DNA from: Tsukamurella sp. TY48
GTDB lineage: Bacteria > Actinomycetota > Actinomycetes > Mycobacteriales > Mycobacteriaceae
Assembly: GCF_019656655.1 (NCBI RefSeq)
Contig: NZ_BPMV01000001.1
Coordinates: forward strand, 2,852,001-2,916,000
Direction of reading: 5' to 3'
Length of the DNA: 64,000 nt
This document shows positions 1-64,000 of this stretch, in pieces (within the stretch, counting starts at the first letter, position 1; each line of letters begins with the position of its first letter). The notes beneath the pieces were generated by a model that was given only the letters and a program-made list of their open reading frames with translations, was not told the DNA's origin and did no database searches. Position numbers and translations under genes: made by a program.

Positions 1-35
1 GAGAGCGGGTCGGCCCTCGAGGCCGGCCCGCTCTC
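1..35. terminator. Hairpin terminator of a gene upstream of the window
   Basis: Positions 1-15 and 21-35 form a 15-bp GC-rich stem with one G.T pair and a 5-nt loop. There is no strong T tract, as is common in actinobacteria. It probably ends a transcript entering from the left. Confidence 0.55.
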
Positions 36-70
36 GAGGTCTATCCGGGTCCATTCCCTAGGGGTCTGAC

Positions 71-739
71 GTGTTGCTCGCCGTGTTGAACTACGCGGGG
101 ATCGCGGTCTTCGCCGCGTCCGGCGCGCTGATCGGCGTGCGCAAGCGCCTGGACCTGTTCGGCGTGTGGACGGTGGCCGCGCTCACCGGCGTCGGCGGCG
201 GTGTGGCCCGCGACGTGCTGCTCGGCATCCACCCGCCCGCCTCCTTCCAGGGCTGGCAGAACCTCACGGTCGCCACGGTGGCGGCGGCCTTCGTCTTCGT
301 ATTCCACCCGCAGTTCGGGCGGCTGAAGAACTCCGTGCTCGTGCTCGACGCGATCGGCATGGGCGTCTTCGCCGCCACCGGCGCGCTCACCGCGCTGCAC
401 AACGACGCCAGCCCCTTCGCCGCCGCCCTCATCGGCATCACCACGGCCCTCGGCGGCGGTGTGCTGCGCGACATACTCGTCAACGAGGTGCCGCTGCTCA
501 TCCAGGAGCGCGACCTCTACGCCATCCCGGCCCTCGCCGGTGCCTTCGCCACCGTGCTCGCCTCCCACTGGGGCGCCACCGACGCCCGCTCCCTGGTCGT
601 GGGCAGCGTCCTGGCCTCGGGCTTCCGGCTGCTCGCGCTGTGGCAGGGCTGGCGGGTACCGGTCGCCCCGGAGGACGTGGCCGGACGATTCGCGCGCAGT
701 TGCCGGCGCGGTCTGCGGCTCGGCCGGCGGGACGACTGA
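71..739 (+). CDS. TRIC-type cation channel family membrane protein (UPF0126/YicG-like)
   Basis: This 222-residue protein is almost entirely hydrophobic, with about seven predicted membrane segments. It holds the internal duplication typical of UPF0126: the motif GGGVARDVL near residue 40 and GGGVLRDIL near residue 135. Prokaryotic members are trimeric intracellular cation (TRIC) channel homologues and probably conduct potassium across the inner membrane; this is family knowledge, not visible here. The start is a GTG with AGGGG six bases upstream. The C-terminal 25 residues are arginine-rich and cytoplasmic. It is followed by mprA after 69 bp and probably forms a separate transcription unit. 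Confidence 0.85.
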   Translation: MLLAVLNYAGIAVFAASGALIGVRKRLDLFGVWTVAALTGVGGGVARDVLLGIHPPASFQGWQNLTVATVAAAFVFVFHPQFGRLKNSVLVLDAIGMGVFAATGALTALHNDASPFAAALIGITTALGGGVLRDILVNEVPLLIQERDLYAIPALAGAFATVLASHWGATDARSLVVGSVLASGFRLLALWQGWRVPVAPEDVAGRFARSCRRGLRLGRRDD

Positions 740-808
740 GCCCGTTTCGCTCTCAGCGCAAGCACCCCCTAAGGGAATTCACACCCGGATTGGGTAAGAC
801 TGGTGGTT

Positions 809-1495
809 ATGCGGATTCTGGTGGTCGACGATGACCGTGCGGTGCGCGAGTCGCTGCGGCGCTCGCTGACCTTCAACGGATACCAGGTGGACACCGCCGT
901 CGACGGGCAGGACGCGTTGGATCACATCGCGAGCAACCGGCCGGACGCGCTGGTGCTCGACCTGAACATGCCCCGCCTCGACGGCCTCGAGGTGTGCCGG
1001 CGGCTGCGCAGCGCGGGCGACGATCTGCCGATCCTCGTGCTCACCGCGCGCGACGGTGTGAGCGACCGGGTCAGCGGCCTCGACGCGGGAGCGGACGACT
1101 ACCTGCCCAAGCCCTTCGCGCTGGAGGAGCTCCTGGCCCGGATGCGTGCGCTGCTCCGCCGCGCCGTGCCCGATACCGGCTCCGACAACGAGGTGCTGCG
1201 CTTCGAGGACCTCACGCTGGACCCCGCCACCCGCGAGGTGAGCCGCGGCGACCGGTCGATCAGCCTCACCCGCACCGAGTTCAGCCTGCTCGAGATGCTC
1301 ATGAGCAACCCGCGCCGGGTGCTCACCCGCAGCCGCATCCTCGAGGAGGTGTGGGGTTACGACTTCCCCACCTCGGGCAACGCGCTGGAGGTGTACGTGG
1401 GGTACCTGCGCCGCAAGACCGAGGCCGACGGTGAGCCGCGCCTGATCCACACCGTCCGGGGCGTCGGCTACGTCCTGCGCGAGACCCCGCCGTGA
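809..1495 (+). CDS. mprA: MprA, envelope-stress response regulator (OmpR/PhoB family)
   Basis: The 228-residue protein begins [16 protein letters not shown] and has an N-terminal receiver domain (phospho-acceptor Asp in [11 protein letters not shown], conserved Lys in LPKPF) and a C-terminal winged helix. It is very close in sequence to M. tuberculosis MprA, and the next genes are mprB, pepD and moaB2 as in that species. MprA is phosphorylated by MprB and controls envelope-stress genes including sigma factors and pepD. An in-frame GTG two codons upstream (803) is a possible alternative start; ATG 809 matches the family. Confidence 0.95.
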
Positions 1496-1514
1496 CGGCG
1501 GGACGTCCGGGGGA

Positions 1515-2999
1515 GTGACCGTGCCCCGGCAACAACGCACGGACCCGCGCGAGCGGCGGCCCATGCGTGATCCCAACCCGGTCACGCGCAATGTCAGCTT
1601 CCGCTGGCGGGTGACCCTGCTGGCCGCCGCGGTGGTGGGCGTCGCCGTGGCCGTCATGGCCGCCTCGGCCTTCTTCGTGGTGAAGCGGGCCATGTACGCC
1701 GACGTCGACGACCGGCTGCATCAGCAGATGGACTCGGTGGCGCCTGCGATGAGTACGCCCGTCACCCAGTTCACCACCGTGATGATGATGCTCATGTTCC
1801 GCCCGGACATGTCGGTGAACCGGACCATGGTGGTCTACCCCGACGGCACGCCGTACCACTCGGGTGCGGTGCCGGTGGGCGATGCCGAGCAGAAGGTGAT
1901 CGAGGGACGCGCCTCGGAATCGCTGCGCTCCGTGGGCGACGACCGGGTGATGGCGCGCCGCCTCGACAACGGCGTCACCATCCTGCTGGCCGAGGACCTG
2001 ACCCCCACGAAGAAGCTGCTCAGCGAGCTCGCCACCGTGCTCATCGTGGTGGGCGCCTGCGGGGTGGTCTTGGCCGCGGTCACGGGCACGGCCGTCGCAC
2101 GCGGCGGCCTCAGACCCGTGCAGCGGCTCACCGAGGCCGCGGAGCGGGTGGCCAAGACCGATGATCTGACACCCATCCCGGTGACCGGCCGCGACGAGTT
2201 GGCGCGGCTCACCACCAGCTTCAATACGATGCTGCAGGCCCTCGCCGACTCCCGGGACCGACAATCGAGGCTGGTGGCGGACGCGGGGCACGAGCTCCGC
2301 ACGCCGCTCACCAGCCTGCGCACCAATGTCGAGCTGCTCATCGCCGCGAACCGTCCCGGCGCGCCGCCGATCCCCGAGGAGGACGTCAAGGAGCTCACCG
2401 ACGACGTCATCGCTCAGGTCGAGGAGTTGACCACGCTGGTCGGCGATCTCGTGGACCTCGCCCGGGAGGACGCGCCCGAGGCGGTCAACGAGGAGGTCGA
2501 TCTCGACGAGGTGCTGCAGAAGGCGGTCGAGCGCGTCGAGCGGCGCCGCCCCGAGGTGACGATCGAGGTCGACAGCGCGCCCTGGCACGTCTACGGCGAT
2601 CACGGCGGGCTCAGCCGCGCGGTGATCAACGTGCTCGACAACGCCGCGAAGTTCTCGCCGGACGGTTCCACGGTGCGGGTGCGGCTCGCCGACACCGGTG
2701 TCGATCGCGCGGCGCTCACCGTCTCCGACAGTGGACCCGGCATCCCCGAGGAGGATCGCGAGCTGGTCTTCGAGCGGTTCTACCGGTCGATGGCGAGCCG
2801 GTCGATGCCCGGGTCCGGGCTCGGTCTGGCGATCGTCAAGCAGGTCGTCGAGCGGCACGGTGGCAGCGTGACCGTGGGGGCGTCGGAGTCCGGGGGCGCG
2901 GAGATCCGGCTCGAACTGCCGGGCAGTCCGGTGGCGGGCGGCCGTGCCCCGCAGGTGGTGCCGCGGGAATCGCGGTTGCCGCTCTGGCGCGGTCGGTGA
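1515..2999 (+). CDS. mprB: MprB, sensor histidine kinase
   Basis: The 494-residue kinase has a first membrane helix at about residues 30-56, an extracytoplasmic sensor region, a second helix at about 170-192, a HAMP linker, a HisKA dimerisation helix with the phospho-accepting His at about 259 in AGHELRTPL, and a HATPase domain (N box NVLDNAAKF, G1 SDSGPGIP, G2 GSGLGLAIV). It is the partner of MprA, 19 bp downstream of it. In mycobacteria its sensor region interacts with DnaK and responds to membrane and cell-wall stress. The GTG start at 1515 has GGGGGAG just upstream; ATG 1563 is the alternative. Confidence 0.95.
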   Translation: MTVPRQQRTDPRERRPMRDPNPVTRNVSFRWRVTLLAAAVVGVAVAVMAASAFFVVKRAMYADVDDRLHQQMDSVAPAMSTPVTQFTTVMMMLMFRPDMSVNRTMVVYPDGTPYHSGAVPVGDAEQKVIEGRASESLRSVGDDRVMARRLDNGVTILLAEDLTPTKKLLSELATVLIVVGACGVVLAAVTGTAVARGGLRPVQRLTEAAERVAKTDDLTPIPVTGRDELARLTTSFNTMLQALADSRDRQSRLVADAGHELRTPLTSLRTNVELLIAANRPGAPPIPEEDVKELTDDVIAQVEELTTLVGDLVDLAREDAPEAVNEEVDLDEVLQKAVERVERRRPEVTIEVDSAPWHVYGDHGGLSRAVINVLDNAAKFSPDGSTVRVRLADTGVDRAALTVSDSGPGIPEEDRELVFERFYRSMASRSMPGSGLGLAIVKQVVERHGGSVTVGASESGGAEIRLELPGSPVAGGRAPQVVPRESRLPLWRGR

Positions 3000-3013
3000 T
3001 CCGAGCCGAACCG

Positions 3014-3040
3014 TCACCTGGCTCACAGCGACTTCACAGC
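3014..3040 (+). promoter_or_regulatory. Direct repeats TCAC/TCACAGC/TCACAGC before pepD, candidate MprA box
   Basis: TCACAGC occurs at 3023-3029 and 3034-3040, an 11-bp period, preceded by TCACC at 3014. Tandem direct repeats on one helix face are typical of OmpR/PhoB-family sites, and MprA is known to control pepD in M. tuberculosis. An MtrA-type site is the alternative reading. Confidence 0.45.
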
Positions 3041-3084
3041 CTGCCCCGGCATCGTGGGTCCCAGTCGAAAAGGAGGCTCCCGCC

Positions 3085-4353
3085 ATGACCGAGGGTCCGC
3101 AGAATCCCTACCAGCCGGGGAACACTCCCGGCGGGCAGCCCGGGTATCCCGGGCAGCAGCCGGGGCAGCCGGCCGTGCCGGGGCAGCAGCCCGGCTACGC
3201 GCCGACGCAGCAGTACCCGTACGGCCCGGGCCAGCCCGGTGTCGGCCCGGTGGCGGTGGCGCCGCGTCCGGCGTCCTCGCGTCCCAGTGTGGGGGCTCTG
3301 ACCGCGATCGGCGTGGCCATCGCGCTGGTGGCCTCGTTGCTGTCGGTGACGGGCGCGTACCTGGTGTGGGGCGGCGGCGATGCGGCGAAACCCGGTTCGT
3401 CGGTGTCGAATTCCGCGCCGGCGCCGAAGGGCTCGGTCCAGGAGGTCGCGCAGACGGTGATCCCCACCGTGGTGTCGATCGACAACAAGGCGGCCACCAC
3501 CGAATCGTCCGGTTCGGGTGTGGTGATCAGTGCCGACGGCAAGATCGTGACCAACAACCATGTGATCGCCGGGACCGGCGCCGCCCTCACGGTGACCTTC
3601 TCCGACGGCTCCACGAGCAGCGCCACGGTGGTCGGTGCCGACCCCGTGACCGACCTCGCCGTGATCCAGACCAGCAAGCGCGATCTCAAGCCCATCGTCT
3701 TCGGTGACAGCGGCAAGTTGGCGGTCGGTCAGGACGTGGTGGCCGTGGGCGCGCCGTTGGGTCTGGCGGGCACCGTGACCAACGGCATCGTCTCCGCGCT
3801 CAACCGCCCGGTGGCCACTAGCGGCCGCGATTCCGACGAGGCCACTGTGGTCAACTCCGTGCAGACCGATGCCGCGATCAACCCCGGCAACTCCGGTGGC
3901 GCGCTCGTGGACATGCAGGGGCAGCTGGTGGGCGTGAACTCGGCCATCGCCTCGCTCGGCGCGTCGCGGTCCGGCGGGCAGCAGTCCGGCAGCATCGGCC
4001 TCGGCTTCGCGATCCCGTCCGAGCTGGTCAAGCGGATCACGCAGGAGCTGATCTCGACGGGCAGGGCCACGCACGCGGCGGTCGGTGTGCGGGTGCAGCA
4101 GCAGCAGACTTCGGCCGCGGAGCCGGGTGCGGTGGTCTCCGATGTCTCGCCGACGGGGGCCTTCGGCCGTGCGGGCATCCCGCAGGGCGCGCGGGTCACC
4201 AAGATCGACTCGCTCCAGATCGCCGACGGGATCGGTCTGATCGGGGCGGTGCGGTCGTACCCGCCCGGGGCTACTGTGACCATCACGTACGTGACGCAGG
4301 GGAGCGCCTCCCCGGTCACCACACAGGTGACGCTCGACAAGTTGGATCGATGA
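3085..4353 (+). CDS. pepD: PepD/HtrA-type membrane-anchored serine protease with PDZ domain
   Basis: The 422-residue protein has a Pro/Gly/Gln-rich cytoplasmic N-terminus (about 1-70), one membrane helix (about 75-95), a trypsin-like domain and a C-terminal PDZ domain. The catalytic triad is visible: His159 in TNNHVIAG, Asp190 in VTDLAV and Ser270 in NPGNSGGALVD. PepD in mycobacteria is an extracytoplasmic chaperone-protease of the MprAB/SigE stress network. ATG 3085 follows AAAAGGAGG and is preferred over the longer open frame beginning at 2944. It overlaps moaB2 by four bases (ATGA), so the two are translationally coupled. Confidence 0.93.
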   Translation: MTEGPQNPYQPGNTPGGQPGYPGQQPGQPAVPGQQPGYAPTQQYPYGPGQPGVGPVAVAPRPASSRPSVGALTAIGVAIALVASLLSVTGAYLVWGGGDAAKPGSSVSNSAPAPKGSVQEVAQTVIPTVVSIDNKAATTESSGSGVVISADGKIVTNNHVIAGTGAALTVTFSDGSTSSATVVGADPVTDLAVIQTSKRDLKPIVFGDSGKLAVGQDVVAVGAPLGLAGTVTNGIVSALNRPVATSGRDSDEATVVNSVQTDAAINPGNSGGALVDMQGQLVGVNSAIASLGASRSGGQQSGSIGLGFAIPSELVKRITQELISTGRATHAAVGVRVQQQQTSAAEPGAVVSDVSPTGAFGRAGIPQGARVTKIDSLQIADGIGLIGAVRSYPPGATVTITYVTQGSASPVTTQVTLDKLDR

Positions 4354-4979
4354 GTTCGATGACGGAGGCAGTGGAGATGACGCAGGGTAGGGGCGCCGCC
4401 GCGCCCGAGTGGCTGACGGACGACGTGCTCGATGCTCCGGCCATCGACGAGCCCACGCTCGACGGTGCCGTGACCGACGTGGTCGGTCGCGCCCTGGTCG
4501 TCGTGGTCGACGATCACGTGCAGCCGGGCGGGGTGCTCGCCGGGGCCGGGAAGACGGTGGGCACGCTCGTCACGGAGCTGCTGGAGGAGGCCGACTTCGA
4601 GGTCGACGCGGTGGTCGTGGTGCCGGCCGAGGAGGTCGCGGTGCGCAATGCGCTGAACACGGCCGTGATCGGTGGCGTCGATCTGGCGGTCACCATCGGC
4701 GGCGTCGGTGTGGGTGCCCGCGATGTGACGCCCGAGGCCACCGAGGAGATCCTCGACAAGAAGCTGCCCGGTATCTGCGAGGCGCTGCGCGCCTCGGGGC
4801 TGGCCGCGGGTGCCTCGGACGCGGGCCTGTCCCGCGGTCTGGCGGGTGTCTCCGGCAGCACCGTGGTGGTGAACCTCGCGAGTTCGCGGGCGGCGATCCG
4901 GGACGGCATGGCCACCCTGAGCCCCCTGGCGACCCATGTGATCCGGCACATCGCGGGCGGGGATGACCAAGCCCGGTAG
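4350..4979 (+). CDS. moaB2: MoaB2/MogA-like molybdopterin-binding domain protein
   Basis: The 209-residue protein has the MoCF-biosynthesis fold: RALVVVVDDHVQPGG early, the nucleotide/pterin loop TIGGVGVGARDVTPEAT, and SRGLAGVSGSTVVVNL near the end. Family members adenylylate molybdopterin or are degenerate relatives. Its place directly after pepD copies the mycobacterial order. Start ATG 4350 overlaps the pepD stop. A second ATG nine codons in (MTQGRG) is a possible shorter start. Confidence 0.88.
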   Translation: MSSMTEAVEMTQGRGAAAPEWLTDDVLDAPAIDEPTLDGAVTDVVGRALVVVVDDHVQPGGVLAGAGKTVGTLVTELLEEADFEVDAVVVVPAEEVAVRNALNTAVIGGVDLAVTIGGVGVGARDVTPEATEEILDKKLPGICEALRASGLAAGASDAGLSRGLAGVSGSTVVVNLASSRAAIRDGMATLSPLATHVIRHIAGGDDQAR

Positions 4980-5175
4980 GCCCGGCGAGGGCAAGAAGTA
5001 CTCCGCGCGCGATATCGCGCGCATCTTCGGCGATGTCCTGCCGGCGCAGACCAAGGACGATCGGCCGGACGGTGCCGCACCCGGCTCGGGTGCGGCATCG
5101 CCCGTTTCCGGGGCCGACGGTGACCCCGCGGATCGGTGGTACCGCGAGAACCGGCCGCCGCATCACGGCGGCTGA
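4963..5175 (+). CDS. Small conserved actinobacterial protein, function unknown
   Basis: The 70-residue frame starts at an ATG inside the last codons of moaB2 (17-bp overlap), which suggests translational coupling. It carries a recognisable pattern, an N-terminal SARDIARIFGDVLP helix and a C-terminal DRWYRENRPPHHGG, separated by a low-complexity Ala/Gly/Asp linker. I recall similar short proteins at the ends of operons in related actinobacteria, but no function can be assigned. No terminator is evident directly after it. Confidence 0.6.
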   Translation: MTKPGRPGEGKKYSARDIARIFGDVLPAQTKDDRPDGAAPGSGAASPVSGADGDPADRWYRENRPPHHGG

Positions 5176-5652
5176 CCCCGGCCCTTTCCGTACGCGTTTG
5201 ATCGACGTTGCGATTCCACCGGTGACATCGCTTTCGTCGCACGTCAGAACGGGTGTGAGGAAGGCCACTGTCCCGTATTTTTACCGCCAGGTTACAAGTT
5301 CGGGTTGCCTGAGTGAACTCTAAGGGGAAGGCTCGCCTTACTCAGGCGCAGGTCAGGCGCGCAAATTGTGCAAGCTTGCCCTAAGAAGTCCTGGTACATG
5401 ACTCGCTGCAAGATTCAACATTGTTACATTTCTCGTCACGAAGTCGAATTCGTGGCGGTTTCATCTATTGCGGGTGGTCGAATCCTGTGGATATGCTGCG
5501 GCGCGAACCGAGGACCTCTATCGGGCCTCGGGGAGAGCAAGTGCCCTAGGTGTGTTTAACCGCAACCCTAGGCGAGGATCGCGGCAGGGTGAGTCGCGAA
5601 CCGGTGCCCCAGACCCGGGGTGGCACGCGATGATTCCTGGTGAGGGGAACGA
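5176..5652 (+). promoter_or_regulatory. 477-bp porin control region, AT-richer than its surroundings
   Basis: There is no credible gene here. Visible elements are a nested dyad at 5307-5347 (outer arms GCCTGAGT/ACTCAGGC, inner AAGGC-TC-GCCTT); spaced GTTACA (5423) and GTCACG (5435); a perfect dyad CACGAA-N6-TTCGTG at 5437-5454; a candidate promoter TTGCGG-N18-TATGCT at 5468-5497; and CCCTAGG twice, 22 bp apart, at 5544 and 5566. If that promoter is right, the porin mRNA has a leader of about 150 nt. Confidence 0.5.
5307..5347. promoter_or_regulatory. Nested inverted repeat, possible iron (IdeR/DtxR)-type operator
   Basis: Outer 8-bp arms at 5307-5314 and 5340-5347 enclose AAGGC-TC-GCCTT at 5328-5339. 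The block AAGGGGAAGGCTCGCCTTA matches about 12 of 19 positions of a DtxR/IdeR-type box, which is suggestive only. It could also be an RNA hairpin. Confidence 0.3.
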
Positions 5653-6309
5653 ATGAGCAAGATGAGCAAGGTCGCAGGGCGCGCCGGCGCCATCGCGGTC
5701 GCGGTCGCTGCGGCGGGCGCGGTTGCGGCCGGTTCCGCCAACGCGGGTCCGCTGCCGAGTGGTGAGCGGGTTGTTCCGGCGCCGGATGGTTGGTCGGTGG
5801 TGTTGAAGTCGTCCGGTAATTCGGTGGCGATTCAGCCGTCGATGGCTACTCCGCAGTCGCGGACGGCGTGGGTTTCCACGAATGGTGCGGTCACGGTGAA
5901 GGCTCCTGCGGACGCGAAGATCGAGGGCAAGCTCGGTGTCGGTCTGGTTGTGGGGTGTCAGTTCCCGGGGCAGATCGGTGGCGGTATCGATGTTTCGGGT
6001 CCGTCGGCGTCGCTGGGGATGACTGGTCCGGGTGTCGGTCTGGGTGGTGTTGGTGCCAACCTGGGTATTCCGTTGACTCCGGGTGCGACGTCGAGTGTGA
6101 CGGGTTTCGCGCGTGGTGATCAGCCGGGTTCGATCGATTCGATCAAGTTCGCCAAGGCTGGTACGTACAACGTGGCGATCAAGGATCACAACGTCGATAT
6201 CAAGTTCTGCTCGGGTTATGCGCAGGCGCGTGTGGTGACCTGGGTGGAGATCAAGGGTGGCAATCGTATTCAGGGTTTCCTGTACGGCGCCCCCTTCTCG
6301 CTGGGCTGA
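5653..6309 (+). CDS. MspA-family porin, type A (copy A1)
   Basis: The 218-residue precursor has a signal peptide ending ANA|GP (cleavage near residue 31) and a mature beta-rich, Gly/Val-rich porin of about 187 residues, close to MspA's 184. MspA-family hallmarks are the central GxxxGVGLVVGCQ strand and the C-terminal GYAQARVVTWVEIKG strand pair ending PFSLG. MspA-type proteins form water-filled channels across the mycolate outer membrane. Two cysteines (VVGCQ, KFCSG) are conserved in all five paralogues here but absent from mature MspA. Type B follows after 70 bp, like nfpA-nfpB of Nocardia farcinica, whose products form a hetero-oligomeric channel. The mature part is identical in DNA to A2 and uses more T-ending codons than its neighbours. 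Confidence 0.9.
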   Translation: MSKMSKVAGRAGAIAVAVAAAGAVAAGSANAGPLPSGERVVPAPDGWSVVLKSSGNSVAIQPSMATPQSRTAWVSTNGAVTVKAPADAKIEGKLGVGLVVGCQFPGQIGGGIDVSGPSASLGMTGPGVGLGGVGANLGIPLTPGATSSVTGFARGDQPGSIDSIKFAKAGTYNVAIKDHNVDIKFCSGYAQARVVTWVEIKGGNRIQGFLYGAPFSLG

Positions 6310-6379
6310 TCGCGCACTCGCGCTGACCTGATCGACTCTCTTGCTCGCCCTGTGGGGCGGCATTCTCCGAAGGATGGAT

Positions 6380-7090
6380 ATGAAGAAGATCGCGATCCGC
6401 GGTGCCGCTGTGGCGGCCGCCGCGGGCGTGGCGCTGGGTGCCCTCTCCACGGGTGCAGCCAACGCCGATACGTTTATCCCGCTTGGCGTTTCGACCACCA
6501 CGCAGAAGGTGGGCGATGCCAACATCACCGTGACCGTCAAGGATCACTCGGCGCGTCTGTCGCCGGGCATGGTCGCCCTGCCCACCACCCGCAACGCGTG
6601 GGTGTCGGGCAATGTGTCCGCGAAGATCGACGGCAAGGGTGCGAGTGGCGGCTCGATCGCAGCCGGGTACGCCGTGGGTTGCCAGGTCGACGTGGGCGCT
6701 GCTCAGGTCAACCTCGGTGCCAAGGCGGGGATCAACGACAAGAACGGCAATGTCGTCGACAGCACCGGCTACGTCGGTGCGCCTTCGGTGTCGGGTTCGA
6801 CCGGTGGCAGCCTGAAGCTCGCTGCCGGCAGCATCGGTACGCAGATGCTGACCTACGACCGCGCCACCTGGCCCTCCCCGGGCGACGAGGTCTCGCCCGA
6901 CTGGGCGGAGCCGAGCACCGGGTTCAAGTTCACCGGCGCGAACGGGTCGCTGAGCTTCCAGGATCAGACCATCGGTGTGGACGGCTGTGCCGGTTACGCT
7001 CAGGCGAAGTTCTTCGCCAAGGTCAAGGCCAAGGTGGGGAACACCGAGGGCTACGTGATCCTCTGGGGCAAGCCCTTCACGCTCGGCTGA
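6380..7090 (+). CDS. MspA-family porin, type B (copy B1)
   Basis: The 236-residue precursor has a signal peptide cut near ANA|DT (residue 29) and a mature porin of about 207 residues. It shares the AGYAVGCQVDVG and VDGCAGYAQAKFF blocks with the other type B copies, and the two-cysteine pattern with type A. Start ATG 6380 has AAGGA five bases upstream; ATG 6374 is an alternative two codons earlier. A1 and B1 are probably co-transcribed, and a stem-loop follows at 7104. By analogy with two-subunit MspA-type channels, A and B may assemble together; that is inference. Confidence 0.9.
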   Translation: MKKIAIRGAAVAAAAGVALGALSTGAANADTFIPLGVSTTTQKVGDANITVTVKDHSARLSPGMVALPTTRNAWVSGNVSAKIDGKGASGGSIAAGYAVGCQVDVGAAQVNLGAKAGINDKNGNVVDSTGYVGAPSVSGSTGGSLKLAAGSIGTQMLTYDRATWPSPGDEVSPDWAEPSTGFKFTGANGSLSFQDQTIGVDGCAGYAQAKFFAKVKAKVGNTEGYVILWGKPFTLG

Positions 7091-7103
7091 TTCACTGATC
7101 TGA

Positions 7104-7141
7104 CCGTGGTGGCGGTGTCCAATGGGCACCGCCACCCACGG
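7104..7141 (+). terminator. Stem-loop after porin B1
   Basis: TGGCGGTG and CACCGCCA form the core, extended by GTG/CAC pairs with one bulge. The loop is about 9 nt and there is no T tract. It probably ends the A1-B1 transcript. Confidence 0.5.
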
Positions 7142-7243
7142 ATTTGCAATACCATCTCCTGATGGCCGGGCCTGGCGTCCACCGGCTGTTTGCGCGACTT
7201 CAGCGGCGCTGCATTCGCATTCGACCCTGTGAGGGAACCTGAA

Positions 7244-8662
7244 ATGAATCGCAAGGCCAGCTCCATCACCGCCATCGTCGCCGCGGCCGCCGTCGCCGCG
7301 CTCCCCGTCTCCGGCGCCGTTGCACAGACCGCCGCGCCTGCGGCTGTCGCGCTGTCCGCTCAGGCGGCACCCGCCGCTGTAACACCTGCCGCCGTGATCA
7401 AGAACGTTGCGGCCACTACTGGTGCAGCTGCCCAGAGCGTAAGACTGGCACCGCTCGTCGTCGTCACCGATCAGGCAGGCCAGGCGCCTTCTGTGCAGAA
7501 GGCTGCCGCCGACGCGCCGGCGCCGACTCCGATCGCGCTTCCTGATGTTCCGAAGGAAGTCACCGATGCGCTCAACATCGCAGGCTTGCCCGTCGCCCTC
7601 GTGTGGCGGGTCGTGCAGACCGCCAACGGCATCTACACGGTTTGGTACAAGGCTCTCAATACGATCCCCGATGCCCTCCTCAAGGGCCAGTTCGGTCAGA
7701 TTCCGTCGCTGTTCACCGGCGCGATCAATGACTCTCTGACCTGGATCGCGACGGGTGCGGGTCCCAAGAAGGCGGAGACCCCCGCAACGGCGACGGCGCC
7801 GACCGCACCGACCGCTGAACTTCCTAAGGTCACCGTGCCGGACGTCATCACCGACGGCCTGAACGTGCTCGGCCTCCCGGTGCAAGCGGCGTGGGCGACC
7901 TTCCAGACGGGCGTCAAGGTCTACACGAACATCTACGGCCTCCAGTCGTCCATCCCCAACGCGATCATCAAGGGCCAGTGGGGCGATGTGCCCAACCTGA
8001 TCGTCAAGGCGATCAGCGACTCCATTTCCGCGGTAGTCGCCCTTCCGGTCAGTATCGCTACCTCGGCGACCACCTCCATCAATAAGCTGATCGCGGACCT
8101 CACGCCGAAGCCGGCTGCGGCAACGGCGAAGTCGGTCGACACCGTGAGCTCGGTGGCTCCGGCGAGCGCGGATGTCACGGCTGTCTCCACGTCGGCCGCT
8201 GATAACGCGGCAAAGAGCGGGGCCGTCGCGGTCGACACGAAGGCCGCCTCCCCGGCGACCAAGGCTCCCGAGACGACGGCCTCGGAGACGAAGGCCCCCG
8301 AGATCAAGACCCCGGAGACGAAGACGCCGGAGACGAAGACGCCGGAGACGAAGACGCCGGAGACGAAGACGCCGGAGACGAAGACGCCGGAGACGAAGAC
8401 GCCGGAGACGAAGACGCCGGAGACCAAGACCTCGGAGACCAAGACCTCGGAGACGAAGGCCTCGGAGTCTGCGACGTCCGGCTCCACCGCCGGCGCGACG
8501 AGCGATGCGGGTGCCTCGGCGGGGGCCACCGAGAAGGCGGGTTCGGCCTCCGAGAAGTCGACCGGCTCGTCGTCGAGCTCGCAGAGCACGGGCTCGTCGA
8601 GTTCCTCGTCCGATTCGTCTTCGTCCGCGAGTGGATCGTCGTCGGAGTCCACGAAGAACTGA
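7244..8662 (+). CDS. Secreted two-repeat protein with TPETK tandem repeats and Ser-rich tail
   Basis: I do not recognise this 472-residue protein. It has a signal peptide ending near AVA|QT (residue 27), an Ala-rich linker, then two related segments of about 70 residues beginning LPDVPKEVTDALNIAGLPV and VPDVITDGLNVLGLPVQAAW. Each continues with a WxxxQTxxxxYTxxY pattern and IPxAxxKGQxGxxPxL. The C-terminal part is disordered: eight TPETK units, two TSETK units, then a Ser-rich tail. The tail resembles wall-spanning or surface-exposed stalks. ATG 7244 has GAGGGA upstream and directly precedes the signal peptide, so it is preferred over the frame opening at 7190. It lies between two porin pairs in the same orientation; a porin-associated envelope role is only a guess. 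Confidence 0.8.
   Translation: MNRKASSITAIVAAAAVAALPVSGAVAQTAAPAAVALSAQAAPAAVTPAAVIKNVAATTGAAAQSVRLAPLVVVTDQAGQAPSVQKAAADAPAPTPIALPDVPKEVTDALNIAGLPVALVWRVVQTANGIYTVWYKALNTIPDALLKGQFGQIPSLFTGAINDSLTWIATGAGPKKAETPATATAPTAPTAELPKVTVPDVITDGLNVLGLPVQAAWATFQTGVKVYTNIYGLQSSIPNAIIKGQWGDVPNLIVKAISDSISAVVALPVSIATSATTSINKLIADLTPKPAAATAKSVDTVSSVAPASADVTAVSTSAADNAAKSGAVAVDTKAASPATKAPETTASETKAPEIKTPETKTPETKTPETKTPETKTPETKTPETKTPETKTPETKTSETKTSETKASESATSGSTAGATSDAGASAGATEKAGSASEKSTGSSSSSQSTGSSSSSSDSSSSASGSSSESTKN
8309..8458 (+). repeat. Tandem 15-bp repeats encoding TPETK/TSETK
   Basis: Ten in-frame 15-bp units lie end to end. The first, third-base-variant unit starts at 8309; units two to seven (8324-8413) are perfect copies of ACGCCGGAGACGAAG; the eighth ends 8428; two TSETK variants follow to 8458. 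Perfect arrays of this kind change copy number by slippage or recombination, in frame. Confidence 0.95.
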
Positions 8663-8997
8663 TCCGACATCAGCAAACGAGCAGCGCATACCCGCTCCGG
8701 GTGTGCGCTGCTCGTCTCTTTGTGGGACATCCGTCCGGGAAATCTCGGGCGGAGCTGCGCCAAGTGGTTCAGATACGTCCGTGTTTCACATCGCAAAGTG
8801 TCCGGGCTCACACCTCTCTTGTGTTAGGTTTCGCCTCACCCACAGTGTTGAGGTGACGGTGCCGCACGACCTGCGCGCATCGGTGGATCGCCCGGCGAAG
8901 CGCAGTCGCCGTGCTCGGCGACATCCATTCGTCACCGCCGCCCGTGGGTAATCCGGACGTGAGGGATCCGGTACTAACAGGTGAGGTGGAGACGGTT
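8663..8997 (+). promoter_or_regulatory. 335-bp spacer: terminator, then upstream region of porin A2
   Basis: After the terminator at 8677-8715 no gene is visible. The rest presumably holds the A2-B2 promoter. TTAGGTTTCGCCTCACC near 8825 loosely resembles a DtxR-type half site, and GGTGGAG at 8986-8991 is the likely ribosome-binding site for A2. I could not pick a convincing -10/-35 pair. Confidence 0.4.
8677..8715 (+). terminator. Strong terminator after the TPETK-repeat gene
   Basis: Arms 8677-8694 and 8698-8715 form an 18-bp stem with one G.T pair and a 3-nt loop, followed by CTCTTTG. Confidence 0.85.
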
Positions 8998-9645
8998 TTG
9001 AGAATCGCCGGATGGAAGACAGGCGGCGTACTCGCCGCGACGGCCGCGGTCGCGGTGCTCTCGGCGCCCGCGGCGAGCGCGGGTCCGCTGCCGAGTGGTG
9101 AGCGGGTTGTTCCGGCGCCGGATGGTTGGTCGGTGGTGTTGAAGTCGTCCGGTAATTCGGTGGCGATTCAGCCGTCGATGGCTACTCCGCAGTCGCGGAC
9201 GGCGTGGGTTTCCACGAATGGTGCGGTCACGGTGAAGGCTCCTGCGGACGCGAAGATCGAGGGCAAGCTCGGTGTCGGTCTGGTTGTGGGGTGTCAGTTC
9301 CCGGGGCAGATCGGTGGCGGTATCGATGTTTCGGGTCCGTCGGCGTCGCTGGGGATGACTGGTCCGGGTGTCGGTCTGGGTGGTGTTGGTGCCAACCTGG
9401 GTATTCCGTTGACTCCGGGTGCGACGTCGAGTGTGACGGGTTTCGCGCGTGGTGATCAGCCGGGTTCGATCGATTCGATCAAGTTCGCCAAGGCTGGTAC
9501 GTACAACGTGGCGATCAAGGATCACAACGTCGATATCAAGTTCTGCTCGGGTTATGCGCAGGCGCGTGTGGTGACCTGGGTGGAGATCAAGGGTGGCAAT
9601 CGTATTCAGGGTTTCCTGTACGGCGCCCCCTTCTCCCTGGGCTGA
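8998..9645 (+). CDS. MspA-family porin, type A (copy A2)
   Basis: The mature protein is identical to A1, and from 9078 to 9635 I find no DNA difference from A1 at 5742-6299. Signal peptides, upstream regions and the last few bases differ. I place the start at TTG 8998, giving a 215-residue precursor with signal peptide MRIAGWKTGG... cut after AASA and a GGTGGAG ribosome-binding site six bases upstream. GTG 8986 is the alternative. A TTG start could lower its translation relative to A1. It precedes B2 by 58 bp. Confidence 0.88.
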   Translation: MRIAGWKTGGVLAATAAVAVLSAPAASAGPLPSGERVVPAPDGWSVVLKSSGNSVAIQPSMATPQSRTAWVSTNGAVTVKAPADAKIEGKLGVGLVVGCQFPGQIGGGIDVSGPSASLGMTGPGVGLGGVGANLGIPLTPGATSSVTGFARGDQPGSIDSIKFAKAGTYNVAIKDHNVDIKFCSGYAQARVVTWVEIKGGNRIQGFLYGAPFSLG

Positions 9646-9703
9646 CCGAAACTCCCGCTCGCGTCCGTGAGGGCGCGAAACCGATTCTCACAAGGATGAA
9701 TTC

Positions 9704-10414
9704 ATGAAGAAGCTTGCGATGCGCGGTGCCGCCGCGACTGCCGCCGCCGGCGTCCTGTGCGGTGCGATCGCCGTCAGCCCCGCCGCCGCCGATACTTTCA
9801 TTCCCCTGGGGGTGTCGACCACCACGCAGAAGGTGGGCGATGCCAACATCACCGTGACCGTCAAGGATCACTCGGCGCGTCTGTCGCCGGGTATGGTCGC
9901 CCTGCCCACCACTCGCAACGCGTGGGTGTCGGGCAATGTGTCCGCGAAGATCGACGGCAAGGGTGCGAGTGGCGGCTCGATCGCAGCCGGGTACGCCGTG
10001 GGTTGCCAGGTCGATGTGGGCGCTGCTCAGGTCAACCTCGGTGCCAAGGCGGGGATCAACGACGCGAACGGCAATGTGCTGTCCCCCTCGGGCTACACGG
10101 GTGCGCCTTCGGTGTCGGGTTCGACTGGTGGCAGCCTGAAGCTCGCTGCCGGCAGCATCGGTACGCAGATGCTGACCTACGACCGCGCTACCTGGCCCTC
10201 CCCGGGCGACGAGTTCGCCCCCGACTGGGCGGAGCCGAGCACCGGGTTCAAGTTCACCGGCGCGAACGGGTCGCTGAGCTTCCAGGATCAGACCATCGGT
10301 GTGGACGGCTGTGCCGGTTACGCTCAGGCGAAGTTCTTCGCCAAGGTCAAGGCCAAGGTGGGGAACACCGAGGGCTACGTGATCCTCTGGGGCAAGCCCT
10401 TCTCGCTGGGCTGA
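9704..10414 (+). CDS. MspA-family porin, type B (copy B2)
   Basis: The 236-residue protein is nearly identical to B1 in the mature part, differing in a short loop (NDANGNVLSPSGYTG against NDKNGNVVDSTGYVG) and DEFAPDW against DEVSPDW. The signal peptide is diverged. Start ATG has CAAGGA upstream. DNA identity with B1 comes in long perfect runs interrupted by scattered, mostly synonymous changes, so the B pair is less homogenised than the A pair. A strong hairpin follows at 10435. Confidence 0.9.
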   Translation: MKKLAMRGAAATAAAGVLCGAIAVSPAAADTFIPLGVSTTTQKVGDANITVTVKDHSARLSPGMVALPTTRNAWVSGNVSAKIDGKGASGGSIAAGYAVGCQVDVGAAQVNLGAKAGINDANGNVLSPSGYTGAPSVSGSTGGSLKLAAGSIGTQMLTYDRATWPSPGDEFAPDWAEPSTGFKFTGANGSLSFQDQTIGVDGCAGYAQAKFFAKVKAKVGNTEGYVILWGKPFSLG

Positions 10415-10733
10415 GACCCTGCGTGATCGCCGAACGGGGCGGCATCCGGATCACCCCGGATGCCGCCCCGCGGCGTTTCCGTGCCGCCCCGGATGTGTCG
10501 GTTCTCTCAGGGAAATGGCACGAAATGTTAAGACTGCGGCAAACTGTTAAATCAGCGTTACCGAACGGCCCCTTCCCGGAATCTTCATGTTAGCTTTGTC
10601 GTCACTACCGCTCCCGGGTGCAGGCAAGCCCTTGAACTGCGCAGATGCGACATTTCGGCCATCGCGAAGCGAAACTCGCGTCTCTGCTGCGTTGCCACCC
10701 GGGCCGGACCGGCGGTGCTGAAAGGAACTCGGA
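10415..10733 (+). promoter_or_regulatory. 319-bp spacer: terminator and B3 upstream region
   Basis: It holds the B2 terminator (10435-10470), then an AT-richer stretch with GTTAA at 10527 and 10546 and GTTAC at 10557. The last two are 11 bp apart, as in OmpR-family direct repeats. A CATGTTAGCTTT block near 10590 could hold a -10. No gene is visible. Confidence 0.4.
10435..10470 (+). terminator. Terminator after porin B2
   Basis: Perfect 15-bp arms at 10435-10449 and 10456-10470 with a 6-nt loop. A GTTT follows at 10474. Confidence 0.85.
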
Positions 10734-11453
10734 ATGTCGTCTCATCTCGTTCGCAAGGCGGCCGTGGGAGCTATTGCAGCCACGGCCACCGTTGGACTGC
10801 TCGGACCGGTCGCCACCGCGGGCGCCGACACCGTCATCCCCGTGCGCAACGCCAGCGCAACCACGAAGATCGGCTCCGGCGGCTCGCTGACCGTCACGGT
10901 CAAGCAGCAGACGGCCCGCTTGTCGCCGGGCATGGTGGCCCTGCCGACCACGCGCAACGCCTGGGTGTCCGGCGTGGTCAGCGCCAAGATCGACGGTGCC
11001 GACCCGAGCGGTGGCTCGATCGAGGCCGGGTATGCCGTGGGTTGCCAGGTCGATGTGGGTAGTGCGAACGTCAATCTGGGCGCTTCGGCAGGCGTCAACA
11101 ACGACAGCGGAAACATCATTGACAGCACGGGGTACGTCGGCGCTCCGTCGGTCAAGGGCACTACTGGTGGTTCGATTTCGCTCGCTGCCGGTTCGATCGG
11201 CACGCAGTCGCTGACCTATGACCGCGCCACCTGGCCGAAGCCCGGCGACGAAGTGGCCCCGGACTGGTACGCGCCCGCCACCGATTTCGCGTTCGACGGC
11301 GCCTCGGGCGGCTTCACCTTCACTGATCAGACCATCGGTGTCGACGGCTGCGCCGGCTACGCACAGGCCCGCCTGTACGTGATCGTCAAGGGCACCGTCG
11401 GCAATTCCAAGGGCCGCCTGGTCCTGTGGGGTGACACGTTCACCCTCGGCTGA
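10734..11453 (+). CDS. MspA-family porin, type B, diverged copy (B3)
   Basis: The 239-residue precursor has a signal peptide cut near AGA|DT and the type B blocks AGYAVGCQVDVG, DRATWPKPGDE and VDGCAGYAQARLY. It is clearly more diverged from B1/B2 than they are from each other and has no type A partner. AAAGGAAC precedes the ATG at good spacing. It probably has its own promoter in the 319-bp spacer and ends at a double hairpin shared with convergent mscL. It may be a differently regulated subunit or a B-only channel. Confidence 0.9.
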   Translation: MSSHLVRKAAVGAIAATATVGLLGPVATAGADTVIPVRNASATTKIGSGGSLTVTVKQQTARLSPGMVALPTTRNAWVSGVVSAKIDGADPSGGSIEAGYAVGCQVDVGSANVNLGASAGVNNDSGNIIDSTGYVGAPSVKGTTGGSISLAAGSIGTQSLTYDRATWPKPGDEVAPDWYAPATDFAFDGASGGFTFTDQTIGVDGCAGYAQARLYVIVKGTVGNSKGRLVLWGDTFTLG

Positions 11454-11458
11454 GCTGC

Positions 11459-11484
11459 GTTCAGCGGGCCACAGACCGCTGAAC
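11459..11484 (+). terminator. First of two hairpins after porin B3
   Basis: Arms GTTCAGCGG (11459-11467) and CCGCTGAAC (11476-11484) are perfect, with an 8-nt loop. Confidence 0.6.
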
Positions 11485-11489
11485 GTGAG

Positions 11490-11518
11490 AAGGGCGGCCC
11501 CGCTGCGGGGGCCGCCCT
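11490..11518. terminator. Bidirectional terminator between porin B3 and mscL
   Basis: Perfect 12-bp arms at 11490-11501 and 11507-11518 lie between convergent genes, so it can serve both strands. Confidence 0.8.
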
Positions 11519-11541
11519 TCGTCGTTTCCGGACCGTGCCGG

Positions 11542-11991
11542 CTACTGCTGCTTCGGCTGCGTGGGGAACTGGCCCGTGGGCGGAAGCGCCGCGTGCGCGC
11601 CGCCCTGAGCCGCACCGGCCTGCGAGGCGAGCAGGTCGCGGATCTCCACCAGCACGTCCACCTCGTCCTCGGTGGCCGCGCTGCCGGCGCGGTTCTTCAG
11701 CGTCTCGTAGGGCAGGATCAGCACGAAGTACACCACCGCCGCCACCAGGATGAAGTTGATCCCCGCGGTGATCACGGCGCCGAGGTCGACCGTGGTGGCG
11801 GGAACGCCCTTCTTGATCTCCCAGGCGAGGCCCTGCACGCTGTCGCCGCCACCGATCGAGGCGATGAGCGGCTGCACGATGTGTTCGGTGAACGCGGTGA
11901 CGATGGCGGTGAACGCGGCACCGACCACGACGGCGACGGCCAAGTCGAGCACGTTGCCTTTGAGGAGAAAGTCTTTGAAGCCCTTGAGCAT
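11542..11991 (-). CDS. mscL: MscL, large-conductance mechanosensitive channel
   Basis: The 149-residue protein begins MLKGFKDFLLKGNVLDLAVAV, the amphipathic N-terminal helix and first pore helix of MscL. The second helix (GAVITAGINFILVAAVVYFVLIL) and an acidic, charged cytoplasmic helix (TEDEVDVLVEIRDLL) follow. Pentameric MscL opens under membrane tension to release solutes after hypo-osmotic shock. AAAGGATGG upstream supports the start. It is slightly larger than E. coli MscL through a Pro/Gln-rich C-terminal tail. In M. tuberculosis mscL likewise lies opposite the mprAB-pepD-moaB2 genes. Confidence 0.97.
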   Translation of the reverse strand: MLKGFKDFLLKGNVLDLAVAVVVGAAFTAIVTAFTEHIVQPLIASIGGGDSVQGLAWEIKKGVPATTVDLGAVITAGINFILVAAVVYFVLILPYETLKNRAGSAATEDEVDVLVEIRDLLASQAGAAQGGAHAALPPTGQFPTQPKQQ

Positions 11992-12049
11992 TGCTGTCCA
12001 TCCTTTGCGATTTCGTAACCTGTGTTACGCGTGAGGCAACTCTGCAGAA

Positions 12050-12055
12050 TATGCT
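12050..12055 (+). promoter_or_regulatory. -10 box TATGCT, leaderless-type promoter
   Basis: TATGCT lies exactly six bases before ATG 12062, so transcription should begin at or next to the start codon. No ribosome-binding site is present. Confidence 0.6.
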
Positions 12056-12061
12056 AACCAT

Positions 12062-12589
12062 ATGAACCGTTCCCGTGCAGTCGACGCGGGCGTTTCGGCG
12101 GGTGTGATTCTCGCCGTGGGGGGATTGGCCGCAGGCTGGTTCGGCGTCGAGCGCGCGGTACCCACCCCGATGACGCCCGTGCGCGACCAGACTTTCCGCG
12201 TCGGCAGCGGGACCACCGGCGAGGTGGAGTTCCGCGCACCGTCGGGCTGGGAACGCGTGCCCACGGGCCGGGCCGACGTCCTGCGCTTCGTGCACCCGCA
12301 GGGCAGCACGCTGACCGTGCGGCTCACCACCGGGATGAAGGACTTCGACACCGCCGCTCCGCGGCGCCTGCGCGAGCTGGAGGTGGGTGGGGTGAACGCC
12401 TCCTTCACCGGCGATGTGCGCGGCGACCGGTTCACCGGCCGCACCTGCACCGCGACCGCGGGGGAGCGGCGCGGCGATTGCGCCGTGGTCGCCAGCGAAA
12501 AGCTGCTGGTCACCGTGCTCACGCTCCGCACGGGCGACGGTCCGCTCGCCGACCTGCCCGCTCTCGTTCAGACGATGCGGACCTCGTGA
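12062..12589 (+). CDS. Membrane-anchored or secreted hypothetical protein
   Basis: The 175-residue protein has an N-terminal hydrophobic segment (about 8-28) that is an uncleaved anchor or signal sequence, and an extracytoplasmic domain with two cysteines (TGRTCTATAG and RRGDCAVV) that could form a disulfide. I do not recognise a family; the size and pattern recall actinobacterial sensor or stress-associated ectodomains, but this is not evidence of function. The gene overlaps the next one by TGATG, implying coupled translation with a PrsW-like membrane protease. Confidence 0.75.
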   Translation: MNRSRAVDAGVSAGVILAVGGLAAGWFGVERAVPTPMTPVRDQTFRVGSGTTGEVEFRAPSGWERVPTGRADVLRFVHPQGSTLTVRLTTGMKDFDTAAPRRLRELEVGGVNASFTGDVRGDRFTGRTCTATAGERRGDCAVVASEKLLVTVLTLRTGDGPLADLPALVQTMRTS

Positions 12590-13587
12590 TGCGCGACTGG
12601 GCCAGGCTGATCAGCGCCTGGGTGTTCGCGCTCGGGCTGGTCCTCGGCGCGGTGGTGCTGCTGCGCGATATGCCGGAGCGTCTCGCCGCGTCGTGGAAGG
12701 GCGTGGCCGCGGCGCTGCCGGTGATCCTGATCGCCGCCGTGCTCGTGGCGGGGACCATCGTGCTGCTCGACCGCTCGCACGCGCAGGTCCGATCCGCGTG
12801 GGGCCTGGCCTTCGCCTGGGGCGCGATCGGCGCCTGCGGGCTGGCGCTGCAGATCAACGGGTTCGCGTCCGACGCGGTGCTCGACGTGCTCGACGATCCG
12901 GGTGCCACCACCTGGAGCGCCGCCCTCATCGGCCCTCTCGACGAGGAGACCATCAAGGGCGCCGGCGTCGCCCTGCTGCTGGTGATGTACCGCGACCGGG
13001 TGCGCCGGCCGATGCAGGTCTTCGCCGTCGGTGCCTTCGCCGGGCTCGGATTCCAGGTGGTCGAGAACGTCTCGTACGCGGTGACCTTCGCGCTGCGGGA
13101 CGCGCAGTCCGACGTGGCCGGAGCGCTGACCGTCTCGATCCTGCGGGCCGTCTTCGGATTCCAATCGCACTGGGTGTACACCGGGCTGTTCGCGGTGGGC
13201 CTGATCCTGCTGCGCTCGCGTGCGGCGCTCGGACTGCTGGGCATCGCGCTCGCCTACCTGCTGCACTTCTGGTGGAACGCGCCGAGCGGGGAGAATCCGG
13301 CCATCGTGCTGCTCCTGCTGGTGCTCAAGTGCGCCGTTACCGTGGGCGTGCTGGCCGGTGCGTGGGTGTGGATGCTCTTCGAGCAACGACGGTGGCTGGC
13401 CGGCGCGATCCGCACGCCCGAGGCCGCGCAATTGGCACCGCCGCAGGAACTGGCGGCACTGCCCACCCGCGCGCAGCGGCGCAATGCGCAGCAGTACATG
13501 CGCTTCTACTACGGTCCGGCGGTCGCCGATGTCACCCGGCAGCGGCAGAACTGGCTGCTGCGCGAGCTCACCTACCGGGTCGGCTGA
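12589..13587 (+). CDS. PrsW-family intramembrane protease
   Basis: The 332-residue protein has about eight membrane helices and the motifs of PrsW/CAAX-type proteases: PLDEETIKG (EE pair), GFQVVENVSY (E), QSHWVYTG (H) and LHFWWN (H). PrsW of Bacillus cleaves an anti-sigma factor at site 1, and actinobacterial homologues are mostly uncharacterised. A C-terminal cytoplasmic tail of about 70 residues follows the last helix. ATG 12589 overlaps the previous stop (TGATG), so the upstream secreted protein may be a partner or substrate; that is inference. Confidence 0.85.
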   Translation: MRDWARLISAWVFALGLVLGAVVLLRDMPERLAASWKGVAAALPVILIAAVLVAGTIVLLDRSHAQVRSAWGLAFAWGAIGACGLALQINGFASDAVLDVLDDPGATTWSAALIGPLDEETIKGAGVALLLVMYRDRVRRPMQVFAVGAFAGLGFQVVENVSYAVTFALRDAQSDVAGALTVSILRAVFGFQSHWVYTGLFAVGLILLRSRAALGLLGIALAYLLHFWWNAPSGENPAIVLLLLVLKCAVTVGVLAGAWVWMLFEQRRWLAGAIRTPEAAQLAPPQELAALPTRAQRRNAQQYMRFYYGPAVADVTRQRQNWLLRELTYRVG

Positions 13588-13590
13588 CGA

Positions 13591-14244
13591 TCACCGGAAG
13601 ACCACCGACAGCGGCGAACTGAGCGCCGCGGCGGCCACCGCATGCGCCTCGCTCTCGGACATCGCCAGCATCGCCGTGCGGGCCTGCTGCCGCGGACCCT
13701 GTGCCGCCGCGGCCACCGCCACCGTGGCAGACCTGGCCAGGACCAGCGGCGCACCGTCGTCCTGGTCGCCGGCCCGTGGTTTGCGCTGGGCCACCACGTC
13801 GACCACGTCGCCGGGCCGCAGCAGGTCCATCGTGGCCGAATCCTGCAGTGCCACGGGCACGAGTCGCGCTCCCGGCCGGATCTGTCCCGCCGTGCGATCG
13901 GTGAGCACGCGCCGGTCGGTGAGGATCTCGCCGACGCCGACCGGCCCCGTCACCGACCGGCCGACGGCCTCGTCGGCCGCCGACAGCGCATCCTGCGGGG
14001 CGAGCTCGGCGGGAACCGTCGTGAGCCGCACGTCGTCGGCGGTGAGCTTGCCGCCGGGCCCCAGTTCGCGTGCGGCCGTGAGCACCTCGGCCCGCGGTCC
14101 GCGCGGCTCGGTGGTGACGGCGAGGACCAGGGCGAGCACCGCCAGCAGCGCGGCGGCCGCCCTCCGCGCCGCGAGGGTGCGGGCCCATCCCGGGCGCAGT
14201 GCCGCGCGCAGTCGCTCGGCGCCGGTCGGTTGCAACGAGTCCAT
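13591..14244 (-). CDS. SAF-domain membrane protein (CpaB/flagellar-assembly-like)
   Basis: The 217-residue protein has a basic N-terminus, one membrane helix (about 26-44, AAAALLAVLALVLAV) and then a SAF domain (about 55-125) of the kind in CpaB/RcpC pilus proteins: ARELGPGGKLTADDVRLTTVP and GRSVTGPVGVGEILTDRRV. A later RPGDVVDVVA segment also fits RcpC/CpaB. No pilus genes surround it, so its role is open. It converges on prsW with only 3 bp between the stops. Confidence 0.75.
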   Translation of the reverse strand: MDSLQPTGAERLRAALRPGWARTLAARRAAAALLAVLALVLAVTTEPRGPRAEVLTAARELGPGGKLTADDVRLTTVPAELAPQDALSAADEAVGRSVTGPVGVGEILTDRRVLTDRTAGQIRPGARLVPVALQDSATMDLLRPGDVVDVVAQRKPRAGDQDDGAPLVLARSATVAVAAAAQGPRQQARTAMLAMSESEAHAVAAAALSSPLSVVFR

Positions 14245-14343
14245 GACCGGACGCTACGACGGCGCACCGTCGGGCTCGGGGCGAAACCACGCTGCGATGC
14301 CCGGCCTGTGGAAAACCCCGAACCTGTGGAGGAAGGGCCCGGA

Positions 14344-15153
14344 TCAGCCCTGTGGATCCTTGTAGTAGACCAGCTGGTGCGTGGTTGCCAGCAGCGTGCC
14401 CGCGCGGCCCCAGACCTGCCCGTACTGGTCGAAATGGCCGTGCCCGAACCGGGCCGCCGAGGCGGTGCCCAGCAGGTAGTCGTCGCCCTGTTCGGCGAGT
14501 TCGGCGGCGGTGGCGTGGAAGTAGGTGGTCAGCGAGATCGTGCCCGCCGGCAGGTACGTGCCGCGGCGCAGGAAGACGCGCGGGAAGAAGGCGTCCGTGA
14601 TCGAGGCGAGGGCGGGGTAGTCCAGGTCGCGGCCCGGCCGGTCGCGCAGCCACAGCGTGGTGGTCGACGACGGCTGCGGTCCCGTGATGTCGTTCAGGCC
14701 GCCCTCCACGAAGCGCTTCTCGTAATTGCGCGGCCAGGCGATGAACTCGGGGAACTCCTGCTCGGCGTAGTCCTCGGGCGCGCCGACGGACGGGAAGTCG
14801 TACTCGGTGTCGCTCCAGGTGTCGCGGCGCGTGCCGAAAACTGCGGTCCCGGAGGCGACCGGACCGTCGTTCTGGCTGATCAGGAAGGTGAAGTGCTGGT
14901 TCGTGCGGTTGGTGCGCAGCACCGTGACCGCGATCTCCCAGGCGCCCTCGGCGATCGGGGCGGCGTAGTTCAGGGTCATCGACAGCGGATCGCCCTGCGC
15001 CTGCGGGTGGTGCTGCAGTGCGGTCACCACCGTGGCGGCGGTGATCCCGCCGAACGGTCCGACCATGTTGTTGTAGGCGGGATGGGTGTGCGCCCGGAAG
15101 ACTCCGGGGGACACCTGCTCGACCGCGGTCGCCTCATCGAAAACGTGCGTCAT
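14344..15153 (-). CDS. Acyl-CoA thioesterase-like protein (double hotdog, TesB-type)
   Basis: The 269-residue protein has the double-hotdog plan of TesB-like enzymes: an N-terminal AYNNMVGPFGGITAATVVTAL helix-strand unit, a YAAPIAEGAWEIAVTVLRTNR strand and a C-terminal SLTTYFHATAAEL ... GTASAARFGHGHFDQYGQVW unit. Enzymes of this fold hydrolyse medium- or long-chain acyl-CoA; the substrate is not predictable here. The promoter looks leaderless: TAGGTT lies six bases before the ATG on the minus strand (15160-15165). Confidence 0.85.
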   Translation of the reverse strand: MTHVFDEATAVEQVSPGVFRAHTHPAYNNMVGPFGGITAATVVTALQHHPQAQGDPLSMTLNYAAPIAEGAWEIAVTVLRTNRTNQHFTFLISQNDGPVASGTAVFGTRRDTWSDTEYDFPSVGAPEDYAEQEFPEFIAWPRNYEKRFVEGGLNDITGPQPSSTTTLWLRDRPGRDLDYPALASITDAFFPRVFLRRGTYLPAGTISLTTYFHATAAELAEQGDDYLLGTASAARFGHGHFDQYGQVWGRAGTLLATTHQLVYYKDPQG

Positions 15154-15172
15154 GAGAGCAACCTACACAGCG

Positions 15173-15442
15173 TTAGGAACCGGACGGATTGGCGGCCTTC
15201 TCGACCTTCGCCGCGGTGTCCGACGACGACTTCGTCTCGGACTTGGCGGTGGTGTCGGCCTTCGAGCTGCGGGAATCGGTGCGGTAGAAGCCGCTGCCCT
15301 TGAAGACCACGCCCACCGAGTTGAACAGCTTGCGCAGCGGTCCGCCGCAGTTCGGGCAGACGGTCAGCGGATCATCCGAGAAGGACTGCACGGCGTCGAA
15401 GGATTCGCCGCACTCCTTGCACGCGTACGAGTAAGTAGGCAC
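15173..15442 (-). CDS. FmdB-family zinc-ribbon protein
   Basis: The 89-residue protein begins with the FmdB motif PTYSYACKECGESFD; a second Cys pair in VCPNCGGPLRK completes a four-Cys zinc ribbon. The C-terminus is a charged Ser/Lys/Asp-rich tail. FmdB-type proteins are putative regulators of unknown target. The start is GTG with TAATAT six bases upstream, a leaderless arrangement. In M. tuberculosis the homologue (Rv0991c) also lies next to the folate cyclo-ligase gene. Confidence 0.85.
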   Translation of the reverse strand: MPTYSYACKECGESFDAVQSFSDDPLTVCPNCGGPLRKLFNSVGVVFKGSGFYRTDSRSSKADTTAKSETKSSSDTAAKVEKAANPSGS

Positions 15443-15502
15443 CCGCCCATATTACCGCGTAGTTAGCACTCCGACGAGTCGAGTGCCAACGGTGTGAGCG
15501 GA

Positions 15503-15508
15503 TACGAT
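15503..15508 (+). promoter_or_regulatory. -10 box TACGAT, leaderless-type promoter of a tetR gene
   Basis: TACGAT ends six bases before ATG 15515. This favours ATG 15515 over the in-frame GTG at 15494, which would lie upstream of the box. Confidence 0.6.
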
Positions 15509-15514
15509 ACCGGT

Positions 15515-16099
15515 ATGACGGTTCCCTCGGCTGCGCACATCGGCGCTCAGCGAACGCCGTCGCCGGCACGTCGGATCGTGGAGGCGGCGCGCGAGGTGAT
15601 CGCGGCGAACGGCATCCCCGGCGTCAGCATGGACCAGGTGGCCAAACAGGCCCACGTCTCCCGCAGCACGCTGTACCGGATCTTCCCCAACCGCGACCAG
15701 CTGATCGCGCGGGTGGTGGCCATCGAGATCCGCACCCTGCGCCGCCGGCTCGACAAGACGATCGTCGGGTTCACGCCGCAGCAGACCCTGGTGGAGGTGT
15801 TCGTGCTCAGCATCGAACAGGCCGCCGCCAACCTCGCCGTGTCCAAGGTGCTGGCCGCGGAACCGGAGTACTTCCTGCGCATCCCCCGGGGGGTGTGGGA
15901 CCTGCTGATCCAGGGCATCGTGATCCGGCTGCGCAATTCGGGTGCCGAGCAGGACTACGCCGATCTCTGCTCCGTGACCGACCTCATGCTCCGGGTCACG
16001 GGCTCCCTGCTGTCCAATCCGCCCACCGGCCTGGACGTCAGTGATTCGGCGGCGCTGCGTGCCTACGGTGAGCGCTACATCGCGCGTCTCCTGATCTAG
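15515..16099 (+). CDS. TetR-family transcriptional regulator
   Basis: The 194-residue protein has a typical TetR helix-turn-helix (about 12-60: RRIVEAAREVIAANGIPGVS, DQVAKQAHVSRSTLYRIFPN) and an all-helical ligand domain. No target can be named. The start at ATG 15515 is chosen because the -10 box TACGAT lies six bases upstream. The stop at 16099 is directly followed by the left palindromic element of the endonuclease locus. Confidence 0.88.
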   Translation: MTVPSAAHIGAQRTPSPARRIVEAAREVIAANGIPGVSMDQVAKQAHVSRSTLYRIFPNRDQLIARVVAIEIRTLRRRLDKTIVGFTPQQTLVEVFVLSIEQAAANLAVSKVLAAEPEYFLRIPRGVWDLLIQGIVIRLRNSGAEQDYADLCSVTDLMLRVTGSLLSNPPTGLDVSDSAALRAYGERYIARLLI

Positions 16100-16102
16100 C
16101 CC

Positions 16103-16177
16103 CGCGAAACTGTCGCCCAGCGGCGTTGTGAGGACGTAGTGGCTGCGTAGGCCCTGTGGAGAACAGTTTCGCGACAG
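16103..16177. repeat. Left palindromic element flanking the DUF559 endonuclease gene
   Basis: Perfect 11-bp inverted arms CGCGAAACTGT (16103-16113) and ACAGTTTCGCG (16163-16173) enclose about 49 nt. The left shoulder GAAACTGTCGCsCAGCGGC and the right shoulder GAACAGTTTCGCGACAG recur in the element at 17081-17152 with 18/19 and 17/17 matches. CCTGTGGA (16153) and TCCACAGG (16187) form a further dyad around the right shoulder. Confidence 0.9.
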
Positions 16178-16244
16178 AGGCATTCATCCACAGGCCGCCT
16201 CCTGGTCGGCAGGTTCCGTCCGTGGCATCGCGCACCCTGCTCGC

Positions 16245-17102
16245 ATGGACATCGAACGGGCCGTGCAGCAGATCGCGGCAGTCGACGGCGGAGTGGTCTC
16301 GCGGCAGATGCTGCTCTCCTGCGGCGTCGCGCCCGCGGACATCGAGCACGCCGTGCGGCACCGCCATCTCACGGTGGTCCGCCGCGGCTGGTACGACGCG
16401 GGGACTTCCGATCCGGCGGTGGTGGCAGCGGTGCGATCCGGCGGCGTGGTCACGTGCATCAGTGCACTCGCCCGTCGCGACGGGGTGTGGAGCGTGCCCG
16501 CCGCGCGCCTGCACATTCGCCGGTCCCGGCATCTTCGCGCGCAGGGGCAATGCTCGGCCTACCGGCCGCTGGCGACTCCGCGGCGGGCGGTCGATCCCAT
16601 TCCGGAGGCACTGGCCTGCGCGGCTCGGTGTGCATCGGAGGAGGATTTCGTCGCGATCTGCGATTCCGTGCTCCGGCGGCCGGGGTGGTCCGTCGGCGAC
16701 GTCGCTCCGTTGCTGGAGGGCGCGCCGCTGCGCGTGCAGCGGTTGCTGGGGGAGGTCGATCCGCGCGCGGACTCCGGCATCGAGTCGCTGGTGCGGTTCC
16801 GTTTGCGGCGCCGCGGTATTCGGTTGCGCACTCAGGTGCGAATACCCGATGTCGGCACGGTGGACATGCTGGTCGGGGACCGGTTGATCATCGAGTGCGA
16901 TGGGAAGCAGCACCACCTCGGACAGCAGTTCGGGAAGGACCGCTGGCGGGACCTGGTCTCGGTGGCGGACGGCTACCTCGTGATGCGATTGAGCTATGCC
17001 CACGTGGTGCATCAGTGGGACGAGGTGTTGCCGTTCATCCGTGCCGTCATCCGCCGCCGCTCGCACCGAGATCGCTGCGGGAAACTGTCGCGCAGCGGCT
17101 GA
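16245..17102 (+). CDS. AbiEi-like winged-helix plus DUF559/Vsr-type endonuclease fusion
   Basis: The 285-residue protein has an N-terminal AbiEi-type winged helix (about 5-50, VSRQMLLSCGVAPADIEHAV then VVRRGWYDAG) and a C-terminal PD-(D/E)XK nuclease of the DUF559/very-short-patch-repair type: Glu in GIESLVRF, Asp in VGTVDMLVGD, then IIECDGKQHH and a KDRWRDLVSVADGY helix. Such proteins are often annotated as type IV antitoxin-like, but no AbiEii nucleotidyltransferase toxin is beside it, so it stands alone. Its last codons (GKLSRSG) are encoded by the right palindromic element, and the left element lies 67 bp before its start. The start ATG has no clear ribosome-binding site. Function is unknown; a mobile or repeat-associated nuclease is plausible. 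Confidence 0.85.
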   Translation: MDIERAVQQIAAVDGGVVSRQMLLSCGVAPADIEHAVRHRHLTVVRRGWYDAGTSDPAVVAAVRSGGVVTCISALARRDGVWSVPAARLHIRRSRHLRAQGQCSAYRPLATPRRAVDPIPEALACAARCASEEDFVAICDSVLRRPGWSVGDVAPLLEGAPLRVQRLLGEVDPRADSGIESLVRFRLRRRGIRLRTQVRIPDVGTVDMLVGDRLIIECDGKQHHLGQQFGKDRWRDLVSVADGYLVMRLSYAHVVHQWDEVLPFIRAVIRRRSHRDRCGKLSRSG

Positions 17103-17152
17103 GCGCGGACACTATGGCCGCAGCGGCCCGCTCAGGAACAGTTTCGCGACAG
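17081..17152. repeat. Right palindromic element, overlapping the ends of two convergent genes
   Basis: Three nested stems are visible: GAAACTGT/ACAGTTTC (17081-17088, 17138-17145), CTGAGCG/CGCTCAG (17099-17105, 17129-17135) and GCCGC-A-GCGGC (17117-17127). The element supplies the final codons and stops of both the endonuclease gene (stop 17102) and the cyclo-ligase gene (stop 17132), and may also terminate both transcripts. Its shoulders match the element at 16103-16177. Confidence 0.9.
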
Positions 17153-17713
17153 CTCGATAAGTCCGGACGGTGTGAGGGCGGCGTGCACGGGCACGTCGGT
17201 GGGCTCGGCGGGCAGCTCGTCGACCAGTTCGTGGTCGTAGACCACCGCGATCAGCCGGGCGCCGCCGCGCAGCGACCGGTCGTAGTACCCCGCCCCGCGG
17301 CCGAGCCGGACCCCGCTGCGCGAGACCCCCACTGCGGGGAGCAGCACGGTATCCACCGAGGTCAGGGCGTCGGCGCCGAGTCGCGGCCCCGGTGGCTCCA
17401 GCAGCCCGAAGGGGCCCGCGGCCAGTTCGCCCCGGTACACCGACCAATCGAGGGCGCCCGGTGTGGCGGGTGTCACCGGCAGCAGCACCTCGCCGCCGAT
17501 CGCGTCCAGCATCGCGAGGCTCCCGGGCTCCGCGCCCACGGGCACGTAGGCCGCCACCCGGGCACCCAGGTCGAGCCCCGCCACCAGCTCCGATAGCGCC
17601 CTGGCCGCGGCCTCTCGCTCGCTCCTGCCGAGGGCCGCGCGCTGCTCTCGCAGGCGCGCCCTCAAGGCCCGCTTCTCCGCCGCCGTACCGGGGTCACAGC
17701 TCATGGAGTCCAT
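17132..17713 (-). CDS. 5-formyltetrahydrofolate cyclo-ligase
   Basis: The 193-residue enzyme (about 199 if the TTG at 17731 is used) converts 5-formyl-THF to 5,10-methenyl-THF with ATP. Family motifs are the N-terminal KRALRARLREQR helix, VLLPAVGVSRSGVRLGRGAGYYDR near residue 140 and the C-terminal YDHELVDELP...DVPV. It is the homologue of Rv0992c and is divergent from galU as in M. tuberculosis. The last residues (ELSRNCS) are encoded by the palindromic element, so its natural C-terminus was probably remodelled by that sequence. Confidence 0.9.
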   Translation of the reverse strand: MDSMSCDPGTAAEKRALRARLREQRAALGRSEREAAARALSELVAGLDLGARVAAYVPVGAEPGSLAMLDAIGGEVLLPVTPATPGALDWSVYRGELAAGPFGLLEPPGPRLGADALTSVDTVLLPAVGVSRSGVRLGRGAGYYDRSLRGGARLIAVVYDHELVDELPAEPTDVPVHAALTPSGLIELSRNCS

Positions 17714-17739
17714 ACTCACATCGTTACCCAAGCGTGACC

Positions 17740-17750
17740 TACCCTATGGT
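17740..17750 (+). promoter_or_regulatory. galU promoter -10 region
   Basis: TACCCT (17740-17745) and TATGGT (17745-17750) are both plausible -10 boxes. TATGGT ends six bases before ATG 17757, fitting a leaderless mRNA. The intervening run of G could alternatively serve as a ribosome-binding site. Confidence 0.5.
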
Positions 17751-17756
17751 GGGGGA

Positions 17757-18653
17757 ATGAACTCGCCGTCCATTCCGAAGACCGCGGTGGTCCCCGCCGC
17801 CGGCCTCGGCACCCGCTTCCTCCCTGCGACCAAGACGGTTCCCAAGGAACTCCTCCCGGTGGTCGATACGCCGGGCATCGAGCTCGTGGCCGAAGAGGCC
17901 GCCGCCGCCGGTGCCGAGCGCCTCTGCATCGTCACCAGCCCCGGCAAAGACGGTGTGGTCGCCCACTTCGTCGAGGACCTGGTCCTCGAGGGCACCCTCG
18001 AGAAGCGCGGCAAGAAGGCCATGCTCGACAAGGTTCGCCGCGCCCCCAACCTGATTCACGCCGAAGCGGTGATCCAGGACAAGCCGCTGGGCCTCGGTCA
18101 CGCGGTCGCCTGTGTGGAGCCCGTGCTCGACGACGACGAGGACGCCATCGCCGTGCTCCTGCCCGACGATCTGGTGCTCCCGATCGGCGTGCTCACCACC
18201 ATGGCCAAGGTGCGCGAGAAGCGCGGCGGCTCGGTGCTGTGCGCCATCGAGGTGACCCCGGAGCAGATCAGCAGCTACGGCGCCTTCGACGTCGAGATCG
18301 TTCCCGACGCCGCGAATCCCGATGTGCTCAAGGTCAACGGCATGGTCGAGAAGCCCAAGGCCGAGGACGCCCCGTCGAACTACGCGGCGGCCGGCCGCTA
18401 CCTGCTGGACCGGGCGATCTTCGACGCGCTGCGCCGCATCGAGCCGGGCGCGGGCGGCGAACTCCAGCTGACCGATGCGATCGCACTGCTCATCAGCGAG
18501 GGGCATCCCGTGCACGTGGTGGTGCACCGCGGAACCCGACACGATCTCGGAAATCCCGGTGGCTACCTCAAGGCTGCGGTTGACTTGGCGCTGGACCGTG
18601 ACGACTACGGACCCGACCTGCGGGAATGGCTGCAGGAACGACTGAACAGCTGA
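17757..18653 (+). CDS. galU: GalU, UTP-glucose-1-phosphate uridylyltransferase
   Basis: The 298-residue enzyme makes UDP-glucose, the donor for trehalose, glycolipids and cell-wall polysaccharide. The nucleotide-binding motif AAGLGTRFLPATKTVPKE lies near residue 12, followed by EKRGKKAML, GLGHAVACVEP and MVEKPKAEDAPSNYA typical of GalU. ATG 17757 is preferred over the longer frame because of the -10 box just before it. It is followed after 23 bp by moeA, matching the order Rv0993-Rv0994 in M. tuberculosis. Confidence 0.96.
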   Translation: MNSPSIPKTAVVPAAGLGTRFLPATKTVPKELLPVVDTPGIELVAEEAAAAGAERLCIVTSPGKDGVVAHFVEDLVLEGTLEKRGKKAMLDKVRRAPNLIHAEAVIQDKPLGLGHAVACVEPVLDDDEDAIAVLLPDDLVLPIGVLTTMAKVREKRGGSVLCAIEVTPEQISSYGAFDVEIVPDAANPDVLKVNGMVEKPKAEDAPSNYAAAGRYLLDRAIFDALRRIEPGAGGELQLTDAIALLISEGHPVHVVVHRGTRHDLGNPGGYLKAAVDLALDRDDYGPDLREWLQERLNS

Positions 18654-18676
18654 CTTCGGGCACAGGGAGGCGAGAC

Positions 18677-19924
18677 ATGCGCTCCGTTGAGGACCATCTG
18701 GCACGGGTCACGGCGGCGGCGGTGGCCCCCCGTCCGGTGCGCGTGGGCATCTCGGAGGCGCAGGGCCTGATGTGCGCCGAGGAGGTCGTGGTCGAGAACG
18801 CGCTTCCGGCGTTCGACCAGGCCGCCATCGACGGGTACGCCGTGCGCTCGGTGGACGTGGCCGATGCCGGCGCGACCGACGAGGAGACCGGCGAGCAGAT
18901 CGTCGTAACGCTGCCCGTGGTGGGCGAGGTGCGGGCCGGGAACCGCCAGCCCATCCGGCTGCAGCCGGGGCAGGCCGTCAAGGTCGAGACCGGTGCGCCG
19001 CTGCCCACGCTGGCCGATGCGGTGCTGCCGGACAAGTGGACCGACGGTGGCCTGTCGAAGGTCAAGGTGGGTCACTCGGTCCGGTCGGGGCAGTACGTGC
19101 GCCGCACGGGCGACGATGTGCAGCCGGGCGATGTGGCGGTGCGCCGCGGCACCGTCGTCGGTCCGGCGCAGGTGGGCCTGCTCGCCGCCGTCGGCAAGGA
19201 CAAGGTCTCCGTGCACCCGCGGCCCCGCGTCGCGGTGATCTCGGTGGGCCGCGAGCTGGTGGACATCGACCGCGAGACCGGTGCCGGCCAGGTGTACGAC
19301 GTGGCCTCCTACGCGCTGGCCGCGGCTGCCCGCGACTGCGGCGCCGAGGTGCACCGGGTGGGCATCGTCTCCGGCGATCAGGCCCAGTTGCACGATGCCG
19401 TCGAGGCGCAGTTGCAGCGTTCCGAGGTGGTGATCATCACCTCCTCGCTGGGCGGTACCGCGTCGGACGAGATCACCGCGGCCCTGGCCGATCTCGGCGA
19501 TCTGGCGGTGGAGCGCATCGCGATGCACCCCGCCTCGGTGCAGGGCTTCGGTGCGCTCGGGCCCGACGAGGTGCCCACCTTCCTGCTGCCCTCGAACCCG
19601 ATGAGCGCGCTGGTGGCCTTCGAGGTGATGGTGCGGCCGCTGGTGCGGATCGCGCTGGGCAAGCGGCAGCCGATGCGCCGGCTGGTCACCGCGAAGAGCG
19701 CGGCGTCCTTCGAATCGCCGGCGGGCCGGCGCGGGTACGTGCGCGGGCAGCTCATGCGCGACGAGGATTCCGGCGAGTTCATGGTGGCCCCGATCCCCGA
19801 CAACGGCTCGCACCTGCTGGTGAGCCTGGCCGAGGCCAACTGCCTGATCGTGGTGGACCCGGAGGTGACGGAGGTCCGGGCCGGCGACGACGTGGTGGTC
19901 GCCTTCCTCGCGCAGCGCGGCTGA
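18677..19924 (+). CDS. moeA: MoeA/gephyrin-like molybdotransferase (Glp type)
   Basis: The 415-residue protein has the full MoeA plan: N-terminal domain with PAFDQAAIDGYAVRS, the VKVETGAPLPTLADAVLPDKW segment, the MoCF core with VISVGRELVDID and ITSSLGGTASDEI, and a C-terminal beta domain. MoeA inserts molybdate into molybdopterin. In Corynebacterium the gephyrin-like paralogue Glp instead acts in cell division with the membrane receptor GlpR; the sepX/glpR gene lies two genes downstream here, so a divisome role is likely. The core ITSSLGGTASDEI carries SLGG where canonical MoeA has SVGD, which fits a non-catalytic or altered member. GGGAGG precedes the ATG. Confidence 0.88.
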   Translation: MRSVEDHLARVTAAAVAPRPVRVGISEAQGLMCAEEVVVENALPAFDQAAIDGYAVRSVDVADAGATDEETGEQIVVTLPVVGEVRAGNRQPIRLQPGQAVKVETGAPLPTLADAVLPDKWTDGGLSKVKVGHSVRSGQYVRRTGDDVQPGDVAVRRGTVVGPAQVGLLAAVGKDKVSVHPRPRVAVISVGRELVDIDRETGAGQVYDVASYALAAAARDCGAEVHRVGIVSGDQAQLHDAVEAQLQRSEVVIITSSLGGTASDEITAALADLGDLAVERIAMHPASVQGFGALGPDEVPTFLLPSNPMSALVAFEVMVRPLVRIALGKRQPMRRLVTAKSAASFESPAGRRGYVRGQLMRDEDSGEFMVAPIPDNGSHLLVSLAEANCLIVVDPEVTEVRAGDDVVVAFLAQRG

Positions 19925-19927
19925 CGC

Positions 19928-20560
19928 GTGCTGTTCGGCGCGGATTGGCAGGTCCGTCTGGGGCCGCTGCGGACGGCGGCGGGCACCGTGGTCCTGCGCC
20001 CGATCCGTGCGCGCGATGCCCGGCAGTGGTCGCGATTGCGCCTGCTGAACCGGGCTGAGCTGCAGCCCTGGGAGCCCTCGGGTGAGCTCGATTGGACCCG
20101 GCGGCACACGGCATCGGCGTGGCCGCCGCTGTGCGCTTCGCTGCGGTCGCAGGCGCGCTCGGGCACGGTGATCCCCTGGGTGATCGAGGTGGACGGGGAG
20201 TACGCGGGGCAGATCACGGTCGGCAACATCACGCGCGGGGCCTTGCAGAGCGCCTGGGTGGGGTACTGGGTGGACCGGCGGTTCACCGGCCGCGGGGTGG
20301 CCACGACCGCGGTGGCGCTGGCGGTGGATCACTGCTTCCAACGGCTGGGCCTGCACCGGGTGGAGGCCACGGTGCGCCCGGAGAACGCCGGATCCCGTGC
20401 GGTGCTGGCGAATTCCGGCTTCCGCGAGGAGGGGATGTTGCGGCGATACCTGCACGTGGACGGCCTGTGGCGCGATCACCTGCTGGTGGCGATCACCGCC
20501 GAGGAGGTGGCCGATTCGATGGTCGCCCGGCTGGTGCGGTCGGGTCGCGCACGCTTCTGA
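19928..20560 (+). CDS. rimJ: RimJ-like GNAT N-acetyltransferase
   Basis: The 210-residue protein has the RimJ/RimL GNAT fold: VVLRPIRARDARQW near the start, GQITVGNITRGALQSAWVGYWV, acetyl-CoA-binding GRGVATTAVALAVDHCF and the C-terminal RVEATVRPENAGSRAVLANSGF block. Family members acetylate N-termini of ribosomal proteins such as S5. It begins with GTG three bases after the moeA stop and matches Rv0995 in position. Confidence 0.88.
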   Translation: MLFGADWQVRLGPLRTAAGTVVLRPIRARDARQWSRLRLLNRAELQPWEPSGELDWTRRHTASAWPPLCASLRSQARSGTVIPWVIEVDGEYAGQITVGNITRGALQSAWVGYWVDRRFTGRGVATTAVALAVDHCFQRLGLHRVEATVRPENAGSRAVLANSGFREEGMLRRYLHVDGLWRDHLLVAITAEEVADSMVARLVRSGRARF

Positions 20561-20702
20561 GGCTGTGACTCGTGTGACGGAACGAGATTTTTGAGGTTCC
20601 GCTACGGCGCGTCGGACCGGATCGCGAGCCCCGGTGAAATAGCCTGGACCGCGACTTACACGGATGTGATCCGTGCTCGACGAACTGCCGGAGGGAGCCG
20701 AC

Positions 20703-21899
20703 ATGATTCCCCAGACTCTGCTGTGGGTCGGGCTCGTGATCGCGTGGCTGGTGGTGCTGGTGCCGATGCTCGTCGCGCGCCACCCCAAGGTGAACACCGT
20801 GACCGATGCGACGCTCAAGACCCGTCTGCTGCATCGCGGCGGATCCGCCAAGCTCGCGCTGCGGCGCAAGATCACGCCCACCGGCACCGCCGACGGTGAG
20901 CGCGACGACGCCGAGCTCGACGAGCCGGTCCGCGCGACCGACGATGTCGACGAGCTGGAGGAGGCACACGCCTACGTCGACTCCGATGTCGACGATCTGC
21001 CCGCCGCCGGCCCGCTGGACGGCGACACCGTGCCGCTCGTGCCCGTGCGCCGCGCCGCGGTGACCGCGCCGAAGGCCCCCCTCGCACCCGAGCCGGAACT
21101 GCACGAGCCCGAACTGCACGACGAGCCCGAGGTCGAGGCGAAGCCCGTCGTCGAGGCGAAGCCCGTCGTCCAGGCCGAGCGCATCGAGGTCGCGGAGATC
21201 GTGGACGTCGAGGAGCTCGACGATGCCCTGGAGACCGAGGAGCTCGCCCCCGTCGCCCGCCCTGCGGCCCCGCAGGCGGAGCGCCACGACGAGGACGTCG
21301 ACGCCGAGATCGATGGTGCCGAGACCGAACTCGCGATCGACGAGCCCGACGAGGTGCCCGCGGACGAGGCGCTGACCGAGGAGGTCGCCCCGGTCTCGCG
21401 CGCCGCGGTCGAGCGAGTGGACCCGGCCGGCATCGACGCATCGTCGCGCCGCCGTGGTGGTTTCGACCCCGAGAACGACGCTCGGCTCTCCGAGGCGCGC
21501 TACCGGTTTCGGCAGCGCGTGACGCTCGCCCTGGGCGTGCTCGCCGTGGTCGCGCTGGGCGCCGGACTGATGGCCGTGCCCTTCGCCTGGTACGCGCTCG
21601 GCGTGCTGGCGCTCGGCCTGGTCGGTTACCTCGCGTACCTGCGCCGCACGGTGCGGATCGAGACCGAGATCCGGCGCCGCCGGATGGCCCGCCTGGAACG
21701 CGCGCGCCGCGAGCGTGAGCGCGAGTCCGAGGTGGTCGACGGTGTCCCCGCGCACCTGCGCCGCGGCGGCTGCGTGGTGATGGAGATCGACGACGAGGAT
21801 CCCGCCTTCGATCACCTGCCGCGCTACCGCGCCGAGGAGTTCGAATTCCTCCGCCCGACCGCTGACCTGCCCGAACCCGTTCAGCGCAAGGTCGGTTAA
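20703..21899 (+). CDS. sepX: SepX/GlpR divisome membrane protein
   Basis: The 398-residue protein has an N-terminal membrane helix (IPQTLLWVGLVIAWLVVLVPML), a basic KTRLLHRGG region, a long acidic low-complexity linker (about 60-245) rich in Glu/Asp/Val/Pro, then two membrane helices (about 275-320) and a charged tail. This matches actinobacterial SepX/GlpR, which in Streptomyces and Corynebacterium supports cell division and recruits the gephyrin-like Glp. Its gene lies two genes after the moeA/glp gene, which supports the pairing. GAGGGAG precedes the ATG. The linker carries a small direct repeat (VEAKPV twice). Confidence 0.88.
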   Translation: MIPQTLLWVGLVIAWLVVLVPMLVARHPKVNTVTDATLKTRLLHRGGSAKLALRRKITPTGTADGERDDAELDEPVRATDDVDELEEAHAYVDSDVDDLPAAGPLDGDTVPLVPVRRAAVTAPKAPLAPEPELHEPELHDEPEVEAKPVVEAKPVVQAERIEVAEIVDVEELDDALETEELAPVARPAAPQAERHDEDVDAEIDGAETELAIDEPDEVPADEALTEEVAPVSRAAVERVDPAGIDASSRRRGGFDPENDARLSEARYRFRQRVTLALGVLAVVALGAGLMAVPFAWYALGVLALGLVGYLAYLRRTVRIETEIRRRRMARLERARRERERESEVVDGVPAHLRRGGCVVMEIDDEDPAFDHLPRYRAEEFEFLRPTADLPEPVQRKVG

Positions 21900-21904
21900 C
21901 GGAT

Positions 21905-21934
21905 ACTCGACCACCCTTGCTAGAGTGGTCGAGT
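21905..21934 (+). promoter_or_regulatory. Perfect 10-bp dyad overlapping the tRNA-Ala promoter
   Basis: ACTCGACCAC (21905-21914) and GTGGTCGAGT (21925-21934) surround TAGAGT at 21921-21926, a good -10 box. TTAACG at 21897 with an 18-bp spacer could be the -35. The dyad may also terminate the sepX transcript, whose stop ends at 21899. Confidence 0.5.
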
Positions 21935-21942
21935 TCCATCGA

Positions 21943-22015
21943 GGGGCTATAGCGCAGTTGGTAGCGCGCCTCGTTCGCATCGAGGAGGTCAGGGGTTCGA
22001 TTCCCCTTAGCTCCA
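21943..22015 (+). tRNA. tRNA-Ala(CGC)
   Basis: The 73-nt sequence folds as a cloverleaf: acceptor GGGGCTA/TAGCTCC, D stem GCGC/GCGC, anticodon stem CCTCG/CGAGG with loop TTCGCAT (anticodon CGC at 21976-21978), T stem AGGGG/CCCCT with TTCGATT, and discriminator A. CCA is not encoded. A strong terminator follows. Confidence 0.97.
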
Positions 22016-22029
22016 CTCCAGGAACACCG

Positions 22030-22059
22030 GAAGGCCCCCTCCTCGCGGAGGGGGCCTTC
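22030..22059 (+). terminator. Terminator after tRNA-Ala
   Basis: Perfect 13-bp arms at 22030-22042 and 22047-22059 with a TCGC loop. Confidence 0.9.
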
Positions 22060-22076
22060 TGCGTGCGCGGGGTGGG

Positions 22077-22082
22077 TACGCT
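22077..22082 (+). promoter_or_regulatory. -10 box TACGCT, leaderless-type promoter
   Basis: TACGCT ends six bases before ATG 22089, and no ribosome-binding site is seen. Confidence 0.55.
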
Positions 22083-22088
22083 GAGCGC

Positions 22089-22649
22089 ATGGAACCGCCC
22101 GTCGGGCACGTCGTTCACCTCGAATCCGCGTTGGGCACGGCGCCGCCCGCGCGCCTGCGGCTCCCGCGGCGGTTGGGCGGTCCGGCCAAGGCCGCGGTGG
22201 GCGCAGTGCTCGTGATCGGCGCCGTGATCGCCGCGGTGGGGATCGCATCGCTGTGGACGGCGCAGACGCCGGGGCTGTGGTTCTCGATCCTGTTCACCGT
22301 GCTGCTGGGCGGCCTCACCCTCGGTTTCTGGGCGGCCTACCTCGTCTCCTTCGGCTCCGCGGCGCAGGCGCGGCGCGCGGAGGCGGCGTGGGAAGCGGGG
22401 TGCGCCACCGCGGTTCCCGCCGACGGCCGCGTCACCGACCGGAAGGTGGCGGTGACCGACACCGGCCGGGTCTCGGGCTTCGACCTCACGATCGCGCTGC
22501 CCGACGGTGCCGTCGTGGCCGCCTGGCACGGCCGGGGCGAGCCGATCCTGCAGCCGCAGGTGCCCGGCGTGGGTGCGCCGGTGCGGGTGTGGCGGGCCGA
22601 CGGTGCCCTCGTGGTCGAGGTGGTCGATCCCACGGTGGTGGTCTCGTGA
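22089..22649 (+). CDS. Two-helix membrane protein of unknown function
   Basis: The 186-residue protein has a short basic N-terminus, two membrane helices (about 35-55 and 62-85) and a soluble C-terminal domain rich in beta-strand residues (SGFDLTIALPDGAVVAAWHG, VRVWRADGALVVEVVDP) that looks like a small OB or DUF3592-like fold. Function is unknown. It overlaps the next small gene by GTGA and probably forms a two-gene operon with it. Confidence 0.75.
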   Translation: MEPPVGHVVHLESALGTAPPARLRLPRRLGGPAKAAVGAVLVIGAVIAAVGIASLWTAQTPGLWFSILFTVLLGGLTLGFWAAYLVSFGSAAQARRAEAAWEAGCATAVPADGRVTDRKVAVTDTGRVSGFDLTIALPDGAVVAAWHGRGEPILQPQVPGVGAPVRVWRADGALVVEVVDPTVVVS

Positions 22650-22825
22650 GCCCGCTGGAAGAGCTTCGGCGGTGGGAGGATTCGGGCGGCACCTGGCGGG
22701 TGCTGCGGCGCGGCGACGATGCGGTGACGGTCGCGCTGCTGCGGTGCGACGGCGGTGAGATCGTCGACCGGCTCGAATCCGCTGATCCGGCGCTGCGCGT
22801 CTACGTCGCGGTGGACGAGGACTGA
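22646..22825 (+). CDS. 59-residue conserved small protein
   Basis: GTG 22646 overlaps the previous stop (GTGA). The product starts SPLEELRRWEDSGGTWRVL and continues VTVALLRCDGGEIVDRLES, a pattern I associate with short conserved proteins of mycobacteria and relatives. It is cytosolic and of unknown function. Its 3' end overlaps the convergent hxlR-type gene by 25 bp. Confidence 0.7.
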   Translation: MSPLEELRRWEDSGGTWRVLRRGDDAVTVALLRCDGGEIVDRLESADPALRVYVAVDED

Positions 22826-23154
22826 CTCATGACCCGGGGCATCGCCGCTTCCACGGTGTGCGCCAGGTTCCGTACGGCCTCGGCGATATCGCGGCCGGTG
22901 TCCGTGAGCCGGTATTCGGTCAACGGGGGGTTCGTTCCGGCCGAGTACCGAGCAACGAGCCCGTCGTCGACGAGGGTGCGCAGGGTCTGGGTGAGCATGC
23001 GGTCGCTGATGCCCTCCACCCGCCGCCGGATCTCGCCGAACCGCTGCGGTTCGACGGTGAGCCGTCCGAGGACCAGGGCCCCCCACCGTCCGGTGACATG
23101 TGCGAACACCTGGCGAGAGGGGCAGTTCTTCGCGAAGACGTCGAAGTCTGCCAT
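22801..23154 (-). CDS. HxlR-family transcriptional regulator
   Basis: The 117-residue protein has the HxlR winged helix: the N-terminal redox-type Cys in FAKNCPSRQVF, GRWGALVLGRL, RFGEIRRRVEGISDRMLTQTL and the wing TEYRLTDTG. Many HxlR proteins sense electrophiles or oxidants through that Cys and repress a divergent gene. Here the divergent genes encode a DoxX-like protein and an NAD(P)-binding protein, which fits redox control. TAAGGT lies seven bases before the ATG, so it may be leaderless. Confidence 0.88.
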   Translation of the reverse strand: MADFDVFAKNCPSRQVFAHVTGRWGALVLGRLTVEPQRFGEIRRRVEGISDRMLTQTLRTLVDDGLVARYSAGTNPPLTEYRLTDTGRDIAEAVRNLAHTVEAAMPRVMSQSSSTAT

Positions 23155-23225
23155 TTTCTTTACCTTACACGTACGGGAGTATTGCGCTTACGAATCGTCT
23201 GTGCTTCTATAGTAGCCACCTAAGC

Positions 23226-23237
23226 TTGAAGCTTCAA
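23226..23237. promoter_or_regulatory. Perfect palindrome TTGAAGCTTCAA, candidate HxlR operator
   Basis: The 12-bp palindrome sits between the divergent hxlR and doxX-type genes, just downstream of a possible -10 (TATAGT, 23208-23213) and before TATATT (23239-23244) and the AGGAG ribosome-binding site. Confidence 0.5.
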
Positions 23238-23254
23238 CTATATTAGGAGATCTC

Positions 23255-23686
23255 ATGGTCAAGAAGCTGGTCACCGCCCAGTTCTTCTCGCTCACCACCG
23301 CCCGCATCATCCTCGGCATCGTCTTCGTCGCCCACGGCTGGCGGTCGATGTTCACCGTCGGCCCCGGTCAGACGGGTCGCTTCTTCGAGTCGCTCGGGAT
23401 TCCGCTGCCCAACTTCTTCGCCTGGGTCGTCGGCCTCACCGAGCTCTTCGGCGGCGCCCTGCTCATCCTCGGCCTCGCGGTGCCGCTCGTCGCCGTGGCC
23501 CTGATCATCGACATGCTGGTGGCCATGTTCACCGTCCACATCGACAAGGGCTTCTTCTCCATGAACGGCGGCATCGAGCTCAACCTGGTCCTGATCGCCG
23601 GCCTGCTCGCGGTGGCCGCAGTGCCGCAGACCTCGCTGGGTCTGGATGCGCTGATCCTCAAGAAGAAGCTGGAGAGCTCCAAGTGA
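23255..23686 (+). CDS. DoxX-family membrane protein
   Basis: The 143-residue protein has four membrane helices and the DoxX pattern: ARIILGIVFVAHGWRSMF, GIPLPNFFAWVVGLTELFGGALLILGL with the conserved Glu, and a central acidic-Asn turn. In mycobacteria a DoxX protein works with a sulfurtransferase and SodA in redox balance; a like role here is inference. Its stop overlaps the next start (GTGA). It is probably repressed by the divergent HxlR protein. Confidence 0.85.
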   Translation: MVKKLVTAQFFSLTTARIILGIVFVAHGWRSMFTVGPGQTGRFFESLGIPLPNFFAWVVGLTELFGGALLILGLAVPLVAVALIIDMLVAMFTVHIDKGFFSMNGGIELNLVLIAGLLAVAAVPQTSLGLDALILKKKLESSK

Positions 23687-24324
23687 AGGTCGTCGTCTTC
23701 GGCGCCTCCGGCTACTCCGGATCGGCCATCACCGCCGAGCTCGTCTCGCGCGGTATCGACACGGTGGGCATCGCCCGCTCGATCGACAAGGTCCCGGCCG
23801 GCGCCACCGCCGCCTCGGGCGATGTGACGGACGCCGATTTCGTGGCCGATGCCACCGCCGATGCCACCGTGATCGTCTCCGCCCTGCCGACTGCGGCACC
23901 GTCGGGCGAGGGCGTCGACCTGCCCACCTCCCTGGCCGACCTCGTGACCGCCGCGCGTGCGGCGGGTGCGCGCCTGGGTGTGGTGGGCGGCGCCGGCAGC
24001 CTGCTGGTGGCCGACGGGGGACCGAAGCTGGTGGAGACGCCCGGCTTCCCGGACGCGGTCAAGCCGATCGCGCTCGAACACGACCGCGCGCTGGACTACC
24101 TGCGCACCGTCGACGATGTGGACTGGTTCTACCTGAGCCCCGCGGCGAGCTACGGCTCCTTCAACCCCGGCACCAAGCGGGGCGCGTACCGCACCAGCGG
24201 CGACCTGCTCCTCACCGATGCCGACGGCAACTCGGAGATCTCCGGTGAGGATTACGCCGTGGCCTTCGTCGATGAGATCGTGACGCCCGCGCACCATCGC
24301 GAACGCTTCTCCGTGGCGTACTGA
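23683..24324 (+). CDS. NAD(P)-binding reductase of the NmrA/atypical SDR type
   Basis: The 213-residue protein begins with a Rossmann motif, VVVFGASGYSGSAI, and has the SDR-like VVGGAGSLLV strand-turn and a C-terminal SGEDYAVAFVDEI helix seen in NAD(P)H-binding proteins related to Rrf2-linked or quinone reductases. The catalytic Tyr-Lys pair of classical SDRs is not evident. It is translationally coupled to the DoxX gene and is probably part of an HxlR-controlled redox response. Confidence 0.82.
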   Translation: MKVVVFGASGYSGSAITAELVSRGIDTVGIARSIDKVPAGATAASGDVTDADFVADATADATVIVSALPTAAPSGEGVDLPTSLADLVTAARAAGARLGVVGGAGSLLVADGGPKLVETPGFPDAVKPIALEHDRALDYLRTVDDVDWFYLSPAASYGSFNPGTKRGAYRTSGDLLLTDADGNSEISGEDYAVAFVDEIVTPAHHRERFSVAY

Positions 24325-24394
24325 CAACCCACCACGACTCGCGCTGCACCGTCGTATTCTGACCCCGGCTACCGAAAGCGGCCGAGGGAGGACG

Positions 24395-25183
24395 ATGGTG
24401 CAGCGCGAGCCCGTGTTCCGGGCGGTGGAGGTCCTGGCGAAGGGGATCGTCGGGGCCCAGGGACTGCGGATCGACTACCGCGGGGTGCACAACATCCCCC
24501 GCGAGGGCGGCGTGGTGCTGGCCGTGAACCACACCTCGTACGTCGACTTCCTCGAGGCCGGGCTCGTCGCCCGCCGGGCCGGCCGCTGGCCCCGCTACAT
24601 GATGAAGGCCGAGCTGCGGCGCAACCTGTTCATCGGCTTTCTCATGAAGCACTGCAAGGCGATCGGTGTCGACCGCGAGCACGGCGCCGAGAGTTACCAC
24701 GAGGCGGTCGCCGCACTGGAGTCCGGCGAGGCCGTGATCGTCTATCCCGAGGCCACCATCAGCCGCAGCTTCGAGCTCAAGGAGTTCAAGACGGGCGCGG
24801 CGCGGATGGCACTCGAGGCGGATGTGCCGATCGTTCCCATCGCGATCTGGGGCACCCAGCGGATCTGGTCCAAGGGCACCGAGCGCAGGCCGGGGAGGCA
24901 CCGGTATCCGGTGGTGGTGCAGGTGGGCGAGGCCCTCGAACCGCACGGATCACCCGACGATCCCGCCGCCGTCGCCGCGCTCACCGAACGACTGCGCGCC
25001 GCGATGGGCAAGGAGCTGCTGCTCGCCCAGGCCGGGTTCCCGGCGCCCGCCGGTGAGGCGTGGGTGCCGGCCCGGCTCGGCGGCGGCGCACCGGCGCCCG
25101 ACGTGGCTGCTGAGCTGGAGCGCGAGGAGTTCGCGCAGCGGCGGGCCCGGCGTGCGGCCCGCGCGGCCAAGAAGTCGTCATAA
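24395..25183 (+). CDS. PlsC-type 1-acylglycerol-3-phosphate acyltransferase
   Basis: The 262-residue enzyme has the PlsC motifs in order: NHTSYVD (catalytic HX4D, residues about 46-52), the GVDRE region, YPEATISRS (block III) and VPIVPIAIWG (block IV). It transfers an acyl group to lysophosphatidate or another lysolipid. The C-terminus is a charged helix ending RRARRAARAAKKSS. GAGGGAGG precedes the ATG. Confidence 0.9.
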   Translation: MVQREPVFRAVEVLAKGIVGAQGLRIDYRGVHNIPREGGVVLAVNHTSYVDFLEAGLVARRAGRWPRYMMKAELRRNLFIGFLMKHCKAIGVDREHGAESYHEAVAALESGEAVIVYPEATISRSFELKEFKTGAARMALEADVPIVPIAIWGTQRIWSKGTERRPGRHRYPVVVQVGEALEPHGSPDDPAAVAALTERLRAAMGKELLLAQAGFPAPAGEAWVPARLGGGAPAPDVAAELEREEFAQRRARRAARAAKKSS

Positions 25184-25255
25184 AGACGGATATGGTGCAG
25201 GTCACTCCGGGTTGGTAGGTTTGCCGGGATCGATCGTCAGCGACGGAGGAGACCT

Positions 25256-26230
25256 ATGACGCAGCCGCCGAACTACCCCGGCGACAACCAGGGCGGCTTC
25301 CCGCCGCCGCAGGATCCGCAGCAGCCGGGCGGCCAGCCGGGGCAGGGATTCCCGCCCCCGCCGCAGCAGCCCGCTCCCGGCTTCCCGCCGCCGCAGGGCG
25401 CGCAGGGCTTCCCACCGCCGCAGGGTGCGCAGGGTTTCCCGCCGCCGCAGCCGGGGCAGGGCTACCCGCCCCCGCCCGCCGGTGGCTACCCGCCCGTGCA
25501 GGGCGGCTACGGTGCCCCGTACGGCGGCGGCCCGCAGAAGTTCAACCTGGGTAACGGCTTCTCCTGGGCCTGGAACAAGTTCACCAAGAATGCGCTCGCG
25601 CTGATCGTTCCCGTCATCGTGTACGGCATCATCCTCGGCGTCATCGCCGGCGTCGGCTACTCGCTGGTGTACTCGAACGGCCTCGACAGCGTGACCACCG
25701 ATGACTCGGGGAACATGACGGCGGCCCTGAACCAGACGGGCACAGTCGAAGCGATCATCTTCTCGTTGATTCTGACGGTGGTCGCCTACCTCATCACCGC
25801 TGCGTACGTCTCGGGGCTGTTCGATATCGCCGACGGCAAGCAGGTGGGCATCGGCTCGTTCTTCAAGCCCCGCAATGCGGGCCAGGCCATCCTGACTGCC
25901 GCGGTGCTCGGCCTCGTGGCCGGGCTCGTCGGTTCGATCCCCTACGTGGGCTTCATCTTCCAGATCGTGGTCGGGTTCATCGCCACCTTTGCGATCCTCG
26001 TGGTCGTCGACCGCGGCGTCTCGCTGGCCGATGGCGTGAAGCAGGGCCTCGATGTGATCAAGCGTGACGTGGGCAATTCGATTCTCGTCGTCGTTGTCGC
26101 CGGTCTTCTCGTCCTGGTCGGATCGATGTGCCTCGTCGGCTCGCTCATCGCTGTTCCGGTGGCGGGCCTGCTGCTGGTGAACGCCTACCGCCTGATCTCG
26201 GGCGGCCAGGTGGCTCCGGCCACCCCGTAG
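25256..26230 (+). CDS. Pro/Gly/Gln-rich membrane protein, tandem paralogue 1
   Basis: The 324-residue protein has a disordered cytoplasmic N-terminus of about 90 residues made of GFPPPQ/GYPPP repeats, then a hydrophobic domain of about five to six helices (SWAWNKFTKNALALIVPVIV first). Related actinobacterial proteins carry this GYPPP-plus-membrane-domain plan; their function is not established. GACGGAGGAGAC precedes the ATG. The neighbour at 26354 is a paralogue with the same first 14 residues. Confidence 0.82.
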   Translation: MTQPPNYPGDNQGGFPPPQDPQQPGGQPGQGFPPPPQQPAPGFPPPQGAQGFPPPQGAQGFPPPQPGQGYPPPPAGGYPPVQGGYGAPYGGGPQKFNLGNGFSWAWNKFTKNALALIVPVIVYGIILGVIAGVGYSLVYSNGLDSVTTDDSGNMTAALNQTGTVEAIIFSLILTVVAYLITAAYVSGLFDIADGKQVGIGSFFKPRNAGQAILTAAVLGLVAGLVGSIPYVGFIFQIVVGFIATFAILVVVDRGVSLADGVKQGLDVIKRDVGNSILVVVVAGLLVLVGSMCLVGSLIAVPVAGLLLVNAYRLISGGQVAPATP

Positions 26231-26238
26231 CGACAGAC

Positions 26239-26275
26239 GAAACGGCCCGCCCCGTGTTTCGGGGCGGGCCGTTTC
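26239..26275 (+). terminator. Terminator between the two Pro-rich membrane protein genes
   Basis: Perfect 15-bp arms at 26239-26253 and 26261-26275 with a 7-nt loop. The two paralogues are therefore probably separate transcripts. Confidence 0.9.
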
Positions 26276-26353
26276 ATGTCTCGGACCGCACGGGGGTGTT
26301 GCGCCACTTGATATGTTTGCTGCGATAAACAGTTCAATGACGGAGGAGACTTT

Positions 26354-27283
26354 ATGACGCAGCCGCCGAACTACCCCGGCGACAACCAGGGCGGGGTGCC
26401 GCCCCAGGACCCGCAGCAGCCGGGCGGACAGCCGGGGCAGGGGTTCCCTCCGCCGCAGCAGCCCGGACAGGGCTTCCCGCCGCCGCAGGGCGCGCAGGGC
26501 TTCCCGCCTCCGCAGCAGGGTGCCGGTTATCCGCCGCCCGCCGGTGGTTACCCGCCCGCGCCGGGCGGCTACGGCGCCCCGCAGACGCAGTACAGCGTGG
26601 GCGACGCGTTCAGCTGGGCGTGGAACAAGTTCACCAAGAACGCCTGGCCGCTGATCGGTGCCGCGCTGGCCTTCGCCGTCATCATGGCGGTCGTGAGCTC
26701 GCTCGTGTATTGGGTCTTCTCGCTGACGATCACCAACGTGCAGGAGGTCGACTACGACGACGGGTCGGTCGGGTACACCGGCGACCTCACCGCGGGGTCG
26801 TACGTGACGGGCATCATCGGGATCGCGGTGATCGTGTACCTCGCGTTGCTCATCCAGGCCTCGTACACCACCGGACTGTTCGACATCGCGGACGGCCGCA
26901 AGGTCACCGTCGGCTCGTTCTTCAAGCCGCGCAACTTCGGCTCCGCCGCGGGCGCCTCCGTCCTGGTGACGCTGGCGCTGATCGTCGGCTACATCCTCTT
27001 CATCATCCCGGGCATCATCGCCGCCTTCTTCCTGGCGTACTCGGTGCTGTTCGCGGTGGATAAGAACATCGGTGGCGGCGCGGCGCTCAAGGCGAGCTTC
27101 AACGCCGTCAAGGCGAACGCGGGCAACTCGATCCTCACCACCTTCCTCGCGGGTCTGGTCTCGGCCCTGGGCGCGGTGCTCTGCTACGTCGGCGCACTGG
27201 TCACCGGCCCCCTCGGGCAGCTGGTGCAGATCTACGCCTACCGCACCCTCACCGGTGGGCAGGTCGCACCGAAGACGCAGTAG
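26354..27283 (+). CDS. Pro/Gly/Gln-rich membrane protein, tandem paralogue 2
   Basis: The 309-residue protein shares with its neighbour the opening MTQPPNYPGDNQGG, the GFPPPQ-rich N-terminus, the SWAWNKFTKN helix and the GLFDIADG...GSFFKPRN segment. The membrane helices have diverged more. It ends TLTGGQVAPKTQ against LISGGQVAPATP. The ribosome-binding region and first codons are almost identical in DNA to paralogue 1, so a fairly recent duplication or conversion is likely. Confidence 0.82.
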   Translation: MTQPPNYPGDNQGGVPPQDPQQPGGQPGQGFPPPQQPGQGFPPPQGAQGFPPPQQGAGYPPPAGGYPPAPGGYGAPQTQYSVGDAFSWAWNKFTKNAWPLIGAALAFAVIMAVVSSLVYWVFSLTITNVQEVDYDDGSVGYTGDLTAGSYVTGIIGIAVIVYLALLIQASYTTGLFDIADGRKVTVGSFFKPRNFGSAAGASVLVTLALIVGYILFIIPGIIAAFFLAYSVLFAVDKNIGGGAALKASFNAVKANAGNSILTTFLAGLVSALGAVLCYVGALVTGPLGQLVQIYAYRTLTGGQVAPKTQ

Positions 27284-27301
27284 TCCTCGGACGTCGCACA
27301 G

Positions 27302-27332
27302 CGGCCCGTTCCACCTCGGTGGGGCGGGCCGT
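27302..27332. terminator. Hairpin between convergent genes
   Basis: CGGCCCGTTCCACC and GGTGGGGCGGGCCG pair over about 14 bp with two G.T pairs. It probably terminates paralogue 2 and the convergent hydrolase operon. Confidence 0.7.
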
Positions 27333-27340
27333 TCGCGTTC

Positions 27341-28105
27341 TCAGGCCAGGAAATCGAGCACTGCGCGATGGAAACGGGCCGGCGCCTCGCGGTGCACGGT
27401 GTGCCCGCCGCCCAGTTCGCGGAACTCACCGTGCGGCAAGGCATCGGCCACCAGGCGCAGGTGCTCGGGCTTGAGGAAATCGAGGGGGCCGCCGGAGATC
27501 ACCAGCGCCGGCTGCGGCGTGCTCGCCACCCGCTCCCACCACGTAGGGTCCGGATCGAACTGCGGCAGCACCGAATCCATCATGGTCTTGTCGAAATTGA
27601 CCAGCGCGCCCGGTGATTGCACCACCTGCTTGACCGCCAGGCGCAGCCGCCGTGCCGTGATCGGTGCATCCATCGATTCCGGCACCTGGTCCGCGTGCTG
27701 GGGCAGCGGGGGCATCTCCTCGAGCACCAACCGGCGTACCGCATCCGGCCGCCGCCAGGCCAGGCGCAGCGCGGTCTGCCCGCCCAGGGAATGGCCCACC
27801 ACATCGAACCGGTCCAGGCCCAGCTCGTCCACCACCCGCTCGGCGTCCGCGGCGAGTTCGTCGAGCAGATACTCGGGGGAGTGGTCGCTGCCGCCGTGAC
27901 CCCGCTGGTCGTAGGTGATCGCCGGGCGGCCCGCGGCGCGCAATGCCCGCGCCGTGCGGCGCCAGGTCCGGTGGTCGGCGGCCATCCCGTGGATCAGCAC
28001 CACCGGCGGGCCCGACGGTGCCTCCACCTCGCGGCGCTGCGCGCGCAATCGCACGTCGCCGGACCGGATGTAGTGGTGTCGCACCCGGTCCATCGTGCCA
28101 CTCAT
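27341..28105 (-). CDS. Alpha/beta hydrolase
   Basis: The 254-residue protein has the fold's hallmarks: oxyanion segment VVLIHGMAADHRTW, nucleophile elbow GHSLGGQTAL, an acid region after ALVISGG and the catalytic His in LGGGHTVHRE. The substrate cannot be read. ATG 28105 overlaps the azlD stop (ATGA), so it is the third gene of azlC-azlD-hydrolase; the longer frame to 28132 is not needed. It may act on a metabolite linked to the AzlCD exporter, which is inference. Confidence 0.85.
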   Translation of the reverse strand: MSGTMDRVRHHYIRSGDVRLRAQRREVEAPSGPPVVLIHGMAADHRTWRRTARALRAAGRPAITYDQRGHGGSDHSPEYLLDELAADAERVVDELGLDRFDVVGHSLGGQTALRLAWRRPDAVRRLVLEEMPPLPQHADQVPESMDAPITARRLRLAVKQVVQSPGALVNFDKTMMDSVLPQFDPDPTWWERVASTPQPALVISGGPLDFLKPEHLRLVADALPHGEFRELGGGHTVHREAPARFHRAVLDFLA

Positions 28106-28428
28106 CCCAGGGCGTAGCTCAGCGCGATACACACCCCGGTGCCCGCGACGATGCTGAGCACCGCGTTCCGGCGGGCCAGGTGCACGGCGGCGGTGGCCGC
28201 CACTCCCGCGAGCTGGGGAATGCCGTGCGCCGAGGCCGCGTAGTCGACCGACGCCAGGCAGTACGCGGCCAGCACGATCGCCGCACCGGCGGGCATCCAG
28301 CGACCGAAGTCCGCCAGGAGGGGAGAACCGCGCAGCACGCTCGCCAGGCCGAACGGGGCGAGGCGCAGCGCGAAGGTCACCGCCGCGGTCACGGCGACCC
28401 CCGCGAGCAGATAGGAGACGCTAGGCAT
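28102..28428 (-). CDS. azlD: AzlD, branched-chain amino-acid export subunit
   Basis: The 108-residue protein has three to four membrane helices and the AzlD pattern TFALRLAPFGLASVLRGSP, GRWMPAGAAIVLAAYCLA. With AzlC it exports branched-chain amino acids or analogues. Its start overlaps the azlC stop and its own stop overlaps the hydrolase start. Confidence 0.9.
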   Translation of the reverse strand: MPSVSYLLAGVAVTAAVTFALRLAPFGLASVLRGSPLLADFGRWMPAGAAIVLAAYCLASVDYAASAHGIPQLAGVAATAAVHLARRNAVLSIVAGTGVCIALSYALG

Positions 28429-29113
28429 CGGCCAGCTCCTTCTCCCGCACCGCGGTTGCGGATCGACGACCGGCGTAGTGCCGCACCATCAGCAGGCCCG
28501 CGAAGGCGGCCATCGCCACCAGCAGCATCGCGCCCGGGGTGAGGGTCACGCCGATCACCGCCGCGCCCACCGCGAGCGCCGCGGTCACGCGGTCCCGGTC
28601 CGCGCGGTAGGCGTCGATCACCAGCACCACGAACAGCGCGGTGAGCACGAAATCCACGCCGGGAACGTCCTTGAGGAAGGCGCCGCCGGCGAGCGCGCCG
28701 CACAGCGAACCGGTGACCCACGATCCGTGCAATCCGGCTTGGGTCACCAGGATTCGACGCCCCGTCATCGTGCCCGACGGTGCCGTGGTCACCAGCACGT
28801 AGGCCTCGTCGACGAGGGCGTACACGCTGTAGGTCTTGGCGATCCGGCCCGTCACGGCGTGCAGCGGGAAGGTGAGGCCGTAGAACAGGTGGCGCGAGTT
28901 GACCAGGAAGGTGGTGGCGGCGATCGCCGCCAAAGGCGTGGCGGCGGCGAGCATTCCGACGAGCAGGAACTCGACCGAACCCGCCAGCACCACGGCGGAG
29001 GTGATCGGGGCCATCCACCAGGGGAGCCCGTTGCTGGTGACGACGACACCGAATCCGAGGCCCAGCACGAACAATCCGAACCAGACGACGGCGACGCGGG
29101 AGGGAACCTTCAC
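28421..29113 (-). CDS. azlC: AzlC, branched-chain amino-acid exporter large subunit
   Basis: The 230-residue permease has about seven membrane helices and the AzlC signature AGSVEFLLVGML followed by LVNSRHLFYGLTF. The start is placed at GTG 29113, nine bases after AGGA on the minus strand; the open frame further upstream would run over the divergent lrp gene. It is divergent from an Lrp-family gene, as azlCD is linked to the Lrp-type AzlB in Bacillus. Confidence 0.9.
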   Translation of the reverse strand: MKVPSRVAVVWFGLFVLGLGFGVVVTSNGLPWWMAPITSAVVLAGSVEFLLVGMLAAATPLAAIAATTFLVNSRHLFYGLTFPLHAVTGRIAKTYSVYALVDEAYVLVTTAPSGTMTGRRILVTQAGLHGSWVTGSLCGALAGGAFLKDVPGVDFVLTALFVVLVIDAYRADRDRVTAALAVGAAVIGVTLTPGAMLLVAMAAFAGLLMVRHYAGRRSATAVREKELADA

Positions 29114-29123
29114 GAAGAACAAT

Positions 29124-29148
29124 CCTATTTCGAACTTCGCGCAATAGG
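29124..29148. promoter_or_regulatory. Dyad CCTATT-N13-AATAGG between azlC and lrp, candidate Lrp site
   Basis: Perfect 6-bp arms at 29124-29129 and 29143-29148 lie in an AT-rich 82-bp divergent promoter region. AATAAT at 29184-29189 is a likely -10 for lrp, six bases before its ATG. Confidence 0.45.
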
Positions 29149-29195
29149 GTTGCCAATATTCGCCCAGAGTGCGAGAAGTGCGCAATAATAGTGCG

Positions 29196-29623
29196 ATGGA
29201 TTCCCTCGATCGAGCAATTCTGGACGAGCTGGTCCGGGATGGGCGCCTGACCAACCAGGAACTGGCGCACCGGGTGGGCCTCACACCGGCGCCGTGCCTG
29301 CGGCGCGTGCGCCGGCTGGAGGCCGACGGCGTGATCACCGGCTACACGGCCGTCCTCGACCCCGCCGCGCTCGGCAAGGGATTCGAGGTGCTGATCAACG
29401 CCGACCTCTCGGCCAACGACCGGGCTTCGGTGGAGGCCTTCGAATCCCGGGTCGCCGCGATGGAGGAGGTGATCGAGGTGCGCCGCATGTTCGGGCTGCC
29501 CGACTACCTGATCCGGGTCCGCGTCGCGGATGCCGAGGCCTTCGAGAAGTGGCTCACCACCCACCTCATGGGCGACCCCGCCATCGTCCGGGTGGATTCG
29601 AGGATGACGATGAAGGTGGTCAA

Positions 29624-29627
<4 letters not shown>
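29196..29627 (+). CDS. Lrp/AsnC-family transcriptional regulator
   Basis: The 143-residue protein has the Lrp helix-turn-helix (LDRAILDELVRDGRLTNQEL, AHRVGLTPAPCLRRVRRLE) and a C-terminal RAM ligand-binding domain. It most likely senses an amino acid and controls the divergent azlCD genes and its own operon. ATG 29196 is chosen over the upstream frame at 29169 by the -10 box six bases before it. It overlaps the next gene by GTGA. Confidence 0.92.
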
Positions 29628-31862
<2,235 letters not shown>

Positions 31863-31894
31863 GCGGCGCCGGCCGGTCGGTACCGCTCCTGTGT

Positions 31895-31953
31895 GACTCT
31901 CCGATTCTGTCCGCACCGGACAAGTTGTCCGGTGCGGACGAAATCCGAGAGTC
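31895..31953. promoter_or_regulatory. Long near-perfect palindrome upstream of a TetR-like gene
   Basis: Two 29-bp arms (31895-31923, 31925-31953) match at 26 positions around a single central G. The core GTCCGCACCGGACAA is perfect. The arms share GATTCTGTCCG and the CGGAC..AATCCGAGAG block with the palindrome at 32820-32844. It lies 60 bp before the TetR-like gene and 32 bp after dgdA, so it may be operator, terminator or both. Confidence 0.85.
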
Positions 31954-32013
31954 GTTCGTCACTGTGGGCCCTGCGGCGTACCCTCGGCGCAACGCTGGAC
32001 TTCGGGGGGAGCC

Positions 32014-32925
32014 ATGCACAATTTCGTGGAACGGACGACGCCGAAACGCGATCGGCTGTTGCAGTTCACTGCGGCGCGGGTCGGTCTCGACATCGTGCTG
32101 CGGGACGGGTTCGGCGCGGTGAGCCTGACCCGGATCGCCGAACTGCTCACTGTCACCGCGGACTTCGAGGTGTCCGAGCGAACCCTGCGCAGGCGCTACG
32201 GCACTCCGGCCAGGCTGATCTTCGGCGCGCCGTGGTGGCTCCCCGACCCGTACGCCGCCGCGGCGCGGGTGTTGCACCCACGCCCGCTGCCGCAGGGACC
32301 GGTGTGGCCCACGGGCCCGGATGCCGACGCCGCCTCAGTGATCGAGGGTGACGATTTCGAATGGCCGTCCGCCGAGTTCTTCACCGCCGCCGGCATCGCG
32401 GATCCGCTCGGCGATCTCGACTACGCATCACCGTGTCCGATCTCGCTCCGGGACTTCCTGCACGACCTGCACATCGTGGAGTCGGCGCATCTCCTGGGCG
32501 GTGATGTCGCCCGGCGCCTCGCGGCGATTCGTGCACTCGCGGGCGACGAACCCGACGTCGGAGCGTGGCTGGCGGCAGCGACGCAAGCCCACGTCGAGCG
32601 GCTCGCTCCCGTCCTCGCCACGGTGTTCGGCCTCGCAGGTCACAGCGCAGCCCTGGCGGCCCACGCCTATGCCGGCGCCGCCCGGGAACTGGAACCGGCC
32701 CTGTCGGCGCTGGCGGTAGCCCGTTCCCGCCTCGGCGGGGGAGACCGCGACGCCGATGTGCGCGGGGCGGGAGCCGCGCTGCACCGCGCCCGGGCGGAGG
32801 TGTTCGCGCAGTTCACCGAGATTCTGTCCGTCACGGACAGAATCCGAGAGCCGTCGGAACGGGGCACCGTCGTCTCCGTGGGCGGGCCCGATGCGGGGCT
32901 GCCCTTCCGCCGCCGCGGGCTCTGA
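32014..32925 (+). CDS. TetR-like regulator, divergent, with internal operator-like palindrome
   Basis: The 303-residue protein has an N-terminal TetR-like segment (KRDRLLQFTAARVGLDIVLR, DGFGAVSLTRIAELL, SERTLRRRYGTPARLIF) with a short insertion in the helix-turn-helix, then about 220 mostly helical residues, longer than the usual TetR ligand domain. No ligand can be named. GGGGGGAG precedes the ATG. Palindromes of one family lie upstream (31895-31953) and inside the coding end (32820-32844), which suggests autoregulation. Its stop is six bases from the convergent kdpE stop. Confidence 0.7.
   Translation: MHNFVERTTPKRDRLLQFTAARVGLDIVLRDGFGAVSLTRIAELLTVTADFEVSERTLRRRYGTPARLIFGAPWWLPDPYAAAARVLHPRPLPQGPVWPTGPDADAASVIEGDDFEWPSAEFFTAAGIADPLGDLDYASPCPISLRDFLHDLHIVESAHLLGGDVARRLAAIRALAGDEPDVGAWLAAATQAHVERLAPVLATVFGLAGHSAALAAHAYAGAARELEPALSALAVARSRLGGGDRDADVRGAGAALHRARAEVFAQFTEILSVTDRIREPSERGTVVSVGGPDAGLPFRRRGL
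32820..32844. promoter_or_regulatory. Perfect palindrome inside the 3' end of the TetR-like gene
   Basis: GATTCTGTCCGT (32820-32831) and ACGGACAGAATC (32833-32844) flank one C. The right half with its flank (32834-32853) matches 17 of 20 bases of 31935-31954. In the gene it encodes part of EILSVTDRIRE. Confidence 0.85.
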
Positions 32926-32931
32926 TGTCGG

Positions 32932-33606
32932 TCAGGGCACGAAGCGGTAGCCCATTCCGGGCTCGGTGACGAAGTACCGCGGGTGGGCCGGGTCGGGTTC
33001 CAGTTTGCGGCGCAGCTGGGCCAGGTACACGCGCAGGTAGTTGGTCTCGCGCGAGTACGACGGGCCCCACACCTCGTGCAGCAGGGTCTGCTGCGAGACC
33101 AGCCGATCGGCGTTGCGCACCAACAGGTCCACGATCTTCCATTCGGTGGGCGTGAGCCGCACCGGCTTACCGTCGCGGGTCACCGTGCGGGCCTCGAAGT
33201 TCACCTCGAAGGCGTCGGTGGTCACCGGGGCGGGGGCATCCACCAGCCCGGTGCGGCGGACCTGCGCCCGCACCCGGGCGAGGAACTCGTCCATGCCGAA
33301 GGGTTTGGTCACGTAGTCGTCGGCGCCGGCGTCCAGCGACTCCACCTTGTCGTCGCTGCCGTGCCGCGCCGACAGCACGATCACCGGCGAGGCGCAGAAC
33401 TCGCGCAACTTCGACAGCACCGTGACCCCGTCGATATCGGGCAGGCCCAGGTCGAGGATCACCACATCGGGTGTGCGCTCGCGCGCGATCTGCAGCGCCG
33501 ACCGGCCGTCGCCCGCCGTCTCCACCTCGTACCCGCGGGCCTTGAGGTTGATCCGCAGCGTGCGGCAGATCGCCGGCTCGTCATCGACCACCAGAACGAA
33601 CGTCAC
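32932..33606 (-). CDS. kdpE: KdpE, response regulator of potassium uptake
   Basis: The 224-residue OmpR-type regulator begins TFVLVVDDEPAICRTL, with phospho-acceptor Asp in VVILDLGLPDIDG, Lys in VTKPFGMDEFLAR and winged helix KPVRLTPTEWKIVDLL...SYSRETNYLRVYLAQLRRKLEPDP typical of KdpE. It activates kdpFABC at low potassium. GTG 33606 overlaps the kdpD stop, so kinase and regulator are coupled. Confidence 0.95.
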   Translation of the reverse strand: MTFVLVVDDEPAICRTLRINLKARGYEVETAGDGRSALQIARERTPDVVILDLGLPDIDGVTVLSKLREFCASPVIVLSARHGSDDKVESLDAGADDYVTKPFGMDEFLARVRAQVRRTGLVDAPAPVTTDAFEVNFEARTVTRDGKPVRLTPTEWKIVDLLVRNADRLVSQQTLLHEVWGPSYSRETNYLRVYLAQLRRKLEPDPAHPRYFVTEPGMGYRFVP

Positions 33607-36152
33607 GACATCTCCTTCGCATCCGGTGAAACCGGCTGTGCCGCCGGTAGGTCGACGATCATCGTGAGGCCGCCACCCGGGGTGTCCTCCGCGGTGATCG
33701 TGCCACCCATGGCCTCGGTGAGACCGCGCGCCACCGCCAGGCCCAGACCCACACCATTGCCCGCGGGTGCATCGCCCATCCGCTGGAAGGGCGCGAACAT
33801 CGTCTCGCGCTGCGCCTCCGGGACACCGGGACCGTGATCGCGCACGTGCACCTGCAGGCGATCGCCGTCCGGGGTGTGCACCCCGGACACACCCACCGTG
33901 ACCGGCGTGCCGTCCGAGTGCCGCACCGCGTTCTCCACCAGATTCGCCAGCACCCGCTCCAGCAGGCCGGGATCGGCCATCGCGGTGGGCGCATCGTCGG
34001 CGAACTCGAACGACAGATCGGCATCGGGGAGCGCGGTCCAGATCGCGGGCAGCACCTCCTCGATCCCCACCTCGCGGGTGAGCAGGGTCAGCGAATCCGA
34101 TTCCAGCCGCGACATGTCCAGCAGATTCCCCACCAGGGAATCGAGCCGGTCGGCGCTCTCCTCGATGGTCTCCAGCAGATCGGCCTCGTCCTGCTCGGAC
34201 CACTCCACATCGTCGCTCCGCAGCGAGGTGACGGCCGCCTTGATCCCGGCCAGCGGGGTGCGCAGATCGTGGGAGACCGCGCTCAGCAGCGCCGTTCGGG
34301 CACGGTTGCCCTCGGCGAGGGCCCGCGCCTGGCTCGCCGCGGCCGTCAGCGCATCCCGGTCCATCCGCGCCGCGGCGTGCGCCGCGAAAGCCACCAGCAG
34401 TCCGTGCTCGGACGCCGACAGCGGGGCGCCGTTCACGGCGAGCGCGACGGTATCGCCGATCACCGAGGCGTCCGTCGCGTCCTCCGGGGTCGACGGGGCG
34501 TCACCGTCGGAGTACACCACCGTCCACGGGTCCGACGGGGTCTCGCGCCGCAGCAGCGAGGCACCGCGCAAGCCGAACGTGGACACCGCCTCGTCGAGCA
34601 GGGCGGGCAGCTCGTCGTCGGCGGCCAGCAGTGTGTCCGCCAGACCCGACAGCACGTCCGCCTCCGCCCGTGCCCGTGCCGCGCGGGCCGTCTGCCGCGC
34701 GGCCAGCGAGACCACGCTGGCCACGGCTATCGCGGTGAGCACGAACATCACCACCGCGAAGACGTTCTCCCCGGACGACACCGTGAACGTGTAGAGCGGC
34801 GGAGCGAAGTAGTAGTTGAGCAGCACCGAGCCCAGCAGCGCCGCCGGCACCGCCGGGCGGATGCCGCCCACCAGGGCCACCGCCACCGTCAGCATCAGGT
34901 ACAGCATCAGCTCGGTGGCGAAGGAGTGGTAGTCGCGGGTGTTGGCGAGCACCGCGGTGAGCGCCGGCGGACCGGCGAGCGCCAGCACCCAGCCGGCGAT
35001 GGTGCGCCGCTTTCCCAGGAGCGCCGAATCGGAGCGATCCAACCGGGGCAGGCCGCGGCGGCGCTGCGCGCCCGCGGCGCGCTCGTGCGTCACCACGTTC
35101 ACGTCGATATCGCCCGAACCGTCGATCACCGCGTCCGACACCGATCGCCGGAACAGCGACGCGATCGGACGGTGCCGCGACTGGCCCAGCACGATCCGGG
35201 CCGCATTGATCGACTGCGCGTACTGCAGGATCGCCGCGGCCACATCGTCGCCGGTCACGATCTGGAAGGTGCCGCCGAGGGATTCGGTGAGCTGCCGCAG
35301 CTGCGTGAGGGCGGCGGGGGAGGCGCCGGACAGGCCGTCGCTGCGCGCTACGTACAGGGCCTTCAACTCACCGCCCGCGCCCTTCGCGGCGAGCCGGGCA
35401 CCGCGCCGCAGCAGGGTGGTGCCCTCCGGCCCGCCGGTCAGGGCCACCACGGTGCGATCCCGGGTGGGCCACACCGTGGAGATGCCCTGCGCGGAGCGGT
35501 ACTGCTCCAGCTTCTCGTCCACCCGGTCGGCCAGCCACAGCAACGCGAGTTCCCGCAGCGCCGTGAGGTTTCCGACCCGGAAGAAGTGGGAGAGCGCGGC
35601 GTCCACCTTCGCCGGCGCGTAGATGTTGCCGTGCGCCATGCGGCGGCGCAGCGCCTCCGGCGTCATGTCCACCAGCTGCACCTGATCGGCCGCGCGCAGG
35701 ACCGCGTCCGGGATGGTCTCGCGCTGGCGCACGCCCGTGATCGACTCGACCACATCGCCCAGCGACTCGAGGTGCTGGATGTTCACCGTAGTGATCACGG
35801 TGATCCCCGCCTCGAGCAGTTCGACGATGTCCTGCCAGCGCTTCTCGTTGCGGGAGCCGGGGGTGTTGGTGTGCGCCAGCTCGTCGACCAGGGCCACGGT
35901 GGGATGGGCCGCGATCACCGCGTCGGTGTCCATCTCCTCCAGCACCGCGCCGCGGTACTCCATGCGCCGCCGGGGGATCACGTCCAGCCCCATGAGCTGC
36001 GCCTCGGTCTGCGGCCGGCCGTGCGTCTCCACGTAGCCCACCACCACCGAGGTGCCGCGCGAGGCCCGTCGAGCACCCTCGGTGAGCATGGCGTAGGTCT
36101 TGCCCACGCCGGGAGCGGCGCCGAGGTAGACGCGCAACTGCCCCTTCGGCAT
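33603..36152 (-). CDS. kdpD: KdpD, potassium/turgor sensor kinase
   Basis: The 849-residue kinase has the N-terminal KdpD domain with Walker A GAAPGVGKTYA and ALVDELAHTNTPGSRN, a universal-stress-type domain (about 245-370), four membrane helices (about 390-490), a GAF-like region, the phospho-accepting His628 in AVSHDLRTPL and a HATPase domain ending GNGVGLGLAVARGL. It senses external potassium and ionic strength and phosphorylates KdpE. The start follows kdpC by 23 bp. Confidence 0.96.
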   Translation of the reverse strand: MPKGQLRVYLGAAPGVGKTYAMLTEGARRASRGTSVVVGYVETHGRPQTEAQLMGLDVIPRRRMEYRGAVLEEMDTDAVIAAHPTVALVDELAHTNTPGSRNEKRWQDIVELLEAGITVITTVNIQHLESLGDVVESITGVRQRETIPDAVLRAADQVQLVDMTPEALRRRMAHGNIYAPAKVDAALSHFFRVGNLTALRELALLWLADRVDEKLEQYRSAQGISTVWPTRDRTVVALTGGPEGTTLLRRGARLAAKGAGGELKALYVARSDGLSGASPAALTQLRQLTESLGGTFQIVTGDDVAAAILQYAQSINAARIVLGQSRHRPIASLFRRSVSDAVIDGSGDIDVNVVTHERAAGAQRRRGLPRLDRSDSALLGKRRTIAGWVLALAGPPALTAVLANTRDYHSFATELMLYLMLTVAVALVGGIRPAVPAALLGSVLLNYYFAPPLYTFTVSSGENVFAVVMFVLTAIAVASVVSLAARQTARAARARAEADVLSGLADTLLAADDELPALLDEAVSTFGLRGASLLRRETPSDPWTVVYSDGDAPSTPEDATDASVIGDTVALAVNGAPLSASEHGLLVAFAAHAAARMDRDALTAAASQARALAEGNRARTALLSAVSHDLRTPLAGIKAAVTSLRSDDVEWSEQDEADLLETIEESADRLDSLVGNLLDMSRLESDSLTLLTREVGIEEVLPAIWTALPDADLSFEFADDAPTAMADPGLLERVLANLVENAVRHSDGTPVTVGVSGVHTPDGDRLQVHVRDHGPGVPEAQRETMFAPFQRMGDAPAGNGVGLGLAVARGLTEAMGGTITAEDTPGGGLTMIVDLPAAQPVSPDAKEMS

Positions 36153-36175
36153 TGGTCCCCTTCTTACGTCCGCAG

Positions 36176-36778
36176 TTACTTCCCGGTAGTGCTGAGCGCG
36201 AGGTTCAGATTCACCACATTAACCCGTTCCTGGCCCAGATAGCCCAGCTGACGGCCCTGCGTGTGCGTGCCGACCAGCGCGGACACCTGCTCGGCGCTCA
36301 GCCCGCGCGCTTTCGCGACCCGGGCCACCTGCTGCCGCGCGTACGCGGGGGAGATGTACGGATCCACACCGGAGAAGCTGGCGGTCACCGCATCGGCGGG
36401 AACCTCGGACGGGGCCACGGGCTTTCCCGGGACGGAGTCCTCGGCCGCCACCTTCGCGCGGCGCTCCTCGATCAGCGCCACCAGCTTGTCGCTGAACGGG
36501 CCCAGATTGGTGCCGCCGGTGGCGGTGGTGTCGTACTCGGACGCCGAGGGACGCGCGTGGAACCACTGCGGACCGTCGAAGGGCTGCGCGAGCAGCGCCG
36601 AGCCGACCACCTGCCCGTCGCGTTCGATCTGCGAGCCGTTGGCCGCGCCCGAGAAGGCCACCTGCCCCACGCCCCAGATCACCAGGGGGAACAGGCCACC
36701 GAGGATCACGGTGAGCACGAGAAGCATGCGCAGCCCGGCGAGCAACTGGCGCGGGGCGGTGGTGAAGACGTCGTTCAT
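36176..36778 (-). CDS. kdpC: KdpC, potassium-transporting ATPase subunit C
   Basis: The 200-residue subunit has one N-terminal membrane helix (LAGLRMLLVLTVILGGLFPLVIWG region), the conserved WFHARPSASEYD and SGVDPYISPAYARQQVARVA motifs, and ends VNVVNLNLALSTTGK. It bridges KdpA and KdpB and increases ATP affinity. It follows kdpB by 13 bp. Confidence 0.95.
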   Translation of the reverse strand: MNDVFTTAPRQLLAGLRMLLVLTVILGGLFPLVIWGVGQVAFSGAANGSQIERDGQVVGSALLAQPFDGPQWFHARPSASEYDTTATGGTNLGPFSDKLVALIEERRAKVAAEDSVPGKPVAPSEVPADAVTASFSGVDPYISPAYARQQVARVAKARGLSAEQVSALVGTHTQGRQLGYLGQERVNVVNLNLALSTTGK

Positions 36779-36791
36779 GTGTCGTCCCTTT

Positions 36792-38815
<2,024 letters not shown>

Positions 38816-38819
<4 letters not shown>

Positions 38820-40474
38820 CGGGTCACCTCCGAGATCGGCGCGAGCGCGAGGGCGGGGACGAACGTGAGTCCGGCCACCAGCACCACGACGCCCACGGTG
38901 AGGCCCACGAACAGCGGGCGATGGGTGGGAATGGTTCCCGCGGTGGTCGGCACGGGCTGCTGCTTCGCGAGCGCACCCGCGAGGGCGAGGATCGCGACCA
39001 TCGGCGCGAACCGGCCGAGCAGCATCGCCGCGCCGAGCGTGTAGTTGAACCACGGGGTGTCCACCGACAGGCCCGGGAAGGCGCTGCCGTTGTTGTTGGC
39101 GGCGGAGGCGAAGGCGTACAACACCTCCGACAGGCCGTGCGGCCCGTCGTTGGCCATCGCGGCGGTGCCCTGGTCCTGGATCACCGTGGACGCGGTGCCC
39201 ACCAGCACGAGCGCCGGCATCACCAGGATGTACAGCGCCGCCAGGGTGATCTCCTGCCGGCCGATCTTCTTGCCGAGGTACTCGGGGGTGCGGCCCACCA
39301 TGAGACCGCACAGGAACACCGTGAGCACGGCGATCACCAACATCCCGTACAGGCCCGAGCCCACGCCACCGGGGCTGACCTCACCGAGCAGCATGTTCAC
39401 CAGGGCGGCACCGCCGGCCCCGGGAGTGAGACTGTCGTGCGAGGCGTTCACCGCGCCGGTCGAGGTACTCGTGGTGGCCGTCGCGAACAGCGATGTGCCC
39501 CACTGCCCGAACTGCAACTCCTGGCCCTCCAGCGGGGCGCCGGCCGCGCGCGGCGCGGTGCCCTGCCCGGCGAGCTGCGACCACGTCGAGATCGCCAGCG
39601 AGACCGAGAAGATCACGCCCATCGCGCCGAGGATCGCGTAGCCCTGCCGGTGGCTGCCCACCAGATTGCCCAGCATGCGCGGCAGCGCCACCGGGATGAG
39701 CAGGATGAGGAAGATCTGGAACAGATTGGTCGCGGCCGTCGGGTTCTCGAACGGGTGCGCCGAGTTCGCGTTGAAGTAGCCGCCGCCGTTCGTGCCGAGG
39801 AGCTTGATCACCTCCTGCGAGGCCACCAGGCCGCCCGTGAGCACCTGCTTGCCGCCGTCGATGGTCGCGATGTCGTGCCGCTGCCACAGCGTCTGCACCA
39901 CGCCCTGCGCCATGAGGATCACCGCGCCGATCACCGAGATCGGCAGCAGCACCCGCAGCGTGATCCGGGTCAGGTCCACCCAGAAGTTGCCCAGCCGGTC
40001 GGTGCGCGAGCGCACGAAGCCGCGGATCAGCGCCACCGCCACGGCGATGCCGACGGCGGCGGAGACGAAGTTCTGCACCGCGAGGCCCACGGCCTGCGCG
40101 ATCAGGTTCGCCATCGACTCGCCGCCGTACCACTGCCAGTTGGTGTTGGTGACGAACGAGATCGCGGTGTTGAGCGCCTCGTCGAAACGCCACTGCCGCG
40201 GCGCGAAACCGGGCAGCCAGCCCTGCACCAGCAGCAGGGTCGTGAGCCCGATGATGCTCACCGCGCTGAACGCCAGCGCGGCCACCGCGTAGGTGCGGTA
40301 GCCCTGCTCGGCCTCCGGATCGGCGCCGACCACCTTGTACACGACCTTCTCCACGCGCCAATGCCGCGGAGTGGTCACCACGTGCGCCAGGTAGTCACCG
40401 AGCGGTCGGTAACAGATCGCCAGCGCGGCGACCAGCGTGAGAATCGTCAGAATGCCCGACGAGGTGTTCCCCAT
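38816..40474 (-). CDS. kdpA: KdpA, potassium-binding channel subunit
   Basis: The 552-residue membrane protein has ten to twelve helices and four selectivity-filter-like loops including [34 protein letters not shown] and [13 protein letters not shown]. It binds and translocates potassium in the Kdp complex. ATG 40474 overlaps the kdpF stop (TGATG), so the longer open frame to 40579 is rejected. Confidence 0.96.
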
Positions 40475-40563
40475 CAGAACTGCTCCGGGCGCAGCAGCGC
40501 GTACAGCAGGTACGCGAGGGTGAGGATCGCGGCCCCGAGGGCCAACGCGTTGGAGATGTCCAT
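40474..40563 (-). CDS. kdpF: KdpF, small stabilising subunit of the Kdp complex
   Basis: A 29-codon gene encodes a single membrane helix: MDISNALALGAAILTLAYLL, then YALLRPEQF. E. coli KdpF is also 29 residues with the same LxYLxYALxxxExF ending. The stop overlaps the kdpA start. GGTGGAGG lies just before the ATG, and an in-frame GTG three codons upstream is an alternative. Confidence 0.93.
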   Translation of the reverse strand: MDISNALALGAAILTLAYLLYALLRPEQF

Positions 40564-40601
40564 GGCCTCCACCTGACACCCCGAATCGGACGACAACGCC
40601 C

Positions 40602-40634
40602 GTCGTTAACGGCCCCCATGCGGGTCTTAACGAC
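40602..40634. promoter_or_regulatory. Dyad GTCGTTAA-N17-TTAACGAC in the kdp/MFS divergent region
   Basis: Perfect 8-bp arms at 40602-40609 and 40627-40634 lie between kdpF (start 40563) and the MFS gene. The site is placed well for KdpE or another regulator of kdpF. GATAAT at 40644-40649, six bases before GTG 40656, is the likely -10 of the MFS gene. Confidence 0.5.
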
Positions 40635-40655
40635 TTCTTGACGGATAATTCCTCG

Positions 40656-41864
40656 GTGACCGAACCCGCCGCCCTCGCATCCGAACGGCAGCGGATTCCG
40701 CCCGAGGTGTGGGTGCTGGTCGCGGCCAGTTTCGTGATCGCCCTCGGCTACGGCGTGGTGGCCCCCGCGCTGCCCGCCTTCGCCCGCACCTTCGACGTGG
40801 GCATCACCGCGGCCTCCGCCGTGGTGAGCGTCTTCGCGATCATGAGGCTCGCCTTCGCGCCCGCCACCGGACCGCTGGTGCGGCGGCTCGGCGAGCGCTC
40901 GATCTACATGGCGGGCCTGCTGATCGTCGCGGCGTCCACCCTCGCGGTGGCCTTCGCGCAGACCTACTGGCAGTTGTTGCTCTTCCGCGGCCTGGGCGGA
41001 GTGGGCTCGGTGATGTTCACGGTGTCCGCGATGGGCCTGATGATCCGCATCGCCCCGTCCGAGATCCGCGGCCGGGTGGCCGGCGTCTACTCGTCGAGTT
41101 TCGTGCTGGGCGGCATCTGCGGCCCACTGCTGGGCGGCGCGCTGGTGGGCTTCGGCCTGCGGGTGCCCTTCGTGGTCTACGCCGCCGCGCTGGTGATCGC
41201 GACCGCGGTGGTGTGGTTCGCGCTGCGCAACTCGCAGCTGGCCCAGCCCTCGGCCGACGACGCCGGACCGGGGACGACGGTGCGCGAGGCCCTCGGCGAT
41301 TCCGCCTACCGCGCGGCGCTGTTCACCGCCGTGATCTACGGCTGGGTGTTCTCCATGCGCGTCTCGCTGCTGCCGCTCTTCTTCGGCGACGTGCTGCACC
41401 AGCCCGCCGCGATCGCCGGCTACGCCCTCGCCGCCTATGCGCTGGGGGACGTGCTGGCCATGTTCCCCGCCGGCCGCGCCTCCGATCGGTTCGGCCGCCG
41501 CCCGTTCATCGTGACCGGCATGCTGGTGATCGCCGTGGGTACCGCGGCGCTCGGCTTCACCGATTCGGTGCTCGTGGCCTTCCTCGTCACCGTGGTCGCC
41601 GGCTTCGGCACCGGCCTGGTGGCGCCCACGATCCAGGCCTCGCTGGCCGATGTGCTGCACGGCAAGGGCCGCGGCGGCAGCGCCCTCTCGGCCTACCAGA
41701 TGGCGCAGGACGCGGGCACCATCAGCGGCCCCCTGCTGGCCGGCGCCATCGCCCAGTTCTTCGGCTACACCTGGGCGTTCGTGGTCACCGCGATCCTGTG
41801 CGTCTTCGCCGCAGGGGCATGGATGCTGGCCCGCGAGACCAGGATCGCCACCGTCGCCCGGTGA
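40656..41864 (+). CDS. MFS transporter (multidrug/metabolite efflux type)
   Basis: The 402-residue protein has twelve predicted helices and MFS motifs: RLGERSIYMAG after helix 2, PSEIRGRVAGVYSSSFVLGGICGPLLGG (motif C-like) and ASDRFGRRPFIVTGML after helix 8. Substrate unknown. I prefer GTG 40656, six bases after the -10 box GATAAT, to the in-frame TTG at 40638. Confidence 0.88.
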   Translation: MTEPAALASERQRIPPEVWVLVAASFVIALGYGVVAPALPAFARTFDVGITAASAVVSVFAIMRLAFAPATGPLVRRLGERSIYMAGLLIVAASTLAVAFAQTYWQLLLFRGLGGVGSVMFTVSAMGLMIRIAPSEIRGRVAGVYSSSFVLGGICGPLLGGALVGFGLRVPFVVYAAALVIATAVVWFALRNSQLAQPSADDAGPGTTVREALGDSAYRAALFTAVIYGWVFSMRVSLLPLFFGDVLHQPAAIAGYALAAYALGDVLAMFPAGRASDRFGRRPFIVTGMLVIAVGTAALGFTDSVLVAFLVTVVAGFGTGLVAPTIQASLADVLHGKGRGGSALSAYQMAQDAGTISGPLLAGAIAQFFGYTWAFVVTAILCVFAAGAWMLARETRIATVAR

Positions 41865-41871
41865 CGCGCCG

Positions 41872-43476
41872 CTACTGCCAGCTGGGCAGCCACAGCTCCA
41901 GGCGCCACCACCACATCGGGATCGGCGCGGCGGTCAGGATCGGCCACAGCCACGCGAAGTTGAGCACCACCAGCGTCGTGTACAAGACCACGACCCACTG
42001 TCCGAGCTGCTTGCGCTCGAAACCGAAGTACTTCGAGCGGCCGTCCAGGCCCAGCACCTCGCGGCAGATCAGGGCGATCATGATGCACAGGAAGGGCATC
42101 AGGGTGAGCGCGTAGAAGTAGTACATCTGCCGGTCGAGATTGAGGAACCACGGCAGATAGGTGGCGAAGTACATGGTGACCGGGGCGGCGTAGGCCCAGT
42201 CCCGCTTGACGAACATCTTCCACAGCGACCACAGCACCACCGGGACCGCGATCCAGGTGAGCGCGGGCGTCCCCACCGCCATCACCGCGCGCACGCAGGG
42301 GCCGTCGCCGCACATGCCGCTCGATTGGTCGGCGGTGTAGTGGTACAGCATCGGCCGCAGGCCCATCGGCCAGGTCCAGGGTTTCGATTCCCACGGATGG
42401 TGATTGCCCGCCGAGTTGGTGAGGCTGTCGTGGAACTTGAGGATCGTGCTCTCGTAGTAGAACAGCGAGCGCAACGAATCCGGCACCCAGCCGAACGTGC
42501 CGCCGCTGGGCACCTGATTGCCCACCGCGTACCGGAAGACCGCGGTCTCCGAGGCGAACCACGCCCAGAAGGTGCCCAGGTACACCAGCACCGGGGTCAC
42601 CCCGAGCGACATGCCCGACGGCACCACATCGCGCAGCAGCGTGCCCACCCAGGGCTTCTGCACGCCGTACGCGCGACGGTTCGCCACATCGAAGGCCAGC
42701 GACAGCACCAGGACGCCGATCAGGAAGTAGATGCCCGACCACTTCACACCGCACGCCAGGCCCACCATCAGCGCCGCCGAGAAGCGCCACCAGCGGAAGC
42801 CCAGCCGCGGGCCGTACGGGGAATCGTCGATCCGGCCCTCGACCGCCACCCGGTGCAGCCGCTCGCGCATCTGATCCCGGTCCACCAGGATCATCGAGAA
42901 CGCGGCGAAGCCGAAGAAGACCAGGAAGATGTCGAGCAGTGCCACCCGCGACGAGACCATCGTGAGTCCGTCGCAGATCAGGAACAGGCCCGCGAGGCCG
43001 CCGATCAGCGTGGACCGCGAGAGCCGCCGCGCCGCGCGGATCACCAGGAGGACCAGCAGGGTGCCGCACACAGCCGACATGAACCGCCAGCCCATCGGCC
43101 CGTAGCCGAAGAGCCACTCGCCGATCGCGATCATCCACTTGCCCACCGGCGGGTGCACGATCAGGCCGAACCCGGGGTTGTCCTCGATCCAGCGGCCGCT
43201 GTCGAGCACCTGCCAGCCCTGCGGTGCGTAGTGCTTCTCGTCGAAGACGGGCGTCTGCACCGCCTGGGTGCCGAGGAAGCCGTCGTTGCTGGGGTAGCCC
43301 AGGGTGAAGAAGCGGGTGGCCGCAGCCACCGCGGTGAGCACGAGGGTCACCGTCCAGCCGAAGCCGCGGTCGGTGGCGCCGAAGACGGCGGGCGGCAGCG
43401 TGGGGCCCGGGCTCACGACTGCGCGGACCGGAGGGCGCTCGTGCGCGGGCGTTGCCAGTGCGGTCACCCGCCCCAT
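41872..43476 (-). CDS. pmt: Pmt, polyprenyl-phosphate-mannose protein O-mannosyltransferase
   Basis: The 534-residue protein has about ten membrane helices. The first extracytoplasmic loop holds the catalytic acidic pair in VFDEKHYAPQ, followed by PGFGLIVHPPVGKW. It O-mannosylates secreted proteins during Sec export, and Rv1002c is the M. tuberculosis homologue next to rsmI as here. Secreted Ala/Thr/Pro-rich proteins such as the TPETK-repeat protein in this window are possible substrates. It diverges from rsmI with only 15 bp between. Confidence 0.93.
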   Translation of the reverse strand: MGRVTALATPAHERPPVRAVVSPGPTLPPAVFGATDRGFGWTVTLVLTAVAAATRFFTLGYPSNDGFLGTQAVQTPVFDEKHYAPQGWQVLDSGRWIEDNPGFGLIVHPPVGKWMIAIGEWLFGYGPMGWRFMSAVCGTLLVLLVIRAARRLSRSTLIGGLAGLFLICDGLTMVSSRVALLDIFLVFFGFAAFSMILVDRDQMRERLHRVAVEGRIDDSPYGPRLGFRWWRFSAALMVGLACGVKWSGIYFLIGVLVLSLAFDVANRRAYGVQKPWVGTLLRDVVPSGMSLGVTPVLVYLGTFWAWFASETAVFRYAVGNQVPSGGTFGWVPDSLRSLFYYESTILKFHDSLTNSAGNHHPWESKPWTWPMGLRPMLYHYTADQSSGMCGDGPCVRAVMAVGTPALTWIAVPVVLWSLWKMFVKRDWAYAAPVTMYFATYLPWFLNLDRQMYYFYALTLMPFLCIMIALICREVLGLDGRSKYFGFERKQLGQWVVVLYTTLVVLNFAWLWPILTAAPIPMWWWRLELWLPSWQ

Positions 43477-43491
43477 CGTAGGGTGTTACCT

Positions 43492-44343
43492 GTGGGATCC
43501 CAGGAGGCGCAGGACGGAGCGGGTGTTCTCGTCGTGGCGGGAGTCCCGATGGGCAACCCCGGCGACGCCACCGCCCGGTTGATCGCGGCGCTCGGCGAGG
43601 CCGACATCATCGCCGCCGAGGACACCCGGCGGGCCCGCACCCTCGCCTCCCAGCTCGGTGTGGAGCTCCGCGGCCGGGTCCTCAGCTTCTACGACCACAA
43701 CGAGCAGGGTCGTATCCCGCAGCTGCTCGACGAGATCGCCGGCGGGGCCCGCGTCCTGCTCATCACCGACGCCGGGATGCCCTCGGTCTCCGATCCGGGA
43801 TACCGCCTGGTCGCCGCCGTCGTCGAGGCCGGGCACGCCGTCACCTGCCTCCCCGGCCCCTCGGCCGTGACCACCGCGCTGGCGCTGTCCGGGCTCCCCG
43901 TCGAACGGTTCTGCTTCGACGGATTCGCCCCGCGCAAGTCCGGCGCCCGCCGCACCTGGCTCGCCGAGCTCACCACCGAACGCCGCGCCTGCGTCTTCTT
44001 CGAATCCCCGCACCGGCTCGCCGAGACCCTCGCCGACGCCGCCGACGTGCTCGGGGCGGACCGCCGGGCGGCCGTGTGCCGCGAGCTCACCAAGACCTAC
44101 GAGGAGGTGCGGCGCGGCCCGCTCGGCGAGCTCGCCGCCTGGGCGGCCGACGGGGTGCGCGGGGAGATCACCGTGGTCATCGCCGGTGCCGCGGCCGTCT
44201 CCACCGACCCCACCGATCACCTCGGTGCCGTGCTGCGCCGCGTGGAGGCGGGGGAGCGGCTCAAGGACGCCTGCGCGGCCGTCGCCGCGGAGACCGGTGC
44301 CTCCAAACGCGAGCTCTACGAGGCGGCGCTCGCCGCGCGCTGA
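43492..44343 (+). CDS. rsmI: RsmI, 16S rRNA C1402 2'-O-methyltransferase
   Basis: The 283-residue enzyme has the RsmI/tetrapyrrole-methylase pattern: VPMGNPGDATARLIAAL, IAAEDTRRARTL, FYDHNE, ITDAGMPSVSDPGYRLV, CLPGPSAVTTALALSG and FFESPHRLAETL. GTG 43492 has TAGGGT seven bases upstream, a leaderless pattern. It is the homologue of Rv1003. The last 28 bp overlap the convergent membrane protein gene. Confidence 0.94.
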   Translation: MGSQEAQDGAGVLVVAGVPMGNPGDATARLIAALGEADIIAAEDTRRARTLASQLGVELRGRVLSFYDHNEQGRIPQLLDEIAGGARVLLITDAGMPSVSDPGYRLVAAVVEAGHAVTCLPGPSAVTTALALSGLPVERFCFDGFAPRKSGARRTWLAELTTERRACVFFESPHRLAETLADAADVLGADRRAAVCRELTKTYEEVRRGPLGELAAWAADGVRGEITVVIAGAAAVSTDPTDHLGAVLRRVEAGERLKDACAAVAAETGASKRELYEAALAAR

Positions 44344-44822
44344 GTCAGGATCAGCCGCAGGGCGCCCACCACCACGATCCCGCCCACCGCGAGATCCAGG
44401 TAGTGGCAGGCCATCGCCCCCGCGTACGTGGGGCCGCCCCAGGCGTTCACCGTGAAGTTCGGATCCAACCCCGCCAGGACCTGCACCCCGGCCCGGAAGG
44501 CCGCGAACACCAGCAGCCCGAGCAGCGGCGCCGCCACCGCCAGTCGCAGCGGCGTGAGCGCCGGGCGGCGCGGCCGCCACCGTCGGCGCACCACGACCGC
44601 CACCAGGACCACCCCGACCACCGCCACCACCGCGTGCTGCGGCCAGGCCGCGGTCCACGGGACGAAGCCCGCCACCTGCGGATCGCGCCGCGTGTACAGC
44701 CATCCGCCGAATCCCACGCCGGCCGCGAAGGCGGCCCCGAGCAGCAGCAGGAAACGACGGATCAGGGGAGCGCGGACATCGACCATGGGGTGAGCCTCGC
44801 GCCCCGCGGCGCCCGCCGTCAT
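44316..44822 (-). CDS. Four-helix membrane protein of unknown function
   Basis: The 168-residue protein has four predicted membrane helices, a short basic N-terminus and a conserved-looking extracytoplasmic stretch NAWGGPTYAGAMACHYLD before the last helix. I do not recognise it. ATG 44822 overlaps the pabB stop (TGATG), so it is the second gene of the pabB operon; ATG 44786 is an alternative. Confidence 0.75.
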   Translation of the reverse strand: MTAGAAGREAHPMVDVRAPLIRRFLLLLGAAFAAGVGFGGWLYTRRDPQVAGFVPWTAAWPQHAVVAVVGVVLVAVVVRRRWRPRRPALTPLRLAVAAPLLGLLVFAAFRAGVQVLAGLDPNFTVNAWGGPTYAGAMACHYLDLAVGGIVVVGALRLILTQRAASAAS

Positions 44823-45934
44823 CACTCCTGAGAGCGATATCCGACGATCGACGAGGCCTTGTCCAGGCACTCCCGCCACTCCGCGTCGGGCTCCGAATCG
44901 ATGGTGATGCCCCCACCCACCCCCAACCGCAGGCGCCCGTCACGGGCCTCGACGGTGCGGATCGCCACGTTGAGGTCCAGGCCGGTGCGGGGGTGATCGA
45001 TCCCGATCGCGCCGCAGTACGTGCCGCGGGTGTGCTTCTCCCACTCCGTGATCCGGGTTCGGGCGGCGATCTTCGGGGTGCCCGTCACCGAGGCGGGCGG
45101 GAAGGTGGCGTCGAGCAGATCGCCGCGGGTGATCCCGGGCCGCTGCCGGGCGGTGACCGCCGAGACCAGGTGCCACACCCCGGGGGCCGCCTCGATCCGC
45201 AGCAGTTCCGGGGTCCGCACCGTTCCCGTCTGCGCGACGCGGCTCAGATCGTTGCGCACCAGGTCCACGATCATCACGTTCTCCGCGACGTCCTTGCTGC
45301 TGGCGCGCAACCGTTCCGGCGGCTCGGCCAGGGGGAGCGTGCCCTTGATCGGGCGCTCGGTGAGCAGGCCGTCGCGCTCGGTGAGGAAGGTCTCCGGGGA
45401 GAAGGAGGCCACGGCGCCCCACTCGCCTGAGAGGTACGCGGCCTTGGCGGGTGAGGTGCGGGAGACGATGTCCGCGAACAGGTCCAGCGGATCGCCGTCG
45501 AGGTCGCCGTCGAACCGGGTGCACACGTTCACCTGGTACACCTCGCCGGCCCGGATCGCCTCCTGGCACGCGAGCACCGCCGCCCGGTGATCGTCGCGGC
45601 GGGGCGTGCGCCAGGACGCGCTCCACCGGCCCGCCCGCCCCGGCGCGGGCGGCAGCCCGATGCCGGGATCGGTGCTCTCCCAGGTGCCGTCGGCGCGTTG
45701 CAGCAGCAGCGGGCCGGGATCGCCGCCGATCACCTCGGGGAGGAGCCGCCCGTCGCCGGGCACCGCATCCGGGTAGCCGACCAGCCCCAGCCAGGGCGCA
45801 CCGTCGGGCAGGCGACCGGGCCGCAGCTGCGGGGCCGGGGCGATCACCGCGCGGTAGCCGCCCCAGGAACCCAGCAGCGCCGCGGGACGCAGGCCGCGAT
45901 CACGCAACGCCCGCAGCAGCTCGACCGGATGCAC
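44822..45934 (-). CDS. pabB: PabB, aminodeoxychorismate synthase component I
   Basis: The 370-residue enzyme makes 4-amino-4-deoxychorismate for folate. Chorismate-enzyme motifs are present: PIKGTLPL, NVMIVDLVRNDLSRV, FPPASVTGTPKIAA and RGTYCGAIG. It belongs to the short actinobacterial form lacking a full N-terminal tryptophan-binding domain. Start GTG 45934. It corresponds to Rv1005c. Confidence 0.92.
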   Translation of the reverse strand: MHPVELLRALRDRGLRPAALLGSWGGYRAVIAPAPQLRPGRLPDGAPWLGLVGYPDAVPGDGRLLPEVIGGDPGPLLLQRADGTWESTDPGIGLPPAPGRAGRWSASWRTPRRDDHRAAVLACQEAIRAGEVYQVNVCTRFDGDLDGDPLDLFADIVSRTSPAKAAYLSGEWGAVASFSPETFLTERDGLLTERPIKGTLPLAEPPERLRASSKDVAENVMIVDLVRNDLSRVAQTGTVRTPELLRIEAAPGVWHLVSAVTARQRPGITRGDLLDATFPPASVTGTPKIAARTRITEWEKHTRGTYCGAIGIDHPRTGLDLNVAIRTVEARDGRLRLGVGGGITIDSEPDAEWRECLDKASSIVGYRSQE

Positions 45935-46055
45935 CGCGCCATCGTGCCACGTGCACTCAGGGCGGATATGGGTGGTTATCCGGATGCGCCGGCACCCCGT
46001 TTCACGACAGGGTGTGAGACGAACTTCGAATCGACCGACATGGCAGAGGGTGGAG

Positions 46056-46334
46056 ATGAATCGCGTGATCGACGGCGGCGCCGCACTGGGTGGCCGGCTG
46101 ACCTGGGTGCACGTGGCGCACAGCGGTGCCCGCAGCCAGGTGCGGTTCTACGTCGACGGTGCGTACGCCGGCATCGCCGCCGCGGAACCCACGCCCGAGA
46201 CCACCGTGATCGGCGTGGACCACGACGTGGTCTACATCCAGTACGGCGGCGACATCGCCCGTTTCCGGCGCACCGCCGACGATGCGGTCGAGGCCCTCGA
46301 CGCGGTCCCCGTCGCGGGCGTGCTCTCGGCCTGA
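46056..46334 (+). CDS. Small beta-rich hypothetical protein
   Basis: The 92-residue frame begins MNRVIDGGAALGG; GGGTGGAG directly precedes the ATG. It has no membrane segment and an alternating hydrophobic pattern (SQVRFYVDGAYAGIAA, TTVIGVDHDVVYIQYGGDI) fitting a small beta-barrel. I recognise no family. It lies between pabB (divergent) and metG. Confidence 0.55.
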   Translation: MNRVIDGGAALGGRLTWVHVAHSGARSQVRFYVDGAYAGIAAAEPTPETTVIGVDHDVVYIQYGGDIARFRRTADDAVEALDAVPVAGVLSA

Positions 46335-46400
46335 GCATCGTCGAATCGCGGTGGGTCCAGCGCAAACGGCCTTGCGCGCCCCCGATAAGCTGGGCCCATC

Positions 46401-47951
46401 ATGGCTGCAGACAAGGCTTTCTACGTCACCACGGCGATCGCGTATCCGAACGGCGTGCCCCACATCGGGCACGCCTACGAGTACATCGCCACCGACACGA
46501 TCGCGCGCTTCAAGCGCCTCGACGGTTTCGACGTCTTCTTCCTGACGGGAACCGACGAGCACGGCCTCAAGATGCAGCAGGCCGCCGCCAAGGAGGGCAT
46601 CGAGACCAAGGCCCTCGCCGACCGCAACGCCGCCGCCTTCGAGGCGCTGCAGCGCGCCGTCGGCTCGACCTTCGACCGGTTCATCCGCACCACGGACCCC
46701 GATCACTACACCGCCTCGCAGGCCATCTGGGAGAAGCTCGCCGCGAACGGCGACATCTACCTCGACACCTTCGCCGGCTGGTACTCGGTGCGCGACGAGG
46801 CCTACTACGCCGAGGACGAGACCACCCTGCTCGAGGACGGCACCCGCGCGGCCATCTCCACCGGCACCCCCGTGGAGTGGACCGAGGAGGCCTCGTACTT
46901 CTTCCGGCTCTCGGCCTACGAGGACAAGCTGCTGAAGCTGTTCGAGGAGCGGCCCGGCTACCTGGAGCCCGCCACCCGGCGCAACGAGATCGTCAGCTTC
47001 ATCAAGGGCGGCCTCAAGGACCTGTCGATCAGCCGCACCACCTTCGACTGGGGCGTGCCCGTGCCCGGCGACCCGGACCACGTGATGTACGTGTGGGTGG
47101 ACGCGCTCACCAACTACCTCACCGGCGCCGGCTACCCGGATGTCGATTCCGAGCAGTTCCAGCGGTACTGGCCGCCGAACCTGCAGATGATCGGCAAGGA
47201 CATCATCCGGTTCCACGCCGTGTACTGGCCGGCCTTCCTGATGAGCGCCGGGATCGAGCTGCCCGAGCGGGTCTTCGCGCACGGCTTCCTGTTCAACAAG
47301 GGCGAGAAGATGAGCAAGTCGGTCGGCAACGTGGTCGACCCGTACCAGCTGATCGCCGCCTACGGCCTCGACGCGGTGCGCTTCTTCCTGCTCCGCGAGG
47401 TGAGCTTCGGCCAGGACGGCAGCTACAGCCACGAGGCCATCGTCGGCCGGATCAACGCCGACCTGGCGAACGAGCTCGGCAACCTGGCGCAGCGGTCGCT
47501 GTCGATGATCAACAAGAACTGCGCGGGCACGGTGCCCACCCCCGGCGAGTTCACCGCCGAGGACACCGCGCTGCTGGCCCAGGCCGACGCACTGCTCGCG
47601 ACGGTCCGCGGGCACGTCGACAACCAGGCGCTGCACCTGTACCTGGAGTCGATCTGGGCGGTGCTCGCCGAGACCAACCGCTACTTCTCGGCGCAGGAGC
47701 CGTGGAAGCTCAAGGCCACGGACCCCGCGCGGATGGGCACGGTGCTGTACGTGACCGCCGAGGTGGTCCGCCAGGTCGCGCTGCTGCTGCAGCCGGTGAT
47801 GCCGGAATCCTCCGAGGAGTTGCTCACCCTGCTGGAGCAGCCGCGCGACGAGCGGACCTTCGCGGCCGTCGGCACCCGGCTCAAGGCCGGGACCGCCCTG
47901 CCGAAGCCGCAGGGCGTCTTCCCGCGCTACGTGGAGCCGGACGCCGAGTAA
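46401..47951 (+). CDS. metG: MetG, methionyl-tRNA synthetase
   Basis: The 516-residue class I synthetase has the HIGH motif (PHIGHAYEY) near residue 20, KMSKS in [13 protein letters not shown], and the WVDALTNYL and EPWKLK segments of MetRS. It lacks the zinc-knuckle Cys cluster between the Rossmann halves and the C-terminal tRNA-binding domain, as in the short actinobacterial type. TAAGCT lies nine bases before the ATG, implying a leader of only a few bases. Confidence 0.97.
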
Positions 47952-47954
47952 CGG

Positions 47955-49109
47955 CTACTTCGTCGTCGCCAGGACGGAGAACTGGGCCGAGGCCTTCTGC
48001 TTCGCCACGGCCTCGTTGGCGTCGCTGACCGTGGACACGTAGCGGCCCACCGGCACGAAGCACCAGAAGACCTTGGTCGTGGGCTGGTTCGTGCAGGTCA
48101 CCGAGGGCAGCGCCGGGATGCCCGCGATCGGCTGGTCCCGCGCCGCGAGGGCCTTGACGAAATCGGTGGCGGCCTTCTCGCTCCGGGTGCGGTACACCAC
48201 GTTGCTGGCCTGGCCCACGAGATCGACGCCGGCGTCCTTGTACGTGGCGGCCTTGCTGATGTCGGGAATCCGGTGCAGCAGCCCGTTCAGGTCGTAGTAG
48301 CCGATGCGCAGCTCCGGGTTCGGTTCGGTGCCGCTCAGGGGCAGTGTCCGGCTGAGGATGCCGTCCTCGTCCGAGGGCAGCGAGGGCACCTGCGACGACG
48401 GTGTGGGCTTGAATCCCTTCACCTTCGGCAGCTCGAGCTGGAAGGCCTTGTTGACGAAGGTCGCGCCCTCGTCGGTGGTCGGGCCGGTGCCGCTCACGTT
48501 GATCACGAAGGCGCCCTCGGCGAGGTAGCTGTCGACGGTGCCGGGCTTGAACTCGCTGGCCAGCACGTTCGGGGTGCCGGTGATCGGCACCTGCCGCTGC
48601 GCGGTGGTGGCGCGGCGGATCGCCTCGACGGCCTTGGTCGCGTCCTGCGGGGTGTCGAAGCGGTACAGGCCGATCCGGACGGCGACCGACGGTGCCTCCA
48701 GCTTGTCGCCGCGCGTGGTGGTCATGCCGACGCGCATGTTGTTGGAGGAGAAGGCCTTGTAGGTCGCGTCCGGCACGCGCTCGCTGAGCTGGGTGCCGCG
48801 CAGCACGGGGAACGAGCGCAGCCCGGCGCCGCCGATGATCAGGCGCGGGTCCACCTCGTTGGCCTGGATCAGCGCCTCGTCGCCCATCCGGTTGCCCTCG
48901 ACCACCCAGGCGGTGTCGGTGGACGCGGGCGGCTGCGGCTTGGCGGTGGTGGGGTAGGTGCCCGTGTCGAGCCCGGCGGGCACCTTCACGGTCGCGGCGG
49001 CCGACGATGCGCTGGGCGCGGTGGTGGGCTGGCCGCTCACGGTGGTGCCGCAGGCGCCGAGCAGAGCGGCGGTGCTCACGACCAGCACCGGCAGGACGGA
49101 CTTCTTCAT
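47955..49109 (-). CDS. DUF7373-type lipoprotein, tandem paralogue 1
   Basis: The 384-residue protein has a lipoprotein signal with lipobox LLGAC (Cys20), a Ser/Thr/Ala linker and a soluble domain with WVVEGNRMGDEALIQ, NNMRVGMTTTRGDKL and a C-terminal VFWCFVPVGRYVSTVSD segment. Two cysteines near the end (SVTCTNQ and FWCFV) may pair. Lipoproteins of this family are frequent in mycolate actinomycetes with no known role. It converges on metG 3 bp apart. Confidence 0.85.
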   Translation of the reverse strand: MKKSVLPVLVVSTAALLGACGTTVSGQPTTAPSASSAAATVKVPAGLDTGTYPTTAKPQPPASTDTAWVVEGNRMGDEALIQANEVDPRLIIGGAGLRSFPVLRGTQLSERVPDATYKAFSSNNMRVGMTTTRGDKLEAPSVAVRIGLYRFDTPQDATKAVEAIRRATTAQRQVPITGTPNVLASEFKPGTVDSYLAEGAFVINVSGTGPTTDEGATFVNKAFQLELPKVKGFKPTPSSQVPSLPSDEDGILSRTLPLSGTEPNPELRIGYYDLNGLLHRIPDISKAATYKDAGVDLVGQASNVVYRTRSEKAATDFVKALAARDQPIAGIPALPSVTCTNQPTTKVFWCFVPVGRYVSTVSDANEAVAKQKASAQFSVLATTK

Positions 49110-49203
49110 CTGATTGCTCCTCGAATCGGTGGCGCCGCGTCGGCCGTTGTGGATGGCGCGGGCGCTTGGTACCGGATTAAACAGGGTCGTCGGTGTGGAG
49201 GTG

Positions 49204-50367
49204 CTACTTCGTGGTCGCGAGCACGGTGAATTGCGCCGCGGCCTTCTGCTTGGCGGTCGCCTCCGTCCTGTCGCTCACGGTCGACAGGTAGCGGCCGACG
49301 GGGACGTAGCACCACGTGTAGTTCGTGGTGCGGTGCGTTCCGCAGGTCACCGAGGGCAGCTGCGGGATGCCGGAGATCTGCTGGTTCCGCCCGTTCAGCC
49401 CCGCGGCGAGTGCGGTCGCCGCGGCGGCGTCCCGGGTCCGGTAGACCACGTTGCCGCGCTGTCCGACCAGATCGATGCCGGCGTTGCGGTAGTCCGCGTC
49501 CTTGCTGATGTCGGCGATGCGGTGGAGCACGCCGTTCAGGCCGTAGTGCCCGACCAGGAGGAGCGGCGTGGATTCGGTGCCGTCGAGCGGCAGGGTCCGG
49601 CTTACGATCGCATCCACATCGGTGGGGAGTGTGGCGACCCGGTCGGTGGCGGTCGGCTGGAAGGCCTTCAGCTTCGGCAGCTCCGCCTGGTAGGCCTTGG
49701 CGACGAGTGCGGCGCCCTCGTCGGTGGTGGGGCCGGTGCCGCTGATGTTGATGACGAACGGTCCCTCGGTCCGGTACGTGTCCACGGTGCCCGGCTTGAA
49801 CTCGCCGGCGAGCACGTTGTCGGTGCCGGTGATCGCGATCCGGGGCTGCGCGGTGGTGGCGCGCCGGACGTCCTCGAGTGCCTTGAGCGCGGTCTGGGGA
49901 TCGTCGAACCGGTAAAGGCCGATGCGGACGGCGACCGTCGGGGAGTCGAGCTTGTCGCCACGCGTGGTGGTCATGCCGACGCGCATCGAGTTCGCCGCGA
50001 AGGCGGTCGCGGTGGCGTCGGGCACCCGCTCCACGAGGTCGTTGCCGCTCAGGACGGGGTAGGAGCGCATGATCGCGCCGCCCATGATGAGGCGCGGATC
50101 CACCTCGTTGACCTGGATCAGCGCGTCGTCGCCCATGCGATTGCCCTCAACCACCCAGGCGGCCTCGGCCGTGGGCGCCGGAAGCGGTTGTGCGGTGATG
50201 GGGAAGGTGCCCGTGTCCAGACCGGCGGGGACGATGACGGGCGCCTCGGAGGTCGAGGTGCCGGTCGAGCTCGGCGCGGTGGTGGGCTGGCCGGTCACAG
50301 TGGTGCCGCAGGCGGCCAGCAGGGCCGCGCTCGCCACGATCAGCGACGGCAGGATGGACCTCTTCAT
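49204..50367 (-). CDS. DUF7373-type lipoprotein, tandem paralogue 2
   Basis: The 387-residue protein is a paralogue of its neighbour: lipobox LLAAC, then WVVEGNRMGDDALIQVNEVDPRLI and the same TSGTGPTTDEGA-type blocks, ending YTWCYVPVGRYLSTVSD. Gene order and a shared upstream block (CCGGATTAAACA at 49172 and 50431) show a tandem duplication that kept its promoter region. Confidence 0.85.
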   Translation of the reverse strand: MKRSILPSLIVASAALLAACGTTVTGQPTTAPSSTGTSTSEAPVIVPAGLDTGTFPITAQPLPAPTAEAAWVVEGNRMGDDALIQVNEVDPRLIMGGAIMRSYPVLSGNDLVERVPDATATAFAANSMRVGMTTTRGDKLDSPTVAVRIGLYRFDDPQTALKALEDVRRATTAQPRIAITGTDNVLAGEFKPGTVDTYRTEGPFVINISGTGPTTDEGAALVAKAYQAELPKLKAFQPTATDRVATLPTDVDAIVSRTLPLDGTESTPLLLVGHYGLNGVLHRIADISKDADYRNAGIDLVGQRGNVVYRTRDAAAATALAAGLNGRNQQISGIPQLPSVTCGTHRTTNYTWCYVPVGRYLSTVSDRTEATAKQKAAAQFTVLATTK

Positions 50368-50479
50368 GTGACTTGCTCCTCGGTTCGGTTGCGCCGAGTC
50401 GACCAGGTGCTGCTTCGACGGCGCTTAAGGCCGGATTAAACATGGTCCCCGTGCGGGCCGTGCACGGAGTACGGGAACA

Positions 50480-52901
<2,422 letters not shown>

Positions 52902-52916
52902 GTAGACTCAGCCGTT

Positions 52917-53834
52917 GTGACCGGCGCCGAATTCAAGAATCAGGCTCGACTGCTCGGCCCCGCGGAGATCCGCGCGTTGGCCGGGCAGTTGTCCGTTCGG
53001 CCCACCAAGCAGCTCGGGCAGAACTTCGTCCACGACCCGAACACGGTCCGCAAGATCGTGACGGCCGCGGGCGTCCGGCCCGACGATGTGGCCCTCGAGG
53101 TGGGGCCGGGGCTCGGATCGCTCACCCTGGCGCTGCTCGACGCCGCCGCCTCGGTGACCGCGGTGGAGATCGATCCCGTTCTGGCGCAGCAGCTTCCGCG
53201 GACGGTCGCCGATCGCGCTCCGGATCTGGCGGGCAACCTCACCGTGATCGGCGAGGACGCGCTCAAGGTGACGGGCGAGCAGGTGGCTTCCGCAGGCGCC
53301 CCGACGGTGCTCGTGGCGAACCTCCCGTACAACGTGGCGGTGCCCGTCCTGCTGCACCTGCTCGCCGAGGTGCCGACGCTGCGCACCGTGCTCGTCATGG
53401 TGCAGCTGGAGGTGGCCGATCGGTTGGCCGCCGGACCGGGCTCCCGGGTGTACGGCGTCCCGTCGGTCAAGGCGGCCTACTACGGCGATGTCCGCAAGGC
53501 CGGCACCGTGGGGCGCGCCGTCTTCTGGCCGGAGCCGAACGTGGAGTCGGGGCTGGTGCGGATCGACCTGCGCGCGCCCGAGGAGCGGCCCGATGTGCCC
53601 CGCGCCGACCTGTGGGCGGCCATCGACGCCGCGTTCGCCCAGCGCAGAAAGACCCTGCGCGCCGCACTCGGCGGCTGGGCGGGTTCCCCGGTGCTGGCCG
53701 AGGAGGCGCTGGTCGCGGCCGGTATCGATCCGCGGGAGCGGGGCGAGAAGCTCACGGTGGAGCAGTTCGCCGCGATCGCCCGCGCCAAGGTCGAGCGGCC
53801 CGCCGCGGACGCCGATACCGCCCCGGCACCGTAG
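52917..53834 (+). CDS. ksgA: KsgA/RsmA, 16S rRNA dimethyladenosine transferase
   Basis: The 305-residue enzyme dimethylates two adenines near the 3' end of 16S rRNA. Motifs are [19 protein letters not shown]-binding [23 protein letters not shown] and catalytic [12 protein letters not shown] 52917 has TAGACT eight bases upstream, a leaderless pattern. Confidence 0.95.
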
Positions 53835-53844
53835 TCTGGACCGC

Positions 53845-54759
53845 GTGCTTTCCGTGGTTCCCCCGTCGCTCACCGTGCGCGCACCCGCGAAGGTGAACCT
53901 GCACCTCGGCGTCGGCGATGTGCGCCCCGACGGCTATCACGAGTTGCAGACCGTCTTCCAGGCGTTGTCGCTGCACGACGAGGTCACGCTCAGCCGCGCC
54001 GAGGAGCTGTCCCTGCACGTCTCCGGGGAGGGCGCGCAGGACGTGCCCACCGATCCCACCAACCTGGCCGCGCGGGCCGTGGTGGCGCTCGCCGAGCGGT
54101 ACGGCCTCGATCCCGCGCTGCGGATCGCCATCGCCAAGGGCATCCCGGTGGCCGGCGGGATGGCCGGCGGATCCGCGGATGCGGCCGCCGCGCTGCTGGG
54201 CGCCGCGACGCTGTGGCACCTGGACCTGTCCCGGCCGGAGCTCGACGAGATCGCCGCGACCCTCGGCTCCGATGTGCCGTTCTCGCTGCACGGCGGCACC
54301 GCGCTCGGTACCGGCCGCGGTGAGCAGTTGATCCCCGCGCTCTCGCGCGGCGAGTTCCACTGGACGCTGGCGCTGGCCCGCGAGGGCCTGAGCACGCCGG
54401 CCGTCTACCGCGAGCTGGACCGGCTGCGCGAGGTGGGCGATCCGCCGCGCGCGGGCAGTCCAGACGATCTGCTCGCCGCCGTCGCCTCGGGCGATCCGAA
54501 TCGCCTTGCGCCGCTGCTCGCCAACGATCTGCAGGCCGCGGCGCTGTCGCTGCAGCCGGGTCTGCGGCGCACGCTGCGGGCGGGTATGGAGGCGGGCGCC
54601 CTGGCGGGCATCGTCTCCGGCAGCGGTCCCACCTGTGCCTTTCTGTGCATCGACGCCGACTCGGCCGTCGAGGTGGGCTCGGAGCTCGCCGGTGCGGGCG
54701 TGTGCCGGACGGTGCGCGTGGCCTCCGGCCCGGTGGCCGGCGCCGAGGTGCTCCGCTAG
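53845..54759 (+). CDS. ispE: IspE, 4-diphosphocytidyl-2-C-methyl-D-erythritol kinase
   Basis: The 304-residue GHMP kinase of the non-mevalonate isoprenoid route has [20 protein letters not shown], the ATP loop [38 protein letters not shown] and [16 protein letters not shown] 53845 follows TAGTCT by seven bases, a leaderless pattern; GTG 53854 is an alternative. It corresponds to Rv1011. Confidence 0.95.
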
Positions 54760-54779
54760 ATCAGCCTCCGCTGGACCGG

Positions 54780-56573
54780 CTAGGAGTCGAGCGCCTCGGT
54801 GAGCTCGAACCAGCGGGTCTCCTGATCGGCGAGCTCGTCTTCCAGTGCGGAGATCTTCTTCATCTCGTCGGCGAGGCCGGCGTAATCGCCCTGATCGTGG
54901 TCGGCGAGCGCGATCTTGGCCTTGTCGATCTGCTCGGTGAGCTTGGCCATCCGCCGCTCGACGGCGGTGACCTCCTTCTGCGCGGCCCGCAGTTCGGCGC
55001 CGCTGAGCCCGGGCGTGGGCGCCGCGGGTGCGGCGGCCGCGGCCGCGGTGGTGTTCTGCTGGGCGCGGCGCAGCGCGAGGTACTCGTCCACGCCGCCGGG
55101 CAGGTGCCGCAGGCGGCGGTCGAGGATGGCGTACTGCTGGTCGGTGACGCGTTCGAGGAAGTACCGGTCGTGGCTCACCACGATCAGCGTGCCGGGCCAG
55201 GAGTCGAGGAGGTCCTCCATCGCGGCGAGCATGTCGGTGTCGAGGTCGTTGGTGGGCTCGTCGAGGATCAGCACGTTCGGCTGGTCCAGCAGGATGAGCA
55301 GCAGCTGCAGCCGCCGCTTCTGGCCGCCGGAGAGGTCCTTGACCGGGGTCGAGAGCTGCTCGGAGGCGAAGCCGAGGCGCTCCAGCAGCTGCGAGGGCGT
55401 GAGGTCCTGCGCCTTGGAGCCGCTGCCCACGGTGAAGCTCACGGCCAGATCGGCGAGCACCACGCGGACCGGATCGTCCTGGTGTTCCTCCAGCTCGTCG
55501 AGCCGCTGGGTGAGCGTGACCACCTTGACGGTCTTGCCGCGCTTGACCGTGCCGGAGGTGGGGGAGACGGCACCGTCGACCAGCCCGAGGAGGGTCGACT
55601 TGCCGGCGCCGTTCACGCCGAGGATGCCGGTGCGCTCGCCGGGCGCGATGCGCCATTCGATGTCGCTGAGCACCTGCTTGTCGCCGTAGCTGACGGAGAC
55701 GTCGAGGATGTCGACCACGTCCTTGCCGAGCCGGGACACCGCGAGCGAGGCCAGCTCGGTCTTGTTGCGGATCTCGGGGACGTCGGAGATCAGCGCGTTC
55801 GCCGCATCGATCCGGAACTTCGGCTTGCTGGTGCGCGCGGGGGCGCCGCGGCGCAGCCAGGCGAGCTCCTTGCGGGCGAGGTTCTGCCGCTTCTGCTCGA
55901 TGGTCGCGGCCTGCCGGTCGCGTTCCACGCGCTGCAGGATGTACGCGGCGTAGCCGCCCTCGAAGGGCTCGACGATGCGGTCGTGCACCTCCCAGGTGGC
56001 GGTGCACACCTCGTCGAGGATCCACCGGTCGTGGGTCACCATGAGCAGGCCGCCCTGGCCGGCGGGCCAGCGGGTCTTGAGGTGGCCGGCGAGCCATTCG
56101 ATGGCCTCGACGTCGAGGTGGTTGGTCGGCTCGTCGAGGGCGAGCACGTCGTGGTCGCCCGCGAGCAGCTGGGCGAGCTGCACGCGCCGCCGCTGGCCGC
56201 CGGAGAGGGAGCCGAGGGTCGCGTCCCAGGGCAGGTCGGCGAGGAGCCCGGCGATGATGTCGCGCACCTTGGGGTTGCCCGCCCACTCGTGTTCGGGCGT
56301 CTCGCCCACCACGGAATGCCCGACGGTGTCGGTGTCGTCGAACAGGTCGGTCTGGGTGAGCACGCCCACGCGGACGCCGCCGCGCCGGGTGACGCGGCCG
56401 GAGTCGGGTTCGCGGGTGCCGGCCAGCATGCCGAGCAGGCTGGACTTGCCGTCGCCGTTGCGGCCGACGATCCCGATCCGGTCTCCCTCGTTCACACCGA
56501 GGGAGACGGAATCGAAGACCACTTTGGTCGGGTACTCGAGGTGGAGCGCATCCGCGCCCAGAAGATTCGCCAT
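54780..56573 (-). CDS. ABC-F family ATPase (Uup/EttA-like)
   Basis: The 597-residue soluble protein has two ABC cassettes: Walker A GIVGRNGDGKSSLLG and GILGVNGAGKSTLLG, signatures SLSGGQRRRVQLAQ and DLSGGQKRRLQLLL, Walker B LALDEPTNHLD and LILDEPTNDLD, and a linker of about 80 residues between them. A C-terminal coiled coil (about 520-590) resembles Uup. ABC-F proteins act on the ribosome in translation or antibiotic protection; this one looks housekeeping. Confidence 0.93.
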   Translation of the reverse strand: MANLLGADALHLEYPTKVVFDSVSLGVNEGDRIGIVGRNGDGKSSLLGMLAGTREPDSGRVTRRGGVRVGVLTQTDLFDDTDTVGHSVVGETPEHEWAGNPKVRDIIAGLLADLPWDATLGSLSGGQRRRVQLAQLLAGDHDVLALDEPTNHLDVEAIEWLAGHLKTRWPAGQGGLLMVTHDRWILDEVCTATWEVHDRIVEPFEGGYAAYILQRVERDRQAATIEQKRQNLARKELAWLRRGAPARTSKPKFRIDAANALISDVPEIRNKTELASLAVSRLGKDVVDILDVSVSYGDKQVLSDIEWRIAPGERTGILGVNGAGKSTLLGLVDGAVSPTSGTVKRGKTVKVVTLTQRLDELEEHQDDPVRVVLADLAVSFTVGSGSKAQDLTPSQLLERLGFASEQLSTPVKDLSGGQKRRLQLLLILLDQPNVLILDEPTNDLDTDMLAAMEDLLDSWPGTLIVVSHDRYFLERVTDQQYAILDRRLRHLPGGVDEYLALRRAQQNTTAAAAAAPAAPTPGLSGAELRAAQKEVTAVERRMAKLTEQIDKAKIALADHDQGDYAGLADEMKKISALEDELADQETRWFELTEALDS

Positions 56574-56646
56574 CGCGGTTCCAGATTACGCGGGCGCCTG
56601 TCAGACTGAACTAGTTGGATATGCGACTAATTCTGAGAGGCGTGCA

Positions 56647-57642
56647 GTGACCGACATCGTCACCTCCGTGTCCGGGGGCACCGGGCACATCGAACTGAAC
56701 CGGCCGAAGGCGCTCAACGCGCTCACCATGGACATGGTGCACGCGATCGATGCGGCCCTGCAGGCCTGGGAGTCCGACGATGCGGTGACCCGCGTCCTGC
56801 TGACCTCCGCCTCGCCGAAGGCCTACTGCGCGGGCGGCGATATCCGGGCCATCCGCGATCAGGTGGTGGCGGGGGAGGACTTCACCCCGTTCTTCCGCGA
56901 CGAGTACGAGATGAATCTGCGGCTCGCGGAATTCCCCAAGCCCGTGATCGCGCTGATCGACGGTGTGAACATGGGTGGCGGCGTGGGTGTTTCGATCCAC
57001 GGATCGCACCGCGTGGTCTCCGAGAAGGCGCTCATCGCGATGCCCGAGGTGGCGATCGGCTTCCTTCCCGATGTGGGCGCCACCTACATCCTCGGCCGCC
57101 TGCCGGAGGGGGTCGGCGAGCTGATGGGTATGACCGCCGCCCGGATCGGCGCGGGCGATGCGCTGGCCGTCGGGCTCGCCACGCACTTCGTGCCGTCCGA
57201 GAACATGGGCGAGCTCAAGGACACGCTGCTGGAGGGCGGCGACCTCGACGAGTCGCTCGCCCGGTTCGGCGGTACCGCCCCGGCGGCCTCGCTGCCCCTC
57301 GATCAGGTGGCCGCGGTGTTCGGGCTCGGCTCGGCGCCGGAGATCCTCGCGGCCGTCGGGCAGGCCGACGGTGACTGGGCCGCGACCGCCCGCGAGCAGC
57401 TCGCCACCGCGTGCCCCACCTCGGTGTTCGTGACCTTCTCGCTGGTCCGCAAGGCCGCCGAGCGCACGCTGCCGCAGTGTCTCGCCGAGGAGGCAGTGGT
57501 GGGCGCCAAGCTGATCCGCCGCCCCGATTTCGTGGAGGGCATCCGCGCGGTGCTGGTGGACAAGACGCGCGATCCGAAGTTCTCCCCGGCCAGCTTCGAC
57601 GAGATCGATCCGCAGGAGATCGCCGAGCTCGTCGGCGGCTGA
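56647..57642 (+). CDS. 3-hydroxyisobutyryl-CoA hydrolase-like crotonase
   Basis: The 331-residue crotonase-fold enzyme has the oxyanion segments SPKAYCAGGDIRAI and IDGVNMGGGVGVS and the MPEVAIGFLPDVGAT motif with Glu and Asp typical of 3-hydroxyisobutyryl-CoA hydrolases of valine breakdown. The longer C-terminus also fits this subgroup rather than a simple hydratase. GTG 56647 has GAGAGG upstream. Confidence 0.88.
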   Translation: MTDIVTSVSGGTGHIELNRPKALNALTMDMVHAIDAALQAWESDDAVTRVLLTSASPKAYCAGGDIRAIRDQVVAGEDFTPFFRDEYEMNLRLAEFPKPVIALIDGVNMGGGVGVSIHGSHRVVSEKALIAMPEVAIGFLPDVGATYILGRLPEGVGELMGMTAARIGAGDALAVGLATHFVPSENMGELKDTLLEGGDLDESLARFGGTAPAASLPLDQVAAVFGLGSAPEILAAVGQADGDWAATAREQLATACPTSVFVTFSLVRKAAERTLPQCLAEEAVVGAKLIRRPDFVEGIRAVLVDKTRDPKFSPASFDEIDPQEIAELVGG

Positions 57643-57643
57643 G

Positions 57644-58081
57644 TCAGCCGCGACCGGCCGCGGTCGCCAGGATGTCGCGCAGTACCTTGCTGTCCTGCAG
57701 GTACTGCTCGTACGGGAAACCGCGGTCGGTGAGCGCCTTTTCGAGTTGTGCCGCGTAGTCGGTGCTGGAGGCGTGGAACCGCTCGGCGCCCTCCGGGGTG
57801 AGCCGCACCAGGCGCCGGCGGGCGTGGTCGGGGTCGACCTCCACGCTCACCAGGCCGTCCGCGGCGAGCGTGGAGAGCATCCGGCTGACGGCGGCGTCGG
57901 AGACCAGCATCGCCTGCGCCAGTTCGTGTTGCGTGGCGGGCTGCACCTCCTCCAGTGTGCCCAGCAGCCGCATCCGGCTGTAGCTCAGCGCACCCGGTTC
58001 GCCGTACTCGCGGGTGACGATCCCGAGCAGCATGGTGATGTGGTTCAGGACGTCGCCGAGGCCCTCGTTCGCTTCGCTCAT
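57644..58081 (-). CDS. MarR-family transcriptional regulator
   Basis: The 145-residue regulator has the MarR winged helix: QPATQHELAQAMLVSDAAVS, RMLSTLAADGLVSVEVDPDHARRRLVRLTPEG. It diverges from a DUF6790-like gene and the LysE-type exporter and probably represses them. TATTCT six bases before its ATG (minus strand) suggests a leaderless mRNA. It converges on the crotonase gene with 1 bp between the stops. Confidence 0.92.
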   Translation of the reverse strand: MSEANEGLGDVLNHITMLLGIVTREYGEPGALSYSRMRLLGTLEEVQPATQHELAQAMLVSDAAVSRMLSTLAADGLVSVEVDPDHARRRLVRLTPEGAERFHASSTDYAAQLEKALTDRGFPYEQYLQDSKVLRDILATAAGRG

Positions 58082-58099
58082 GCACCGAGAATATCAGTC

Positions 58100-58129
58100 T
58101 TGACACGTTAATGTTAACAGGTTTACATT
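58100..58129 (+). promoter_or_regulatory. Strong leaderless promoter with MarR-type dyads
   Basis: TTGACA (58100-58105) and TACATT (58124-58129) are 18 bp apart, and ATG 58136 follows six bases later. GTTAA-TG-TTAAC (58107-58118) and AATGT-N10-ACATT (58110-58129) lie between or over the boxes, well placed for the divergent MarR to block RNA polymerase. Confidence 0.65.
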
Positions 58130-58135
58130 TAAGTC

Positions 58136-58681
58136 ATGAGTGATGCATACGAATTCACGGTCCAGTCCGCTGCGCCCCTGTTCCTCCCGCTCCTCGCGGT
58201 GATCGGGGCCTCGATCGGCTCGGTGCGCCACCGCGACCGGGCGCTGGAGATCTGGCAACGCTGGTGGCTGGTGGTGGCCGCGGCGGGCGGCTCGGTGTGG
58301 GTGGGGCTGAGTTTCCTGTTCGCGGGCGATGCCATGGCCGAGGCGATCGGCTTCCCCGCCGGCAACCCCTTCCAGTTCGAGATCGCCTTCGCCAATGTCG
58401 GTTTCGCCTTCCTCGCGGTGATCGCGGCGTATCGACGGCCGGAACTGCGGCTCGCCCTCGGCCTCGGGTACGGGATCTTCCTGTGGGGCGCCGCCTACGG
58501 GCACGTCTTCCAGTGGTTCGCGCACGGCGATCATCAGCCCGGTAACACCGGCGGCATCCTCGTCTTCGACATCGGGGTGCCCCTGCTGATCGTGATCCTG
58601 GCGCTGGTGGCCCGGCAGGGCCAGTCACACCCGACTGGCTATGTACTGCGTCGACGGGTCCCTCGAGGATGGGTCGCATGA
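58136..58681 (+). CDS. Small multi-pass membrane protein (DUF6790-like)
   Basis: The 181-residue protein has four to five membrane helices with conserved-looking GNPFQFEIAFANVGFAF and GYGIFLWGAAYGHVFQW segments matching what I recall of DUF6790-type proteins. Function unknown. Its stop overlaps the LysE-type gene start, so the pair is one operon under a strong divergent promoter. Confidence 0.8.
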   Translation: MSDAYEFTVQSAAPLFLPLLAVIGASIGSVRHRDRALEIWQRWWLVVAAAGGSVWVGLSFLFAGDAMAEAIGFPAGNPFQFEIAFANVGFAFLAVIAAYRRPELRLALGLGYGIFLWGAAYGHVFQWFAHGDHQPGNTGGILVFDIGVPLLIVILALVARQGQSHPTGYVLRRRVPRGWVA

Positions 58682-59325
58682 TCCTTTCGTGGGCCGCGAT
58701 CGCGGGAATCACGGTGACCGCACTGGCGATGGTGCTCACCCCCGGGCCGAACATGATGTACCTGGTCTCGCGCAGCATCGGTCAGGGCCGCGCCGCGGGC
58801 CTGATCTCGCTGGGCGGCACCGCCGTCGGCTTCCTGGTGTACCTCACGCTGGCGAACCTGGGGCTCGCGGTGGTCTTCGTCGCGGTGCCCTGGCTGTTCC
58901 TGGGCTTCAAGGCGGTCGGCGCCGCCTATCTCGGGTATCTGGCATGGCAGGCGCTGCGGCCCGGCGGACGAGGGCTGTTCGATACCGCTGAGCTGCCCCG
59001 GGATCCGGGCTGGAAGCTGTTCCGCATGGGGCTGCTCACCAATCTGCTCAACCCCAAGGCGGCCATCATGTACCTCGCGCTGATCCCGCAGTTCATCGAC
59101 CCCGCCCGCGGTCACACGGCGGCGCAGGGCTTCCTGCTCGGAGGCATTCAGATCGCGGTATCGGTGGCCGTGAACGCCGCGATCGTGGTGGCCGCGGGAG
59201 CGGTCGCGGGGTTGATCCTGCGGCGTCCGGCGTGGGCGGTGTGGCAGCGTCGGATCACCGGAACGCTGTTGGGCGCAGTGGCTCTCATGCTCGCCCGCGA
59301 GGTCCCGCAGCGCGCCCGCGTCTGA
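58678..59325 (+). CDS. LysE/RhtB-family amino-acid or metabolite exporter
   Basis: The 215-residue protein (218 from ATG 58669) has six helices and the LysE pattern: TPGPNMMYLVSRSIGQGRAAG, GFKAVGAAYLGYLAWQALR, and GLLTNLLNPKAAIMYLALIPQF. Members export lysine, threonine, homoserine lactone or related compounds. ATG 58678 overlaps the previous stop (ATGA). Confidence 0.9.
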   Translation: MILSWAAIAGITVTALAMVLTPGPNMMYLVSRSIGQGRAAGLISLGGTAVGFLVYLTLANLGLAVVFVAVPWLFLGFKAVGAAYLGYLAWQALRPGGRGLFDTAELPRDPGWKLFRMGLLTNLLNPKAAIMYLALIPQFIDPARGHTAAQGFLLGGIQIAVSVAVNAAIVVAAGAVAGLILRRPAWAVWQRRITGTLLGAVALMLAREVPQRARV

Positions 59326-59412
59326 AACCGGGCGAGAATCAGGTCGGGCCGTGTCATGTCGATCGTGATCGGTCCGCCCGCCGGTTTCCGAAACGGTCCC
59401 CTGGCGCCGGAC

Positions 59413-61017
59413 TCAATCCGCCGCGGCCACCAGGGGCTCCAGCGTGAGGTCGGGGTGCTCCTTCTCGATGTACTGCAGCCGCCATTTGTCCGAGAACAGG
59501 GCCAGCAGGGCGCCTTCGGTGCGCTCGAAGACCTCCACGCCGCGCTGCCGGTTGAGCTCGTCGGCACTGGCGGCATCGGTGCGCCGGGCCACGCTGTACC
59601 CGAGGTGCTCCACCTGCACGTCCACGTTGAACTCGGTCTTCATCCGCGCGACCACCACCTCGAACTGCATGGGGCCCACGGCGGCCATGACGGGCGAGGC
59701 GTCGCCGCGGACATCGTTGCGCAGCAGCTGCACCACGCCCTCGGTGCCCAGTTGCTCGATGCCCTTGCGGAACTGCTTGTACTTGCCGGCGGAGTCGGCG
59801 CGCACCACGGCGAAGTGTTCGGGGGCGAACGAGGGGATCGGCGGGAACTGCACCTTGGCACCGTCGTACAGGGTGTCGCCGGGGGCGAGCGCGTTGGCGT
59901 TCACCAGGCCCACCACGTCGCCGGGGTACGCCGTCTCGACCGTCTCACGATCGCGGCCCACCACCGTCATCGCGTACTTGGTCGCGAAGGGCTTGCCGGT
60001 CTGCGCGTGCTGGACCACCATGCCCCGTTCGAACTCGCCGGAGACGATCCGCATGAACGCCAGGCGATCCCGGTGCGCGGCATCCATGCCCGCCTGCACC
60101 TTGAAGACCACGGCGCTGAACGGGTCGGTCACCTCGCGCTCGGAGTCGTCGATCGCGGCCCGCGAGTGCGGCGCCGGAGCCAGCTCCACGAGCGCCTCCA
60201 GCAGCTGCCGCACACCGAAGTTCAGGATGGCCGAGGTGAAGATCACGGGCGAGGTCTGGCCGGCCAGGAACATCTCCTGGTCGTGGCCCTGCCCCATCTC
60301 GGTCATGAGCTCGGTCTCCTCGACCGCCTCGGTCCACACGTCGCCCTCTCGATCCAGTGCGGCATCGGTCGAAAGATGCTCCTCCGGAGCGATCTTCGCG
60401 CCGCCGGCGGTGCGGGTGAAGTGCACGTACTCGTCCTTGCGCACGTCGCGCAGGCCGCGGAAATCGCCCGCGATGCCCACGGGCCAGAACAGGGGAGTGG
60501 GCGTCAGGCCGATGCGCTCGGAGATCTCGTCGAGCAGCTCCAGCGGCGTGCGGCCCGGCCGGTCCCACTTGTTGATCACCGTGATCACGGGGATGCCGCG
60601 ATGGCGGCACACCTGGAACAGCTTGAGCGTCTGCGGCTCCAGGCCCTTCGCGGCGTCGATCAGCATGACCGCCGCGTCGACCGCGGTCAGCACGCGGTAG
60701 GTGTCCTCGGAGAAGTCGGCGTGGCCGGGGGTGTCCACCAGGTTGATCACCGTGGGCTCGTCGCCCTCGGCCGCGCCCGAGGGCGTGTAGTTGAACTGCA
60801 GCGCCGTCGAGCTCACCGAGATGCCGCGGGCCTTCTCCATCTCCATCCAGTCGGACACGGTGGACTTGCGGCCCGCCTTGCCGTGGATGGCGCCGGCCTC
60901 GTTGATCACCCGGGCGTGCAGTGCCAGCGCCTCCGTCATCGTCGACTTACCCGCGTCGGGGTGGCTGATGATGGCGAACGTGCGGCGGCGGGCGACCTCG
61001 TCGGCAATGGAACTCAC
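59413..61017 (-). CDS. prfC: PrfC, peptide chain release factor 3
   Basis: The 534-residue GTPase has G1 SHPDAGKST, the switch GRKSTVSDWMEMEKARGISV, G3 DTPGHADFS and G4 NKWDRPGRTP, and the RF3 C-terminal domain. RF3 recycles RF1/RF2 after termination. GTG 61017 has TAGACT eight bases upstream on the minus strand, lying within the last codons of the GNAT gene, so it can be transcribed alone. Confidence 0.95.
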   Translation of the reverse strand: MSSIADEVARRRTFAIISHPDAGKSTMTEALALHARVINEAGAIHGKAGRKSTVSDWMEMEKARGISVSSTALQFNYTPSGAAEGDEPTVINLVDTPGHADFSEDTYRVLTAVDAAVMLIDAAKGLEPQTLKLFQVCRHRGIPVITVINKWDRPGRTPLELLDEISERIGLTPTPLFWPVGIAGDFRGLRDVRKDEYVHFTRTAGGAKIAPEEHLSTDAALDREGDVWTEAVEETELMTEMGQGHDQEMFLAGQTSPVIFTSAILNFGVRQLLEALVELAPAPHSRAAIDDSEREVTDPFSAVVFKVQAGMDAAHRDRLAFMRIVSGEFERGMVVQHAQTGKPFATKYAMTVVGRDRETVETAYPGDVVGLVNANALAPGDTLYDGAKVQFPPIPSFAPEHFAVVRADSAGKYKQFRKGIEQLGTEGVVQLLRNDVRGDASPVMAAVGPMQFEVVVARMKTEFNVDVQVEHLGYSVARRTDAASADELNRQRGVEVFERTEGALLALFSDKWRLQYIEKEHPDLTLEPLVAAAD

Positions 61018-61023
61018 GAAGAG

Positions 61024-61566
61024 TCAGTCTACCCGTTCGCGCAGGTAGACCACGTGGTCGGGCGGGTCGATCGGATTCTCGGCCGGGATGTCGGTGTGGC
61101 CGACGAGGGTGAATCCGGCGCGTTCGAGGGCCCGCCAGGACCGCCGGTTGCCGGCGGCCACCGCGACCACCACGCGCGCACCGTCGAGCTGCTCGAAGAT
61201 CTCCGCGCACATGGCCCGGATCATCGCGGTGCCCAGGCCGCGCCCGGTGGCGTAGTGCAGGCCCACGAGGTAGTCGATGCCGTAGTCGCGCGGCCCCAGG
61301 TCCACCAGCCGCCCGACCGCGGCGGTCTCGTCCTCGTCGGGGTAGTCCACCCAGCGTTGCCGCTGGATCAGGCCCACGGGCGCACCGGCGTCGTCGATCG
61401 CGAGGAAGTCCGTGCTGGGCTCGGCACCGTCGACCGACGGCCCGAAGTCCCGCTCGATGGCCTCGGGCGAGGTCTCGTGGTTCCACCAGCGCCGGTTGTG
61501 CGGCTCGGACAGCCACACCGCGAGCAGGCCGAAATCGTCCCGCGTCACGCGTCGGAACGTGATCAC
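61024..61566 (-). CDS. GNAT acetyltransferase resembling AAC(6')-type enzymes
   Basis: The 180-residue protein has the GNAT fold with [33 protein letters not shown], a [20 protein letters not shown] acetyl-CoA loop and [15 protein letters not shown]. The GIDxxVG segment and the WW..T..(x)E..F.P spacing recall aminoglycoside 6'-N-acetyltransferases and the related siderophore acetyltransferases. A resistance role is not shown. It overlaps the pth stop by ATGA and is therefore in the rplY-pth-gnat operon. Confidence 0.8.
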
Positions 61567-62147
61567 CAGGCGTGCACGGTGTTCTGCGCGGACTCCAGGT
61601 CGAGATCGCGGGAGATCAGCAGCTCCACCGCGTCCGCGGCGTTGGTGACCAGCAGCGGGACCTCCTTGCGCTCGGCGGAGGAGAAGGGCTTGAGGACGTA
61701 ATCCGCGGGGTCCTGGCGACCGGGCGGACGCCCGATCCCGGCGCGCACGCGCAGGTAGTCCTTGGTGCCCAGGTGCTGGGTCAGCGAGCGCAGGCCGTTG
61801 TGGCCGCCCTCGCCGCCGCCGCGCTTGAGCCGCACCAGACCGAAGTCGATGTCCAGCTCGTCGTGCACGGCGATCACATCGGTGGGTTCCACCGAGTAGA
61901 ACCGGGCCAGCGCGGAGACGGGCTGCCCGGAGAGGTTCATGAAGGATTGCGGTTTCGCGAGGTACACCTGGCGGCCCGCGAGCCGCGCGCCCGCGACCTC
62001 CGCTCCCGACTTCTTGTGTCGGGAGAAGGAGGTGCGGGCGCGCGATGCGAGCTCGTCCACCACGTCGAAACCGATGTTGTGGCGGGTACCGGCGTACTTC
62101 TCGCCGGGGTTACCCAGCCCCACGACGATCAGCGGCCGGTCGGTCAC
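61563..62147 (-). CDS. pth: Pth, peptidyl-tRNA hydrolase
   Basis: The 194-residue enzyme has [18 protein letters not shown] with catalytic His, [21 protein letters not shown] and [13 protein letters not shown], all hallmarks of bacterial Pth. It releases peptides from prematurely dropped peptidyl-tRNA. It follows rplY by 5 bp, as in many bacteria. Confidence 0.96.
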
Positions 62148-62152
62148 AGCAG

Positions 62153-62761
62153 TTACTCGGCAGCCTCGGCGGCGGCCTCGTCGCCCTCGGCGGCGTCGTC
62201 GCCCTCGGTCTCGGCGGCGGCGATCTCGGTGATGTTGACGATCAGCGCCTCGGGATCGGTGATCACGGTGACGCCGGCCGGGACCTCGAGCTGGCCCGCG
62301 GCGATCTGGGTGCCGACCTCGAGGCCCTGCACGTTGACCACGATGTTCTCGGGGATGCTCAGCGCATCGGCCTCGATCTCGACCTCGTTGAGGTCCTGCG
62401 CCACCTGGGTGCCGCCGGCCGGGTCGCCCTCGACGATGACGGGCACCGACACGGTGACCTTCTCGCCCTTCTTGATCACCAGGAGGTCGGTGTGCTCGAT
62501 GTAGTTGCGCAGCGGGTGCACGACGACCTGCTTGGTCAGCGCGAGCTGCTCCTTGCCGTCGATGTCCAGGCTCAGCACGGCGTTGGTGCCGTCCTTACGC
62601 AGGATGGCGGCGAAGTCGCGAGCCACCACGGTGAGGTGCTGGGGGTCGGTGCCGTGGCCGTAGAGGACCACGGGGACGAGGCCGTCGCGACGGGTGCGGC
62701 GGGCGGCGCCCTTGCCGAACTCGGTGCGGACGGAAGCGGTGAGCTTGTTGGCGTTAGACAT
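62153..62761 (-). CDS. rplY: Ribosomal protein bL25 (Ctc form)
   Basis: The 202-residue protein has the N-terminal L25 domain ([31 protein letters not shown]) and the longer C-terminal TL5/Ctc beta domain with an acidic Glu/Ala tail. It binds 5S rRNA. It is the first gene of the rplY-pth-gnat operon. Confidence 0.96.
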
Positions 62762-63028
62762 GATGCTCCAAATGTGCGGTGCGGCCTCGGCGATCCGAGG
62801 CGGCCCGCTCTCGCACGCACCGGGGGAGCCCGCGGGGTGGAGCGCAAGTTCGCGTCGATCACGGCGGCCGGAGCCGCCCTCGCCGAGAAGGTCGTCGCTC
62901 AGCTTACCGAATCCGCCGGTCGTCAGTGAAATCGAGCCGGTCGGGCGAGCGCGGCGACGGGGAATGTTTTCGCCAACGCGTCATGTCCAGTTCGCCCCGT
63001 TGCCACGCCGCGCCCGGACCATGGTCTG
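62762..63028. promoter_or_regulatory. 267-bp divergent region of rplY and the EphG-like gene
   Basis: No gene is visible. The rplY promoter must lie near the left end. GACGGGGAATGTTTTCG at 62956-62972 recurs with one change at 63471-63487 before the next gene. Confidence 0.4.
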
Positions 63029-63472
63029 GTGAACAACTCCCCGCTGTGGTCGCCGCAGGACGTCGCCGAGCGCTTCGTCGAGGCGCTGGGCAGCGGCGAT
63101 TACGAGATCGCCGAACACCTGCTGGCGAAGGACGTGGTGTACACCCGCACGTCGTGGCGCACGCTGCGCGGCCGGCGCGCGGTGTCTCGCAACTTCCGGC
63201 GCCACGAGCACTCCCGGGTGCAGCTGCGGTCGGTGCTGCTCTCGGCCACGGCCGCCGACGGGGTGGCCCTCACCGAGCGGGTGACCTCGCTGGTGTACGG
63301 GCCGCTGCGCCTGCAGTTCTGGGTGTGCTCGCGGTTCGACGTGCAGGACGGCCGGATCGTCGCCTGGCGCGACTACTTCGACTTCCTGGACATCGCGAAG
63401 GCCGCGGCACGGGCCGTGGCGGGCGCGGTCTACGCCCCGGCCCGCCCGGAGCTGCCGCGCGCCGTGGTGTGA
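63029..63472 (+). CDS. EphG-like limonene-epoxide-hydrolase/SnoaL-fold protein
   Basis: The 147-residue cone-fold protein closely resembles M. tuberculosis EphG: ALTERVTSLVYGPLRLQFWVC and DGRIVAWRDYFDFLD, with the Arg-Asp pair used by limonene-1,2-epoxide hydrolases. EphG hydrolyses bulky lipid or sterol epoxides. Start GTG 63029. Confidence 0.85.
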   Translation: MNNSPLWSPQDVAERFVEALGSGDYEIAEHLLAKDVVYTRTSWRTLRGRRAVSRNFRRHEHSRVQLRSVLLSATAADGVALTERVTSLVYGPLRLQFWVCSRFDVQDGRIVAWRDYFDFLDIAKAAARAVAGAVYAPARPELPRAVV

Positions 63473-63539
63473 CGGGGAAGGTTTTCGTGCAGCGCGGGTC
63501 CAGGGGAAGCAGCGCGCCGGCCGCGGCGTTGCACAGAGC

Positions 63540-64000
63540 ATGACGAATCTGGGCAGTCTCGGAATCTGGCGCGCGTCCACGCAGGTGGACGGTGCCTTCG
63601 CGGCGAAGGCGGAGGGGCTCGGTTACGGCGCGGTGTGGCTGGGCGGCTCCCCGGGCGGCGACCTCGCGATCGCCGACGAGCTGCTCGAGGCCACCGAGAC
63701 GCTGCAGGTGGCCACCGGCATCCTCAACATCTGGCAGGACACCCCCGCCTCGGCGGCGAAGGCCTTCCACCGGATCGAGCAGGCCCACCCGGGCCGGTTC
63801 CTGCTCGGGATCGGTGCCGGGCACCGTGAGGCGACCGCCGAGTACCGCTCCCCCTACCAGGCACTCGTCGACTATCTGGACGCACTCGCGGCCGAGGGCG
63901 TCCCGTCCGACCGGATCGTGCTCGCCGCGTTGGGGCCGAAGGTCCTCAGGCTCGCCGCCGATCGGACCGCCGGTGCGCATCCGTACCTGACGACGCCGGA
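63540..64000 (+). CDS. LLM-class F420-dependent oxidoreductase, truncated by the window end
   Basis: From ATG 63540 the frame runs open to the window edge, at least 153 residues. The pattern GSLGIWRASTQVD, GYGAVWLGGSPGGDLAIADELLEAT, ATGILNIWQD and HPGRFLLGIGAGHREAT is that of the F420-dependent luciferase-like family typified by MSMEG_4141. F420 is reduced or oxidised in these enzymes. The C-terminal half is not in this window. Confidence 0.88.
   Translation, partial: MTNLGSLGIWRASTQVDGAFAAKAEGLGYGAVWLGGSPGGDLAIADELLEATETLQVATGILNIWQDTPASAAKAFHRIEQAHPGRFLLGIGAGHREATAEYRSPYQALVDYLDALAAEGVPSDRIVLAALGPKVLRLAADRTAGAHPYLTTP

Follow-up and report, generated by a model that had tools for sequence, protein, structure and literature searches.

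The locus and its paired hairpin elements

The window analysed here, the whole 64,000-nucleotide stretch of DNA from Tsukamurella sp. TY48, contains a compact unit of 1050 bp that consists of two hairpin elements, a leader of 67 nt and a nuclease gene, located between genes for a TetR-type regulator and a 5-formyltetrahydrofolate (5-FTHF) cyclo-ligase. The features are as follows:

15494..16099, + strand: TetR-type regulator, left neighbour (TetR_N, 1.3e-13), used as site anchor for the comparison between species
16103..16177, + strand: upstream hairpin element, 75 nt, with arms CGCGAAACTG / CAGTTTCGCG and core GGACGTAGTGGCTGCG at 16132-16147; matched by model R1 at genome 2868103-2868175
16245..17102, + strand: stand-alone nuclease gene, 285 aa, assigned from Pfam, profile matches and predicted structure
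17078..17152, + strand: downstream hairpin element, with core GGACACTATGGCCGCA at 17107-17122; matched by model R1 at genome 2869078-2869150
17132..17731, - strand: 5-formyltetrahydrofolate cyclo-ligase, right neighbour, convergent (PF01812, 2.3e-30)

A sequence-only reading of this DNA had placed two matched elements around the gene, and both were recovered, at 16103-16177 and 17078-17152. The coordinates of the first were confirmed, while the second begins 3 nt earlier by alignment than had been proposed (17078, not 17081). The shared left shoulder, GAAACTGTCGCsCAGCGGC (18/19), and right shoulder, GAACAGTTTCGCGACAG (17/17), are as claimed. Both elements fold on themselves through GAAACTGT with ACAGTTTC, and they are arranged in direct orientation with a start-to-start distance of 975 bp and 73% identity over 75 nt. 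The downstream element overlaps the last codons of the nuclease gene as well as the 3' end of the convergent gene. A BLAST search of the 4.37-Mb genome with the first copy matched the second at E=3.5e-6, only these two being listed, and the pair is thus not a product of chance. At three other places in the window (8250-8467, 25357-25475 and 26429-26518) tandem repeats of 15-45 bp were observed, perhaps representing repetitive protein segments.

A predicted winged-helix nuclease

The gene proposed by the earlier reading is present, and its product carries DUF559 above the Pfam cut-off (E=3.3e-7, 30.6 bits, cut-off 20.6) together with a match to MTES_1575 below that family's own cut-off (E=3.8e-6, 27.3 bits, cut-off 38.2). 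Scanning 40 aligned members against Pfam, with E up to 0.1, returned MTES_1575 in 40, DUF559 in 35 and AbiEi_4 in 25; the AbiEi-like winged helix suggested earlier is accordingly seen in these 25 relatives, the window protein itself having no such Pfam call. PADLOC gave weak AbiEi matches to 3/3 proteins, and a relative from T. tyrosinosolvens, 50% identical, is publicly annotated as a type IV toxin-antitoxin antitoxin AbiEi. The claim that no partner toxin is present holds, as the window neighbours are the TetR regulator and the 5-FTHF cyclo-ligase; an AbiE toxin-antitoxin pair was rejected, there being no partner gene in the window. No Y1 (HUH) tyrosine transposase was found among the 13 families listed for the 40 members, and likewise no DDE transposase domain among the Pfam families listed for the window proteins and the 40 members.

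A structure predicted from 40 sequences (pLDDT 93.7, pTM 0.89) is made up of an N-terminal part, followed by a helical middle and, at approximately residues 178-270, a mixed domain at the C-terminus. The N-terminal part of the model is read as a winged helix, and the C-terminal domain is a probable Vsr-like DUF559/MTES_1575 nuclease, its fold being assigned from profile matches in combination with the predicted model. The two significant profile matches to solved structures were 3hrl (6e-5) and 3r3p (9.5e-4), the latter a 'mobile intron protein' whose match spans residues 204-268. The accessible part of one source (PMC3710099) identifies MTES_1575 as a nuclease domain of the Vsr type. Between the orthologs of the window genome (G000), G004 and G008, to which the calculation was limited (four distant DUF559 relatives with poor reading frames being left out), dN/dS of the gene is 0.15-0.26. 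Residues E180, D207, E217, D219, H224 and D232, which we take to be catalytic nuclease residues, are invariant in the 40 sequences. In combination, the dN/dS values and the invariant putative nuclease residues suggest that the gene is under purifying selection, kept and probably active.

Paired elements at other DUF559 loci

Three further relatives are encoded in the window genome, with identities of 51, 45 and 29% to the window protein. The first two have an element-like repeat of other sequence on both sides, as judged by eye (flank-pair scores of 21 and 17, below the cut-off of 24). At the locus of the 29% relative (L006, contig C1, ~2.35 Mb) a 47-nt inverted repeat pair was observed at 1431-1477 / 2452-2498, with 89% complementarity.

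A search of the genus gave flank-pair scores ≥24 at 30/43 loci. A wider scan with one genome per species yielded 80 DUF559 loci, of which 79 could be scored, one flank being too short. Here the cut-off was reached at 50/79 loci vs 2/79 when the flanks were taken from different loci, and at 40/66 loci after removal of 13 Tsukamurella-like rows. Pairs that beat all 100 dinucleotide shuffles were found at 55/79 loci. Mismatched flanks did so in 6/79 cases and random 860-bp intervals in the window in 10/79 (8/79 of the latter scoring ≥24, taken to be caused by tandem repeats in the window), so that beating the shuffles is by itself a loose criterion. The direct score was higher in 27 of the 50 pairs and the inverted score in 22, which is what near-palindromic elements would be expected to give. 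Two of the 50 call for caution, as L142 is not above all shuffles and L202 is of low complexity. The pairs of L004, L005 and L013, which score below 24, were recognised by eye.

Pairs were found in Tsukamurella, Williamsia, Gordonia, Jongsikchunia, Millisia, Smaragdicoccus, Aestuariimicrobium and Herbiconiux, and in one Kitasatospora record, possibly a contaminant. The DUF559 protein of the latter is 94% identical to one from Williamsia muralis, with similar elements (L179, L191), pointing to recent transfer or contamination. A score of 24 was missed by 29/79 loci, including 5/5 loci of Mycobacterium/Mycolicibacterium. The expectation that elements flank other DUF559 genes is hence borne out, with a sequence that differs between gene lineages. 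A single repeat family serving all DUF559 genes was rejected, as the sequences in the genus search are private to each lineage, and the proposed undescribed repeat-associated nuclease element is supported with the correction that each lineage has its own repeat family.

Several further observations were made at these loci. The DUF559 genes of L020, L077, L078 and L080 appear frameshifted or interrupted, and the flank-pair score is nevertheless ≥24 at three of the four loci. Tsukamurella-like DUF559 loci also occur on contigs with the title Acidobacteriaceae bacterium (L144, L147, L186, L197), the record name probably being wrong. The leaders upstream of the DUF559 start (L009, L011, L013, L018, L025, L040 and others) often contain a pair of TCCACA boxes that are separated by ~25-30 bp and enclose a GTACGAAAC-like stretch; one of the boxes resembles what we take to be the DnaA box consensus, and the boxes are possibly a promoter or operator of the nuclease gene.

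Anatomy and covariation of the elements

The search for hairpin spans covered lengths of 60-88 nt, and within this range 83 spans with ≥8/12 arm matches were found, their median length being 73 nt and 66/83 falling at 67-79 nt. The largest population, from Gordonia effusa, consists of copies of ~71 nt in which the outer arms CTGRAAMTGTCCCC / GGGGACAKTTYCAG and a core around GGCGATATAGCGCC are nearly constant, with a middle stem that is highly variable yet often complementary. In most aligned copies the first four bases are ACTG or GCTG and the last four CAGT, CAGC or CAGG, and the flanking bases are hardly conserved past the element. In the flanks of 19 copies inspected by eye, neither a target-site duplication nor an exact junction could be made out.

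Covariation was analysed on 34/37 Gordonia effusa copies (one could not be oriented and two with indels were left out), in which 84% of cells pair. The copies show 57 two-sided changes, vs 42.7 ± 5.1 after shuffling, and a covariation score of 0.161 vs 0.123, with 0/500 shuffles as high in either case. Sliding the partner by 1-3 columns gave 12-30 two-sided cells. Two of the five measures, namely both-side-changed pairs and further pair types, were at the level of the shuffles (293 and 123/500 as high). In the window family two-sided changes were found in 5/17 predicted pairs, and the covariation energy term was ~0. Across families, TGA[AG] occurs in 24/82 arms vs 5.0 expected by shuffling; as the motif was picked after the arms had been seen, this is a hint of a shared degenerate end of the elements.

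Solo copies and their link to the gene lineage

Sites of the window element were sought with a covariance model (R1), which was built from the elements of G000, G004 and G008. Scoring was applied to the best 150 of the roughly 8,000-12,000 candidates that a first look gave in each genome, and the counts are thus lower bounds: at least 8 sites in G000, at least 9 in G004 and at least 16 in G008, a 17th weak match in the last (C2:382856) having been left out since no element was seen there by eye. The window genome has at least 6 solo copies besides the flanking pair, and the pair was on this account rejected as a mere 75-bp target-site duplication. Among 16 genus genomes the orthologous gene is found only in G000, G004 and G008, and strong copies of the element are likewise confined to these three. 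The best 150 candidates of each of the other 13 genomes gave no match in nine and weak matches in four (best E=5e-4), one of the latter adjoining another DUF559 gene; this weakness is partly by construction, given the origin of R1.

The test was therefore repeated with single elements, independently of R1. A search with the Williamsia soli element gave 6 sites in the W. soli genome itself, a further 2 in W. faeni and 0 in 9 others, and one with the Gordonia effusa element gave 37 sites in the genome of that species, 2 of which flank the gene, and 0 in 11 others including four other Gordonia. The element family of G003 is present in 8/16 Tsukamurella genomes; in G001, G014 and G015, which carry it, the relatives found include no gene of the corresponding clade, and elements can thus outlive genes. 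In total, dispersed copies were found for 4/4 element families searched. Solo copies had been asked for by the earlier reading, and those found track the gene lineage.

The arms of the solo copies also follow the gene-flanking ones. Of the 14 solo copies found in G008, 10 have a TTCGC left arm, as do the copies that flank the gene in this genome, and the same position holds TTCGC in 0 of the 13 solo copies found in G000 and G004. Similarly, loci with more similar proteins tend to have more similar elements (Mantel r=0.31, p=0.0002, n=41; limits on arm, span or ORF left 41 of the 50 pairs with score ≥24). The trend derives mostly from protein pairs >50% identical, and neither half of the protein is a clearly better predictor.

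States of shared sites between species

The site between the TetR and cyclo-ligase genes was examined in 15/16 genomes and contains a DUF559 gene in 8, seven of them at the pair cut-off (G005 scores 17). In G003 the gene lies between two copies with 97% identity over 73 nt, and in G001, G014 and G015 the site is occupied by a solo element from the G003 family. No element is present in G013 (12 bp) and G011 (54 bp), and other DNA is found in G006 and G012. The replacing DNA in G006 (L090) is 547 bp long and contains repeated CCATGCG...CGCATGG-like stretches. A tree of 37 of the 43 loci from the genus search splits the proteins of this site by orientation: those of three species with the gene in one direction group together (support 100/100), and apart from them stands a clade of five species with the opposite direction (91/83, within a clade supported at 98/95). 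As two clades in opposite orientations share one short intergenic site, the site is read as having been occupied twice independently by two DUF559 lineages.

At a second site, examined in 14/16 genomes, an element is found in seven, that of G014 belonging to a different family and the others having been recognised by eye. Five genomes have only 5-30 bp here, G004 has a remnant and G001 has 81 bp of unassigned sequence; inspection by eye revealed neither a target-site duplication nor an exact junction. Another compared site was too rearranged for clean junctions. The G004 element at 494693 has a counterpart in the sister species G000 that aligns poorly and is without the element. All 6 solo sites found in G000 are also occupied in G004, one with a rearranged flank, and recent movement is thus not evident there.

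The relatives with element-free sites provide the empty sites that the sequence-only reading had called for, and these comparisons imply past mobility of the elements. In this respect the mobility proposed by that reading is upheld, transposition, binding and cleavage being steps that we infer. The element does not occur only at this locus, it is not widespread without a link to DUF559 genes, and the locus is not always present in relatives. Spread on known plasmids or phages was rejected: four plasmid records (three of them Tsukamurella) and one phage record covering 54% were matched, and a viral-contig pattern scan confirmed none. L356 and two further T. tyrosinosolvens records labelled as plasmids carry DUF559 relatives, and as one relative adjoins a Na+/H+ antiporter gene the plasmid label may be an assembly matter.

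Proposed mechanism and alternative readings

The pairing, privacy and dispersal of the elements emerge directly from comparison, as do the site states, the covariation in one family and the correlation between elements and proteins. By these sequence criteria the window locus would be one member of a system present in several actinobacterial genera. We consider it fairly probable that this is a repeat-nuclease system, in which the nuclease recognises its own hairpins and helps to spread them. The winged helix would bind its cognate element at the outer arms, with the DNA as a duplex, a cruciform or a single-strand hairpin, and the Vsr-like nuclease would cut at or beside it, whereupon repair or strand transfer would copy the hairpin to new places. 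The gene itself would move rarely and be mostly inherited, acting as the single-copy driver of a non-autonomous hairpin population, and deletion between two copies would remove it to leave a solo element. There is perhaps a preference for sites already holding a palindrome, which would explain the repeated use of the same two sites.

It is unlikely, in our estimation, that the elements are instead operators or chromosome-organising sites of a winged-helix protein, which would co-evolve with it without being moved, the pair autoregulating the gene and the solo sites forming a regulon. A winged helix of the AbiEi (antitoxin) type would suit such a role, and orthologous solo sites are kept between species while their arms change with the lineage, as in the TTCGC arms of G008. 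However, a hairpin of ~73 nt whose variable middle stem shows compensatory changes goes beyond what an operator would need, and one element lies downstream of the gene. Copy numbers per genome moreover extend from a few to 37, relatives have empty sites, and the putative nuclease residues show no variation.

The states of the TetR / cyclo-ligase site, which are compatible with gain and loss, would also fit a free-standing homing endonuclease whose targets are alleles without the element-gene-element unit and whose gene enters them through gene conversion, the solo elements being scars of gene loss; a 'mobile intron protein' (3r3p) is, in addition, among the two significant solved-structure matches. 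This reading is nevertheless improbable, since it needs homologous flanks, yet 35 Gordonia effusa solo copies lie away from the gene, and since a whole element, not half a cut site, is found on each side. We give very little credence to the elements being miniature transposons of another enzyme (e.g. an IS200/RAYT-type transposase), with DUF559 genes merely caught between two of them. REP-type hairpins do go with HUH enzymes in the accessible parts of two sources (PMC8266576, PMC3733652), but lineage-specific pairs recur at 50/79 DUF559 loci and Y1 transposase is missing from the 13 families listed for the 40 members. Ordinary transcription terminators or structured intergenic RNAs were rejected as a scarcely credible explanation, for although the downstream hairpin lies between convergent genes, neither window element gave a terminator-like call or an Rfam match, and the sequence is private to the gene lineage.

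Returning to the repeat-nuclease reading, we give even odds to its broadest form, namely that a winged-helix Vsr-like nuclease constitutes a third way of spreading small bacterial palindromes, independent of HUH and DDE transposases, in which its own ~73-nt hairpin is recognised as cruciform or single strand and each gene lineage in many actinobacteria maintains a private, co-evolving population.

Comparison with known systems

The origin and spread of short intergenic palindromes is an old question. REPs have RAYTs; for other palindrome families we know of no driver. MITEs and ERIC-type intergenic palindromes are likewise short dispersed palindromes, whereas the element family described here has a candidate driver gene to which it is linked in both position and evolution.

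The architecture is most directly set beside REPIN/RAYT (REPtron) systems, a resemblance, with a different enzyme, that the earlier reading had pointed out and that was confirmed here: the repeat architecture is alike and no HUH transposase domain was found. In both cases cognate palindromic repeats flank the gene (here the window pair and 50/79 loci), dispersed non-autonomous copies occur in the same genome (4/4 families searched), and enzyme and repeat co-evolve, with hairpins of similar size. The gene is also single-copy and distinct from its relatives, as judged here in the window genome only (51, 45 and 29% identical). For Pseudomonas, E. coli and others, distinct single-copy genes, dispersed repeats and enzyme-repeat co-evolution are described in the accessible part of PMC8266576, and the REP doublets of P. 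fluorescens SBW25 are modelled as 71- and 110-bp segments in that of PMC3116915. The REPIN/RAYT enzyme is, however, an HUH tyrosine transposase, in contrast to the winged helix and Vsr-like nuclease found here. Its repeats have a GTAG foot, in place of which the Gordonia effusa copies have the start and end motifs given above, and each element here is one continuous imperfect hairpin, with ≤37 copies seen vs hundreds in REPIN/RAYT. As the defining HUH transposase was sought and not found, the nuclease system is not a REPIN/RAYT member, despite its similar architecture and behaviour. TIRtrons similarly have a gene flanked by longer palindromic repeats, some from dispersed families, but their enzyme is a TIR-associated tyrosine transposase of the HUH class, according to the accessible text of PMC3733652.

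The Vsr-like homing endonuclease 3r3p shares a Vsr-like domain with conserved acidic and His residues (profile matches, 40 sequences), and differs in that an AbiEi winged helix is added here and whole hairpins lie on both sides. Insertion splitting its own target site, a homing feature, was not found; whole elements lie on both sides of the gene in the window, at the TetR / cyclo-ligase site and among the scored loci. The AbiEi antitoxin of type IV toxin-antitoxin systems has the N-terminal winged helix in common, but in the window there is no adjacent AbiEii toxin gene, and a nuclease domain is present instead. The locus is consequently not a plain homing endonuclease, nor an AbiE pair in the window.

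Among the matches listed in a search of the open-access literature (most subscription papers and bioRxiv preprints lying outside it), no description linking DUF559/MTES_1575 genes to palindromic repeats was seen, and to our knowledge no earlier role is known for stand-alone DUF559 proteins of this type. Nuclease genes recorded publicly as orphan antitoxins or of function unknown can now be matched with their own repeats, which makes recognition, cutting and spreading directly testable. No repeat system known to us has a related enzyme class or, as would probably follow, a related chemistry, and the system would for this reason be new in kind: compared with RAYTs and TIRtrons, it looks like an undescribed way for small repeats to spread in bacteria.
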